Assembly (NCBI GenBank): GCA_944989445.1
Contig: CALYLW010000052.1
Coordinates: 1,283,753-1,347,752, forward strand
Reading direction: 5' to 3'
From: Ampullaceana balthica
Lineage: Eukaryota; Mollusca; Gastropoda; Lymnaeidae
Length of the DNA: 64,000 nt
Shown here piece by piece: positions 1 through 64,000 of the stretch. Under the pieces are notes generated by a model, which was not told where the DNA came from, did not search any database, and worked only from the letters and a program-made list of their open reading frames with translations. Both the position numbers and the translations under genes were made by a program. Within the stretch, counting starts at the first letter, position 1; every line of letters starts with the position of its first letter.

Positions 1-478
1 GAATGTCCACCAGGCGTTGTGAGATTACGTTCATTTTCTAATTTCATATCATCGTCTGGGAATGTCGCCTTGATGTCGTCTGGTTGGACCAGCCAACGGT
101 TCTCAAGATGCCCACCACTGCCACACTGAACCATTTTGGAATTGGAAAGCCCTACTTCTTGATATGAAACAAAGTCTTGGTTGCTGTTGCTGGGAGACTC
201 CGGTTCCTTCGCCAAACTTCTCTTCCCCCGTTTCTTCCTCTTCTTCCGGCCATCAACAATGGACTTGATTGGTGCTTCCAGGAGAGAAATTGATCTTTCG
301 AACAAAATTTGCTCCAGTTCGTGGTCGATATCTCTTGTATCGGCATCCCCTGAGGCGAATCGACTGACCAGGGAGTCCTCTACGTTGTCCAAGTTCCACA
401 CCAACTCATCGTCTGCTAAATTTTCTCGCGCATTTTTAGTGGTCATCTCTTCGGAGTTGTAGAGACGATTGGCAACGA
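1..478 (-). CDS. Unrecognised protein, internal or first coding exon, runs off left edge
   Basis: On the minus strand an open frame runs from the ATG at 446 to the window edge without a stop (148 codons and two bases). A 3' splice site (TTGTTAATTTTCAG) ends at 479, so the exon probably begins at 478, and the frame is also open from there to the ATG. The product starts MTTKNARENLADDELVWNLD and is acidic at first. It then has a basic patch (GRKKRKKRGKRS, about residues 80-91 from that Met) that looks like a nuclear localisation signal, followed by a Ser/Asn-rich stretch. The frame ends at the edge near a TTPGGH motif. Codon use looks natural and there is no repeat. I do not recognise the family; a nuclear protein is only an inference from the basic patch. 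A possible upstream exon lies at 3735-3791. Confidence 0.6.
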
Positions 479-479
479 C

Positions 480-892
480 TGAAAATTAACAACTTAAAGC
501 AATGACGCATCAACATCAGAAGTGTTTAGATTGGCTTTTAATTTCTGGCGGTTCAAATATATATTCCAAATTATATGTGTGTTACTTAAAGTGTGTATTT
601 GCATTTGTGTGTGTGTGTGTGTTCCTCTCTTGACTTTAATCTCAGAACCTCTGACGCTTTATTAAGTAAATCAAGGGTTTGCCTTAATGTATGTATAATA
701 AAATAATCACAGGAAAAGGTGATTGACTTAAAGAACGTATTGTGTCACTGTCACGTGATTTTTTATTCACGGAAGTGTACGTTTCATAATGAATTGTTCT
801 TATGTTATGTTTTTATTTATGAGGTTAGTCGCCCAAACCATCATAAAGGACTCGTTGCAAATTTACCAAACACCTGTTATAACTTTGACTTA
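480..892. other. Gene-free stretch
   Basis: AT-rich sequence with a short (GT)n run near 605-620. I see no convincing exon; short open frames here look random. It lies in the presumed first intron of the left-edge gene. Confidence 0.5.
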
Positions 893-2886
893 ATGTTGGG
901 TCCAAGTTTTGTCTGAAAATGTTATGTGTCTAAGATGTCTCTGATGGTGTTGTGGGTCTAAGTTGTGTCTGGTGATGTTGTGTGTCTAAGTTGTGTCTGA
1001 TGGTGTTGTCGGTCTAAGTTGTGTCTGATGGTGTTGTCGGTCTAAGTTGTGTCTGATGGTGTTGTCGGTCTAAGTTGTCTTTGATGGTGTTGTGGGTCTA
1101 AGTTGTGTACGATGGTGTTGTCGGTCTAAGTTGTGTCTGATGGTGTTGTCGGTCTAAGTTGTGTCTGATGGTGTTGTCGGTCTAAGTTGTGTCTGATGGT
1201 GTTGTCGGTCTAAGTTGTGTCTGATGGTGTTGTCGGTCTAAGTTGTGTACGATGGTGTTGTGGGTCTAAGTTGTGTACGATGGTGTTGTCGGTCTAAGTT
1301 GTGTCTGATGGTGTTGTCGGTCTAAGTTGTGTCTGATGGTGTTGTCGGTCTAAGTTGTGTACGATGGTGTTGTCGGTCTAAGTTGTGTACGATGGTGTTG
1401 TCGGTCTAAGTTGTGTCTGATGGTGTTGTCGGTCTAAGTTGTGTCTGATGGTGTTGTCGGTCTAAGTTGTGTCTGATGGTGTTGTCGGTCTAAGTTGTGT
1501 ACGATGGTGTTGTCGGGTCTAAGTTGTGTACGATGGTGTTGTCGGTCTAAGTTGTGTCTGATGGTGTTGTCGGTCTAAGTTGTGTACGATGGTGTTGTGG
1601 GTCTAAGTTGTGTCTGATGGTGTTGTCGGTCTAAGTTGTGTCTGATGGTGTTGTCGGTCTAAGTTGTGTCTGATGGTGTTGTCGGTCTAAGTTGTGTCTG
1701 ATGGTGTTGTCGGTCTAAGTTGTGTCTGATGGTGTTGTCGGTCTAAGTTGTGTCTGATGGTGTTGTCGGTCTAAGTTGTGTCTGATGGTGTTGTCGGTCT
1801 AAGTTGTGTCTGATGGTGTTGTCGGTCTAAGTTGTGTCTGATGGTGTTGTCGGTCTAAGTTGTGTCTGATGGTGTTGTCGGTCTAAGTTGTGTCTGATGG
1901 TGTTGTCGGTCTAAGTTGTGTACGATGGTGTTGTCGGTCTAAGTTGTGTCTGATGGTATTGTCGGTCTAAGTTGTGTACGATGGTATTGTCGGTCTAAGT
2001 TGTGTCTGATGGTATTGTCGGTCTAAGTTGTGTCTGATGGTGTTGTCGGTCTAAGTTGTGTCTGATGGTGTTGTCGGTCTAAGTTGTGTACGATGGTGTT
2101 GTCGGTCTAAGTTGTGTACGATGGTGTTGTCGGTCTAAGTTGTGTCTGATGGTGTTGTCGGTCTAAGTTGTGTCTGATGGTGTTGTCGGTCTAAGTTGTG
2201 TCTGATGGTGTTGTCGGTCTAAGTTGTGTCTGATGGTGTTGTCGGTCTAAGTTGTGTACGATGGTGTTGTCGGTCTAAGTTGTGTACGATGGTGTTGTCG
2301 GTCTAAGTTGTGTACGATGGTGTTGTCGGTCTAAGTTGTGTCTGATGGTGTTGTCGGTCTAAGTTGTGTACGATGGTGTTGTCGGTCTAAGTTGTGTACG
2401 ATGGTGTTGTCGGTCTAAGTTGTGTCTGATGGTGTTGTCGGTCTAAGTTGTGTCTGATGGTGTTGTCGGTCTAAGTTGTGTACGATGGTGTTGTCGGTCT
2501 AAGTTGTGTCTGATGGTGTTGTCGGTCTAAGTTGTGTCTGGTGATGTTGTGTGTCTAAGTTGTGTCTGGTGATGTTGTGTGTCTAAGTTGTGTCTGGTGA
2601 TGTTGTGTGTCTAAGTTGTGTCTGATGGTGTTGTCGGTCTAAGTTGTGTCTGATGGTGTTGTCGGTCTAAGTTGTGTACGATGGTGTTGTCGGTCTAAGT
2701 TGTGTACGATGGTGTTGTCGGTCTAAGTTGTGTCTGATGGTATTGTCGGTCTAAGTTGTGTCTGATGGTGTTGTCGGTCTAAGTTGTGTCTGGTGATGTT
2801 GTGTGTCTAAGTTGTGTCTGGTGGTGTTGTCGGTCTAAGTTGTGTACGATGGTGTTGTCGGTCTAAGTTGTGTACGATGGTGTTGT
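893..2886. repeat. 28-bp minisatellite, about 70 units
   Basis: A tandem array of GGTCTAAGTTGTGTCTGATG followed by GTGTTGTC. Units differ mainly at one dinucleotide pair (TCTGA or TACGA) and at G/A in GGTGTTG. A third type (TCTGGTGATGTTGTG) occurs at the left edge and near 2535-2620 and 2788-2815. Left-end units (893-990) are the most diverged, as expected for array edges. The plus strand is almost free of C except in CTAAG and TCGG. Unit length is not a multiple of 3 and each unit carries TAA, so the array does not code. Confidence 0.95.
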
Positions 2887-2989
2887 AAATAAAAATCTTC
2901 ATATCATTTTAAGACACGATGAAATGTGTTAAATATCATATGGATATATAATATAGACAAAGAATTCTTTCTTGTAGAGCTAAACACAA

Positions 2990-3500
2990 CTAAACAATGG
3001 CTCTGCCACGTATATACAACTATGCTTATCGTATATACATTAAGTGTATCTTAAATACAACAGGGTGTATCTTATAATACATAATTAGCTTTATCATATA
3101 TATACAACTATGTGCATCTTTGATACAACGATTTGTATCTTATAATAAATAATTAGCTTTATCATATATACAACTATGTGCATCTTTGATACAACGATTT
3201 GTATCTTATATACAACTGGGTTATCTTATAATATACAACTAGCTGTATATAATATACAACAATGTGCCTCTTATTTACAACTGCGTGTATGCGTATCTTA
3301 TAATAACTAGGTGAATCTTATATACATTTGTGTGTATCTTATACACAGCTAGGCGAATCTTATATACTCTATGTGTACCTTATATGCAACTATATGTATC
3401 TTATATTTATATACAATTATCTGCATCTTAAATTGATATTTAACTTTTTGTATCTTATATTTATATAAAACTAAGTGCATCTTAAATTTATAAACTGCTC
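2990..3500. repeat. Degenerate AT-rich tandem repeat
   Basis: Imperfect repeats of about 30-50 bp built on TATACAACTATGTGCATCTT and TTTGTATCTTATA. One larger unit (AATTAGCTTTATCATATATA to CAACGATTTGTATCTTATA) is clearly duplicated at about 3085-3145 and 3150-3210. No coding potential. Confidence 0.7.
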
Positions 3501-3734
3501 TAAGAACTGGGAAGGGGGGGGGCACTTCGTTAGTGAGACTGCCATTATAATTCAATTAACGTCAGGAACGTTTTGACATCAGACTTCATTGTTACCCGAG
3601 AATCTCAATTTAATTACATGCATATAAAAAGGAATATCAAAACAAGCGAATTTTTTTTTATATATACTTAAAAGACTGGAACATTGAAGCAATGAAGAAA
3701 CAACAAGTTAATTGTGCTATAAATACACACGTAC

Positions 3735-3791
3735 CTTTGATGGAAACTACGATCCCATTGGATGAATTCACGATTGTACTGCCGTATCCTA
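3735..3791 (-). CDS. Possible upstream exon of the left-edge gene
   Basis: On the minus strand a short segment ends in a good 5' splice site (CATCAAAG, then GTACGTGTG). Joining it to the acceptor at 479 gives a continuous open frame (YGSTIVNSSNGIVVSIK, then VVANRLYNSEE) into the ATG-containing exon. The upstream 3' splice site (AAAATCTAG) has a poor pyrimidine tract, so this could be the 3' part of a first exon or a 5' UTR exon. A transcript would decide. Confidence 0.35.
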
Positions 3792-4451
3792 CTAGATTTT
3801 TGTGTGTGTAGTTTTGATAACTTTATTAACTCTGGACTGCTAGAACTAAAATAACGCTCTACAGGGCGAATCTCGGATACACTATATTGGAACAGAAGTC
3901 ATGCATGAATTACCTCCCTTGCCAGACAGCTCACTACATGCGCTAATGCCGATCTCTTCAAACAACGAATTTGAACAGCGATGAGTGGCTTAATTAATAA
4001 TTCATGGTTGCCAGCGTAAACAATGGCAGCCGAGAAAGACGCGGGTGTGGCTCTTGAGGGTTGATAAAAATAAGAATTCTGATCAGTAAATATGGTACAT
4101 AAAAGATGATTAAGCCACGTGAGGGTTCCGATCTGTTCACATGTTGACCAAAAGAGTGGTTTCCCTTGATCCTGAGTGTATCTAGGTTTGGGGGGGGGGT
4201 AGCACTGTTAGTGACTACAAAGAAACAGTACTTTTTTAATGTTACAACCCATCACTCACAGCACAGGCTGTCAAACTCGTGGCATCAAGGGCGTCACCAT
4301 GGTATAGCACCGGGAGATACGAGCAAAAGGGGGATGACTCCGTTATGACTCTGTCAATGTAAAAGAACTCGCTTGGTGCGATCTGAGAGTTCGTCGAAAT
4401 CAGTTGCTGCAACGAGATCCTAGCAGTTTAGGAAACCGCTATAGGAGGTTG
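3792..4451. other. Gene-free stretch, possible promoter side of left-edge gene
   Basis: Mostly unique sequence of mixed composition. If 3735-3791 is a first exon, the minus-strand promoter would lie here. No TATA box or initiator stands out. A short GGGGGGGG run lies near 4190. Confidence 0.3.
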
Positions 4452-4662
4452 CAGAGGCGTCACTAGGGTTGGTGTCACCCAGTGCGGTAGCTCATGGTGT
4501 CACCCCCTCATGACTTACCCCATAGACCTCCTCTTAGTCTGCCAGTGCCACACAAAAAAAACCGAAACATTCAGAATTCTACATATTGGTGTCACTCATT
4601 CTGAAAGTGCCCCCTGATGCGGTCCATACCCTCCACACACACCCCTAGTGACGCCTCTGGAA
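4452..4662. mobile_element. Short TIR element, GAGGCGTCACTAGG family, copy 1
   Basis: The ends are inverted (GAGGCGTCACTAGGG left, CCCTAGTGACGCCTC right). The interior has the family motif GGTGTCACCCAGTGCGGTAG. An AGGTTGC direct repeat flanks it. Related copies lie at about 29450-29675 and 53090-53305, with a partial left end near 11200. About 210 bp, no coding: a MITE-like non-autonomous DNA element. Confidence 0.7.
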
Positions 4663-5014
4663 GGTTGCCTACACAGCAGGCTCCCATCATAGCAGGTTGA
4701 TACCATTTGGCCACTACAGTCTCGTGGGCATGTATGCCTTAAATTGAGGTCCATGGTTGCTCGGAGTGAAAGTTGTGTATCGCTTTTTATCTAGTTGTTA
4801 GTTGCTGTTTTTTTTTCATGAAAAAAAATTAAGCACACTGAAAATAATCCCGTGAATGAATTTTTCTTTTTTTAAGTGCAACGTGGGTGGAAATGGGGAG
4901 GGGGGGTATTTTAGAGAAAATATTAAATTTGATAACTTGAGTGAGAGAACAGCAGATAATTGTTATGAAATCTAAGATGCACAGATCCACTTTATTTAGC
5001 GCTGTCTCTAACTA

Positions 5015-5131
5015 GTGTAAGGTACCCATACGGAGCCGGGTGAACCCAGGGACAAATCCCTGCCTTCACGAACATTCGAACCCGTGACCATCGGTAGGTC
5101 AGCCAAGCGTGCCAGCCCCTCGACCACCGTT
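5015..5131 (-). mobile_element. tRNA-derived SINE, head fragment
   Basis: Reading the minus strand, the copy begins with CGGTGGTCGAGGGGCTGGCA (pol III A-box-like) followed by GGGTTCGAATG (B-box-like), then a tail similar to the copies at 5459-5733 and 10057-10310. The tRNA-like half is kept and the shared LINE tail is missing. Confidence 0.7.
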
Positions 5132-5458
5132 ATATGTATTTAAATATGTATTTACCGCATGTTACTGACCTAACCACTCCCGTAGATTTTTGAAAGTTTT
5201 TAATGACAAAATAATTTAAAATTATAAAACAACACACATATAAATAGTTTATTTTTTAATTTATAAAACTAGATAAAGATCAATCAAGAATAATTCAAAC
5301 AATATGATCCTGAATTAATAAAATGTTGAAATAAATTTCACGTTTGTTTCTTATCTTTCTAATAACGACCGAGTTTTAGTTTATTTTAATGAATGCAATT
5401 TCCTGAAATTTTTTTTAAATTAATATACCTAATCTGCTTGAGTTGAGCATCACGCCAG

Positions 5459-5733
5459 AATTATCTTATCTTATCAATACAGACGCTCCTTCTATGCAGA
5501 AGATAGTTGCGTCCACAGACCATGACAGATGATCTGTTGGCAAGTGATGCAGCATTCACAGGCCACGGCTTTGTGGGTTCCACGCATTATCCAGCCGCCT
5601 AACTACATGTAGTGTTAGGTACCCATTCGGAGCGGGGTGACTCAGGGACGCCCTAGGCCAAACCCTTGCCTTCACACGGACCCGTGACCATCGGTACGAC
5701 AGTCCAGTGCGCTGCCACTCGACCACCGCGTCC
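5459..5733 (-). mobile_element. tRNA-derived SINE, full-length
   Basis: On the minus strand the head is CGCGGTGGTCGAGTGGCAGC, GCACTGGACT, then GGTCACGGGT, a degenerate pol III promoter of tRNA-Ser/Leu type. A body of about 150 bp follows. The end is CTTCTGCATAGAAGGAGCG and TCTGTATTGATAAGATAAGA. That last part matches the 3' end of the local LINE (50407-50470), so LINE-driven mobilisation is likely. The A/B-box region could be mistaken for a tRNA gene but has no full cloverleaf. Confidence 0.8.
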
Positions 5734-7479
5734 CCCAGAATTAGCCAAACTACATATTATAATGAAACGACATAGCCTCAGAATTAACAAACACAACAGA
5801 ACGTTAGCATTAATTGGAAGCCTTTGATTGGTGTCAGTGGACAGATTTATAAATAATCCACATGAAACTCAATATAATATAGCTAAGCGTTTTAGGGCGC
5901 CTACGGCGCCCACTTTTTTTTTGGTAAAAAGACCAAGTAACGTATCCTTGTTTGATAAATGCGAAATATTAAACTTCCTGAAATGTACACAAAGTATTTT
6001 ATAATTATAAATCCTCAAATCCTCTTTTTACATCGCTCTCTTTTCCAAAATTAAAATATAAGCTAAAACTATGACGTCATATAATTTTTTTTATAAATCT
6101 TTTAGAATTTTTAGAATTTTGCACACCTCCTGATGCGCGCCTTGTACTTGTAATATATTTAAATATAAGCTCAAAAAATGACGTCATAGCGCTACGGATC
6201 CATACTCCAACCTGTGACTTGGGCTATTATATTGTTTATATATCTTAAACTAAAAATGTTCAACTTTATATTGCTACACTAGTACACAGTCACGGCGACT
6301 ACACAGTAATAGAATATATAGAATTATAGCATATAGTATAGCTAATGACTAGCCTATAATTCTAAAATTAGAAAATGCATAAGGAGATTAGCATTAATGA
6401 CGAAGGGTAGATCTAAGGGGTATACAAATAAAATAAAATATTTTATATCTACACACAGAATAGTTCAGTGTCTTACTTTTACTTTTATTACATAAATTAT
6501 AATAAAAATAAATTCAAATTGTAAAAACTGTTTCATGTTTTGGGAGGGGAAAAATATAGGAAGTTAATGGGAAAACAAACACAAACCTCTGACCAATCAC
6601 TCGAGATAAGCTGGGGAGGTAAAAATGATGATGAACCATGCAATGTCAATAATGTCATACTTTGGGCTTTGGTTGTATTATTTATTAATATTATTAGTAG
6701 GCAAATCATACAATGAAACAATGTGGTAAGTTATTTTAAGAAACGGAAGTAAAAGAATGATGCCGTTGCTACAGAGATAAACCATTAAAAACATGAATTC
6801 AGGTCACAAGCATGTCAACAAGCCTCAGATTACACCCATACTGGCCCGTACACAATAATTTATTGCTACTACTACCACTAGTCACTAGTGAGTTTATGCT
6901 TAACTTAATATAATTTACTTGGAAAATATATTGAGAATAAATTAGAATCAAATTTTTGTAACAATAACATCTAGTTAAAGTATGATAATGGCAATAGGTT
7001 AATTATTAATTAAACAATAATAATTTAAATTTAATAATAGTAATAGATAGTAATTCGTAAAAAAAATAAGGTTAATAATATAATAAATAATAATGGCTAA
7101 TAATGGCATTTAGTTAATTTACTACAGTTACAGTCCACAGTGGGAATGGGGCCCTGAAACTGAAGTCTATAAGTAATACCGCTTACTTACAAAAGTTTTG
7201 TTTAAATTATTTGTATTTTATTTTTGTAAATAACATGAACATGGTTTATTTTTTGCTAATTATCTTTAAAATCTTAAATTGATAATTTACTATTAATAGA
7301 CTATTACTATTTAAAAAATAGTATATTTCAATTTATTAAAAAGGAAATTGCTACTAGTTTCGTAGAGTTAGTTTTTATTTTTCAATAAGTTTGTTTAGTT
7401 TACCTTGTTTTTCAGTTGTTGAGAGACACTTATTTGGGAAAGCCCTGGTCTTATGATGTTATCCAACTCTGATAAGCCT
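5734..7479. other. Gene-free AT-rich stretch
   Basis: No exon or clear element recognised. A short motif (AAATATAAGCT... then TGACGTCATA) occurs twice, near 6055-6085 and 6160-6190. A GGCGCCTACGGCGCC palindrome lies near 5896. Confidence 0.4.
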
Positions 7480-7815
7480 TCAACTGTGCCCAAGTGTCAG
7501 ACGTCGAGGGTTCTTGATATTTTCTTGCGACTCCTCATTTTTATTCTTAGTCTCGGCCACCCTGGCTTGCCATCGGCCTCGGGGACCTCCCGCCTGTGTA
7601 TGCGGTCTCTGCCCCTGAGAAACATGTGGTTCTGTCGTACGGGTAGATGAGGGACGCAATACGTTCTCATAGAGTCCAGTCGTGTAGCTTGGATGTGTTT
7701 GCAAGTTCGCAGCAGCTGAACTGGGTCGTATTTTTTTCTTTAAAGTTTGTATAGGTGGCAGGGGTGAAAAAGGTGTCAAATCTCGACCAGACGGCATCTT
7801 AGACTTCAGATTCAT
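7480..7815 (-). CDS. Hypothetical ORF, possible exon
   Basis: A 111-codon minus-strand frame beginning MNLKSKMPSGRDLTPFSPLP, rich in Pro, Ser, Thr, Arg and Lys. It is free of repeats and has a natural-looking residue mix (for example GLYENVLRPSSTRTTEPHVS). A second in-frame Met lies at residue 7. The sequence upstream (7816-7990) is less AT-rich than its surroundings and could be a promoter. I see no good 5' splice site inside and no known domain. It could be a small single-exon gene, a first exon, or chance. Confidence 0.35.
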   Translation of the reverse strand: MNLKSKMPSGRDLTPFSPLPPIQTLKKKIRPSSAAANLQTHPSYTTGLYENVLRPSSTRTTEPHVSQGQRPHTQAGGPRGRWQARVAETKNKNEESQENIKNPRRLTLGHS

Positions 7816-7990
7816 CTACGGTCCTCAAAAATATCACAGCTGAAGTCAGCAAATGTAAACAACGCTAGCGAAAAAGCCATCGCGGCACCAATCACTCAAA
7901 CAAAATACTTGCGTACACACTGCTTTGACGCCATAACCTCCCCTTGTAAACGAACACAGGGCAACCGATTGTCAACTTCCGTCGCTGTTC

Positions 7991-8719
7991 AAGCCAACCT
8001 TACACGGATTGGATAATTGGGGTGCAGGGTGTGGGCTGGTTTGTTATTATACAAGTAATTAATTTTTGGTAGCTTTGTCCAAGGTGTGTGTGTGGGCAAG
8101 TGTTAAAAGGGTCACATGCTCCTTTCAGTCTCCTGTAATGCATGGAACTACATCTTGTACCTGCTCTAACATAAACGTGTAAACTGATTAAAATATAAAT
8201 CACATTTGGTTCGTATCTGTGCTATGGGTAAGAAAATACAAGGGGTTTTTTTTTCGTCTTATACTTATAGAGAATATATCTTCATTTAAAAGGGAAACTT
8301 TTTAAGTTGCTCATTCATTGAAACTTTTCAATGGACATACCAAAGAGCATGCATGTAAACCGATGGTTCAATAGTGTGTTCCATTCAATTTTTTTTTAAA
8401 AGTGTATTTTATTTTCAGTGGCGTTCCCACTTGATGGTGGAAGACTCCCCAACTTTGGATGTCGAGCGCGCGCCGTGCCAGTTATGGTATTCCAAATAAG
8501 TTTTAATAATAATTATATCGGGAATGAAATAATACTATTTCTTGACTAATAAAAAAAGATAAATCATTTTTCTTAATTTAGAGTTAGAGCAAAGGAAAGT
8601 ATCAAATCCAGTTATTATGTTATTTGTAAAACTAAATGAATTTTTAATGTTAAAATTCTAAACATTCACATTGCGTGTGTTGGGAGAGGGAGAGCAGGGT
8701 GGCAGTTGTGCCAGTTCCC
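7991..8719. other. Gene-free stretch
   Basis: Unremarkable AT-rich DNA. No exon or repeat with clear ends was seen. Confidence 0.35.
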
Positions 8720-8727
8720 CGACCCCA

Positions 8728-8892
8728 GTGGTGGATTAAGATTGCCCTGGGCCCCTGGCTGCAATTCCACATGCGGTCCGGTCCAGCCACTTTATTTTAA
8801 AATATAATAAGTTTGGGGGGCATTAATTTAGCCTTAAATCATTTGGGGCCCCTGGCTTTAGCCCAATCAGCACCCCCTTGATCCGCCCCTGA
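8728..8892. mobile_element. hAT-type MITE, GGCGGATTAAG family, copy 1
   Basis: Left end CAGTGGTGGATTAAG, right end CTTGATCCGCCCCTG. The interior GGGCCCCTGGCTGCAATTC and CCCCTGGCTTTAGCCC is shared with the copy at 49952-50363. No clean target duplication is visible, so this is an older copy. Confidence 0.65.
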
Positions 8893-9124
8893 CCGCCCCC
8901 TTCACTTACATATTATTTCCCAACTGGAAGCGGCTGTAATCGTCAATAAAGCTCTGTGTAAACATGCCTCACTGTATTTGTAGGTAGTATCAGTAATGAC
9001 CAAAGATGTCCGGTTTTATCTTGACAACACATAGTAAACCCAATCAAACCCTCACACACTGCTGCTCCTTCAAGCGCTATTCCAAAAGCTGGTATCGCCA
9101 CTTTTAACTTTTAGTACACTGCGC

Positions 9125-9160
9125 CCCCCCCCACACACACACACACCACCACCACCACTC
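9125..9160. repeat. Simple repeats (C)n, (CA)n, (CCA)n
   Basis: A run of C followed by CACACACACACA and CACCACCACCAC. Confidence 0.8.
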
Positions 9161-10056
9161 TCTAGTCTAACCTTTGACCCAGACGCGAGCCAGAAGAGCT
9201 ATAATTATAAGATCTCCCCTAAGCCTCATGTAGTGCCATTAAATGCCATTTCCCCGGTGGTATCGCAGGGCACGACAAGTTGTCGGGCAGCACGGCGACT
9301 AGCAGACCTGTTGTTACGGTAGAAGTCGTTTGTCTGCACCGAGAGACCGCCCACTTTTAGCCTGGAACAGCTACACAGCTGACAAGTTAGAAAACTGGCG
9401 AGTGCCATTCACAGGTTCAAAGACACACAAGAACAAGAACTCTTGACAAGTCAAAGCGAGATTCAATAATGGTAACGTGTTGCTTCGATCAAAGTAGTAC
9501 AAAGATTGTTGTTGTTTTGTGTATCAGATGGGAATACTCTGATATCAGTGAGAATGAGTACAGGCGAAAATAGCAAGCCAGGGAAAAAAATCGGTGCAGG
9601 TGACATGCCGTAGATTTTTTAAAGGCAAGTTGCATATGGAGCCCCAGATGGGACTTTTCTTTTAATATTGAATGACTGCATTTGTCCTCCCTAGATGACC
9701 CAACCCTAGCTACGCCGCTGTCAGAGGGGGCTTCTATGGGCCGTTTGTACAATATTGGCAATTACTTTGTACACAATTTAACTCTTGCACAGCAATGAAG
9801 ATGTCAAATGCCCCCCCCTCCCCGACGCAACAACTAACATACAACCGCACCCAAATTAACTAATGACTCTACACAAAGTAAATGGAAAAGTTACATTCTC
9901 TGAAATATAATTAATGATGTCCTGTCGTACTTTAATTTTAAAAAATCTCCAGTAGCTATGACAGGCTCAAAATACAAGGAACTCCAGCAGCTTCTGATGG
10001 CAGTGCACTTGACTCGCTAGCAACATCTAATGACAGGGTTCAAGAGACACCAGCCG
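9161..10056. other. Gene-free stretch
   Basis: No convincing exon. A fragment near 9690-9730 (CCCTAGCTACGCCGCTG) resembles the terminus of the large hAT at 46884-51768. Degenerate units of the 33-bp repeat start at about 9978, upstream of the SINE. Confidence 0.4.
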
Positions 10057-10310
10057 CTTGTCTTATCTATACAGACGCTCTTCCACAGACAATGCCGGTC
10101 TGTTGGCAAGTAAAACAGCGTTCACAGGCCACGGCCATGAGGGTTCCACGCTATTCCCAGCCTAACATAGGGTCAGGCACCCATTTGGAGTTGGGTGGAC
10201 TCAGGGAAACCCTTGAACCTGGGAACAAATCCTTGCTACACGGGTATTCGAACCCGTGTCAATCGGTACGCCAGTCGAGTGCGCATGCCAGTCTACCATC
10301 GTGCTCCCTG
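10057..10310 (-). mobile_element. tRNA-derived SINE inside a minisatellite
   Basis: Same family as 5459-5733. The minus strand starts with a tRNA-like head containing ACACGGGTTCGAATACCC (B box). It ends with TGGAAGAGCGTCTGTATAG and ATAAGA. Degenerate 33-bp units lie on both sides, so the SINE inserted into an existing repeat array. Confidence 0.75.
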
Positions 10311-10324
10311 GTTGACAGGGAACT

Positions 10325-10709
10325 TGGGCCATCACCAGCTTCTAGTGACATGGAACTCTTGTCACCACCAGCTTCTAGTGGCATGGAACTATTGTCACCA
10401 CCAGCTTCTAGTGGCATGGAACTATTGTCACCACCAGCTTCTAGTGACATGGAACTCTTGTCACCACCAGCTTCTAGTGACATGGAACTCTTGTCACCAC
10501 CAGCTTCTAGTGACATGGAACTCTTGTCACCACCAGCTTCTAGTGACATGGAAATCTTGTCACCACCAGCTTCTAGTAACATGAAACTCGAGTCACCACC
10601 AGCTTCTAGTGACATGGAAATGGAGTCAACACCAGCTTCTAGTGACATGGAAATGGAGTCAACACCAGCTTCTAGTGACATGGAAATGGAGTCAACACCA
10701 GCTTCTAGC
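10325..10709. repeat. 33-bp minisatellite, about 12 units
   Basis: The unit is CCACCAGCTTCTAGTGACAT then GGAACTCTTGTCA. Variants have GTGGC/GTGAC/GTAAC, and the last units carry GAAATGGAGTCAACA. Because 33 is a multiple of 3, three long frames stay open by chance (for example PPASSDMELLS repeated on the plus strand). Those frames run across the SINE without any splice or start context, so I call it non-coding. Confidence 0.9.
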
Positions 10710-11778
10710 CTCTTTACTTATACTCGTATTGTATTTATAATTTATACTCTTTTTTTTCTGGGTATACTTATTTTATACTCAATTTTTTGTACCGTTACAT
10801 AAATTTTAACCTTAACTAAAGCCCCCCCATTTTGAAAAATGACTTTATTTTAAATCACTGCAGAGTGTTTGAAACTCAGGGCAATAAACTATAAGGATGT
10901 GTTGGCTTTGTCAAAGTTTAGGGGGTAACGTGGGGTGGGGGTGGTTTGGTTTGAGTTGAGGGCACCAGTTTGCGTTCTCTCCATTCTATTGTTCACCAAT
11001 ATTTGCCACCACCCACCCCCAGCCAGTCCTTTGTTTTCATATTGATTGGGTTTCCACGCCAGGCCTTGGCCATAAATCTGTAAAATTGTTCCAGGATTCA
11101 ATCAATTTTTATTGAATGTTAGAGTGACTGAATGTGATTCAAATGTGATGGGCCTCCTTCTCTCTATTATGTGGGCCTTAATTGCTATGGGAGCCTCTAC
11201 AGGGGCGTAGCTTGGGTTGGTGTCACCCAGTGCGATGTTAAAAGTTTTTTCAAAGTAAAAAAAAAGTTATTGCCCAGTATGACCATGACAAGAGTTTTAA
11301 AAAATATCGTTCATTGAAGGTCATAGTCCATAAGATGACCATTTTAACAACGTTAGGTTATTTAGAATAAAATCATTCAAATTAAATACCATTAGGAGAA
11401 ATAGGGAAAATATTAAAGACAGAGGACAAGACAAGGTACAGAACAGGTGCATTTAATAAAATAACTATTTAAAGTTTAAAACATTTTTTTAAAATTAATC
11501 AGAACGCCAAAACATCATAAAATAAATATTTTATTATTTTATTTGGCTCGTTTTTTTTAAAAATTGTTATATTGTAATATACTATAGACTCAAATCTAAA
11601 GACTAATTGACATTCATATCCATTGCCATGACCAGAACTCAGAAACAGCGAAATTACTTGTGTTTAATTAGAAAATATTACTTAAAAACAATAAACAGTG
11701 TAGGTTAATTATGACTTTAGCCACAGAACAAATATGTGGGGTCTCATTTTTCACTCCAGCCAATTTATTATGGATATT
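10710..11778. other. Gene-free stretch
   Basis: AT-rich. Near 11200-11235 is a fragment (GGGTTGGTGTCACCCAGTGC) of the GAGGCGTCACTAGG element family. No gene recognised. Confidence 0.4.
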
Positions 11779-12021
11779 TGTGTCCATAAAGTACGTCACG
11801 CTCCAGAGGGGGGAGGGGTGTAAGAAAGTGTGACAGGGGTGGGTCCAGCCATATGTGACGTCATGCTGTTTTATATTAAATTTTAATTATTTTGTTAACA
11901 ATAAACAAAATTTTTGTTTGAAAGTGTGACGTCCTTTAAGGGGGATCCTAGATTTGTGACAGGGGGGAGGGGGGAGTTTAAAATGGTCAAAAATAGCGTG
12001 ACGTACTTTATGGACGGCCCC
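11779..12021. mobile_element. TIR element, GGGGCCGTCCATAAAG family, copy 1
   Basis: Left end TGTCCATAAAGTACGTCACG, right end CGTGACGTACTTTATGGACG then GCCCC. Both ends carry subterminal G-runs (AGGGGGGAGGGG). About 240 bp without coding. The left tip has decayed. A possible TTA target duplication flanks it. The ends recall PIF/Harbinger or ISL2EU-type elements; the superfamily is not settled. Confidence 0.7.
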
Positions 12022-12604
12022 TTAGGCAGTACACACTCACGAGTTCCATGTCCGAGCTTTTCTACGGGGGAATACACATTACAAATCAATACTTCAGTGT
12101 TTTGTTTTGATTTCTCATCATTCCGTTCAAAATTTAAAGAATAATTCACAGGTAGAATTAATTAATTTGTTTTAATTAAAAAAGGGAGGTAATAGGAATA
12201 ATGAATAAGGCGACAACAATCATGTTCACAAAAGAAAGAAAAATATTTACAAAATTAATTTTTTTAAATTTTAAAAATTGGCATTCAAGACCATTGAAAA
12301 CATAATGAAATTTGCAGATACTCATAACTTGTTTCTATGAACTCAAAAAGAGTGTGTGTTTTTTAAACCGTAAAAATTAAGTTTTTTACTATAAATCTAT
12401 ATATATATATATATATAAATATAAGTAATCAGTATAGTTCATATCAGTTAAAAACATGTTTTTTTTAATGTTTTTTTAAAATTATTTTTACGTTGTAATA
12501 GTCATAATTAATTTATTTTATTTTTTTAAAATAAATAGTAGCTGTTTTTATTTCAAGATAAGAATGTTCCTTAAATGATATGATTTTTTTGGCATCCACC
12601 TAAA

Positions 12605-13160
12605 TAACATCTAGAAGATGCATATTCTAGTACAGGTCTCACCAAAGTGATGTAGCATTTTAGTTGTATGTTCTTATTACATTTACATCTGTAAAAGTTT
12701 CTTTTTATGAAAAGGTTTTGCTTGATTTTGTTAATAAGTTCGTTGACATGGGGATTCCCTGATAGTTTCTCATTTATTTTTACAATGTACTCCTAAGTAT
12801 TTTGAATCTTTAGATTGGAGTACATGTAGTTCTTTTCCATGAATGAAATATTTTGAATTTATGTGTGTCTTTTTCTTTGTTTTTCTTAGCAGTTGACACT
12901 TTTCTGGATGGAAAGACATACTCCAGTTAGTTTCCCATTTTATCAATTCATCTAAGTCTTTTTGTAATACATTGCTATCTTGTTCTGATTTAATTTTCTA
13001 TATTTTATACAAATAAATAACCTAACTTTTGTTCTTGTTGAGATGTTGTTGGGTAAATCATTTATATAAATTAAAAATAGTAAGGGGCCTAGAACAGCTC
13101 CTTGTGGAACTCATGAGTTAATCGGTATTGGTGCAGATTTATTCCCGATGACCTCCCATA
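12605..13160 (-). mobile_element. LINE (jockey/CR1-like) reverse transcriptase fragment
   Basis: The minus strand encodes, with breaks, [19 protein letters not shown] and LPNN, the RT motif-B region. It continues through KWETNWSMSFHPEKCQLL to the stretch before LVRPVLEYASS seen in the copy at 50407-51005. The FADD catalytic motif expected after TKVRLF is lost to a small deletion. Several frameshifts: a dead fragment. Confidence 0.7.
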
Positions 13161-13194
13161 TTTGTTATGTGGTCGACTCTTGTTTTTGCCATCT

Positions 13195-13378
13195 ACGTGC
13201 CCTGGATCAATGGCGTCCTCGGCCGAATAAGAGAACAGCAAATGCTGTTGCAGTTTATTTAATATAATCGAGACTGGATTACTGCAACAGTAGCGTGTGG
13301 GGATTGCCTCAAAATCAACTGAAGAGACCCCAGAAGGTACAGAACGCTGCAGCGCGGATTGAATTGAAGATGAGATAG
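13195..13378 (+). mobile_element. Second LINE type (L2/CR1-like), 5' piece of an interrupted copy
   Basis: The plus strand encodes RLDYCNSSVWGLPQNQLKRP then QKVQNAAARIELK, the thumb region after the RT core in L2/CR1-type LINEs (typically LDYCNSLLYGLP... VQNAAARLI). The copy is cut by the TIR element at 13379-14140 and resumes at 14144. Confidence 0.65.
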
Positions 13379-14140
13379 GGGGCCGTCCATAAAGTACGTC
13401 ACGCTCCAGAGGGGGGAGGGGGTGTAAGAAAGTGTGACCGTTTATAACAGGGGGGAGAGGGGGTCCGGGCCATGTGTGACGTCACGGTGTTTTATATTAA
13501 ATTTTAATTATTTTGTTAATAAAATTTAAAAAACCGTAAAAAACAAAACCAAGTTTTTTTTTACTATAAATCCTTTATGTATAGACGTAAATAAAAGAAT
13601 GTTCATTATAATACGCAGCACAAGACCATCCAAAAATACAAAATTGTAGTTGTCTCGTAAAACGTGTTTAATATAATGCGGACCGATCAGGAGTATCTTT
13701 ATAAAAAGTGTTGTCAATAAAATACGCACCTTATTGCGCGACAGGAAAGGTCGTTCAATATAATACGCACTGCGACACTCTGTCTAAAAAAATGTAACAT
13801 GATACATAGAGATAAATAAAATAATCTAAAAATTCAATAATTTAATTACGGTACATGCAATCGATTTTAAATTTTGATACATAGTTTTTATCATCGGCAT
13901 GAAACTGCCTGCAAAATTTCAGCTCGCTAGCTTACGAGGAAGTGGGTTAAAATCGATCCAAAGTTTTGGCGACAAGCAAGCAAACAATCAACCAAGCTGA
14001 AACCACGAGTTAATATAAAGAATTTAAAAACAACATTTTGTTGGAAAGTGTGATGTACTTTAGGGGGGGGATTTGTGACAGAGGGGAGGGGGGGGGTTAA
14101 ACTGGTCAAAAATAGCGTGACGTACTTTATGGACGGCCCC
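13379..14140. mobile_element. TIR element, GGGGCCGTCCATAAAG family, copy 2, nested in a LINE
   Basis: Inverted ends GGGGCCGTCCATAAAGTACG and CGTACTTTATGGACGGCCCC. A TAG lies on both sides (13376-13378 and 14141-14143), a 3-bp target duplication. Its interior shares the AAGAAAGTGTGAC and GTGACGTCA...GTGTTTTATATTAAATTTTA blocks with copy 1 and then diverges. About 760 bp and no transposase. Confidence 0.8.
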
Positions 14141-14500
14141 TAGCCAGACCACCACAAACCGGAACTTGGCGCTTTTCCCTTGCTTCCTGTGGCTGAAAGA
14201 ATAGACCATAATATTCTGTCACTATGGTATGACTTATGGCTGCATGAACCGATCAGCGCCGCGGTATTTGAAGGAATTAACATCGGAACATGTGTCTCTA
14301 AAGGGGCTGCGATCCGGAGTGGATGGACACAGTAGCAATTACATTGGCGTGCGCTCTTTTGAATCGGTGGCACCAAATTGTGGCACAGTCTTCCAAAATT
14401 TTGAAAGAATATGAAAACAAGGATCACTTTAAGAACAAATTTGAAGACTTTACAACAAAAAAAATGATAGAGTATTTAAACATCAAAGCGCAACGAGCAA
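14141..14500 (+). mobile_element. Second LINE type, 3' piece of the interrupted copy
   Basis: Continues 13195-13378 with several frameshifts. HKPELGALPLLPVAERIDHK corresponds to the usual LHWLPVxxRI region, SAAVF(E)G to APxYLxEL, and VRSFESVAPNCGTVFQNFE to the usual RAFSVAAPKLWNSLP. HFKNKFEDFTTKKM corresponds to SFKxxLKTxLF. The order matches the C terminus of L2/CR1-type ORF2. Confidence 0.65.
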
Positions 14501-15681
14501 AGTAGTCTAGCATGGATAGTATTAGCGCTATAGAAGAAAGCATTCACTCATTCGTTATATTTCTTAACTCTCTTTACACTCAATATCTTTAAATCTTAGA
14601 CTTCTCTTCAGTTAGTGCCCGAAACTTGTGCCATGCCAACGACTTTGTTTATTTTTTCTTTCTAAGGTTTATCACATCTTATTTTAAAATCTGAGCTGGA
14701 TCATTCGTCTGACCCAAAATAGCTGTTGAGGGGATTCCTATAGTTAAATCGCAATGACTGGCATTAAAATTTAGCCAACAGGCTAAGTATTAGTGAGTCT
14801 AAGCTAAGGCTAACCTTGAGTCAGTGCCACGCGGGGTATTTTATTTACACATTATAAACATTTTCAAAACTTCAAAAATATAATAATAGTAAATAAAACA
14901 AAAACTGATTGATTTAAGAAGTTATATACGTAGGCTTCTTCAATGCGCATTATTTGCAAGCATACCCCCTCTTCTACAAATAAAGTTCACAAAGAATTTT
15001 CCACGAATAAAAAAAAATCACTCTAAGGGAGGTAAGCGAAATTATTTATTATTATTTTTTTAAGGATGGATTATCCCATCCATTTTAATATTTTTAAAAA
15101 GTAATTCGTTAATAATTTTAACTAATGCATTTCATTTTATTTTTGAGGGTATGTGTGCTCTGTTACACCAACCCATGTATACTTAATTGTGCCAGAACAC
15201 TGTTGGTAATGAAATAATGAACTGTGTGTAAATAAAAAGTTTTAAAATACCTATTTAATGTGGTCATAGCTATTCTGGAGGACTTCACGAACATTGGACA
15301 TGCAAAGTTACGTAGGCGTCCACATTGACAGGACAGGTGCATTTTACATTTTTCTTTCTTCTTTTTTAAAATCAATAAATATAAGAAATAGAAGAATCAA
15401 CATCAAACAAAAAAATAATTTTATCTTCAGCTTAAGTGTTAATTTTATTTGTTTAATTAAATATAAATAAATATACTTAAAAAGCAAAAGAATTAATTGA
15501 AATTTTTCTCCGTAAAATGATTTTTATTTATTGAGAAGAAATTTGTTCTATTTGTGACAATAAGCAGTTTAATTTTATGTTAGAATTATAGCCTTACTAT
15601 AAATGTTAGGGGTATCATTTCTCAAACCATCTAATTTAACAAGGATATTTTAGTATTGGGACATTGAAAATTCATTTCATA
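14501..15681. other. Gene-free stretch
   Basis: AT-rich and unremarkable. No element ends or exons recognised. Confidence 0.4.
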
Positions 15682-15689
15682 ATCTACTG

Positions 15690-15933
15690 CGGTGCTACTC
15701 AAAGTGGTGGTCCGCGGACCGGTGCCGGTCCGTGGGCCATCCGCCACCGGTCCGCCGAAGTTTTCAAGATAGGACAGAAAAATATAATTATAATCCTACA
15801 TTTGCAACCATTAATACTGACCCGAAAGGATATGTCCAATTACATTTCGCTACATGAAAAATAGTGCACCAGTCCCTAGTGCAATTGAAAAATTCCTACC
15901 GGTCCGCCATACTAAAAAGTTTGAGAAGCACTG
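15690..15933. mobile_element. hAT-type MITE, CAGTGCTTCTCAAA family, copy 1
   Basis: Left end CGGTGCTACTCAAAGTGG, right end TTTGAGAAGCACTG. A perfect 8-bp target duplication ATCTACTG lies at 15682-15689 and 15934-15941. The interior has CCGGTCCGCCATACTAAAAA and GGACAGAAAAATATAATTAT, shared with the copy at 43360-43617. The 8-bp duplication and TIR place it in the hAT superfamily. Confidence 0.9.
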
Positions 15934-16194
15934 ATCTACTGGTGTATTATGTGTATTTATTGAGACATTTCCTGACGGAAATTTGGTTAATTGTAGCCAT
16001 AACATAAACATTAAAGGTCTTATTTCTACAACATTTTTAATAATATTAAATGATGCAATAAATATGTAACAGAAAATATTTTTTAAGGGGGGGGGGTAGG
16101 GGAGGGTTGTTTGTAGCCATGGGATGAATGTTGGGGAGTCAGATTTCTCAATCTCAGTCCAGTTTCTCTGGGCCTCGTTTCATATAAGGGTATC

Positions 16195-17260
16195 ATTTCT
16201 TAATTCAAATCTTTTATTTTATAATCTCTATAGCAGACGCTCCTTCCACACTGAAGATTATTGCATCCTACTCTTATCTATCGTTTATGTATAGTCTTGC
16301 ATTTTTATTCGTTTTAAATATTGATAGAGTGTTGGTTCTCCACATAACCCATTACACGTCCCGAATTCCACACGGGAAGAAAAATAATTTGTGTTTGTAC
16401 TAGCATAGGAATAATGAGGGTTGTATTAGATTATCTTTGTGTCATATTTCACATTTAGAATTACAGTAATTGGCTCATGTATAATTACTACTTTGCTCTT
16501 CTATCCTCTAGTGTTTAATTAAAGGTTTAATGGTGTAACTCTTGTCAGTTTTGAATATTCTCTAGTAATGAATATGGCAACTCTTTTTTGAGTTTGTTCT
16601 AATTTATCAATTTTTTCTTTGGTGGGTGGGTTCCATACAGAAGATGCAGGCCTGCCAACCTGCCAAGAAAAAAAATCTGTAGAGGGGTCCACGCGCGGTG
16701 TCGCGGCACCGCACGGCGCTAGTTTAAGGACTACATACTACAGTACATAAATATAAAGTAATAAGTTAAATCCATTATCTTTTAATTTAAGTGTCTACAG
16801 AACACTGGAAATGTTTACATTGGATTCAGATACACGAGAGAATAACCATGTTTTTCACATATGAACAGAGGCTGCATAGAGTTCAGCTTTCCAGCATTTC
16901 CCTAGTGGCCTTTTTGAACTTCAACAGTTCTTTCGTCAATTGAAGTTAGCTTTGCGTTTAGATAAATATTAGTTTTTAGTTAGAAACTTTAGAAAGATTA
17001 CATCTTAGATGTATATTCTAGTACCGGTCTCACCGAAGAAGATAGGATTTTAGTTTTATATTCTTATTACATTTAGAAAAGTTTCCCTTTATTAAGTCTA
17101 AGGTTTTGTTTAGTTTAATGACTTCATTGACATGGGTATTCCATGATAATTTCTCAATTCATTATTACTCAAATTACTCCTGAGTATTTTGCATCTTTAG
17201 TTTGGATTAGTTGTTTTCCATGAATGAAAAAGTTTGCATTTACTAAAGCCATTTAAATTT
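16195..17260 (-). mobile_element. LINE (jockey/CR1-like) 3' half, interrupted
   Basis: Colinear with 50407-51005. The 3' tail (AGACGCTCCTTCCACACTGA, GAAGATTATTGCATCCTAC) starts at about 16230 and ORF-end sequence runs to about 16648. After an insert it resumes at about 17005 (GATGTATATTCTAGTACC) and reaches 17260. Many substitutions; no open frame remains. Confidence 0.7.
16649..17004. mobile_element. Unclassified insert within a LINE copy
   Basis: About 355 bp of unrelated sequence lies between two pieces that are contiguous in other LINE copies (the junction reads CAGAAGATGCATATTCTAG there). AGATGCA on the left and AGATGTA on the right could be a 7-bp target duplication. The left part contains CGCGCGGTGTCGCGGCACCG. 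No clear TIRs. Confidence 0.45.
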
Positions 17261-20200
17261 TGGGGATTGCTATATCACTATAACTATATGCCATTTGGAT
17301 TATGATCATAGCAATGAGGTGAAATTAGGGGGGGGGCACAGTCCTCTTCTCAAATCGGATCTTTTTTTATATTCTTGATGTGGAGCTTAGGGCCTCATTT
17401 GATATTGGGAGCATCAGTAGCTCTAAGGGGTTCTTTCACTAACTTAAATTCATCATTTTAATATGTTACTCAAGTCACTTGTACCTTGACTGTTCCAGAA
17501 GTGATGACCATAATAAAATTTCCATTTCATGGCAATGTTATATCACTTAAAGATTGAACCTAACTGAGATGAGGTTTTGAATTAGGTCATGCAAAATTAT
17601 GTTCTGGAGTAGAACCATAAAACATGGATGTGTGGGTTTAAATATTTCAATACTACTATAGTATTCATAAGTCTAAATTTTTTTAGAAATAAATTTTCCT
17701 TGTAATTTACCACTACGGTGGTTTGTAGATAAGTTTCAATTTATCTTAAACCATTACATTTAACTGGATTTTGAATGCGTTTTTAACATGACCAAAAGGT
17801 CTTGTCAAAGCAACAAAAAAACTGTCAAAAGGCTTACACTTACATTACACACAAAAAGAAGGACTAAACTTCTTTTCTTTCACTGTCGCAATAATAATAC
17901 AAAATAATATCCCCAAACTTCTTAGTCTTCTAAAAACATTCATTCATTGCTGTCAGCTTTAGATTTCAGATGCCACTTCCACAAAGTAAGATTTAGTCAA
18001 TACATTTTAAAATTCATGGTAGCACAGTTTTCTAGTGGAGAAATTTTATTTAAAAGCTCATACATCAAAGTTTGCTTTTAAGCATGCTAAATAAGTCCAC
18101 CCCTTACCCACCCCTGTGTAGTTGATGAGCAGCCTGCCCAGCCATCATGTACCACTACAAGCTATACAGTTAAAGGTACACCACCTTGCTATCAAAGTCT
18201 CTCAGAAAAACATGAAAATAAATACTGGCAAATGAAACACAGCCTCAAGATACACATTAATTCTATATTTCTAGTGATAAAATGATAAACAGAATGATTA
18301 ATGAGTACAATATTACAATGTTCAATGCATTTAAAAAAAATAATTATTTGTATGTTCTTGATCTTCTGAAGAATTAAATGACTTTTTTTTTAAACATGGC
18401 TCTTTCTCTTACAGTTAGAGAGAAACTGGAGCCATATTTTACAAATGATCTTGAAAAAACATGACTGCAATAAAAAAGAAGACACATTGGATTTCATGGA
18501 GCCAGAAAATACATTTCTTCTGGGAGGTCTTCTTATTTATTGCAAGGGGAAATAATACTTGGTGCCTGTGCCATCAGTTTTTCACAACAATCCATTCTAA
18601 AATCCTGCACAAACCGAGGGGAATAATACACTAAAAACTTATTGAGATACTGTGGTGTGCATTAGATAATACATGTACTCTGTAGAATAGTAAGAAGCCC
18701 TCCAAGGAAAATGATCATAGATATGAGAAATGGTAATTAATTTGGACACTTGCAATGGCATTCTTCTAAACCTGAGTTTTTAAAATATGCAACCAACACC
18801 TGCTTAACTCACTGAGGGCAATACTCATTTCAATCAAGTTCATAGTTTATAAAATTTGCACACTGGAATGTACAAAGCTTGACCCCCCAAAGAAATTAAA
18901 CACATTCAGGGTTTCTCAAAATTAGATTTTTCAATGTAAGTTACAAAAAAGTTTTTCCAAAAGAAAAAAACACACACTTTCATTGTTAGATCCCCCCTAA
19001 AACAGTTGTTATGAGATTGAGAAACCCTGGGCTGTAAGAGGTGTACGGTATATACATTGGTAAGAATGAGTTGATGAAATTCAGCCCGATATAAGGTGTC
19101 AACACCAAGGCCTCTGGCAAGTTTTTAAAAATAATTATAATAGCTCTGTACAGCTTGAACAAGGCAGTCACTGCCTAGTTGGATGATCAATGAGATTCAC
19201 AATGTTATTATCTTACATAGCATATTGTTGGCTAATATGAACATATGTCATCAATGGGGGACAGAGACTCCCATTGATTGGTTTCAGGTTAGCAATGTCA
19301 AAGAAATAAGTCCATGTTTTCCCCAAAGTTTGAATTGTCGCTACTCCCTGATTCATCATACTTGACCAAACAAATTCTCACAGGTGCATTTAGAAACTAA
19401 ACATTGGCATCTTGTATTTACACATGTTTAAATAGAGGACACCAAGTTTATTTCTAATACATAAAAGAACAATATGCTCATTTTAAAAGGGAAAAAAAAG
19501 ACATGTATTCTTACAGGTTGTCATTCTTAAATTACATGAAATTGTCAGATAATTATTAATGGATCATTACAATTTACACCTAGCTATAATCCCCAAAAAA
19601 TTCAGTCAAAAAATATTAAAACTTTACATATGTAGAATGGAGTGCCCATAATTTAACAGATTTCATTTACAATTTACTTACACTAATAATCACAGTCTTT
19701 CCAATTAGTCACAAAGTTGCTGTCAGCCATATGATGAATCACCTTCATCAAAATACATTGTAAGGTATGATTTATCAAACAATGGCCTAGAAATAAAGAC
19801 TTAAATGTACCCCAGTACTATCTGCTGCCGTGATATATCAACTCCTTTTTTGGGGCACACTTTTATATTTACAAAAAGATGTCAAGCAACAATAAAATTA
19901 CAATATATCCATTCATAGATATCAGATTTAATCTTCTTAACTTATAAATATATTAATTTTGCTGAGATTTAAAAAAATAATAAAATCAACTTGTTAACTT
20001 GTTTTTTAAATTCATTGTAACATGAATGGTTCTGAGGCTTTATATTATAATTTTCTTCTGGGTTGAATTTGACATTTCCTACCAGGTTAAAGAATTACAG
20101 TCACTGATCCACACGACACATCCTTTAATTAGTCCGTCATAGACAATGTAAAGGCACAAACAAAGAAGAATATCATACGAAATAAATGCTTTTTTTTTGT

Positions 20201-20779
20201 TATGCATTTTATTTTGATTATTTTTTTGGTTTTATTTATGAGGCTGAATAATTTTATTAATTTTTTTTTATTTTTCAGAAGAACGAAAAGTAAAAATAAA
20301 CATCCATTGAGGGCATTATGTCCAACTTAAATACATTTTCAACAAGTTACAAACAAATACAGAAATAATAAGACCTATAACCTAACCCTACATTTTTTCA
20401 ACTTGTTAAGTCTCAAAGTAAAATGATCTTAATTGAAAGTTTATCAAATAAGTTGATTGCTAGCTTTCATACCTAGACTTTTAATTCTAGTTATTCGAAA
20501 GATGTTCTAACAAAAATTGTCTTTAATAAATTAAAAACCTTAACTACATGCCCACTCATTTTTGTGTTTATTCCTGTAAGCGTCTCAATTCTTATGTCTA
20601 AAATGCAAAATAAATTATCTATTTATATCAGAAGTAAAGAAACTTTGCTTAGCCTCTCTCCCTTTTAACACTATAAAAATTTTACAGATTGATTTAGCAA
20701 TCCAGTTATTGCAGTTAAAGTCTAACAGGAATAAAACTTGGTTCTTAAACTCAAAAGCAAGGTCATAAGTGGACATGAG
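17261..20779. other. Gene-free stretch, partly the likely 3' UTR and downstream flank of cyclin I
   Basis: Mostly unique AT-rich sequence without identifiable elements between about 17700 and 20780. The cyclin I stop codon lies at 20780-20782 on the minus strand, so its 3' UTR must extend leftwards from there. Several TTTATT hexamers (AATAAA on the minus strand) occur at 20100-20350, but I cannot choose the poly(A) site. Confidence 0.45.
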
Positions 20780-23700
20780 TTAGTTTACCAACAAGGTTTT
20801 TCCCAAGTGGTTAGCAGAATCCTCAAAATCTTGGTGCATCTCCAAGCTACAGGAGGTCCTCAGAGCTGCATGTTCCACTCCATGGTTATTAGCAGTGCCA
20901 CTATTAAGTGAAAATATGTCTTCACTGTACAGACGCTTGATTCCATCATAGATGTTCTCATCATCACAACAGACTGGGAAAATGTGCTCCACTTTACGCT
21001 TTTTAGACTGTGGTGCTGATGAAGACAGCTTCCTAGAAATTTTGGAATAACCAGTATGAAGTTGGTGCCCCAAAAAATCTGCGATGGCTTCCCGACATTG
21101 CATCAGCTGCTCACTACCAACCTAAAGAAATAATTTAGCATTAATATTTATATTACTATTCAGACATAAAAAACAAACTCAAACTAAATGTAAAAACATA
21201 CACAAAATTTATGTATGTATTTTTTTTGTTAAAGAGTCATATAATTATTCAATTTATTAAAAGTGTACTGAAATGATGGAAGCAATGTTAAATTCTTATT
21301 TTCTATATACAGTCGAACCCACTTAACTCGAGCTCGGTTAACTCGCCCACCCCATTATGTCGACGTTTTTTTATTGGAACCGCCAAATTCTCTCTTTGTC
21401 TGAGCATTTTCTCGTCGTTTAATTCGATTTTTTTAAGTCGCCGAAACCTCATAACACGAGCACAAAAAAGGGTCAAATTTTCCACTTAATGTTGATTATC
21501 TCGATCCCCATGACCGATCGCCAGCTTTTGAAAATGTTAGCTATGATTTTTTTTATAACCAAGGGAAGGGACCAATTTTCTGCCTCACCAGGGTCTGCTG
21601 GTGACGTCACAGCCCGCTTGCTCAGCGCTGTTACTTCTGGTACTATGCTTGCTTCGGTAAATAAGCGAATACATTTTTTTAAAAATCAGTCACTAGCGAA
21701 CTCCACAAACAGTGATGACGTGTATTTTTATATTTATAGACCAGAATATTATTATTATTAAGAAAACGCTTTGATTTTGATGTCACGTTCGCTCGCGTGT
21801 TGGCTCTGGTATTCTGCCGTAACACAACATAAAATTAACTCCAAGTAATAAGCTAATATACCAACTAAGTCCTGATAAAACGAAGTAAACAGTCATAATA
21901 AGATGGAATTTATTTAAATACCATATTATGTTTCACTCGTCAACTTGCCAGAATTATTGAATTTCGCCGAGCACACGACGATCCCCCCCCCCACCCAATA
22001 CGGTGGCTTTTAGGTGGGGTTGAGCTACACTGGCCATTTACCAAGGCATGCTCTGACTCAATTTAAAAAGAAAAATGTTCCTTCCCTCCAACCCACTGTA
22101 GATGTATAACAGTGGGGGAGGGGAGGGAAGGTGTCTCTTCTCGCTGTCTTGTATTGGTATGTCAAAGCAAGAGGCTTTCTTTTATATAAACATCAAAGAC
22201 CTGTCTAGCCTCCCCCCCCACCCTCATTATCCCTAACTAGAAAACTCCGTAACTTGTCCCCCCCCCCTTTGAGTTCACTTAGAGCGCTGTAGTAATAGCC
22301 GTGACCTTTGACCGTACAGTGCCTCGACAACTAAGCAAATTAAAATTTTAAAAAAAAAGCATTCCTTAGCCGTAGGCGAAGCAGACTAATAGTGATGACG
22401 TGTATATTATTTAGATTCCGAAATAGGGAGAAAGCGATTTGAAGTCACTGTCGCTAACACAACAAAAACGAACTCCGGGGTAAAAAGCTATTACGGGCTT
22501 ATTGAAGTTGCAGCTGAATAAATTATTTAAATTCCGAAGACTTAAAACTTAAATAAATAAGCCTAAACATTTTTAAAGATGAGTGTAAGCGGTCGTTCGA
22601 CAGTCGTAACTACGGTAAACACTAGTCCTAGCGTAATGGTAGTCAATTATTAACAAATTGAAACAATATTTGCGACTTTTTTCGACATGCGCAGAACGAT
22701 GCGCGAACGACTATCTGAAGTACCTACAAATATATTTATTTGAATATTGATTGTTTTCCTTGGTCCTTATATAATAAATGCCTTGGTATTTATTAGTAAT
22801 AAACTTACACTAAGATTATGACTTTAATTATAATTACATCATTAGTATTAGTAGTAAATAGCATGAAATAATAAAGTTCAAGGACGAACGAGCAAATGAA
22901 CTAAAACTAGAGCCTCAGTCTCAGTCAGAGCCGAGTCACTAATTTATTTACATAAATCATACTCGCAAGGAAGTTCCATTTCGCATAATATAATATATCA
23001 CATAATTTAACATTATATTGATATTTCTTATATTCCGATACGATTCTGATTAATCGCCCCATCACTAATTAACGCACAACACGTATATAAAGAAATTTCA
23101 AGCGCATGTTAATATTTTGCCGCCATATTGGTTTTCGTTTTAACTCGATCATCGGTTATCTCGATGCCATTTTTCATACCCCAACGCCGTCGACTTAACC
23201 GGTTTCGACTGTATACGAATATTGCCTAAAATATATTGACTCACATTGGTCATTCTTTGGAGAGCCAGAACAAGGCGAAGCCACCCTGGTGTAATCTGCT
23301 CTAATTCTAAGCTGATGAGAGCCAATGCAATGGTTGACGGACGATAGCGCTGCAGGGAATGACGGGTTAAACACCTAATCATTTTGCGCATAACAACAGA
23401 GAGATGCTCTGAGGGGCTCATGTTGCTCTGGCTGGACAACAAGTGGGGGTAGTGCATGATTAGCACTACATGGATCTGTAGACAAAATAATGGTTAACTA
23501 TATCAAAAACTACTTTCGTCTATTGAGATTTGGTTTGGTTAAGAGTTTGCAGTTAATTTTTTTTAATAAATTAAAAGCAAACTTTGAAAGTTAATTTTTT
23601 TAAAGTTTATTTGAATGTTTACTTCTATTTGTTCAAGATAAAATTAATTAGGGTGTTACTAAACATTTAGCATGACATTAAAAAATGTATATTTACCGTG

Positions 23701-25072
23701 TGAAGAAAGTCAACAGCAGAAGGCATTTTGATATCCCAGTTCAACTTGTTTAGGATAACCACTTCCATTCTTGTAATCTCTGCAAAAGAGCATCCACATC
23801 GACTTTTCCTCACAAGATCCGGAGTTGGGGGAATATTCTGTCAACATAAATGAAACACTTTAAAATAATCAAGATGAAAAATAAACTACTTCAAACAATT
23901 TTTGTATTGATTCAGAAAACTCAACTTGTTGCTATGTAATTGTTAGAATGTATTTTCAGAAACTCTCAAATACAGTTATTTATTACACATTTATTTAGAA
24001 ATGTATTTATATTTTTATTTAAATTGATGTTGTGAGGCACCCTTCCAACTACAAATTGTCAGATTGTTAAGACACTCTAAAAATGAAGTTAACATTTACT
24101 AGCTGTAATTAATAAATAGTTATTATAAATAATAAAACATTGATGTTACAATTCAGAAAAATTTCAAAAAATATATGCGCTTATCTCCCTTCACAATTCA
24201 TTTTTTTTCTCCCTTGAAAAGTATTCTTTAATTAAATGTCAATTAAACGTACTTCGTCTTCTTCAAGTGTTTTGGCTGCTATGTATAGGCAAGTCACAGC
24301 TACGCATTGCATATACTTAGATCTCACCTGGAAAAAAAATTAATATAGGAACCAAATAAACTAAACTTTACTGCAAAGAAATATCTCTCATGAATCAGAC
24401 AAAGACTTGAAAGTTACGATTATAAATAAAATCTGAATGCCACAGGAAGAAATAAAGTACGTCTTAGAAGTGATTTGCTTTGAACTAATGTTTGAAAGAT
24501 GTAACCGAGATAAGGCCGGAGCTATCAATAAGGAGTTAGAAATAAAATGGCCTAAAAAAACAGAAGACTTTCATCTACCTTGACCAATTGTAGCACACGA
24601 TCCATTAAAAGAATGGCAAGGCCACAAGTTTCTGGCAAAAATTTAAATTCTGCTGCAAGATATGCAAGCCATGCAGAAGCTTCATCCCGCTGCTGTTCAG
24701 TGATACCCTAGAAAGGAATACATATACAAGATAAGGTTGTTATGAGATTTAAATTTAAAGCTCCCTTAGCCTTATGGAAAAAATTACCCACTTTATCTCT
24801 TTACATTAACTAAGCATGAAGGACCAGCAACTTAAGGCTATAAAACACAATTATTTCTCAAATTCTAAAACTAATATCCAAGCACAAATCAGTTAAAGGT
24901 TGAAATATTTACACTATCCATTTATTAATTTTGTAATAATACTGCTTCTATAAATTTGTATTTTTTAAAAATCTCAAAAGTGAAATAGGTTTACCTGATC
25001 AGAGTCAGATTTGATGAAGATTGGTTTCCATAGCCTGCGCTCTTTGTCAAGGTTAGAACTAAGTGTATGCAT
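20780..25072 (-). CDS. CCNI: Cyclin I
   Basis: Six coding exons on the minus strand: 25072-24995 (start ATG), 24707-24579, 24327-24253, 23837-23697, 23475-23245 and 21121-20780 (stop). All junctions are GT-AG and phase 0, giving 331 codons; human CCNI, from memory, is slightly longer. Order of landmarks: KERRLWKPIFIK near the N terminus; a cyclin box with EFKFLPETCGLAILLMDRVL, KYMQCVAVTCLYIAAKTLEE, CGCSFAEITRMEVVILNKLN and W; a second fold with SPSEHLSVVMRKMIRCL and STIALALISLELEQITPGWL; then SEQLMQCREAIADFLGHQL. The tail has KKRKVE and IYDGIKRLYSED, a pairing I recall as distinctive of cyclin I. The family acts in cell-cycle and survival control, with CDK5 reported as a partner in vertebrates. 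A Tigger-like element fills the last intron. It is divergent from cyclin G. Confidence 0.93.
21310..23211. mobile_element. pogo/Tigger-like non-autonomous element in cyclin I intron
   Basis: Ends CAGTCGAACCCACTTAACTC (left) and, read inward from the right, CAGTCGAAACCGGTTAAGTC. A TA dinucleotide lies on both sides (21308-21309 and 23212-23213), the Tc1/mariner-pogo target duplication. Subterminal parts on both sides repeat the ACTCGA/TTATCTCG theme. About 1.9 kb with no intact transposase. A rearranged copy in opposite orientation lies at 60306-61656 in a PGK intron. Confidence 0.85.
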
Positions 25073-25143
25073 AACCTGCCTAGCACCCTAAACCACTCAT
25101 GAGACGATCCATCCCTCAACACCCCACTGATGCACCAAGATAC
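25073..25143 (-). other. CCNI: Cyclin I 5' UTR part of exon 2
   Basis: A 3' splice site (GGTGATTTTACAG) precedes 25143. Stops in all relevant frames between there and the ATG at 25072 mark it as untranslated. An upstream ATG lies out of frame. Confidence 0.65.
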
Positions 25144-25483
25144 CTGTAAAATCACCAATACAATAAACGTTATTAACACTTGTACATTCATTGCCATGTT
25201 CATCACTATTCATTAAACTTAGACAAGAAAATCAAGATGTTAACAAAGGAAATAATGTTTTCTATAACGTAAAATGGTGAATGCTTTCTTTAATAATGAA
25301 TTTCTGTTGATTCTGGCTAATTTAGTCATTATAATATGATTACACTGTATCTCCCAGACATCCTAATTTGTATGAAAGGCAATTCTCCTAAAAAAATTAT
25401 ATTTTTTTTTAAAAATCTGAAAAAAGGCAGCTAGTGACCATATCAGTGAACATCACTAATACTAATAACACTTCTACTTACTT

Positions 25484-25579
25484 ACACTGAACACTGGTCT
25501 ACATAGTCATTAGTGATAGTTCTATGTAGTACATAGAACTATCAAATATATGTGGACCAGTGTGGAGCCCAGTTCAGTG
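25484..25579. repeat. 96-bp hairpin (foldback)
   Basis: The inner arms are a perfect 14-bp palindrome (GATAGTTCTATGTA / TACATAGAACTATC). Further out, CACTGAACACTGGTCTACA pairs with TGTGGACCAGTGT and GTTCAGTG. It lies in the first intron of cyclin I, and may be a tiny MITE. Confidence 0.65.
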
Positions 25580-26323
25580 CATAAATATCATATTCATATA
25601 TTCATGTGAAGTAAGTTTGCTCTAGCCCATTAACATTTTATTATTATTATATTATTTATAATATTATGAAATAATCATATAAAAATAAAATATATATATG
25701 GACCATATGGATTATGAACCCGAAAAATTATATTAATAAGTATTAATTATTAAGTTTAATTTTTCATTTAATATTCAAATGTAAAAGTTATATTAAATAT
25801 TGACTTTTCATTACCACCCCATCGCCATCATATTAATTATACTTATGTTAATAATTTCTAGCTAATCTCCACCGCTTTTTACAAATAAAAGTAGTATAAA
25901 GAGTAGAGAAGCTCACTACACAGACTACACTAATAGTACCAGACATTTTTAGGGCAGACGACATCTTTTCTTTTTTTTTGGTATGTTGATATGGCTTCAC
26001 TAACTGCTTCACTTGTGATAATTTTTATATTGCCGAGGTTGCACTTCGTTAGACTAGACTTTATTAAACAATGAACTCTTCAGATCAGCAATGTCATTTA
26101 TGATAATATTGGGGTTACCAATATTGGAAATAAGTGAGAAAGAAGAGTTACATCATAATCTACTTAACTTGTCAAATATAATTAAAAGGGCAGTGGATTT
26201 GGGGAGGGGAGGAGGATGGAATGAAGTGGGCAGGGCAGGGTCACCGACAACCTCGACTTGCAACAGCCAAATTCCATTTTGGGCATACTTACAAATAAAA
26301 TTATCGCATAATTTTTAACTTAC

Positions 26324-26503
26324 CTGAGAACGAACCTGGGAGAGTTTTGAAACTCTGGACGCCCTTAGGTCCATTAAAAGTGCTAAACTAAATTTACTGC
26401 CTTGAAACCTCCATTTTGCGTTCGAAATACGTCCTATCAATATGAAAGGAGATTGTTCATCTGATTTGGAACTACTTTTGTTGCCAGTGTAAAACAGCAA
26501 CAA
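26324..26503 (-). other. CCNI: Probable non-coding first exon of cyclin I
   Basis: On the minus strand a strong 5' splice site (CGTTCTCAG then GTAAGTTA) ends this segment and could pair with the acceptor at 25144. It is less AT-rich than its surroundings. The transcription start is not defined; 26503 is a guess at the upper limit. Confidence 0.45.
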
Positions 26504-28632
26504 TATTTATGCGCTGCATTTATAATTAGGGGAAACCTAGTATCGTATAAATATTTTTGTATTTATTTATGATTTCAAAGACTTTTCATGATCATTAATC
26601 ACATACTTTTTAAATTTTATAGCATGCATTTGATTTAGAAATTTAAAATAAGTTCTTCACCAAAAATAGTATTAATCTATCAGAACTATTTTTTTTAAAG
26701 ATTAAGTTATCAGTTCATAGTCGGTTAGGGTAACCTTATCTAGTTCATTTTAGGAAACATTTACTATATTTAAGATTATCCTTATATTTTAAAGTAATTT
26801 ATAAGATTTCATTGTCTATTTGTAAAAATGTTTGTTTTATAATCTCAAATATGATGAAATTAAATATAACTTGTGTCATGCACTCAGCGATTCAGGCTGT
26901 CACCCCTCAAATTTTGAGTCATTACTAGCTTGCGATTGGCTGAATGCCAGCTCAGAGCTACAGCTGATTTCAAACAACAACAAATACCCGAACTGTTTTG
27001 AAAAACCTAGCGTTGCTAGCTTTTGCGCCTGCTAGGTCTTTATGTTGTGTTTTGGAAATATCATGTTTGATTTGTTGAACCTTATTAATTTCTCTACATG
27101 CAATGGCTCGAGCGGATTGGTAATAATAATATTTTATACTGACTTAAGACTCAATCAAAATGCATAAATCAAGTAGCTAGCTTAAAATTTGACTCACTCA
27201 AATTAAAATGAAGAGTAGACAATTTTTTGTTTGTTTATACTTTGATATATGATAATGGCATTGTAATTTGTGCTCTGGTTGTAATTGTATTGTCATTTCA
27301 TCAATTTACAATCATGTAATGCAATACTTAAATAGCTAAAATAACAAATACGAGGAAATTTAAGTTTAATAACTCAGAAATATTCAAACGGATATTGATA
27401 AAAAAATATATTATTCTGATTACCTAATTGTTTAATTTATTGATACATATAAATTCATATTAATATATATAAGACAGAAGAAGTGAAGCATAATTAATAC
27501 CCAGTAATTATAATTGTTTTTACCATTTCATTTTAAATGATTTATATTTTAAATTACCTAAACACAAAATAATTTTTTTATTAAAAATAGTAATGAATGG
27601 CGATTCTGGGTGATGTAATAAGCACAGCCAGGTGCAATAATTTCTGAGACATGAACAAGGGTCACACTTACAAGGCAGTAAGGCACTTGTCAAGTCTGAG
27701 TGGGCCTTTTTATTGCTGAGTCTTACGACTTCATCTATTACATTTTTGGATCTATAACAGACTTTACAATTTCCAGAATCATGTGCTTTATACCAAATGA
27801 TAAAATGGTAGGTCCAAGTTATTGTGTAATTTTTTCACCTCTAAGTCTAAGTCTCAGAATTAGTGTTCTAAGTCTAATAATGCCTACGCCTACTAATTTC
27901 AACCAATGTGAATGTGTCCTTTTAAAATGCATTTAAGTAGAATGTTCTATGAATGTACATGTATTTACTTTTACAAAATTAATCTTAGTCATGAGTCATA
28001 GTCTTTATTATTATTGTATGGGTCTGGACATATCTACAGTATTTGTTGAAACAATCAGAATTTTATTCTCTTGCATTGTCTCATTGTTTTATAATACTTA
28101 AATATTAATTATGTCATAAAGAATTAAATTTCTCAAGTCAAAGCTAAGCAATTGCAGTCTACCTAGCCTTTCAACTGCATTTTGAATAGGCTCAACACTT
28201 TGGACTTTGGGAAAAAATATTAATATTTTACTAGATTCTACTAATAAACTACTAGACCTACTCAATTTAATACATTCATGTACATGTTTCTGATGTTGCA
28301 TATTTCTAAGCTTATACATTAAAATATTAAATTATTAGTTAAACTAGTAAGTTTAATTACGCATTTTCAACTTCCAAGTCTACAGTCATGTCTCCCAGTT
28401 AGTGAACCTAATGGCTAACTAACTAAACTGCTACTGAAGTTAATTATTATTATAACTATTTACAACTATTATTATAACTATTTAAAACTAGGTCTGTGTT
28501 CATGAAATATATAACTTATAATTATGTTAGACTGCATGGTATGAGTAAACTATTTTTTAAAAACAAAAGGCACTTTAATGGTTTAAGAATTAATTATAAT
28601 ACATGTAAATAAATATTTATTTATAATTACAG
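26504..28632. promoter_or_regulatory. Shared upstream region between cyclin I and cyclin G
   Basis: The two cyclin genes are transcribed away from this interval, so it must carry the cyclin I promoter and probably that of cyclin G. No TATA box is obvious. No transposon ends were recognised, unlike most of the window. A possible first coding exon of cyclin G lies at 27781-27807. Confidence 0.45.
27781..27807 (+). CDS. CCNG: Candidate first coding exon of cyclin G
   Basis: ATGTGCTTTATACC... gives nine codons (MCFIPNDKM) ending in phase 0 at a usable 5' splice site (ATG then GTAGGT). Joined to 28633 it would give MCFIPNDKM-ALTQSITQ. Support is limited to frame, start and donor; other small exons upstream are possible. 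Confidence 0.25.
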
Positions 28633-31600
28633 GCTCTGACACAGTCCATCACTCAGAGATTGCAGAGTTTGGTGCAAAGACAGCAGTGCTTCAGCAACCA
28701 GCAGAACTTGAAAGATTTGGTGAGTTTATATTATGATTGTTAATTTCTTATTAATCAGTAGTGCATTTTCTTTCAATACAGAAAATGCTCTCTGAGACAT
28801 AGATTTACTTTTATTTATTTTTTAAAAAGAATTTAATTTTGTATCAGTCTATGATCAAGAAAAGTAGCATGCTACTTCTACCTTCTCTAGAAAAGCTATG
28901 AAGCTAATCCATCTCCTGGATTTTTATCAGGGTTATTCCAATACTTAGAAAATGGGTCATGTAGCTGTCATGTTTATGGTCAGAGTTTTCCTTCTCTTAT
29001 GTCAACCGACCTCCAACATCCAAGACTGAGGATGAGAACATTAGTTTGTGTTGATCCTTTTTCAATGGGAGATTGAGCTTTAAGCCCACCAAAAGACTTA
29101 AGCCAATCAGTGACACCCATTTAAATCTACCAATTTGCATAACTGCTACCATTCATTCAGAAGGTTCAGGAGCTTGTAGATACAGAGTTCAGTTGTTGGA
29201 GGTGTGTTCACTTACTGGAGTACTTGTTGTTTACTCTCATTCCTTGTACTGTCCAGAAAGAAAATTTAAATGTGTGCTTTATTTTTATACAATATATCAT
29301 ATTTATATGAATTGATCAAAGTTGAAACATGTCTCTACTTGATCAGTACCTAAAAGTTTCTATTAACTCAATAATAAAACAAGTGCTATCATGGAACTTC
29401 ATTCGGGGCTCATCAATTAGATACTCCCCTATTGATAAATGTTGCCATCAGAGGTGTCACTAGGTTTGGTGTCACCCAGTGCGGTAGCTCATGTTGTCAC
29501 CCCCTCACAACATATCCCATAGACCTCCACGTGAGTCTGCCAGAGCCAGATAACACTAACATACATAATTTTATACTTTGGTGTCACCCTTTGTGATGGT
29601 TTCACCCCTTTTGTTGGTGTCGCCCTTTGTGATGGTGTCACCCGGTGCGGTTCGCAGCCCCTAGTGACGCCGATTGCCATCAACCCCCACCCCTCATAAA
29701 CACCAAACACTGTCTGAACATTTAGGGATATCTCCTACGTCAGCCTACAACTGACAGCCTCCCCTCTTCTCAAACGCTCAACTTTGACTTGTGCTTTCCA
29801 ATTGTTGACTGTATAAGCTAAATATTTAATGTATTATAATGAATAAAGTCACTCGCGAACTTATGTATGCCCCATTTTTGTTAGAGTTTGTACACTCCAT
29901 AATATTTACTCATTTTAATTTAAAGCAACTCCCTAATGCCCGTTGCAGGGTTGCCAGATTGTAATTTGGGTAAAAGGCCAAACTGACTGCCAAAAAGAGG
30001 TCAAAAAAAAGACCAAACTTATGTTATATGAAAAATGTCAACAAAAATGACGTCACGCACCTAGGGGCGGGAGGGGGTCACAGATTTGTGGCGATGTATG
30101 GCGAGGGGCAGGGTGCTTTTAAGAACTGTGACGTCATATTGGAAAGGGTCTAGCTCTTGATTACGTTGGATGAGGGGTGGGGAGGGGGTGAAAATACATT
30201 GAAAAATCTGCCAAAATCGTGTGACGTCATTTGTGGACAGCTCATAACAGCTGAAAATAAGTTAACTATTTAAAATGAAGGTAAAACCGGGAGAAAAAGG
30301 GATAATAAATGTGTAAATGCCAATGTTCGTATGTATGGTTTGTACTCTCAAAATAAATAGACTTTGATACTGACATACACATTTGAAAGAAAAGCTTCAG
30401 GTCATCCTTTTCCTCTAGACTGCTATATGCAGTATTATTATAAACTTTATCAGATGTCAAGTCATCAAGCAATCTTGGTGACATGACAAAGCCCTTACTG
30501 CATTTATGTGTAAACAAAAGCTCAGCCTTGACTCTAACAATAGCGTCTATAACTGTGAGCTGCATTCTGTATCTGGATTTGTCTTAATAGCCTCTTCGTT
30601 AAAATTTTTAAAAACGTTTTAATGTCTAAAATACACGTAAGCTATTCCAAAAAGAACATAATTAATAAGGTTATTGACATATTGGTGAAATTTTATTTAT
30701 TTATTTTTTGTGATAAAGATTCTTTTTATATATATTTTCTATATTTTTATTATTTTTTAAGAAAAAGGCCCAAAAAGCCACACAAAAAATTTTGAGGCCA
30801 AACCCTCTTCAAAAAGGCCAAATTTTGAGAATTTGGCCTTAAAAAGGCCAATATGGCAACCCTGGCCCGTTGCCATTTATTTTATTGACCATCTGGGCTT
30901 ATGACTGACCCACTTTCAGAAGGGGAGAAAATCTCTGACTTATGAATTCAACGAATATGTGGAGGGACACCAGCCTCTAACTCTATCTTTAAGACATTTT
31001 TACAAAATAAATAATAGGCTTGCCCCACTCCCGCAGCACCAAAACTATTCACGGGTTTGTTGTTGTTGGGTTTTTTTTTCCTTCTTTTTTTAAAAACAAA
31101 AATCAAAACACGGAGTTTGTCATCTGCTGTCTTGTGGTTTGTTAGGTTTCTCTAATGACATCTGTCTATTGTGATCTTTTAATGGTTCAATCCATCTCAT
31201 GTACGACAAAGCCCATCCCTACCAAGTAGCTTACACTTAGTTAAATGGACGTCTTGTTACTACAACCACTTTAACTTTAAGACCGAGCCAGCGCACCTTA
31301 CAAAACATGGTGACTTGGCCCAAGGAAAGTCGGGCTAATAGTTTCAGTTTATTACAATATTAGAGTACTTGTATCCAGCACAGTCAGCACAGACTTCCCT
31401 ATTCATTAGCGCACGGTACATCCAGCACTGATTTCTTAGTAACTGCATCCAATGTTCCCCTTAAGGTGCGCAGCTATCTGACTCCATGCAGCAGTTAAGA
31501 ATTACCGCGCAGCAAATTTTGATAAGGATATTTTATTTGTATTTATGGGATTATAAATTTTCTACAGATCACAATTAAAAATGTATCCTCTGACTGTGAA

Positions 31601-34600
31601 GAAACATTGCACACGAGTTTATTACTTTGCGCACGAACCAACGCACCCTAGAGGGAACGTTCACTTCATCCACCCACATCATTGACATTTTAGATTTTGA
31701 TGAAACTTAAGATGTGTTATTTATTTTTAAAAAATAGTAATAATTTAACCTCGTCATAAATTGAACATATTCTTCCGGCCTACTTGTCTATATTTATTTG
31801 AAATTAGGGATCATGTAAATAAATATCTTGAACTGCTAGAACTTGTCATTCATTGTAAGGATGCAGGAACCAATCGATCGAAATAACAATTTCCATAAAA
31901 TAGAAATTCACGATTAGCTATTCATCAGGCAGGCGGAAAAATCTCTATAAAGTGTCCAGACACTGACGTAATCGGGATTTCAGGATGTAAATACATTATA
32001 TTTCCTGTTAGGGGTTTTCCCGTCCGAATCCAATAATTGTCATGTGAAAATTTGTTTGAAACACTACAGGTTAAAAAAAGAAATTATATATACATCATAT
32101 TTGTATAATTGCCACTGAAGTCCTACTGGATATAGACAGCTTTCGTTGCAGAAATAATTGACCGTCCTTCAACTTTAGGCAGTAGTGATGTCCCATCGTC
32201 ACGCGGTGTGTTATTTAGTTATTACCAAATTATAATTTTTCAAGGTACACCACCAAGTAACAATGACAATAATGTCAGTAATGAAATTTGGTGGCTTGTT
32301 ATCAGTATTCTTAAAGATTTTTATTTAAAAGTCTCAATTGTATTTATACTGACCCCCACAATGCTTTTTCCTCAAGCAAATCGGTGGAACCCCATGCCTC
32401 TTGGTAAACAGTAGGAAATCCCAACCACTGTACAACTTCAGATTAGTTTGATATGAGGAGTTTTTTAAATATTTTTCTTTATGACTTTATGACTACCGGT
32501 ACTTTAAGCTTAGCGGAAAATGTAGTGGTTTTTAATAAATGAAATAATTGTGTCAATATAATTTGTCTAGGGTTTAAGTGTATAAGTATAGATATACGTA
32601 GTCCTTTGTAGAACTGCTTTGGTATGAATAAAGGTGTGTTTGGTTAAAATAGCTTTTAAAAAATGAGATGTAGTTGTAGCGGGCCTATCAGTTATTGGAA
32701 ATTTGGTTTATGAAATCGTTTTCTTACATGTGTAGACTTTTTAAATATTATTTTTGTTATTTTGTTTGTTTACATTGTTTTGTCTCATTTCTTTGTGGAA
32801 GACTAATCGTAGTAATAGTAATAGTTTTTAAAAACTGATTTCAGAGCAAAGATGACTATTCCCAGTACATGAACATTAGGACAGCATGCTTTCACTTCAT
32901 CAGAATACCGCATAAGCACTTCCACACTGGTCCTGATACGTTTGCTGCAGCCATCAACATTTTGGACGTCTTCCTTTGGAAAGTTAAGGTAACATGATTT
33001 TTTTAAAAACACATAATAAGTTAGTTCAGATGTGTATAAATGTAACCAGGTTTTTTTTAAAAACCAGTTGACTTTCTGACTTAACTTATTTGCTATCTAT
33101 TTTTATTTTCTTGTCAAACTTAAAAAGCCCTTGATTTAAGGCTTAAAAATTTACTAGACCACATTTCTAATTCTTAAAAATATACGTATAAATTTTATAG
33201 AGATGTTTTTTTTAAAATTACAATAAATAAATAAATATATCAACAAGTGACCCCAACTTAACCAAACTAAACTTAAAATAAAAAACAAAACAAAAACATT
33301 CCAATTTCTTTGAAACGTTTCAGTGCACTTGGGAGAAATGTTTAACTGCGTTATTTGCCTAGTTTTAGTAAATAAAAGGAATCCATGGTCAGACTTTTCC
33401 ATTATAAATTATTATTTGAGATACAAATTCGGTCAGCCCTCAGATGAGCTGGCATTCTAGCTTTTTTCTGGTTTACTTTTGACCCCGTTAATATCAAAGG
33501 TCAGGAACGTAGTTCAAGGCTGTTGAGTTAGCTATATATATATATATATATAATGTTTTGTTTTGTTTTTTTTTAAATTTCGGCAAAAGAAAAAAAATGA
33601 ATGGGTACTATTTTCTAATTACGCGTGTATTAGTGAAACCTGCAGATCGTTAACAAGAAATGAGTTAATTTGAATCGAGTCACCGTAACGGTACAGATGT
33701 TTTATCCCCCAGGTTATTCAATTTACACAGTTATTATTTCAGCGGTTAACACTTTTATGTCACACTTTCCAGATCTGGCTACAAGCAGGGCCGTCTAAAC
33801 GCATAGGCCCGCTGGGCATTTGACCGGGGGCCCACGAGCATATGGGCCCCATGGGAATATGTTTATTTATATATATTATGTATATTAATTTGTTTATTCC
33901 TGCGGGGGGGGGGCGGGGCGCACTCTTTCTTTGCCCGGGGCCCAACACTATTTCTTTTCCCAGGGGGCCCAAAATGATGTAAATACGGCTCTGGCTACAA
34001 GCACGTTAAAATATTTTATTCTTCCGCCCCTTAAAGTTAAAGCAAAGAGAAACTTAAGTCACTTTTGACCTTCGGCCTTTGGCCCGTTGTGTCATAATGG
34101 TAAAAGGGGGTGACCTACAATTCCCCGTATTTAGGTTAAACTCCGCATCATGACATTCTAGTATGTTCTGGTAGTGCAATATAAAAAGTGTAACTAAACT
34201 ATTTTTAGGATAAGCTTCCACTACTACTACTACACACATTTTCGTTTGCATTGAGTAGCGATGCGTACAGCCTGTAGGCTTGTCGTGATGGATTATTTCC
34301 CCTTGTCATATTTTATAAATAGATTTAAATGACTGAGATGGACTGAATTATTTACCTGTTGATTTTTTTAAAATTCAAAATAATCATGTGCTTATTAAAT
34401 GGGACGGGTAACGGCAAGCTGCGCTTACCATTCTTGGTCCATTACATACTCTCCTTCTATACAGAAGATCATTGCGTCCTACGCGTATCCATGGTGTATC
34501 GGTGTAACACGGGTTGGGAAACCATGGCTCGCAGACAAATGTACAATTATTTTTTTTAATGTTTCTTTAGAATCCTTTGATAAGTCTCATTAGGGGTATG

Positions 34601-37600
34601 AAATACTCATTATTGATTAGCAATAGCACAATAATGTTATTAAAAAGAATTCGGAGAGATAATTATTGTAATTTTAGTGTTGAAATAACATAAAATGCAC
34701 ACATTTACTTGAGTTTTTTTAGTTTTAAAAATAATTTATGGCTCTCACAGAATAAATTTTCAAAAAATGTTGTGTCCATGGCACTCTCAGACAAAAAAAT
34801 TTCCCGACCCCTGGTATAATAATTTTAAATCGATTGGCACTTCAATATTGTAACACTACGATGAATTGCATGAGGTGTTTAAGGGAGACAACATTAATTT
34901 CAAGAGAAAATAACAGTTTGTGACAGGTGTCGTAAACATAATTGGGAACAGGGAAATTTTGATGTCATAGTTAAGTGAAGTTACTTTGACCTGATGAAGT
35001 TACCGTATGTTGATGTAGGCTGCTAAACAAGTTTGAGGATGTACGATGCACTTGATACCACCAGCCTATCGTTTAGTCCTGACGTCATGTCATAAGTATA
35101 GGTCATAGGCCAAGCAGAGGAAAGACGGTCTCTTAATTAAAGTAGGCCATCATCAACCAAAAGTCGGAGTTGTTTTGTCAACAACCTCAGCCTCGCTCCC
35201 AGTTTTTAACGAGGTCTATTGAAATCACGCGCGATGTTTCCTACAATAACATCATTGTTCAAGTTGTTGGACGGTGTGTGTGTGGTCACCTGCACGTGAT
35301 CTGAACACTTGTAAAGGACACATCTGGTGAATGAAATGTTCACTGGGGGCTCACTTGTGATTATAGTATAGGCAAGTACAATAAACCCGGGAGAGGGGAC
35401 GTCGTTGAAAACAGATTTCGTCACTCTAAACTTTCTGGTGTAATCGTGCTGGGAAAGTCACAGGGTGCACACACTGACACAAGCTGGTTACCATGGAAAT
35501 GTGAAAGAGTTTTTACGTTATCTTTCTGTTGGAGGCGGTTTTGGCTCCATCTGAAATGAGTGCTTCTCCCACCCCTCTCCCCTTAATATGATACCTACCC
35601 AGTTTCAATATCTGCCATCATACCATGTAACCATCGTAGTCCCTCAAGTTATGATTTTATTAAGGCTTAGACTTAGAAGGGAAGAGGTTAAGCATTGGTT
35701 TTATTTATTACTTATTTACTCCCTTGACTTATCGACCGTCCCATAATGTGTTTGGCCACAGTTGTTAAAGTACTTACTACACGGCCGTCAGGGGGCTTAG
35801 TCGTAGTGACGTAAGACTTACTGTTTGCATTTGTCTATAATATAATATATACAATATGCCTCTACCGACGCTGTGTTGGCGATATAGACAGATCGATTAC
35901 TTTTATCTTTAAAGTTGTGTTTAGGTTTGAACAAAAGGTCAAAAGTGACAGTCAATGAAGATCTCTATAACCTAAAGTCCCGTTTCAGCAGATAATAAAA
36001 TAATAAACAATCAAATCAAAAATGAAATGTGCGGTAAACGAAGACTCTATAACTTATAGTATAACTTTAACCTAAAGTCCCGCCTCAGCAGATAACGAAA
36101 TAATAAACAATCAAATCAAAAATGAAATGTGTGTTTTTTTAAGATTTCTGTTTTCATCAAATTCATCTGGCGATAGCTGAGCTCGCGTCATGAAGAAAGT
36201 TGATCTATCGAAAGCGACCCGCCCTGCTTACGCCATTAGTTTCCTTGTTGTTGAATTCGAGTAGAGCGCCGCGGCTAAAAATACAGCTGATCCCAACTAG
36301 GACGTGACGGGCTACACACAAACACCTACCGGTACGTCACTGCGTTGGGGTGTGGGCGGGGGGGGGGCGCTTGTGATCTGTGTGTGGTCACTGAGCTGTG
36401 ACGCAAGGGACTTGGCACAAATACCGGAGACCAGTAACCCAGGCCAAGTATGCTTACGTGTTGTCAACAAATCTTCTCACTGTGTTGGTATTGATTTGAA
36501 TCCTGATAACTGATTGGTGTTTACTAACTCGTTCCTTCACACCTCTTGAAAGCCCTAAGCCATAACAGCTATCTTCTTCAGTTGTTTTTTTTTAAAAATC
36601 CAATCCCTAGAAATCTTAAATTTTATTTGGTTAGTTTTCGTTTCATTTGTTCTTTAACTTTGATATAGTAGCGGGGAAGGGAGGGGGGGGGGTCGCCAAA
36701 CGAACTTGGTATCGGGTGTTTTAATCTACGTCTTTTAAATTTTAAACTACCGGGAATATGAATGGACGTGAGATCATTTCCTTAAAACAATTAGTCACCT
36801 GTGTCCTCGTGGTGCATTTATTGGACATTAACATTTATTATGCTGCTTCTCATTGTGATATAGTCAGGAGCTGCACTTCTCACTTTCAGCGTTCGCTCGG
36901 GTGCAATTAACATAGTTTACTGTAGCCTGAAGATATTCTGTGTATCATGACACCATACTTGGCATTCTGTCCTCTCCTGCCTCCTCCTTTTCCAAACTGG
37001 GCATCCCATCTGTGTATTACCCTCATATCATTGATACTATTCAAGCTATCCTCATGGTGTGATATGGCCCTCATGCCAATATGGCCAAGTTCAAGGTGTG
37101 ATATGGCCCTCATGCCAATATGGCCAAGTTCAAGGTGTGATATGGCCCTCATGCCAATATGGCCAAGTATCCAATGGCCAAGTTCAAGGTGTGAAATGGC
37201 CCTCATGCCAATATGGCCAAGTTCAAGGTGTGATAAGACCTAGATTACGGCTTTAATGGGAATGTATCGATTCATTTCTTCACAATTCACACGTTAACCA
37301 AACCAACACTACTTTCCCCACCTCACAATTGAAAATAACCGCTACATTTAAGTTGTCTTGTTTAAAAATCTCTCTATTAAGACCTGTACCGTCTCGTATA
37401 TTTACAAATGAAAATTGCCATCTAGGTTATGATCGCCCCCCCCCCAAATCCCCCCAATACAAAACGAGTATGAAAAATTCCCAGCAGAGCATATTTTTCT
37501 TGACTGTTGAGTATTATAGTAATGGACTGGTAGTTTTATTTACATATTCATATATATATGATTATGATAGTGACTACATGCACATTAATTACCCGCAGAC

Positions 37601-40368
37601 AGGGCCGTGGCTTGGGCCCGGCAACCATTGAGTCCGCAGGGGGGCCTAGGCCTAGGGGATATATATACGGACACAAAAACACTTCCCAATTAATATTCAT
37701 GGTAATGATAAAATATTGGAACTCTACGCTTTAAATGTGGGTTGGGGGGGGGGCAATAAGAAATAATGTTGCAACAGGTCACCAAAAGTCACGGTACAGC
37801 TCTGCCTTCATGCCACCGCAATTAATAATATATGGCATAGCCCCAGACATGTAGCTGTCTGCTGATGTAATATATGCCAGGCGTAGCTATGGCTATGGGG
37901 CCACCTTGTTGGATAGGCTGTTTATGGAATTCAAAGGGATTCAAATTCAAAGGCGTAAAAATTAAATACCTGTAGGTCGTAGGACCGATCAAATGTTTTT
38001 TCGGGGAATAATCACTCTGTACTCTTTGGACGTAAATATGCAGCGTTGGCGAATCCAATGAATCTATCGCTGTATCTTTGGTCAGACTTAAAAATAAACC
38101 TTTATCTACGCCATGTATGAATGTTTGGCCTTGTCATAGCCGAACTAGATACACGCAATGGAATTTCCTGTCATTTAAAAATATATTGATAAGATTAAAT
38201 TATTTTAAGCTATACACGAACTTATTTGTTTTCTTGAATCGGTTCAATGTCAATATTTTTAAAAAAAAATTAAGATGTCAAAACTGGTATTCTTGTGAAT
38301 GAATGATTACGTTTATCAAATCCTTACATTTACAGTCATTGTTTTAATCTCATAAATCCTTTGTGACTTTGTGCATCATGACTGGCCTGTGCACGATGTG
38401 TTTTGACTTTGAGACTTTAAGGGCTTTACCACTGTCCCTTAATTTAGAATGACATGTATAATGACAGTTTGAGCACTTTGTTCTGATTATAGAAGATTTG
38501 TGCTACTCAGTCTTGAGTTGGAACTAGTACAATCAAAGACTTCAAAGTAAAGATATAAAAAGGATGAATTTATTATTTAACAAAAGATCGATTCATCGTC
38601 GTATTTCGTGGAACAAAAGATGAATAAATAGATTTAAAATATTAATTACCAGAGTTAATAATTTTTAATTCGGTCTGCTCATACTAGAACTGATATCAAA
38701 TTACTGGTATAAATTAATAAATTATGTATTTAACTATATTTGGTTTACGATTCTTGTAACATTCTAATTTTTGTATATTTTGAAAAGGGTCTCTGTTACT
38801 TTTTAAAAAGTCTTTCAGTAAAGGCTGATCGGGGAAGAATTTGTTATTTTTTAAAATAAATTGCCACCAATTGTTTAGTACCCGTAGGTGAATCAATTGT
38901 CCAGTGATAGTTATGCCATTCTCTTGCCTTTCTTGTTTTTCTCTACTGGATGAGGTTTCCTATTTCTTAAATTCCAATATTTTTTTTTCCAGGTGACTGT
39001 AAGGCACATTTCAATTGTGTCAGTTGCGTGTTACTACATTGCTCTTAAAATGATGGAAAATATAGAGGTGGGTAAGAGATATGTGTCTGAAAACTAACTA
39101 TAGGCTATAGAATTATCTACCTTAATCTGGTGCTCACAGAAATATATTGATCATTGATCTATTTCCAATACATCAAGTTGCTTGACCACAAAAGCATTAT
39201 TCCTTTTTCAATCATGTCTCCTATCATTAATTATATTTTAGGATCTTATTATTAGCCTATCCTTTTGTTTTTAATATTTTTTAAATCATATATTGTTTCT
39301 TTTAAATTTGAATGAAACTATTCTCCTACAAAATTTTCAGAATCATCCAAGTGCTAAAGAGTTGTCCAGCCGCTATGAGTGGTCTGCCAAAGACTTGTGT
39401 CGAATGGAGCTCAATATTTTAGAAAAGCTTGGTTGGTACGCCCCAACTGTGTCTTATGGTGACTTCCTGTCTGTGTTTGCTGAGGTGTATGGCATCAACA
39501 AAAACAGCCTCCACTGTGAAGAGGTGACTGTGCTGGCACAGAAGTGCCTCTCACAACAACCAACTGTTCTTGTCCAGGTATAACTCCATCGACCTATTAA
39601 AGCTGCTCTTGTCTGCTTAATGAACATGACTTTTGATTTTAAGTATGCAGTAAATTAAAAATTCCACCACTAATTTCTTAAATGGATCAGCCCAAATAAA
39701 AATAAAAGGGCATTGACTGATTTGCATGCTTTTAAATTATTTTCTAAATAAGAAGGCGGGTTCCATTATTTCATTTTAACGTTAAGTACCTGTAATAAGA
39801 AACTTTATCCCCATTTGTAGCTTCTGAATCTTAACTGTGTTCAAATATGTTTCTTTAATGTACTATTATGATGAGACACAACATTATTATAAAAAGCTTG
39901 TGTTTCAGCCTGCGGTGTTGGCCTTGGCCCTGATCCATCATGTTAAGGGTGAGACACGCACCAGCCCCTTAGGCCCACAAGTTATTGTCCATTGTAACGT
40001 AAGTCAAAACTGTCAATATTAGAATTTTTTAACGTTGCACAAAGAGCAATCAGTAAAAAGTGATGTCAGGGAAATTACTCTAAACCTGTAACAACATGTT
40101 ACTTCATTTACATCACACACGCCAAAAAACATGTTTAAGCACAAGCTTTGAAAACTCTACTAGAATTTTTACAAGTTCTCTTTGTTTTTATTTTTAGATA
40201 CAAGAGCTTCAACTAAAGTTTTGTCAGGAAAATGTGGTATCAGTTGCTGCCCAGTCACATATTTCATCAACTAGACTTCAATTGAAAATGCACAAGAGAA
40301 AGTATGACAAACCAAGTGAATTAGGCACCACATGTTTGTCTACAATCATTGAAGAGCCATCTGCTTAA
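28633..40368 (+). CDS. CCNG: Cyclin G (first coding exon not certain)
   Basis: Six exons, all GT-AG and phase 0: 28633-28719, 32845-32988, 38993-39067, 39341-39577, 39909-39998 and 40198-40368 (stop TAA). They encode 267 residues. The N-terminal helix TQSITQRLQSLVQRQQ matches the start of cyclin G proteins. The cyclin box follows: TGPDTFAAAINILDVFLWKV, RHISIVSVACYYIALKMME, SAKDLCRMELNILEKLGW. Then come QPAVLALALIHH and a tail ending LSTIIEEPSA, comparable to the PTIPE tail of vertebrate cyclin G. Vertebrate cyclins G1/G2 are p53/FoxO-responsive and bind PP2A and GAK; that role is inferred by family only. Introns 1 and 2 are 4.1 and 6.0 kb and hold several hAT MITEs. It is head to head with cyclin I. 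The box is more diverged than that of its neighbour. Confidence 0.88.
29450..29675. mobile_element. Short TIR element, GAGGCGTCACTAGG family, copy 2
   Basis: Left end GAGGTGTCACTAGG, right end CCCTAGTGACGCCG. TTGCCATCA stands directly on both sides, a 9-bp direct repeat consistent with a target duplication of the Mutator or hAT size class. It shares GTGTCACCCAGTGCGGTAGC and CCCATAGACCTCC with the other copies. In cyclin G intron 1. Confidence 0.75.
29946..30864. mobile_element. hAT element remnant, CAGGGTTGCCAGATTG ends
   Basis: Left end CAGGGTTGCCAGATTG, right end CAATATGGCAACCCTG. A perfect 8-bp target duplication GCCCGTTG lies at 29938-29945 and 30865-30872. A minus-strand frame at 30565-30266 (IDAIVRVKAELLFTHKCSKG, FVMSPRLLDDL) resembles the extreme C terminus of hAT transposases, but this is a weak match. 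Subterminal AAAAGGCCAAA motifs occur at both ends. A GACGTCA-containing insert at about 30040-30245 is nested inside. Confidence 0.8.
30040..30245. mobile_element. Nested TIR element with TGACGTCAC ends
   Basis: Left AAAAATGACGTCACGCACC, right GTGTGACGTCATTTGTGGAC, with internal G-rich subterminal runs (GGGGCGGGAGGGGG). It resembles the GGGGCCGTCC family of 11779-12021 in layout. No clean target duplication. Confidence 0.5.
31450..31662. mobile_element. hAT-type MITE, CAATGTTCCC family, copy 1
   Basis: Left end CAATGTTCCCCTTAAGGTGC, right end GCACCCTAGAGGGAACGTTC. Flanks ACTGCATC and ACTTCATC agree at 7 of 8 positions. A related, decayed copy lies at about 56716-56893. In cyclin G intron 1. 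Confidence 0.7.
33531..33552. repeat. (TA)n microsatellite
   Basis: Eleven TA dinucleotides, in cyclin G intron 2. Confidence 0.8.
33786..33993. mobile_element. hAT-type MITE, CAGGGCCGTC family, copy 1
   Basis: Left end CAGGGCCGTCTAAACGCATA, right end GTAAATACGGCTCTG. A perfect 8-bp duplication GCTACAAG lies at 33778-33785 and 33994-34001. Interior GGGCCCCATGGGAATATG and TTTATTCCTGCGGGGG are shared with the copy at 49532-49710. Confidence 0.9.
34430..34820. mobile_element. LINE/SINE tail fragment followed by a hAT-like element
   Basis: CTCCTTCTATACAGAAGATC and ATTGCGTCCTACGCGTATCC match the LINE 3' tail. Directly after it, GGGTTGGGAAACCATGGC (34509) and TTTCCCGACCCCTG (34800) look like inverted ends of a hAT-type element of about 310 bp. 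Flanking duplications are imperfect. Confidence 0.45.
35970..36130. repeat. Direct duplication of about 97 bp
   Basis: TAACCTAAAGTCCCG... CAGCAGATAA and AATAATAAACAATCAAATCA with AAAATGAAATGTG occur twice, about 97 bp apart. In cyclin G intron 2; no element ends seen. Confidence 0.7.
37056..37232. repeat. 39-bp minisatellite, four to five units
   Basis: The unit is GGTGTGATATGGCCCTCATG then CCAATATGGCCAAGTTCAA. One unit has an extra ATCCAATGGCCAAGT. The length is a multiple of 3, so several frames stay open, but there is no exon context. In cyclin G intron 2. Confidence 0.9.
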
Positions 40369-43140
40369 AATTACATGTCAAAAGTGGGAGTCTCTGTACA
40401 ACGTCTTAATAATTTATTTGTTTACATGACTTAGAAATATAACACAGGATATTTTTTGTACTATAAAAAGTTATATTTAAATATCTTTAAAAATGATAGT
40501 TGATGATGAAAATATTAAAATAATAATACTTATCCAACTCATCCATATGAAATTAAGGTATGATTTCTCAGCATATTTTGACTCTTTTTAGGGATTCCTC
40601 TCAAAGGAAGGGGAACTTAGTATGGCTTTATTTTAAGAAATGGCTTTTTTTCAAATCATTTGACTAACTTTTATTAATGAGTATTTAAACCTAAAGTTTT
40701 ATTAATACATTTTTTTATTTGAGATTTTTTTTAATGTGCAGCAAACAACATTCCATGTTTTAAATTTATAAATGAAGTGGTTTCAAACCTGATCATTGGA
40801 CACGAAAATTAGTTTTTGGAGTTAGGAATATTTTATTATTATAATGAAGGTACGCTGCATTATGTGCTCAAAACTGCAGGGGAAATAACCAATAAATTAC
40901 CATTAAAGCGGACTTCAAAAACTTACAAATTAATAATGTTCTCCCTTATAAATGATTGCTATATTAATAATTATTTCTAAATAGGAAAAAAAAACCTTAA
41001 ACCTTGTAAACCTCTGCAAGTTTAATTACAATTGTCCTGAGCACATTTGTGTTTTTAATTTAAATTTTCTGCATATAATCTTGTGCTAACACATAAAACT
41101 AACTGCTTCCATACTAGAAGTATTTTTAAAAAAATTGTCTATTACTCATAGGCCAACAAATAGCAATGTGGCTAAAATCTATCTAAAAGAGCTAATGCGT
41201 TAATACAGTTAAGTAACTCGGATTGACTGTGGCTTCCATATAATAAAAGGCTATACATAAATAAGTTATATTTATCTATCTTGATGGTGCTATGCATGAG
41301 TGAAGAGATCTACTCTAACTTCTAATTTATTTATGACTGTAAGTCTCCATCTGTCAGATGTAAATTATTGTACATAATAATAATGGTAAATTTTGTCTGT
41401 GTATTTTATGATCCACAAAGTGTAAATATGACTGACTTGTCTGGGTAGGCTTGAGGACTTTAGGTGAAATTCATAAGTGGATCATATGATGTAAGTAATC
41501 AGAATTTTAGTCTTCTTTACTCTAATATATGAAGCATGGAAAATAAAGATAAAAGATTATGTTTACTGAAAATATTAGTATTTATTGTGTCATATTGACA
41601 TGAAGAATAAACAAATTACTCATTGTTACAAAGTAATGGCATTTTATTTATATATTTTTACTGTAATTTACAAGAACTTCAAAAATATAGTTTTGATTTT
41701 GTATGTATGTATTATATAGCTTAGGATTTTATACCGGAAACATGTTGTATGTCATTATCACTCATAATTCACATTTTTTTACTTGTAAATATATTAAATA
41801 TTCTGAACCCATAAAGTAATCATGGCTTCATCCTTTTACATTACAAAAAAATTCTTTCACACTACATTTTTAGTAATCATGTCAGAAATTTTTGTAAGTA
41901 TTATAAATGTAGTGCAATGACACAACAAATGCAAACAATGTTTTGTATGTATTAATATTGTGTAATGCATGTATTAATATTGTGTAATGTAGGTATTAAT
42001 ATTAAGTAATGTATGTATATTTCTTCCACGGGTGCTTTCAGATTATTTTATTCCTATCTTATTAGCCATTATGACCCATATTTAAATGTCAAGTATGTAA
42101 AAATGGTAACTTGAAGTTTCAAAGTTAAAAGTATTTTCCTAATTAATTATGAAACAAACTTTTCAGCAAATGTTCTATTTTTTAAGTTTTTTTCTATGAA
42201 TAGTACTGCAGGTTCATTCAAATTGAAATTAAACAATTTTTTTTACTTATATTTGGTATATAAAAAGATAATATATTTGAGACACAAGCTATGGATAAGG
42301 AGAGTAAACAATGATCTGTAGAGAAGGATCATCTGTAATATATGAGATAAGATATGTGAAAATGTGTTTAAAATATTAAGTAATTTTCATATTATTTTTT
42401 TCTTTAGAATATCTTAACAAGTGAAAAACAGTAATTATATTCGGTTGCTTTAACTTTTTGAAATAGAGCACAAACCTTTGTGAACCTTCCCACAATTATC
42501 TGTGGTTAAAAATAAATGCAACATGAGGGGCAGATTTCTTAACAATCTACACTTTAAACATATACACTTTGAGTTTACTGTTAATTATTCATGGGAGGTT
42601 GAAAGATGGGAGGTTGAAAGATGGGAGGGACTTGTGTACAGTTGGCAGTAGAAAACTTTATTCTGCATCCAAAACCAGATATGTCTACTGGAATTGTTAT
42701 TTTTTTAACTATAAAAATGTTATTTATTGCTTTGTCTTTTATTCACAATTGTCTGGTGTCTGTTACAACAGCAGTCACTTGAGTCTCAGGTGATGCACTT
42801 GTTTGTTTTATTCTCATAGACATGTACTTTGAAATGTATACAAGTTACAAGCTTGTGGTGTTTTGCAGGTGGTGACTACGGAATATTAAATGGACACAAC
42901 TTGTCACTTTCTTGTGAGTCTGATGGGTTGTAAACCAACTCGAGTGTTGTCTCCTCTGTCTTCTTTAGGGCATAAGACAAACTGAACACAGTATGATTAC
43001 ATTCATGTTGCAGCATATGAGTTTCGTTCATACTTACTTGTAAAATATTTTATTTTATATTCTGTGTAAACCTAGATCAAGTCTTTGACCTTTGTTCTTT
43101 TTAAACTATCTCAGAGAATGTGATCAATAAATTATTTATT
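40369..43140 (+). other. Cyclin G 3' UTR and downstream flank
   Basis: AT-rich, no exons, no clear transposon ends. AATAAA hexamers occur near 41541, 41607 and 43127; the last (ATCAATAAATTATTTATTTT) would give a long 3' UTR. Small tandem units lie at 41940-42010 (GTATTAATATTGTGTAATG) and 42588-42627 (GGGAGGTTGAAAGAT). Confidence 0.45.
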
Positions 43141-43359
43141 TTAAACCATTCACTGTTTTTATTTTGTAAGTAAATATTATTTTTAATTTAACACAGATTA
43201 ATTTTCTTATAAAGAAACTGAAATAGATGAAAATGAAATAGAAGAGGATTGATTCTATAAATAGTAATAGTTTAGATGTCTCCCCTTAAAAGTGGAGTTT
43301 TCTCCCCTTTTAGTAAATTATACTACACACTGGTAATACGCAAACTACAATGTCTAGAC

Positions 43360-43617
43360 CAGTGCTTCTCAAAGTGGTGATCCACAGTCTGCTGCCGGCC
43401 GCAAAAGTTCTCAAAAAAGGACAGAAAATATAATTATAATCCCTTATTAGCAACCATTAATACTTGCCCTATAGAATATGTCAAATTTTCGTTAATAAGC
43501 ATATAAAATAAATAACATTCGGCTACCACGTCAGTACAGGTAAAATAGTGCACTGGTCCCTATTGCAATGGAAAAATTCCTGCCGGTCCGCCATACTAAA
43601 AAGTTTGAGAAGCACTG
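43360..43617. mobile_element. hAT-type MITE, CAGTGCTTCTCAAA family, copy 2
   Basis: Left end CAGTGCTTCTCAAAGTGG, right end TTTGAGAAGCACTG. A perfect 8-bp duplication GTCTAGAC (itself palindromic) lies at 43352-43359 and 43618-43625. About 258 bp and colinear with 15690-15933. Confidence 0.92.
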
Positions 43618-44611
43618 GTCTAGACAGCACCTCAAAACACTGACAACAATTTAACATAAAAACTAATACAACTGAAAACCTGTTGTGGTAAATAAGTTCA
43701 TAGTTATTAGACTTTTTATTCCATTGTTCTTTTTATATTTAATATAGAGTGAAATTATTTCAATTAATTGTACCAGCAACATTCCACAGTTAAATGAATT
43801 TAATTTTTGTGCCACTTAAAAGTATGTACACATTGATTTTTAAAATAAACGAAGTTAGTATTTTGGCACATCACATGCCTTCATTATGTTCTACAACTAC
43901 AAGAGGTAAGACATAAAATTAAGTTCTGATACTCTGGAACTGGCAAAACCATACAAAGATTTATTTAGTTCAGGGTTTTGATAAGTTTTATTTTTATGCT
44001 ATTTAATTTTAATAGACCCAGCTATCAGCTTTAACAATGCTGCACCTGGTGCCCATGGCCATGTCAATCTCCTCACCATTTCCATACTCAGTTGATTGTA
44101 GACCCCTCAGCCGCCGCCGCGAGCCGAATACGCCGCAAAGTTTTCGTCCGCCGAAAATCCGCCGGAAAATATGCGGCGCGCCGCATTAGCCGCCGTATTT
44201 TGTCCGCCGTAAATCCGCCGAAAAATGAACGAGCCGCCGTAACGTAAATTTTGTTTTCTTAAGATTAATTGCGTTCCGTTTTAAGATCGAATGAATTTTT
44301 AGAATAACCGTCGCCGAAAGTGTGACAAAAATGAGTTATTTGTACAGTTTTTTTAACCTAAATAATCAATAAAATCATTGATACAGGTCTTGCAAGTTAT
44401 CTTTTTCTTACAATCTTAATTTATAAAATACTAATTAAAATACAAATCAATAAATTAATTAATATAAGTTATCTTTAAGCTTTGTCGTAAATAGGCGATT
44501 TAATATTACTTAATTATTGGGCAACGATCTTCTACTAGCAGATATGTAAGCCTAAATTAATTGTTTCAATTACATGTAACTAGATACTCATTTAGTCAAT
44601 AACTGATGATT

Positions 44612-45303
44612 TTTAAGGGTTATCCTGAAGTTTTAGGACGTAATTTTTTTTTGCTGCGCATTTTAATTTTCTCGGGAGAACTTTCATTTTTAATTTATTA
44701 AATGCATTTATATATGTTATATTTTAGTTATAATAGCGCTAATTTTCAAGGCTTTTTAATTTATAAGGCTTTTTCGGCCCTTGACGCTACATACTCGGAG
44801 TAGGATACATCATTTTCGTTTATCTAGCACCCTGCTAGCTAGATTTTGTTTACCTGGAACGACCCATGCTAAAATAAATTTACTGACTGAAGATGTTTTT
44901 AAAAGAAGTTTCATTCATCTATTTTAAGATTCTTAGAAGATCAATAAATATTTTAATGAAAATTTAATTTTTTATTTCCTTACTAGATGTTTGATTCTTT
45001 TTTGTTTGTTTGTATTAAAAAATGTAAGTGAGAAAATGTGCTTGGCCTCTTGCTGTGACAACCCAACAAGTAGGGTGCTAGATAAACAAAATGGATGTAT
45101 CCTGCTCTACACTGATTATTTAGCGTCAGGGGCCGAAAACAGCCTTATAAATTAAAAAGCCTTACAAATTAGCGCTATAATAGCTAAAATATAACATATA
45201 TAAATGCATTTAATAAATTAAGAACGAAAGTTCTCACGAGAAAATTAAAATTCGCAGTGAAATAATATACGTGCTAAGACTGCAGGATTACCTTTTTACG
45301 TTA
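44612..45303. repeat. Long inverted repeat, arms about 225 bp
   Basis: Left arm 44612-44835 is matched on the opposite strand by 45070-45303. Paired landmarks: TTATCTAGCACCCT with AGGGTGCTAGATAA; ATAATAGCGCTAATTT with AAATTAGCGCTATAAT; ATGCATTTATATATGTTATA with TATAACATATATAAATGCAT. The loop is about 235 bp. Arms differ at a modest number of sites. Confidence 0.85.
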
Positions 45304-45350
45304 CACCATTTCTAATGTAACAATTCTTTATGGCTATATGATGATTTTAG

Positions 45351-45930
45351 GTGAACTCAAATGTCAGTAAATGTCATCTAAACCGGGAAAAGAGGCAGTT
45401 CATTAAAAACCTACAAGTAAAACCTAAACCGCCTAGCCTTCATGGAAATTCTAAAGCACAATGCTGGAAATATTTTGGTGGCCTGTTCTCTGCTGATGGG
45501 AGAAATGTAGACGAAGATCGAGTTTATTGTCAGCTGTGTCTCACTGCTCAGCAGTCTTTGGGTGACAAGTGGGTCACATTTGAAAAGTAACCAATTTTGC
45601 CGCAATTACATCAAGTGGCAATATGAATCTTCACTTAAGTGTCAAGCACAATGTGTCAGTACAAAGTCAAGAAAAGTCAATAAAATGTTGGGATATTTCC
45701 ATAAGTATGGAGAAGGCAAAAGTCAATGTCAGGCAACATCAATTCAAGTCATGAACTGACAAGAGATATCGTTATCTGGTTCTTTAGAGACTTGCACGCC
45801 TTTGAAAATGTGACTAAAGATGGTTTTGTTGACTTCTTCAAAATCAATTGCCCATCTCTCAGCATACCGGCACCTGTAACACTTGCTGGAACATCCCTGG
45901 ATGATGTTTACGAATATTTTGCTTCAAATG
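45351..45930 (+). pseudogene. hAT transposase N-terminal remnant (BED zinc finger)
   Basis: Two frameshifted pieces. The first has CWKYFGGLFSADGRN and VYCQLCLTAQQS (CxxC), continued in another frame by SSGNMNLHLSVKHN (HxxxxH), making a BED finger. The second (45744-45930) has ELTRDIVIWFFRDLHAFENV and GFVDFFKINCPSLSIPAP, the segment after the BED finger in ZBED/hAT proteins. Stops and frame changes show it is dead; the catalytic part is missing. Confidence 0.75.
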
Positions 45931-46265
45931 TCAATTTACGGAGAAATTCGGCTAATCCGGATATCAGCCGAAAAATTATGTCAACCAGCCGAAATTTTAA
46001 AATCCGGCTAATCTGGATATCAGCCGAAAAATTGTGTCAGCCAGCCGAAATTTAAAAAAAAATTCGGCTGGCAGGTCTAGTTGATTGCATTTTACTTCAT
46101 GTGTTTTAATTAACATAAAAAAGATACATCAAAGCAATGTTCCTCCTCCCAATTCATAGCATTATATAAATTGGAATGATTGTGTACTTAATTTGAATGA
46201 ATGAATATCTACAAGAGGAAGATATCTAAATTATAATGCCATGTGTTATAATCGATGTTCTAAAA

Positions 46266-46463
46266 CAGGGGTCTCCAAACTACGGCCCGCTGGCCATATG
46301 CAGCCCGCAAGGCCCTCTCATCCAGCCCCTGGAGACCTTTTAATCTATTTTTTTTTAAAATCTATTTTTAACTGTAGTTTACCACAAAACTGTGTAGTTG
46401 GCCCCCCAAACTGTTGTTTGACAGTTAATGTGGCCATCCGGCAGAAAAGTTTGGAGACCCATG
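46266..46463. mobile_element. hAT-type MITE, CAGGGGTCTCCAAAC ends
   Basis: Left end CAGGGGTCTCCAAACTACGG, right end GTTTGGAGACCCATG. A perfect 8-bp duplication TTCTAAAA lies at 46258-46265 and 46464-46471. Interior CCCGCTGGCC and GTGGCCATCCGGCAG. No coding. Confidence 0.88.
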
Positions 46464-46647
46464 TTCTAAAAGGTCACAGTTTTAAAGTCAAACAATATTT
46501 CCAAGTAGAATTTTTAGTTAAATTTTGTCCTTAGTAGTATTAGAATAATATGTGAAGAAACAAGAAAGAAGCAACGAAATGCACCACAGGCCATTACAAC
46601 TGTTGCAGAAAAAACAAAAACAGGAGGGTGTGCAAATCATTGAGTCA

Positions 46648-46671
46648 TTTTTGTTCTTCTATCCTCTAGTG
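46648..46671 (-). mobile_element. LINE fragment, left remnant of the host of the hAT stack
   Basis: TTCTTCTATCCTCTAGTG equals the LINE sequence at about 50740-50758. The continuation of that LINE is found only at 51769-51865, after the whole hAT stack. Short, so assigned through its partner on the other side. Confidence 0.5.
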
Positions 46672-46875
46672 CAGTGCTTCTCAAACTTTTTAATATGGCG
46701 GAATTGCAGGAATTTTTCTTTTGCACCAGGGACAGGTACACTATTTTCCCGAAATGTTATTTATTTTATTTTATTTGTTTCATTTTATGTGCTTACTGCC
46801 TAACTGGGGGATTATAGTTAGTTTATTCTTTCTTTTCTTGATAACTTCTGCGGACCACAACTTTGAGTAGCACTG
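46672..46875. mobile_element. hAT-type MITE, CAGTGCTTCTCAAA family, copy 3
   Basis: Left end CAGTGCTTCTCAAACTTT, right end CTTTGAGTAGCACTG. Flanks are CTCTAGTG (46664-46671) and CTCTTGTG (46876-46883), 7 of 8 equal. It is in the opposite orientation to copies 1 and 2. Its right-hand flank is also the left target duplication of the next element. Confidence 0.85.
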
Positions 46876-47130
46876 CTCTTGTGCAGTGGCGTAGCTAGGG
46901 TCATGTGCGCCCGGGGACATGACACAAAATCGGCGCCCCTTGTCGGACCGAAAGGTTCTGGGGGCTCATTGAGCCCCTAAGAAAAATTGAAATTTTACGG
47001 TTTATATAGTTCATTTTCGAAGCTTCTGGTATTTTAATGAAATAGAATACAGACTAATAATTCTCTATACGATTGTAAACAATTTATTTGAAAACAAAAA
47101 TACTCTACTAATTATACGATTAGACATAGT

Positions 47131-48892
47131 CTACAAAAAATTGATTCTCCTTGATTTAATTTGATTGTCGCAAAACTCGTCAATCACGTTGTCAAAATTA
47201 ATATTCTCAAGTGTTTCTCTTTCTATGCTAAGGAGTGCAAGATCACTGGGACTATCTTTTCCAATTGAAGCACGTAAATAAGACAAAATAAGCTTCAGTT
47301 TGCTGAAGGACCACTCACAGCTTTCAGTTGAAACAGCAATTGTTAGAAGTATTTGAAGTGAAATGCGCTTGACTCGGAAATACGTCATCTCCATATGAAA
47401 CAATAAAACCAAGAACATCCAAAGGAGTTTCCAATAGAACTTCAGTCCGGGTACTGAGAAGCATTTTTTCAGTCTCTGATTTATGTGCACAAGTCATGAC
47501 CATTGACGTCAGTGTCGTATAAATTAGCAAAATCTAAGCAATTTTAACGAAGTGTATCGACTTTTGTCTCAGCAAGAAGAGTTTTGACGTCTTGTAAAAA
47601 TCCAAATTTGTTGTTTAGATTTTTTTAGACGTAAAAACCGTGTTGATATCTCCTGTTGGAGTCTATCAATTACGCTGTTCATATCACGTGCAATTCTTCT
47701 TCTGCAGAAAGTCCTGCATCTCTTGTTAATTCTCCAGGCATCCTCCGATGTCGTCTAATCCTTCTGTCAACCTCGATTTCCCCAAGTTGTGCATCTTCCT
47801 TTCCATTATCTACCGCAACCTGGCTCAAATTATCACGAATGTTGACAATTTCTTTCTCAAGCGATTCAAGATCAGATGCTGCTTCCTTGAAATTCACAGT
47901 AGGATTCTGCAACCGTTTTCTGGACACGATCAATTTCCCAAGTATGATGTTCCAGAAATTTAACAAAACTAGGAATTTAAAGTTTAATATACCTGCCAGC
48001 AAAGTTCTGCATCACTTCTGGTGTCAGGCGTCATATTTGTATGTTTTGATAATTTTTCTAACAGCTCTACCAGTTCATCTAGTGAAATCTAGTCCTTCAT
48101 AAATTGCTTTAACAGCTTCTGATCGTGCACTCCAACGTGTTTCAGACTTCCTCTTCATTGTGATTGGCACAACTCTTTTTAATTCTTCCAAACGAGTTGT
48201 TGAACGAGAGAAAACAAAAATTTTATACTTTCAACTGTTCCAAAAACGTGATAACAACTGGATCCTGTTTAGCTGAGTGTACTCTTGGTAAGTTTAAGCT
48301 GTGGTTATCACAGTTGATGAACAATGCTCTGTGATTTCTGGCACATATTCGGTGTTGAAGGCCGGATATATGCCCAGTCATTACAGCAGCATTGTCATAA
48401 CATTGTGACCGATAGTCGGCTAGAGGTATGTTATTAGATTCTAGTTTCTCCACGATAACTCTTTCAATGCTTGCTGCGTCTTTGGAATGTATCTGGATAA
48501 AACCTAAAAACTGATTCTTTGATGGTTTCTTTTTTAGTTTGAAAATCCACATCCACAAATCTGATGACTTGAGAAAGCTATTCCCGGTGTCTTAGATCGG
48601 GTGTTGAGTCAAGTAAGATACCGTAGTACTTGTTTTTTCTGATTTCACTCAACAGCTGATTCCTTACAGTCTATGAAAGTAGGTGGATAAATTCATTTTG
48701 GATTTCCTGTATAAATAAGATACTGAACCTGGATTTTCTCGGGAATCTTGTAAGTGCTTTTCTAACAGTGGATCATACTGATCAAGTTTGATCACAGAGA
48801 GACAGGAAAGAGAGGCGGTGTCTGATGTTTCCTATAAAAGGAATCCAACTTGCTTTGACATACCCACACAATCCCTTGAGAGGAGAGACCTT
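47131..48892 (-). pseudogene. hAT transposase (ZMYM1/THAP-repressor-like), broken
   Basis: In minus-strand order: LDQYDPLLEKHLQDSRENPG; QNEFIHLL; KNKYYGILLDSTPDLRHRE (first catalytic Asp region, then a stop); SQVIRFVDVDFQ; NIPLADYRSQCYDNAAVMTG (second Asp region) with FINCDNHSLNL; ITMKRKSETRWSARSEAVKA; LNFWNIILGKLIVSRKRL; and finally LLTIAVSTESCEWSFSKLKL and LRASIGKDSPSDLALLSIE, the hAT C-terminal dimerisation domain. The order and spacing match ZMYM1-like domesticated and free hAT proteins. At least one stop and several frameshifts disable it. The nested hAT splits it from its N terminus. Confidence 0.85.
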
Positions 48893-49531
48893 CTATAAGC
48901 CATTGGTTCTCAACCTTTTGAGATTCAGGGACCACTTGAAAAATGTGTGTCTTAGCTACGGACCACTACTAAAAATTATGCTACTGCCGAGCTGGAAAGT
49001 TAAATATAATTATACTGTGTATATCTTATCTGTTGCACACGCCCCTTCTATACAGAAGATTATTGTTAGCTAAAAGTAGTATACATGTTAGTTAGTAAAA
49101 TTATACTAATATGCTACGTTTTGCGTGTTCCAAAAACAGTATTGTAATGGTTTTCTTTTGTAAAGAACAAATGTCATTTATATTAGTCTCATAGTCTTCT
49201 TATTTAATTCTACTTGATAACTATAAAAAAACTTTAAGTCATAAACAGTAGTTTTGTATTAAAAAGACTGCTGTATTAGTTTATTTAGTACGAACGATGC
49301 TTTGTTTTTATTGTAAGCAATGCAGAAAATCCCCTTTCACAAAGTTGCAAAGGGTAAAAGTATTTTAAAAGGTATCTGAGACAGTTCGGAGTACTCCAAA
49401 ATTTCATTAAGCCCACTTTCTGATGCAACATATTCAAAGTGGTATCGCTAGTCAGTTCAATGAATTGGTTTAATTACGATGTTGGTAATTTTATTTGATT
49501 AGACAATGTGTGCGAGATTAGGACTGGAAAC

Positions 49532-49710
49532 CAGGGCCTTCTTAACGCATAGGCCCATTGGGCATTTGCCCGGGGGCCCACGTGCATAAGGGCCCCATGG
49601 GAATATGTTTATTTATAAATATAATGTATGTATATATTTTATTCCTGCGGGGGAGGGGCCCAACGCTATTTCTTTGCCCGGGTGCCCACACTGGTGTAAG
49701 GACGGCTCTG
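49532..49710. mobile_element. hAT-type MITE, CAGGGCCGTC family, copy 2 (nested)
   Basis: Left end CAGGGCCTTCTTAACGCATA, right end GTAAGGACGGCTCTG. A perfect 8-bp duplication CTGGAAAC lies at 49524-49531 and 49711-49718. Colinear with 33786-33993. Confidence 0.92.
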
Positions 49711-49951
49711 CTGGAAACCCACGAAAAACCACTGAACGTTAAAAATCACCAAAGTAGAATTAAAATTGGCCCTGTATTGATCGAATATGACCAGAAATCA
49801 AATTTGTCAACAGTTGTTTATTTATTTCAATAATTTCTTGTTTCTCGGTGATTTCGTATAATTGATCAAACATCTCAAAGTTACCTTGAAATAATCTTCT
49901 TTTCCAAAGATCAAACTTTTTCGTAAAAGCAGACACTTTGTCACTGAGAGT

Positions 49952-50363
49952 CAGGGGCGGATTAAGACTGCACGGGGCCCCTGGCTGCAATTCAAACTGG
50001 GGCCCTATCCAGCCAGTGTACCTTTAGATAAAATGATTGCTAGCAGCTAATATAAGACTGTAACTTGTGTTACAAAAATGATTATTCATGAAAAAACCGA
50101 ATTCGTAGAAATAACTTTTTGCCGGTATCCTAAAATTGAGTGTAAAAGACAATTTATCAGGTTTTTTGACTGCTAAGACTATCGTGTGGGAAAAGAGATC
50201 ATTTTAATAGATGAGATTCTATTAATTTATCATTATCATATATTCAGCAATTCATGTATACATTTGTCCACATTTATGATAAAATATGCTAAGTTTGGGT
50301 GCCCTAAATCATCGGGAGCCCCTGGCTTTAGCCCGTTTAGCCCCCCCCCTTAATCCGCCATAG
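49952..50363. mobile_element. hAT-type MITE, GGCGGATTAAG family, copy 2 (nested)
   Basis: Left end CAGGGGCGGATTAAGA, right end CTTAATCCGCCATAG. A perfect 8-bp duplication CTGAGAGT lies at 49944-49951 and 50364-50371. It interrupts the transposase frame of the host hAT just before LSDKVSAF. Colinear with 8728-8892 but longer. Confidence 0.92.
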
Positions 50364-50406
50364 CTGAGAGTAATATAATGTGTCTGCTTTCCTTGCCGAG
50401 TTAAAT

Positions 50407-51005
50407 TATGTTATCTTATCTTATCTGTTTACAGACGCTCCTTCTATACAGAAGATTATTGCGTCCTACGCTTATCTATGGTTTGTGTTTAGTCCTGCAT
50501 TTTTATTAGAAATTTAAATGTTGATAAAGTGTTGGTTTTCCTGGATTCTTCAGGCAACCCATTCCACGCCCGAATTCCGGACGGGAAGAAGGAAAAATTG
50601 TATGTGTTTGTTCTTGCATACGGAATAAGAAAGGTGTTTTTATCCTTATATCTATCTGAGGGTTGTATTAAGTTATCTTTGTGTTGTATTTCTAAATTAG
50701 AATTAATAGCTTTATGTATGATTACTACTTTGCTCTTGGTTCTTCTATCCTCTAGTGTTTCAAGGTTTAATGATTTAACTAATGGTGTTATTCTTGTCAG
50801 TTTTGAATATTCTCCAGTAATGAATCTGGCAGCTCTTTTTTGAATTTGTTCTAGTTTATCAATGTTTTCTTTGGTGGATGGGTCCCATACAGAAGATGCA
50901 TATTCTAGTACAGGTCTCACCAAAGTGACGTAGCATTTTAGTTTTATATCTCTATTACATTTGTTAAAGTTTCTTTTTATAAAGCCTAAGGTTTTGGTTG
51001 GTTCA
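50407..51005 (-). mobile_element. LINE (jockey/CR1-like) 3' end, best-preserved copy
   Basis: A minus-strand frame of 144 codons (50923-50489) encodes the end of ORF2: LVRPVLEYASSVWDPSTKE, QIQKRAARFITGEYSKLTRI, NLETLEDRRTKSKVVIIHKA, FFPSGIRAWNGLPEESRK. This is the typical C terminus of jockey/CR1-group LINEs. The 3' UTR ends CTTCTGTATAGAAGGAGCGT then CTGTAAACAGATAAGATAAG. It is 5'-truncated at about 51005. The frame is still open, so this is the youngest LINE copy here. Confidence 0.82.
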
Positions 51006-51776
51006 AATGATCAACAAGCTTTGAGTTTTTTCTACAAGAAACTCTCTTACGTCATCACGTAATTCAAACAGTCTTATAACCAGCGAATTTCAGTATACAT
51101 CAGTAACTGTTAATGTTCAAGATTGATATTTGAACATAAGAAAGCAAAGAAATGAGAATTTAATGGACGAGCCTTGATAAAATTTAAAAACTCTTTGGGC
51201 CAGATCAAAAATATATTTGAAGTCTGCCTTAATTCTTTCACTTGCTAGTCTTTCTCGATGAATCATACAGTGAGTACATTTCATGCTTTGCTCGCGGACC
51301 ACCAGGCACATCTTCGCGGATCACTAGTTCACGGACCACAGGTTGAGAACTACTGCTTTAAGCCACTCCTTTTTCTTGTCTTGGTCATTTTGGTTGCTTT
51401 TAGTGTCGTCTCTGTCTGTTCTATTAATAGAATCGCCTTTGTCTCTTACTGCTCCCCTACTCTCACTCCCAGTCTCTCCAAGTTTTTTTTTAAATCGCCA
51501 TCAGCAATCCTTCATTGTGGATGTGTCATTTATTTATGAGTAGAATGGCGCCCCGTAACGCTCAATGGGGGCGCCAAAATCATGCTTGCAAACTGATTTG
51601 TAATGAATATATTTTCGGAGCTCCAAAATTCAAACTTGCAAACGTATTTGGGATACATTAGTTTACATCAAAATACAATTAAATAATGAGTTTTAATACT
51701 CATTTTTGCGCCCCCTAACGTGGCGCCCGGGGACATATGTCCCCCCTGCCCCCCTCGCTACGCCACTGCTCTTGTG

Positions 51777-51865
51777 TTTCTAGTTTAGCGGTAACTTAAC
51801 TAATGGAGTTATATTGTCAATGGTGAAATGAATAAACAGTAATAAATCTTGCAGAATTTTTTGCA
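51777..51865 (-). mobile_element. LINE fragment, right remnant of the host of the hAT stack
   Basis: TTAACTAATGGAGTTATATT and CAGTAATAAATCTTGCAG are colinear with the LINE at 50775-50835 (TTAACTAATGGTGTTATTCT, CAGTAATGAATCTGGCAG). It continues the fragment at 46648-46671, showing that the hAT stack landed inside an older LINE copy. Confidence 0.6.
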
Positions 51866-52599
51866 CACACAGAATTTACGCTGCACTCTGAGTCATAAAA
51901 AAACATTGTTATTGTACAAAAAATAAACATTGAAATGCACATCCTGCTCTCTTGTCTTGGAGACTGACAAAAAACTTTTAAAAGAACACAGCAGAATAAA
52001 TACAAAGAAGAGGAGAGATCTTGCTTATTTTCAAAGTCTCTAATTATGCATATTCAAAGTTCTAATTCAGTATTTTGAACAGAATTCTGGTAACCTAAAC
52101 ATTCCTAATTATGTTTATACTTAAGCTTGCCATCATTTTATCATAATCAGTAACAAAAACACTACCGTCAACAGGAGAATAGAACGATGAGGATATTTAA
52201 GTTTAGCTAATAACCATACAGTTACAGTGTACACCGCACAGTATCGTTAATTGCCACGCAGTATCGAGGGAGCGACCTTTTTTCCAATCCAGTAATGTTT
52301 GCAGTGATCTCAGTGTTTTAATGAAATATCGATCCTGGTAAACGTGCATGATCAACAACTTATGCAATGTTTTCAAGAAATGGCAGCCGTTCATATGGAC
52401 CAACAACAACCAGAAAAAATTATTGCGTCGTACAAATAACAATTTTTAGATTAGACTAAGTGAAGAAAAGGCACCAAAGAGTAAGGGGGAGATAATCTAT
52501 CCTTATGAGGAAGGGGAAAACACCCAAAGTCATCAACGAGGGAAACTATCGACGAATCGTATCTATTTAAAGTTAAAGAAGTCAATACAAGCGAACAAA

Positions 52600-52671
52600 A
52601 TGGAAATTGAAGCAAAAGCCAAAGTGCCAACTAAAGATCAAATGAAAATACCACCTTTGAGTGTATACCAG
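52600..52671 (+). CDS. Candidate upstream coding exon of PGK (N-terminal extension)
   Basis: ATG in a good context (ACAAAATGGAA) opens 24 codons, MEIEAKAKVPTKDQMKIPPL then SVYQ, ending in phase 0 at a good 5' splice site (TACCAG then GTAACTGA). Joining to the acceptor at 55212 gives [17 protein letters not shown], in frame with PGK and without a stop. A TATTTAA motif lies about 35 bp upstream. It may instead belong to a separate gene or be chance. Confidence 0.4.
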
Positions 52672-53089
52672 GTAACTGAACGATTCGTGTACATGCGTAG
52701 ACAGACAGACGCAGAGGCAGAGCTAGGATATTTTGAGTCAGGGGACAAACTAGCGCGCCGTTTAATTAATATTTCAACCTTGTTCACGTAATATGATGCG
52801 ACTTTATACGCCTCAATTTGGTGGCCCTGAACCTTGGCACCCAGGGAGATAAGTACCCACGCCCCCCCCCCTCGCTACGCCTCTAAACAGATGTATGCAC
52901 GGACGTATACAGTCGGACTCGTGGTCAGAGGCGTCCCCAGAGGCTTGTCATCGGGGCAGTTGACAAGGGCGCCGAGGGCTTATCCCGTCAGTTTATTCAA
53001 ATATAGTATTTTCTTACCTTTTGGATTTTTTATTCCCACTTGTCAAGGGTCCCATAAATAAATTGGCCAATTGCGCCGAAAATCCAGTT

Positions 53090-53305
53090 TCGCTTCTGGG
53101 CATCACTATGGACCATAGTATGGTTGATGTCACACGGTGCGGTAGCGCATTGTGTCACCCCCTCACAACTTACCCCATAGACCTCCGACTCTGCCAGGGC
53201 CAAATAACGGGAACATATATAATTTTACATTTTTGGTGTTACGCCTTGTGATGGTGCAACCCGGTGCGGTCCGCACCATCCGCACCCCTCTAGTGACGCC
53301 TCTGC
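53090..53305. mobile_element. Short TIR element, GAGGCGTCACTAGG family, copy 3
   Basis: The interior GTGCGGTAGCGCATTGTGTC, CCCATAGACCTCCGAC and the right end CTCTAGTGACGCCTCTG match copies 1 and 2. The left end is decayed. It lies in the proposed first intron of PGK. Confidence 0.65.
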
Positions 53306-53535
53306 TCGTGGTAAACGCCAGGGGAGGGAATTAGATTCACGCTGTTGTATCCTTGTAAAACTTAATGCCTTTATTGTTTTGAAACAAGTCTTTATTTAAT
53401 CTACCCACAGTTAGCTGACTGTCAGCATTGAGCGTACTTGCACCGTTCCCCCACCCCGAAAAAAAAGAAACACTTTAAAAAATCCTGAAAGCCTTCTGTT
53501 TTTTTTTAAATCCCAAATATTAACTTCACCGTATT

Positions 53536-53538
<3 letters not shown>

Positions 53539-53634
<96 letters not shown>

Positions 53635-53880
53635 CCTTTCTCTCTCTCTCTATCTCTCTCTCTCTCTTTCTTTCTCTCTCTCTCTCTCTTTCTCCCTCTC
53701 TCTCTCTCTCTTTCTCTTTCTTTCTTTCTTTCTCTCTCTCTCTCTCTTTCTCCCTCTCTCTCTCTCTCTTTCTCTTTCTTTCTTTCTTTCTCTCTATCTC
53801 TCTCTTATTTCTCTTCAAGTGGTATTCACACACACACGCACGCACGCGCACGCACGTGCGCGCATACACACACACACACA
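53539..53880. repeat. Compound (CT)n / (CA)n microsatellite
   Basis: A pure TC tract at about 53540-53630, then interrupted CT/TTTC repeats to about 53812, then (CA/CG)n at 53827-53880. Open frames here (poly-SL, poly-RE) are artefacts. In the interval upstream of the main PGK start, on the transcribed pyrimidine strand. Confidence 0.97.
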
Positions 53881-55211
53881 AACTTGGTTGTAATACTTCT
53901 TCTACTTTATAAACAGCATCATTCAGAACATAGATCAATTTATGTGACTGAATATAAATGGAAGGGGAAAGTGGACATTTTACTTCAGTACTGACAACGA
54001 CCTCAGTTTTTCAATGTGGACCTTGCCGACTTGACTACTTGAGCACGATCTTTAAAAGTGTGAATGCATAGCTATCACCAAAAAAGTGTGTACCTATGAT
54101 CATGGCCGTGTAATTTTTGCACGTGGAAAGCGAGTCATCATTCACGGAAGGGCCGAGCCCGCTTAAGTTGCAGATACAACCGCGGTAGTCGCCTCCAACA
54201 CCCCACCCCCTCTCCCAGAAGAACACACACCCCTAATACTACTAATACCGCAGGTTGGGAATCTTGACTTGCGTTCCAGGGTTACATTGTTTTAGGGCTT
54301 CAACAACGTATGCTTAAAACTCTGGAGAAGATTTTCAAGGTCGACCTGACTTTGATATTTTTGACATTTAAACCAATCCTGCAGTCACTTTAGGTCCGTA
54401 CCAAGTTGTAATCCTTAGGAACATTGACAGTTTGGTAGGTTTGACCTGTTGCTTTGGGCAACGGTGGATTCTCCATAAAATTAACACTCACGCCATTTAA
54501 ATAATTATATAATATTAATTGACCAAAGAATTGAACTTTTGATCTATTTGTAATATTTTAAAAAAATAATTTTATTGACTTACGAGTCCGGACTCCTTTA
54601 ATCTATAGTCTAAACTATAGGCTTTCTGAGGTCGACGCCCAACGCGACAACTCTGAAACGAATAGTACAGGTGTATATGTTTGTTTTTAAAATTTCTGTG
54701 ACACAAATAACATTATTGATTAGTTACCAGTAATTTTTTAACTAATTAATTTTATGAAAGTTTTTTTTAATGTGTTTTAACTACTCAACAAATATTAAAT
54801 ATCTTCCAGATAATATATTTAAACTTAATCTCTCATGTGATGATTTTTTTGACACAATGTCAAGGTTAAATTAAGTCCCTTGACCGGTTCTCCTCTGTGT
54901 CTTTTTCTCTTTTGAAAAAACCTATCGAAACCGATTATCCTAAATTTAGTCTCCGATATTGACACACTAAAATGCATTGACTTTCAGGTGTTAAATTTTT
55001 GTCCTAAAATAAAATTTTATTATAAATTTTATATTTATACCTGCTATTCCTTTTTATTTGGATACTCTTTTAGGAGAAAAAAAAATCGTATATATTTAAT
55101 ATATTTAGTAATCGACTACTACGTAGAAACCTTGTCTCAATCTACTTTTCTGCTTTACTGTGTAGCTGTGTCGGGTTATCTGAAAGTTTATATTAATAAT
55201 TTTTTTTACAG
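53881..55211. other. Gene-free stretch upstream of PGK coding exon
   Basis: No exon recognised apart from the 3' splice site (TTTTTTTTACAG) ending at 55211. AT-rich toward the right. If 52600-52671 is the first exon this is intron; otherwise it includes the promoter. Confidence 0.4.
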
Positions 55212-55226
55212 AAATTACTTGAAAGC

Positions 55227-58200
55227 ATGAATAAACTTAGCATCGACCAAGTAGATCTTAAGGACAAGAGGGTGTTAATAAGGTAAATGTAGTATTAATA
55301 TAATTTTTTGTCTTACTTTAACCACCCGACCTTTTAATAACAAACCTGAAAAACATTGTGATTGCGTCCTTCACCTTCGGCTTCGTTTTAGCTTTGGTTT
55401 TGGTTTACAATACTAATTACTGAAATGAAATGGGTCTTAATTATTAATACTTAATGGGGACTCATTAAAAAATATATATATAATTATCTGTCTATATTTC
55501 AAAAATTTATATTATCTACCATAAACGGTCAGACGCCCCTTGTATACAGAATATTAATATTATTTCCTTCGGTAAAAGTAAAAGCAAAGAGAACAGTGCG
55601 CTCCATAAAAAATTGTATTTTTGGCTGCTATATAAGCCTTTGTAACCCTTCAGGATTTATAGAAGTACTTCTGGAGCGCATCTCCCATCAGCTACGGGCT
55701 GTATTCCTTTTTCAAATGTAAAAATACATTTCATTCCCGGAAGTACGCCTCGATCTGCCATAACAACAATGAGTTACAATGAACAATGAGGGCATCGTTC
55801 TCTTTGCTTTAGCAATTTTGTTTTACGCTTGTTTATAAATAATAAAGATTTACGGGGATCGAAGGCGTTTCATGCAATAATTATAACAATAACTTATAAG
55901 TATAAGCCTTTAAGCTCTGCTAAAACTAAGATTAAAACTAAACCATATTTTTTGTTAGTTACAGTTACGGTTATAGCTAAATGAATTTGAATAAAAATGT
56001 GCTGAATAAGTAACTTTTACCTTTGTAATTTAAATTTAAGAATGTTGAATGAAGGTGTCTATTCAATCATTGCCCTTGCCCTTACTGTGCCTTACATTTT
56101 GGGTGAAGATTGAGATTGGTCTCATTCGTTAGCTAACATTCGTTGTTCCTTCACTAATAACATGCATTTTGTAGTGTAGAAGTTATTACATCTGCCATTC
56201 AAGCAGAAGGTCCTGGTTGCAATTTTTAAATTTTAAAAATGTTAATGTTTGTGCCCGTTCTTTTCCCTCTTTCTTTGCAAACATGACTTAGCAACATGGC
56301 TGTAAACTATGTTTCTCATCATTGGGATAACTTTGGCAACGTACTCTTCGTTATTCTCAGTGACGGAAAAGTAGTCATACACTGTAGTCATACACTCTCC
56401 TCAACAATACGTTCAGTACATGAATACTTCAGAAGTATATGGCAGCGAGGCAGAAATTATCGCGATGTCCTAAATAATTCTCGCCAGTATCATCATTTAC
56501 TTCCGAGAACTTCCTCATAGTTCTCCTGAGTTTACAATACCTATCATCATTTGTCTATATACTTGCTCTTTAGCGGTCCTTCCGATCATGGCCATTAGGA
56601 AGTTCTTTTGCCTCTCACACGTAATGACTTTCTGGTGCCATCTAATGACAACGTTGGTATGCCCACACAAATTTCACAGCCATCTTATCACACTGATGTG
56701 ACATCACCTTGCCACCAATGTTCCCTCTAAGTTTCATTGGTCCCTGTGCAAAGTAAAAAAACTTGTCTGCGAAGCTGCACAGCATCCATTTTTGTGCAAT
56801 ATTTTACCAAATTTGCTACGCTGTAAATCCAAGCTTTTGTGCGGCATCAGTCAGATATCTGCGCGGCTACGCAGCCGTGCAGCTTAAAGGTCACTATCCT
56901 GATAAACATGTACAACCGCATTTCAAAACACACTCCAATGAACGAATGAATTCTGCAGAAGAATTTCAATCCACTATTTATTCTAAATCATTCTGACTTA
57001 TCTGATTTCTTCAAGCTGTTGTTTGTTTGTTCTTTCACCCCTTTCTTTGCACTATTTGTGTATGCCACGCCACGGGTCATATCTAGTATATACTATTTTA
57101 CAGGGTGGTCTGTGTCTGTAAGAATATTTATTTTTTAAACATCTCATCAAATAATTATTTTGGGATTTAATGTTGCTATAAAAATTATTATAACAGTAAA
57201 TTAAATATTTTTTTACTGCTACTTTTCAGAGTTGACTTCAACGTACCCCTCAAAAATGGAAAGATCACAAACAACCAGAGGTATTATTTTGAGAAAAAAA
57301 ATGAATCTTAATCATGTCTTAATATTTCATTTAATGTTTTAATGTAACAATATATAAAATGTATTAAATAACAAGCTCTTCTTTTAGGCCTTTATAAGCT
57401 GAATTATAGGATATAAAATTCATTACAATTTTCCACATAGGATTGCGGCTGCCTTACCGACAATTAAGTATGCTTTGGAAAAGGGAGCAAAGGCTGTGAT
57501 TCTGATGTCTCATCTAGGCAGACCTGATGGGCGCCCAGATCCAAAAGCCAGCATGAAGCCGGTAGTTGCTGAGCTGGAGACATTGTTGGGAAAGTGAGTA
57601 CCTTATAAACAAGTCAGTAGCCAACTTTAAAAAATATTTGTTGAGAACAGTGGGGTTTTTACCACGTTTTTATTAACTCGCTTTCATTCCCGTTTGTTTG
57701 TTGGTTGGTTTGTCCAAGATTTTTTCAAATCTGCCAATGTAAAATTGAACCACTTCTGATGGTCCTAGAAATCTGAAAATTTTACCACAGATAGATCTTG
57801 GATGACAATGCATTGTATCAAAATTTCAGATCGATCGAATGTACAGTTATTAAATTATTGAACTTTTTAGTTTATCTATAGTCTATATATAAGGATCTGT
57901 ACCGTCTGCTTTTGTTGACATCCGTGAGTTCACCCCGTGACCACATCACAATGTTTTTAAAACGTTGGGCGGGCGCTTGTGAGGTGTTTGGTAAAAAAAA
58001 TAGAGGTAAAAAAATATTTAAAAAAACCAGGTTTTTATAAGTTGACTAAAAAGAATAAAATAAATAGAAGTAAAAAAAAAGATTTTTAAAAACCACGTTT
58101 TTATAAGCGGGCTAAAAAGAAGAAAATAAGTTAAAACTTATTAGTTCAAGTACTTTCATTTAATATGACTAGAAACGTGGGGCGGGTGTTTGGTATAAAA

Positions 58201-61200
58201 ATTAAAGATTTCTAATTTAGAAGGCAAAAGAGAAATCTATAAGTGAGAGAATGAGTGAACCGCATATGTTAAACCTCATAAGCGCCCGCCCCACGTTTGA
58301 TTCATATTAAATCGAAGTACTTGAACTAATAAGTTTTAACTTATTTTCTTCTTTTTAGTCCGCTTATAAAAACGTGGATTTTAAAAATATTTTTTTTACT
58401 TCTATTTATTGGTTTATGAGCAAGACAAAGGAGACAGCATATTTTTTCCTGTATACCTGTATTGATGAGTCTATTTTTAAAAGGCAGTGAGGAAAATGGT
58501 AAATAACAAAAGTAAGCATAAAGATGTGTGAAAGAGTAGGGTGCACATTTTGTTGTCATTTGCAACTAGAGCCTGTTTGAGTTTTGACATTTTAAGTTGC
58601 CATCAGAGCATGTTTGGCTCAGTTTTGGTTTTGGGCTAAATTTTTTAAATTAAAAAAAAATTGTTGTTCATTTTCTTTTGGTTTCTCATAAAATTCAGAC
58701 CATTAATCTATCTAACACCACACAAATCAAATGCATTACTGCTTGACATCTTGCTGTCATCGTATGATAAATTAAAAAAAATTTGATTGCATAATGATGA
58801 ATTTGATCTATATCACCTAAAATAAATTTATAATAAGACAATGCCTTAGGAATGATAGAGGTTGGGGGTGAGAGCTGTCTGCCATAGGTGGCACTTCAGG
58901 GTGTCAAATTTGCTAAAAAGCTGCCTGAGTACATGTTGGCTCAACAAGCAGTTACGTATTAGTAAGGGTATTTGGTAATATCAATTCTTGAAAGCCATCT
59001 CATTCTATGGTGCTGTACTGTCTGGTATCTTGTGCAATAAATGAATTAATACTGCAGTCAACAATTGTGCAATACTTGATAACAAGAAGTTAAAGAATCT
59101 GGATGGGCAACATATGGCTGATTAACAATAATATTCAAATTTGCCGCCTTTTGCCACAGAATTCCATCGAACATGTTGCATTTCCTTGCTGTTAAGACTG
59201 CTCTTAATAAAGGAACGGTTAACGGTTAAAAAGCAACTGGTTCACTGGCGGTTAGTGAGGTATCTTTCCCCCTCTAGCCTTGTAGCAAGTCAACTACTTT
59301 AGCCAGTGTCACCCGTTAATCTATATTAAAATTACTACGACATTTTTATTTAATTTATTGACTTTCAAATACTGCCAAGTTTTTCTACTGAAGTCTTATT
59401 AATGCTCAACATGTTTAAGCAACATTACTACAAACAAAAATAAATAGCTTGTATTGTGCCGATACATCATTGTCCTCTTTTAGTCCATAATTTGATTGCA
59501 TTTCACTTAGTTACTATCCAACGGCTAGGCACAATTTATTAGCCTGACCAACATCTACCGGTTGGATTCCAGTGTGGTTACCTGAAGGAAGTAAACTAAT
59601 CCAAACAAGTGCCAGTTGAACTGTTCTTTCATCTGTTGCTCAACTGGCTTGATTGTCCTGTGTCAGTTTTAATAATGGTCACGTTATTAAGGGTACCCAT
59701 TCACAGTTGTACTACCCGGGTATTATTACTGCATCAGGTACCTGTTGAAGCTGTAGTAGCACTTTTTTTGTCTATATAAGGTTGGGTGGCATTTTTGGCC
59801 ATCTCAAAAGATAAGGATTAAAATGCTTAATTTTATCTTACCAGTACCATCAACAAGATGATTAAATAGAACTGGTAAAATAAAAAGTGTCTGAATTCAA
59901 TAAATTGTATTAAGTAAGTCTAAATCTGGTAAGCTTAAAGAGAAATTCTGGGGGCAGACTAAGTTAAAAAAAAGGGGGGAATGTGGAACATTTTGTTTAC
60001 TGTAGGAGATATTTTTAATGAAGTGTTCCACTAATATAAGGATTTAAAAGTCATTAGCTAGTACGCTAGCTTTGCAACTTTTCAACCAAAAATAAATTGC
60101 AGAAAAATTAATATTTATTTCAAGATATTAATTATTGATTTATTATTTTTTGAAAGGCCTTTTATTTCATATACCTCCCAACCGCTGAACAGATCCAAGT
60201 GACTTACTTATTTGTATTTTTATAAGCTTTGACAATTGGTTATAGCTCAAACCCTAAAGACATGTGCAAAGTTCAATTATCTAAAATAAGATGGAAATAG
60301 ATCTACAGTGGGACCCGCTTAAGTCGACGGCCTCGGGGTATGAAAAATGGCACCGAGATAACCGATCATCGAGTTAAACGAAAACCAATATGGCGGCAAA
60401 ATATTAACATGCGCTTGAAATTTCTTTATAATTATATACATGATTAATCGGAATCGTATCGGAATATCGGTACCCTAATATTTCTTCACTCTTTCCTAAG
60501 GTTAAGACTGATCGTTTTTAAGGACCTTTTAAATATAACCCAGGGTTCCCACTCAGTCGTGAATTCTTAAAATAATTTTCCCGGTCTTGAAAGTCGGGAA
60601 AAGTTATGACTAGTCAGGAATTTTTATATATACAATGTATATATATTTTTTTGCCGAAGTAAATGACTTTGATTACGTCTCTGTGGTCATGTTTCGATTC
60701 CATTTAATTTATAACAAATTACCAGTTTATAATTGTCTGGGCATGCGTTAAAGGTCAAATTTTTCGCCTCGCCTCATCCCATGGCGCGTGTGGCGTGGCA
60801 TGCGTTTGCAATGCCTGTTGAATCGGCGAATTAAAAAAAAATAAACATATCAATATGGTAATTTTAAGTAATGCTTTTGACGTGCAGGATATCTGTCACT
60901 ATGAGACCGCTGTCGAATTCCTCCGTCAATCAAATGATACGTGTAACTTGTAATATAAATAGTAACAAATGCGGCCTTGACCATAACAGAATTACAACAG
61001 TGATGACGTGTATATTATATATATACTAGAATATTAAGAAAATGATTTGATTTCACCGTCACGCGCGAGTTAGTCACAGTCACGTATCTTACTGGTAACA
61101 AAGCAACAACAAACTTTTAAAAGAATAATAATAATTTTTTATTTAATTATATAAAAACCACCGTCGATTCTCGATACAAACCTTTATTTTATTTTCTAAA

Positions 61201-62814
61201 GATATTCGTTTATCTTAAATAAAATGATTAATGCATCAGAAAATGAATTAAGTTAAATAATACTATAACATACACTGCGAAATAATGACGGATTAAAGAC
61301 CACTACACGATTTTCGAGTACCTCTGGTGAATACATACTCAAAACTAATTCACGGAATCAAATTGAAAGTTAAAACATCCGGTAATTTTTATTTAAATCT
61401 CGTAGAATTACACAATAGTCGGAAGTCTCGAAGAAAGCGAGATGTCAACACTGTTTTGAACAAAAAATGCTAAAGTGCATTGCTAGGCGAACCGACGACG
61501 TTAATTTGCAAATTTGGCACTCTTTTGTGCTCGAAATATTTGGGCTCAGCGACTTGAAAAATCGAATTAACCGATGAAAAAATGCAAAGGCAAAGAGAGA
61601 ATTTGGCGGTTCCAAAAAAAAATGTCGACTTATTTGAGCTGACGAGTTAACCGGAATTAAATTAATTAAATTGAATTAATTGTAATTAATTTTATTTAAA
61701 TTTTTAAAAAAAAAGAATCTTTTTGTGAAAGTTATTTCTTATCTAAAAGGAAAGTCACGTTCCTCGAGGATTGTGTTGGTAATAAAGTTGAAGAATTCTG
61801 TGCTAACCCAGCTCCAGGGAGTGTAATCTTACTGGAAAACTTGAGATTTCATTTAGAGGAAGAAGGAAAAGGTTTGGATGCTGCAGGTAACAAGGTCAGT
61901 CAACATGTATTATCTGATAGGCCAGAGGAATTATGATTTACTTTATGTCTATTTCTAATACTAATCAAACAAACAAGATATTTTTATATTAACTAAATAT
62001 TTTTTATTGATATCAATTTTTTAAATTTGAAAATATCGTATTAATTTTGGAGATTTAAATGTAAATTTCAGGCTAAAGCTGATGATGCCTCAATAGCAGC
62101 TTTCCGTGCATCGTTGACAAAGTTGGGTGATGTCTATGTCAATGATGCTTTTGGAACAGCTCACAGGGCTCATAGGTATCGTTACATTTCAAGAGTTAAT
62201 GCCTGTGTGCATTCTAATGATATTACTAACCCAATATCTTTTTTAAAATGCTTTGATGACTAATAAATATTAGTCTATTATTTTTGATCCCATAAAAATC
62301 AACAAGATTGATTGTTTTCCTAAAATATTTAACTCTTTTAAATTTTTTTAATGTTCGCATGCTTTATCACTCATGTATTTACACTTTTAAAAAAATTTCT
62401 CTGACCTACTTACACAGCTCCATGGTAGGTGTGACATTGCCTATTAGAGCCTGTGGATTTTTAATGAAACGAGAGTTGGAGTACTTTGCTAAGGCCCTGG
62501 ACAATCCCAGTAGGCCTTTCCTAGCCATCCTAGGGGGGTAAGAGCAAACAAGTAGCTTAGTTCACACTATCTCTACTAACTTCAATGACTTATATAAATT
62601 GCAGCTTCTACTTTTGATAAAATATTTTTTTCTAGCAAATATTTAATAACACGCTGAATGTTGTATAGACACTTATTATTTTTAAATATTTATTTTCAGA
62701 GCAAAAGTAGCTGACAAAATCCAACTGATTGAGAATTTGTTGGAAAAAGTTGATGAGATGATTATCGGCGGTGGTATGGCATTCACCTTCCTCAAAGTGA
62801 CCAACAATATGGAT
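55227..62814 (+). CDS. PGK: Phosphoglycerate kinase, 5' seven exons; 3' part beyond window
   Basis: Exons: 55212-55282 (ATG 55227), 57230-57280, 57441-57593, 61750-61894, 62072-62175, 62418-62537 and 62700-62814, all GT-AG. They encode 248 residues, the N-terminal domain and the start of the C-terminal domain of a protein of about 415. Motifs in order: [18 protein letters not shown] (3-phosphoglycerate site), [66 protein letters not shown] (Lys of the nucleotide site) and [19 protein letters not shown]. The enzyme makes ATP from 1,3-bisphosphoglycerate and ADP in cytosolic glycolysis. No internal stop or frameshift, so this is a live gene and not a retrocopy. Intron 3 (4.2 kb) holds a foldback and a Tigger-like element. 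The last exon runs directly into a 63-bp array made from its own end. Confidence 0.95.
55578..55812. mobile_element. Possible short TIR element in PGK intron 1
   Basis: AAAGCAAAGAGAACAGTGCG on the left is matched inverted by GTTCTCTTTGCTTTA on the right, about 235 bp apart. No clear target duplication. Confidence 0.45.
56716..56893. mobile_element. hAT-type MITE, CAATGTTCCC family, copy 2 (decayed)
   Basis: Left end CAATGTTCCCTCTAAGTTTC; the interior GCGCGGCTACGCAGCCGTGC and GCAGCTTAAAGG are family-like. The right tip is lost. In PGK intron 1. Confidence 0.5.
57960..58410. repeat. Foldback element in PGK intron 3
   Basis: Arms at about 58060-58195 and 58265-58405 are inverted copies. Paired landmarks: CACGTTTTTATAAGCGGGCT with GTCCGCTTATAAAAACGTGG; AAGTTAAAACTTATTAGTTC with GAACTAATAAGTTTTAACTT; AACGTGGGGCGGGTG with CGCCCGCCCCACGTTT. 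A partial third copy (GGTTTTTATAAGTTGACTAA) precedes the left arm at 57960-58055. The centre is about 70 bp. No coding. Confidence 0.8.
58411..60305. other. PGK intron 3, gene-free part
   Basis: No exon-like frames flanked by splice sites and no element ends I can define. Confidence 0.4.
60306..61656. mobile_element. pogo/Tigger-like element, second copy, in PGK intron 3
   Basis: The left end CAGTGGGACCCGCTTAAGTC after a TA matches the right end of the copy at 21310-23211 read inward, continuing through GTATGAAAAATGGCACCGAG and AAACGAAAACCAATATGGCG. The right side has GAGAGAATTTGGCGGTTCC and GACGAGTTAACCGG, but the terminal CAGTCG is gone. Opposite orientation to the first copy; no transposase. 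Confidence 0.75.
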
Positions 62815-64000
62815 GTAAGTATGATTATTGGGGGTGGTATGGCATTCACCTTCCTCAGAGGGATCCACAATATGGATGTAAGTATGATTATTGGGGGTAG
62901 TATGGCATTCACCTTCCTCAAAGTGATCCACAATATGGATGTAAGTATGATTATTGGTGGTGGTATGGCATTCACCTTCCTAAGAGGAATCCACAATATG
63001 GATGTAAGTATGATTATTGGTGGTGGTATGGCATTCACCTTCCTAAGAGGAATCCACAATATGGATGTAAGTATGATTATTGGTGGTGGTATGGCATTCA
63101 CCTTCCTCAAAGTGATCCACAATATGGATATAAGTATGATTATTGGTGGTGGTATGGCATTCACCTTCCTCAGAGGGATCCACAATATGGATGTAAGTAT
63201 GATTATTGGGGGTAGTATGGCATTCACCTTCCTCAAAGTGATCCACAATATGGATGTAATATGATTATTGGTGGTGGTATGGCATTCACCTTCCTCAGAG
63301 GGATCCACAATATGGATGTAAGTATGATTATTGGGGGTAGTATGGCATTCACCTTCCTCAAAGTGATCCACAATATGGATGTAAGTATGATTATTGGTGG
63401 TGGTATGGCATTCACCTTCCTAAGAGGAATCCACAATATGGATGTAAGTATGATTATTGGTGGTGGTATGGCATTCACCTTCCTAAGAGGAATCCACAAT
63501 ATGGATGTAAGTATGATTATTGGTGGTGGTATGGCATTCACCTTCCTCAAAGTGATCCACAATATGGATGTAAGTATGATTATTGGTGGTGGTATGGCAT
63601 TCACCTTCCTCAGAGGGATCCACAATATGGATGTAAGTATGATTATTGGTGGTGGTATGGCATTCACCTTCCTAAGAGGAATCCACAATATGGATGTAAG
63701 TATGATTATTGGTGGTGGTATGGCATTCACCTTCCTAAGAGGAATCCACAATATGGATGTAAGTATGATTATTGGTGGTGGTATGGCATTCACCTTCCTC
63801 AGAGCGATCCACAATATGGATGTAAGTATGATTATTGGGGGTAGTATGGCATTCACCTTCCTCAAAGTGATCCACAATATGGATGTAAGTCTGATTATTG
63901 GTGGTGGTATGGCATTCACCTTCCTCAGAGGGATCCACAATATGGATGTAAGTCTGATTATTGGGGGTGGTATGGCATTCACCTTCCTCAAAGTGATCCA
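62758..64000 (+). repeat. 63-bp minisatellite derived from a PGK exon/intron junction
   Basis: The unit runs GTAAGTATGATTATTGGGGG, TGGTATGGCATTCACCTTCC and TCAGAGGGATCCACAATATG with GAT. It is the last 19 codons of the PGK exon ([19 protein letters not shown]) plus its 5' splice site GTAAGT. Donor positions recur at 62815, 62878, 62941 and so on to 63948: 18 whole steps in the window, continuing off the edge. Exceptions: the site at 63130 reads ATAAGT, and the unit at 63256 lost one base (GTAATATG), breaking the frame there to a TGA. Unit types: GGT/GGG/AGT in the glycine run and CTCAAAGTG, CTCAGAGGG or CTAAGAGGA. Open frames on either strand are consequences of the 63-bp period. Confidence 0.95.

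Follow-up and report, generated by a model that had tools for sequence, protein, structure and literature searches.

In the gene of the snail Ampullaceana balthica for the glycolytic enzyme phosphoglycerate kinase (PGK), the end of coding exon 7 is repeated head to tail, together with its 5' splice site, into the following intron. With a probability of roughly 0.7, this minisatellite was seeded at the end of exon 7, splicing takes place mainly at the first donor, the later donors are decoys, and the exon's own copy of the unit is connected with the array. In the proposed mechanism, the end of exon 7 would first have been duplicated in tandem along with its 5' splice site, starting the minisatellite and leaving 19 surplus copies in intron 7. 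The pre-mRNA would then be spliced mainly at the first donor (62815), resulting in the normal enzyme, and the later donors would see minor use at most. The exon copy would be linked to the array via recombination or common descent, and alleles could bear array-type residues at the exon end. This reading is built on direct observations, namely the anatomy of the array, its reading frames, the complete gene, a matching intronless sequence without an insert, and the residues that the exon end and the array have in common.

The PGK gene and its product

The window, that is, the whole 64,000-nucleotide stretch of DNA analysed (C52:1283753-1347752 in a 1.10-Gb assembly), ends within the PGK gene, which lies on the plus strand. 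The gene is complete: its 12 coding exons, joined in frame and compared with P0001, encode 414 residues followed by a stop codon. Seven of these exons (55227-62814) are located in the window, and the five others lie downstream on the same contig (Table 1). Exon 8 starts past the window end, at window-equivalent position 64203, and the exon 7/8 junction falls between residues 248 and 249. The length of intron 7 is 1388 nt when counted from the first donor and 192 nt when counted from the last. The original prediction had recognised the gene as PGK, in agreement with the match of the 248 residues encoded in the window to PF00162 (322 bits vs. a cut-off of 27). Over these 248 residues, the closest named homologues among the best 120 of the 8000 scored are those of the heterobranchs Elysia chlorotica (93%), Physella acuta (92%), and Elysia crispata and Biomphalaria glabrata (91% each), in keeping with the gene being that of a snail, and probably of a heterobranch.

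Table 1. Positions of the array, its donor sites, and the PGK coding exons in the window
Feature	Positions	Strand	Remarks
63-bp minisatellite	62758..64000	+	19 whole units plus 47 bases of unit 20
Donor of unit 1 (first donor), GTAAGT; presumably the main 5' splice site	62815..62820	+	no insert, 414 aa; consistent with the length of P0001
Second donor	62878..62883	+	in frame; predicted product 435 aa (21 residues longer)
Donors 3-5 (GT at 62941, 63004, 63067)	62941..63072	+	in frame; 456, 477, 498 aa
Unit 6 donor, mutated to ATAAGT	63130..63135	+	no GT
Unit 7 donor GTAAGT	63193..63198	+	in frame; predicted product 540 aa (6 x 21 residues longer)
Unit 8 donor GTAATA (one-base deletion)	63256..63261	+	in frame, 561 aa
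11 further GTAAGT donors (GT 63318 to 63948)	63318..63953	+	premature stop in each when joined to exon 8
PGK coding exon 1	55227..55282	+	from ATG; donor AAG/gtaaat; joins in frame to match P0001
PGK coding exon 2	57230..57280	+	in-frame joining, match to P0001
PGK coding exon 3	57441..57593	+	in-frame joining, match to P0001
PGK coding exon 4	61750..61894	+	in-frame joining, match to P0001
PGK coding exon 5	62072..62175	+	in-frame joining, match to P0001
PGK coding exon 6	62418..62537	+	in-frame joining, match to P0001
PGK coding exon 7 (AKVADK...KVTNNMD)	62700..62814	+	phase-0 donor; array unit 1 begins with its last 57 bases

The top match among the scored homologues is P0001, a protein of 414 aa encoded on a contig of 1700 bp from the source 'lgn'. 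It is identical to the product of the joined gene at 412 of 414 residues and contains no insert. A frame of 414 aa on a contig of this length implies an intronless sequence, and the contig was very probably derived from RNA. The match to this intronless sequence suggests that the PGK gene is expressed. P0001 is one assembled sequence, and its cluster holds a second member.

A second copy of the array-bearing gene is absent among the 26 PGK-family matches in the assembly. PGK-like genes are found on C253 (L011-L014) within about 31 kb; their aligned pieces show 46-71% identity to P0001. The resemblance to PGK is much weaker in a family on C260 (L015-L017), with 27-51% identity in pieces longer than 40 residues. 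The minus strand of C56 (L010:2703-3189) holds a processed retrocopy of the PGK mRNA that is truncated at its 5' end and interrupted by a single in-frame stop and a frame break. It was considered as a fossil of past splicing and rejected: its match to P0001 begins at residue 255, past the exon 7/8 junction, and it is thus uninformative on donor use.

Anatomy of the array

Tandem Repeats Finder describes the stretch 62758-64000 as a repeat with a period of 63, 19.7 copies, and 94% matches. Unit by unit, the repeat was confirmed to consist of the last 57 exon bases plus GTAAGT, as had been proposed. The exon copy (62758-62820) is numbered here as unit 1. In the contig, the complete array has 20 units; unit 20 ends 16 bases beyond the window, at window-equivalent position 64016 (L009:1469), and runs into the native intron GTAAGTCCATCC, with exon 8 further downstream. 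With head-to-tail units in the range of roughly 10-100 bp (63 bp, 20 copies), the array is a minisatellite. Like the minisatellite of IFI6, it extends across the end of an exon and carries further copies of the 5' splice site (GTAAGT at 18 of the 20 donor positions). When two units were used as a query against the 1.10-Gb assembly, all nine matches fell inside the PGK array; these counts are lower bounds, with one candidate region scored and very common words skipped.

At the last three unit ends, GTAAGT is followed by C; TGATT comes next at two of them, and the third is the transition to the native intron. Because of this, the duplicated segment may have comprised 56 exon bases and 7 intron bases. 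Twelve unit columns vary, a one-base deletion included. Units 3-7 reappear as units 10-14 with one difference, and one identical-unit pair is present three times in the array. These variant blocks, as expected from duplicating several units at once, suggest past multi-unit duplications.

The order of the unit variants also bears on the possibility that the array is an assembly artefact, or that the PGK gene is a silent duplicate, which is very unlikely. The array is known from one assembly, and to that extent an artefact could be suspected. However, 12 variable columns and a recurring run of five units would argue against simple assembly duplication. A silent duplicate, for its part, is at odds with the completeness of the gene, its match to P0001, and the lack of a second copy among the 26 matches mentioned above. 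Both outcomes, the latter as a non-transcribed partial duplicate, had been named in the original prediction as possible refutations, and both have lost ground.

Other repeats and elements in the window

Two other minisatellites are present in the window. One, at 899-2886, comprises 71 copies of a 28-bp unit with 94% matches. The other, at 10333-10708, comprises 11.4 copies of a 33-bp unit, which corresponds to 11 codons and is open in more than one frame; its 236-aa frame had no match in Pfam. On the minus strand, a hAT transposase dimerisation region at 47131-47490 lies just above the Pfam cut-off.

Donor sites and reading frames

The window contains 19 donor positions, 17 of them reading GTAAGT, and the whole array contains 20, with GTAAGT at 18; the last donor, that of unit 20, is at window-equivalent position 64011. 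The original prediction of at least 19 donor positions, 17 of them GTAAGT, was thus exact for the window. It had also placed in-frame donors at 62878, 62941, 63004, 63067, and 63193 and an open frame through the first seven units. These five positions hold exactly, and the donor at 63256 is in frame as well, but altered. The frame is open across the exon copy and seven further units, and TGA follows just after unit 8. Splicing to exon 8 from unit 2, 3, 4, 5, 7, or 8 would yield products of 435-561 aa with a normal C-terminus, and splicing from any of the 12 donors of units 9-20 would lead to a premature stop.

The donors are nearly uniform in sequence. Over positions -3 to +9, 15 of the 18 compared donor positions are identical; the remaining three are the altered donor at 63256 and the donors at 63885 and 63948, which have C at +7. 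Predicted accessibility is highest at the first donor (0.073 vs. 0.004-0.036 at 16 others, with 63948 and 64011 left out), which lends weak support to its use. In designed libraries, tandem donors of equal strength were spliced predominantly at the first, according to PMC6783452. That study, which covered no snails, also notes occasional exceptions to this first-come rule, due mostly to sequence at some distance from the site. Because the first donor gives the normal protein and has the highest predicted accessibility, and because near-identical tandem donors would fall under the first-come rule, we infer that the first donor is probably the working site in this animal. Since P0001 reads IHN and the exon copy in the assembly reads TNN, P0001 bears only indirectly on first-donor use on this haplotype.

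It would also be conceivable that donors 2-5, 7, and 8 are appreciably used, adding 21, 42, 63, 84, 126, or 147 residues after NNMD and perhaps altering the activity of the enzyme. Five of these donors match the first one over -3 to +9 and are in frame, and two downstream repeat units are used as donors in IFI6, as stated in the source cited below. Nevertheless, such use of later donors is unlikely. P0001 carries no insert, and when an isoform with two extra units was used as the query, the 21-residue insert was found in none of the 62 matches among 1443 scored candidates, which were those sharing exact words with the query and measuring about 251-798 residues. The missing isoforms are in themselves weak evidence, because 63-bp repeats are hard for short-read assemblers.

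The sequence of the units points in the same direction. Conservation of the donors was considered as a sign of function and dismissed: two of the six donor columns vary, compared with 10 of the 57 others in the unit, which gives no sign of selection for surplus donors. In 12 of the 19 downstream units, R replaces K242 and G or A replaces V243, and both residues are invariant in 11 compared PGK sequences. Consequently, the inserts do not resemble selected protein. Decoys and a series of isoforms had originally been put forward as alternatives; P0001, the absence of inserts from the 62 matches, and the first-come rule favour splicing at the first donor with decoys behind it. The array is most likely silent at the protein level.

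Among 171 collected proteins, of which 162 were scorable and nine unscorable, the repeated motif occurs in four (P0121, P0122, P0123, and P0127). P0122 was rejected as an insert case on account of its motif spacing of 33 residues, with other residues between and an unrelated-looking tail, and P0123 and P0127 were rejected because their motif copies are more than 430 residues apart.

In six units in the window (62856, 63171, 63296, 63611, 63800, 63926), AGA stands in place of the K codon AAA, and a pyrimidine tract is there followed by CAG (ttcaccttcctCAG). These sites are possible cryptic acceptors, and splicing inside the array is conceivable.

Residues common to the exon end and the array

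The sole differences between P0001 and the genome are T244I and N245H: the exon copy reads KVTNNMD, and P0001 reads KVIHNMD. Both differences fall in the exon copy of the array unit, and the I and H of P0001 are present in all 19 downstream units. Since the gene and P0001 differ at no other residue, a chance match between the array and P0001 is unlikely. On this comparison, the exon and the array seem to share sequence, by exchange or by common descent.

For the mechanism and direction of this sharing, we infer two options. Either an array unit replaced the exon end in one allele, through gene conversion or unequal crossing-over, or the ancestral form of the exon end survives in the array and P0001, and TNN is a later change in this haplotype. 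Unit 20, which adjoins the native intron, reads KVIHNMD, and this fits an ancestral IHN with a later TNN. Threonine occupies the first differing place (244) in 7 of 113 scorable PGKs, with P0121 and P0122 counted within the 113 and 9 of 122 off pattern.

The IHN of P0001 could in principle also stem from splicing at an array donor, the repeats having been collapsed by the assembler onto the exon copy. A stretch of exactly 31 bases, immediately upstream of the TNN/IHN difference, is common to the exon copy and units 6, 13, and 20, and 31 is the k-mer length of the Logan contigs. However, mRNA from an array donor would have to outweigh first-donor mRNA. In addition, unit 6 lacks a donor GT (ATAAGT), and splicing from unit 13 or unit 20 gives a premature stop in this allele. 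This origin of IHN is very unlikely.

Comparison with known systems

The IFI6 minisatellite begins at an exon end and contains about 26 copies of a 12-nt unit that resembles only the donor. For this gene (also 6-16 or G1P3), the title of Turri, Cuin and Porter (1995, NAR 23:1854) reports a minisatellite with multiple splice donor sites, and a passage of PMC4526556 states that two downstream repeat units serve as donors in human IFI6. The likeness lies in the tandem array and the 5' splice sites within the units, some of which serve as donors in IFI6. The PGK array differs in its 63-bp unit, which is mostly conserved coding sequence, and in belonging to another gene and phylum, and its downstream donors are only predicted. 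The sharing of residues between exon and array further sets the PGK case apart. Intron gain by tandem genomic duplication (PMC4974935) is similar in that a tandem duplication within a gene is able to duplicate splice signals. In the PGK gene, by contrast, the surplus copies sit in an existing intron.

A search with the array frame, in which the 8000 candidates sharing most words were scored, returned two proteins at E <= 0.001, P0121 and P0122. P0121 is a PGK frame on a 5006-bp ENA contig, with the same PGK exon (AKVADK...) and the same exon end. It contains a 12-residue exon-end motif followed by VS three times, 19 residues apart, and GTAAGT would encode VS. Its copies are thus found at the same PGK junction as those of the snail array, but its unit comprises 12 exon codons and seven others (VSWIIVI or VSWTIVI), in three copies. 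Because the unit boundaries differ, its origin looks independent, and these protein letters suggest a second array at the same PGK junction.

No described case in PGK was known to the author of the original prediction, and none is described in the titles or abstract openings found in the literature, where the searches were mostly made without the enzyme name; outside PGK, however, the IFI6 minisatellite is of the same kind. A minisatellite that supplies donors is already known from IFI6, and the PGK case departs from it in unit size, coding content, and the residues shared between exon and array.

Implications

The array presents a natural experiment in which the spliceosome chooses among 18 GTAAGT donors behind one acceptor in a housekeeping gene. 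A wrong donor would either lengthen the protein by a multiple of 21 residues or bring in a premature stop. In addition, the end of a coding exon here seems to have sequence in common with a minisatellite. Exchange between the two, if real, would endanger the protein, since K242 and V243, invariant in the 11 PGKs compared, are substituted in 12 of the 19 downstream units. A bolder and tentative proposal, held with less than even confidence, is that exon end and array recombine as a single unit, that the last 19 codons of the exon are rewritten as the array changes in length, and that such arrays recur at this PGK junction. If this is true, a coding exon of a core glycolytic enzyme would evolve in concert with the adjoining intronic minisatellite.
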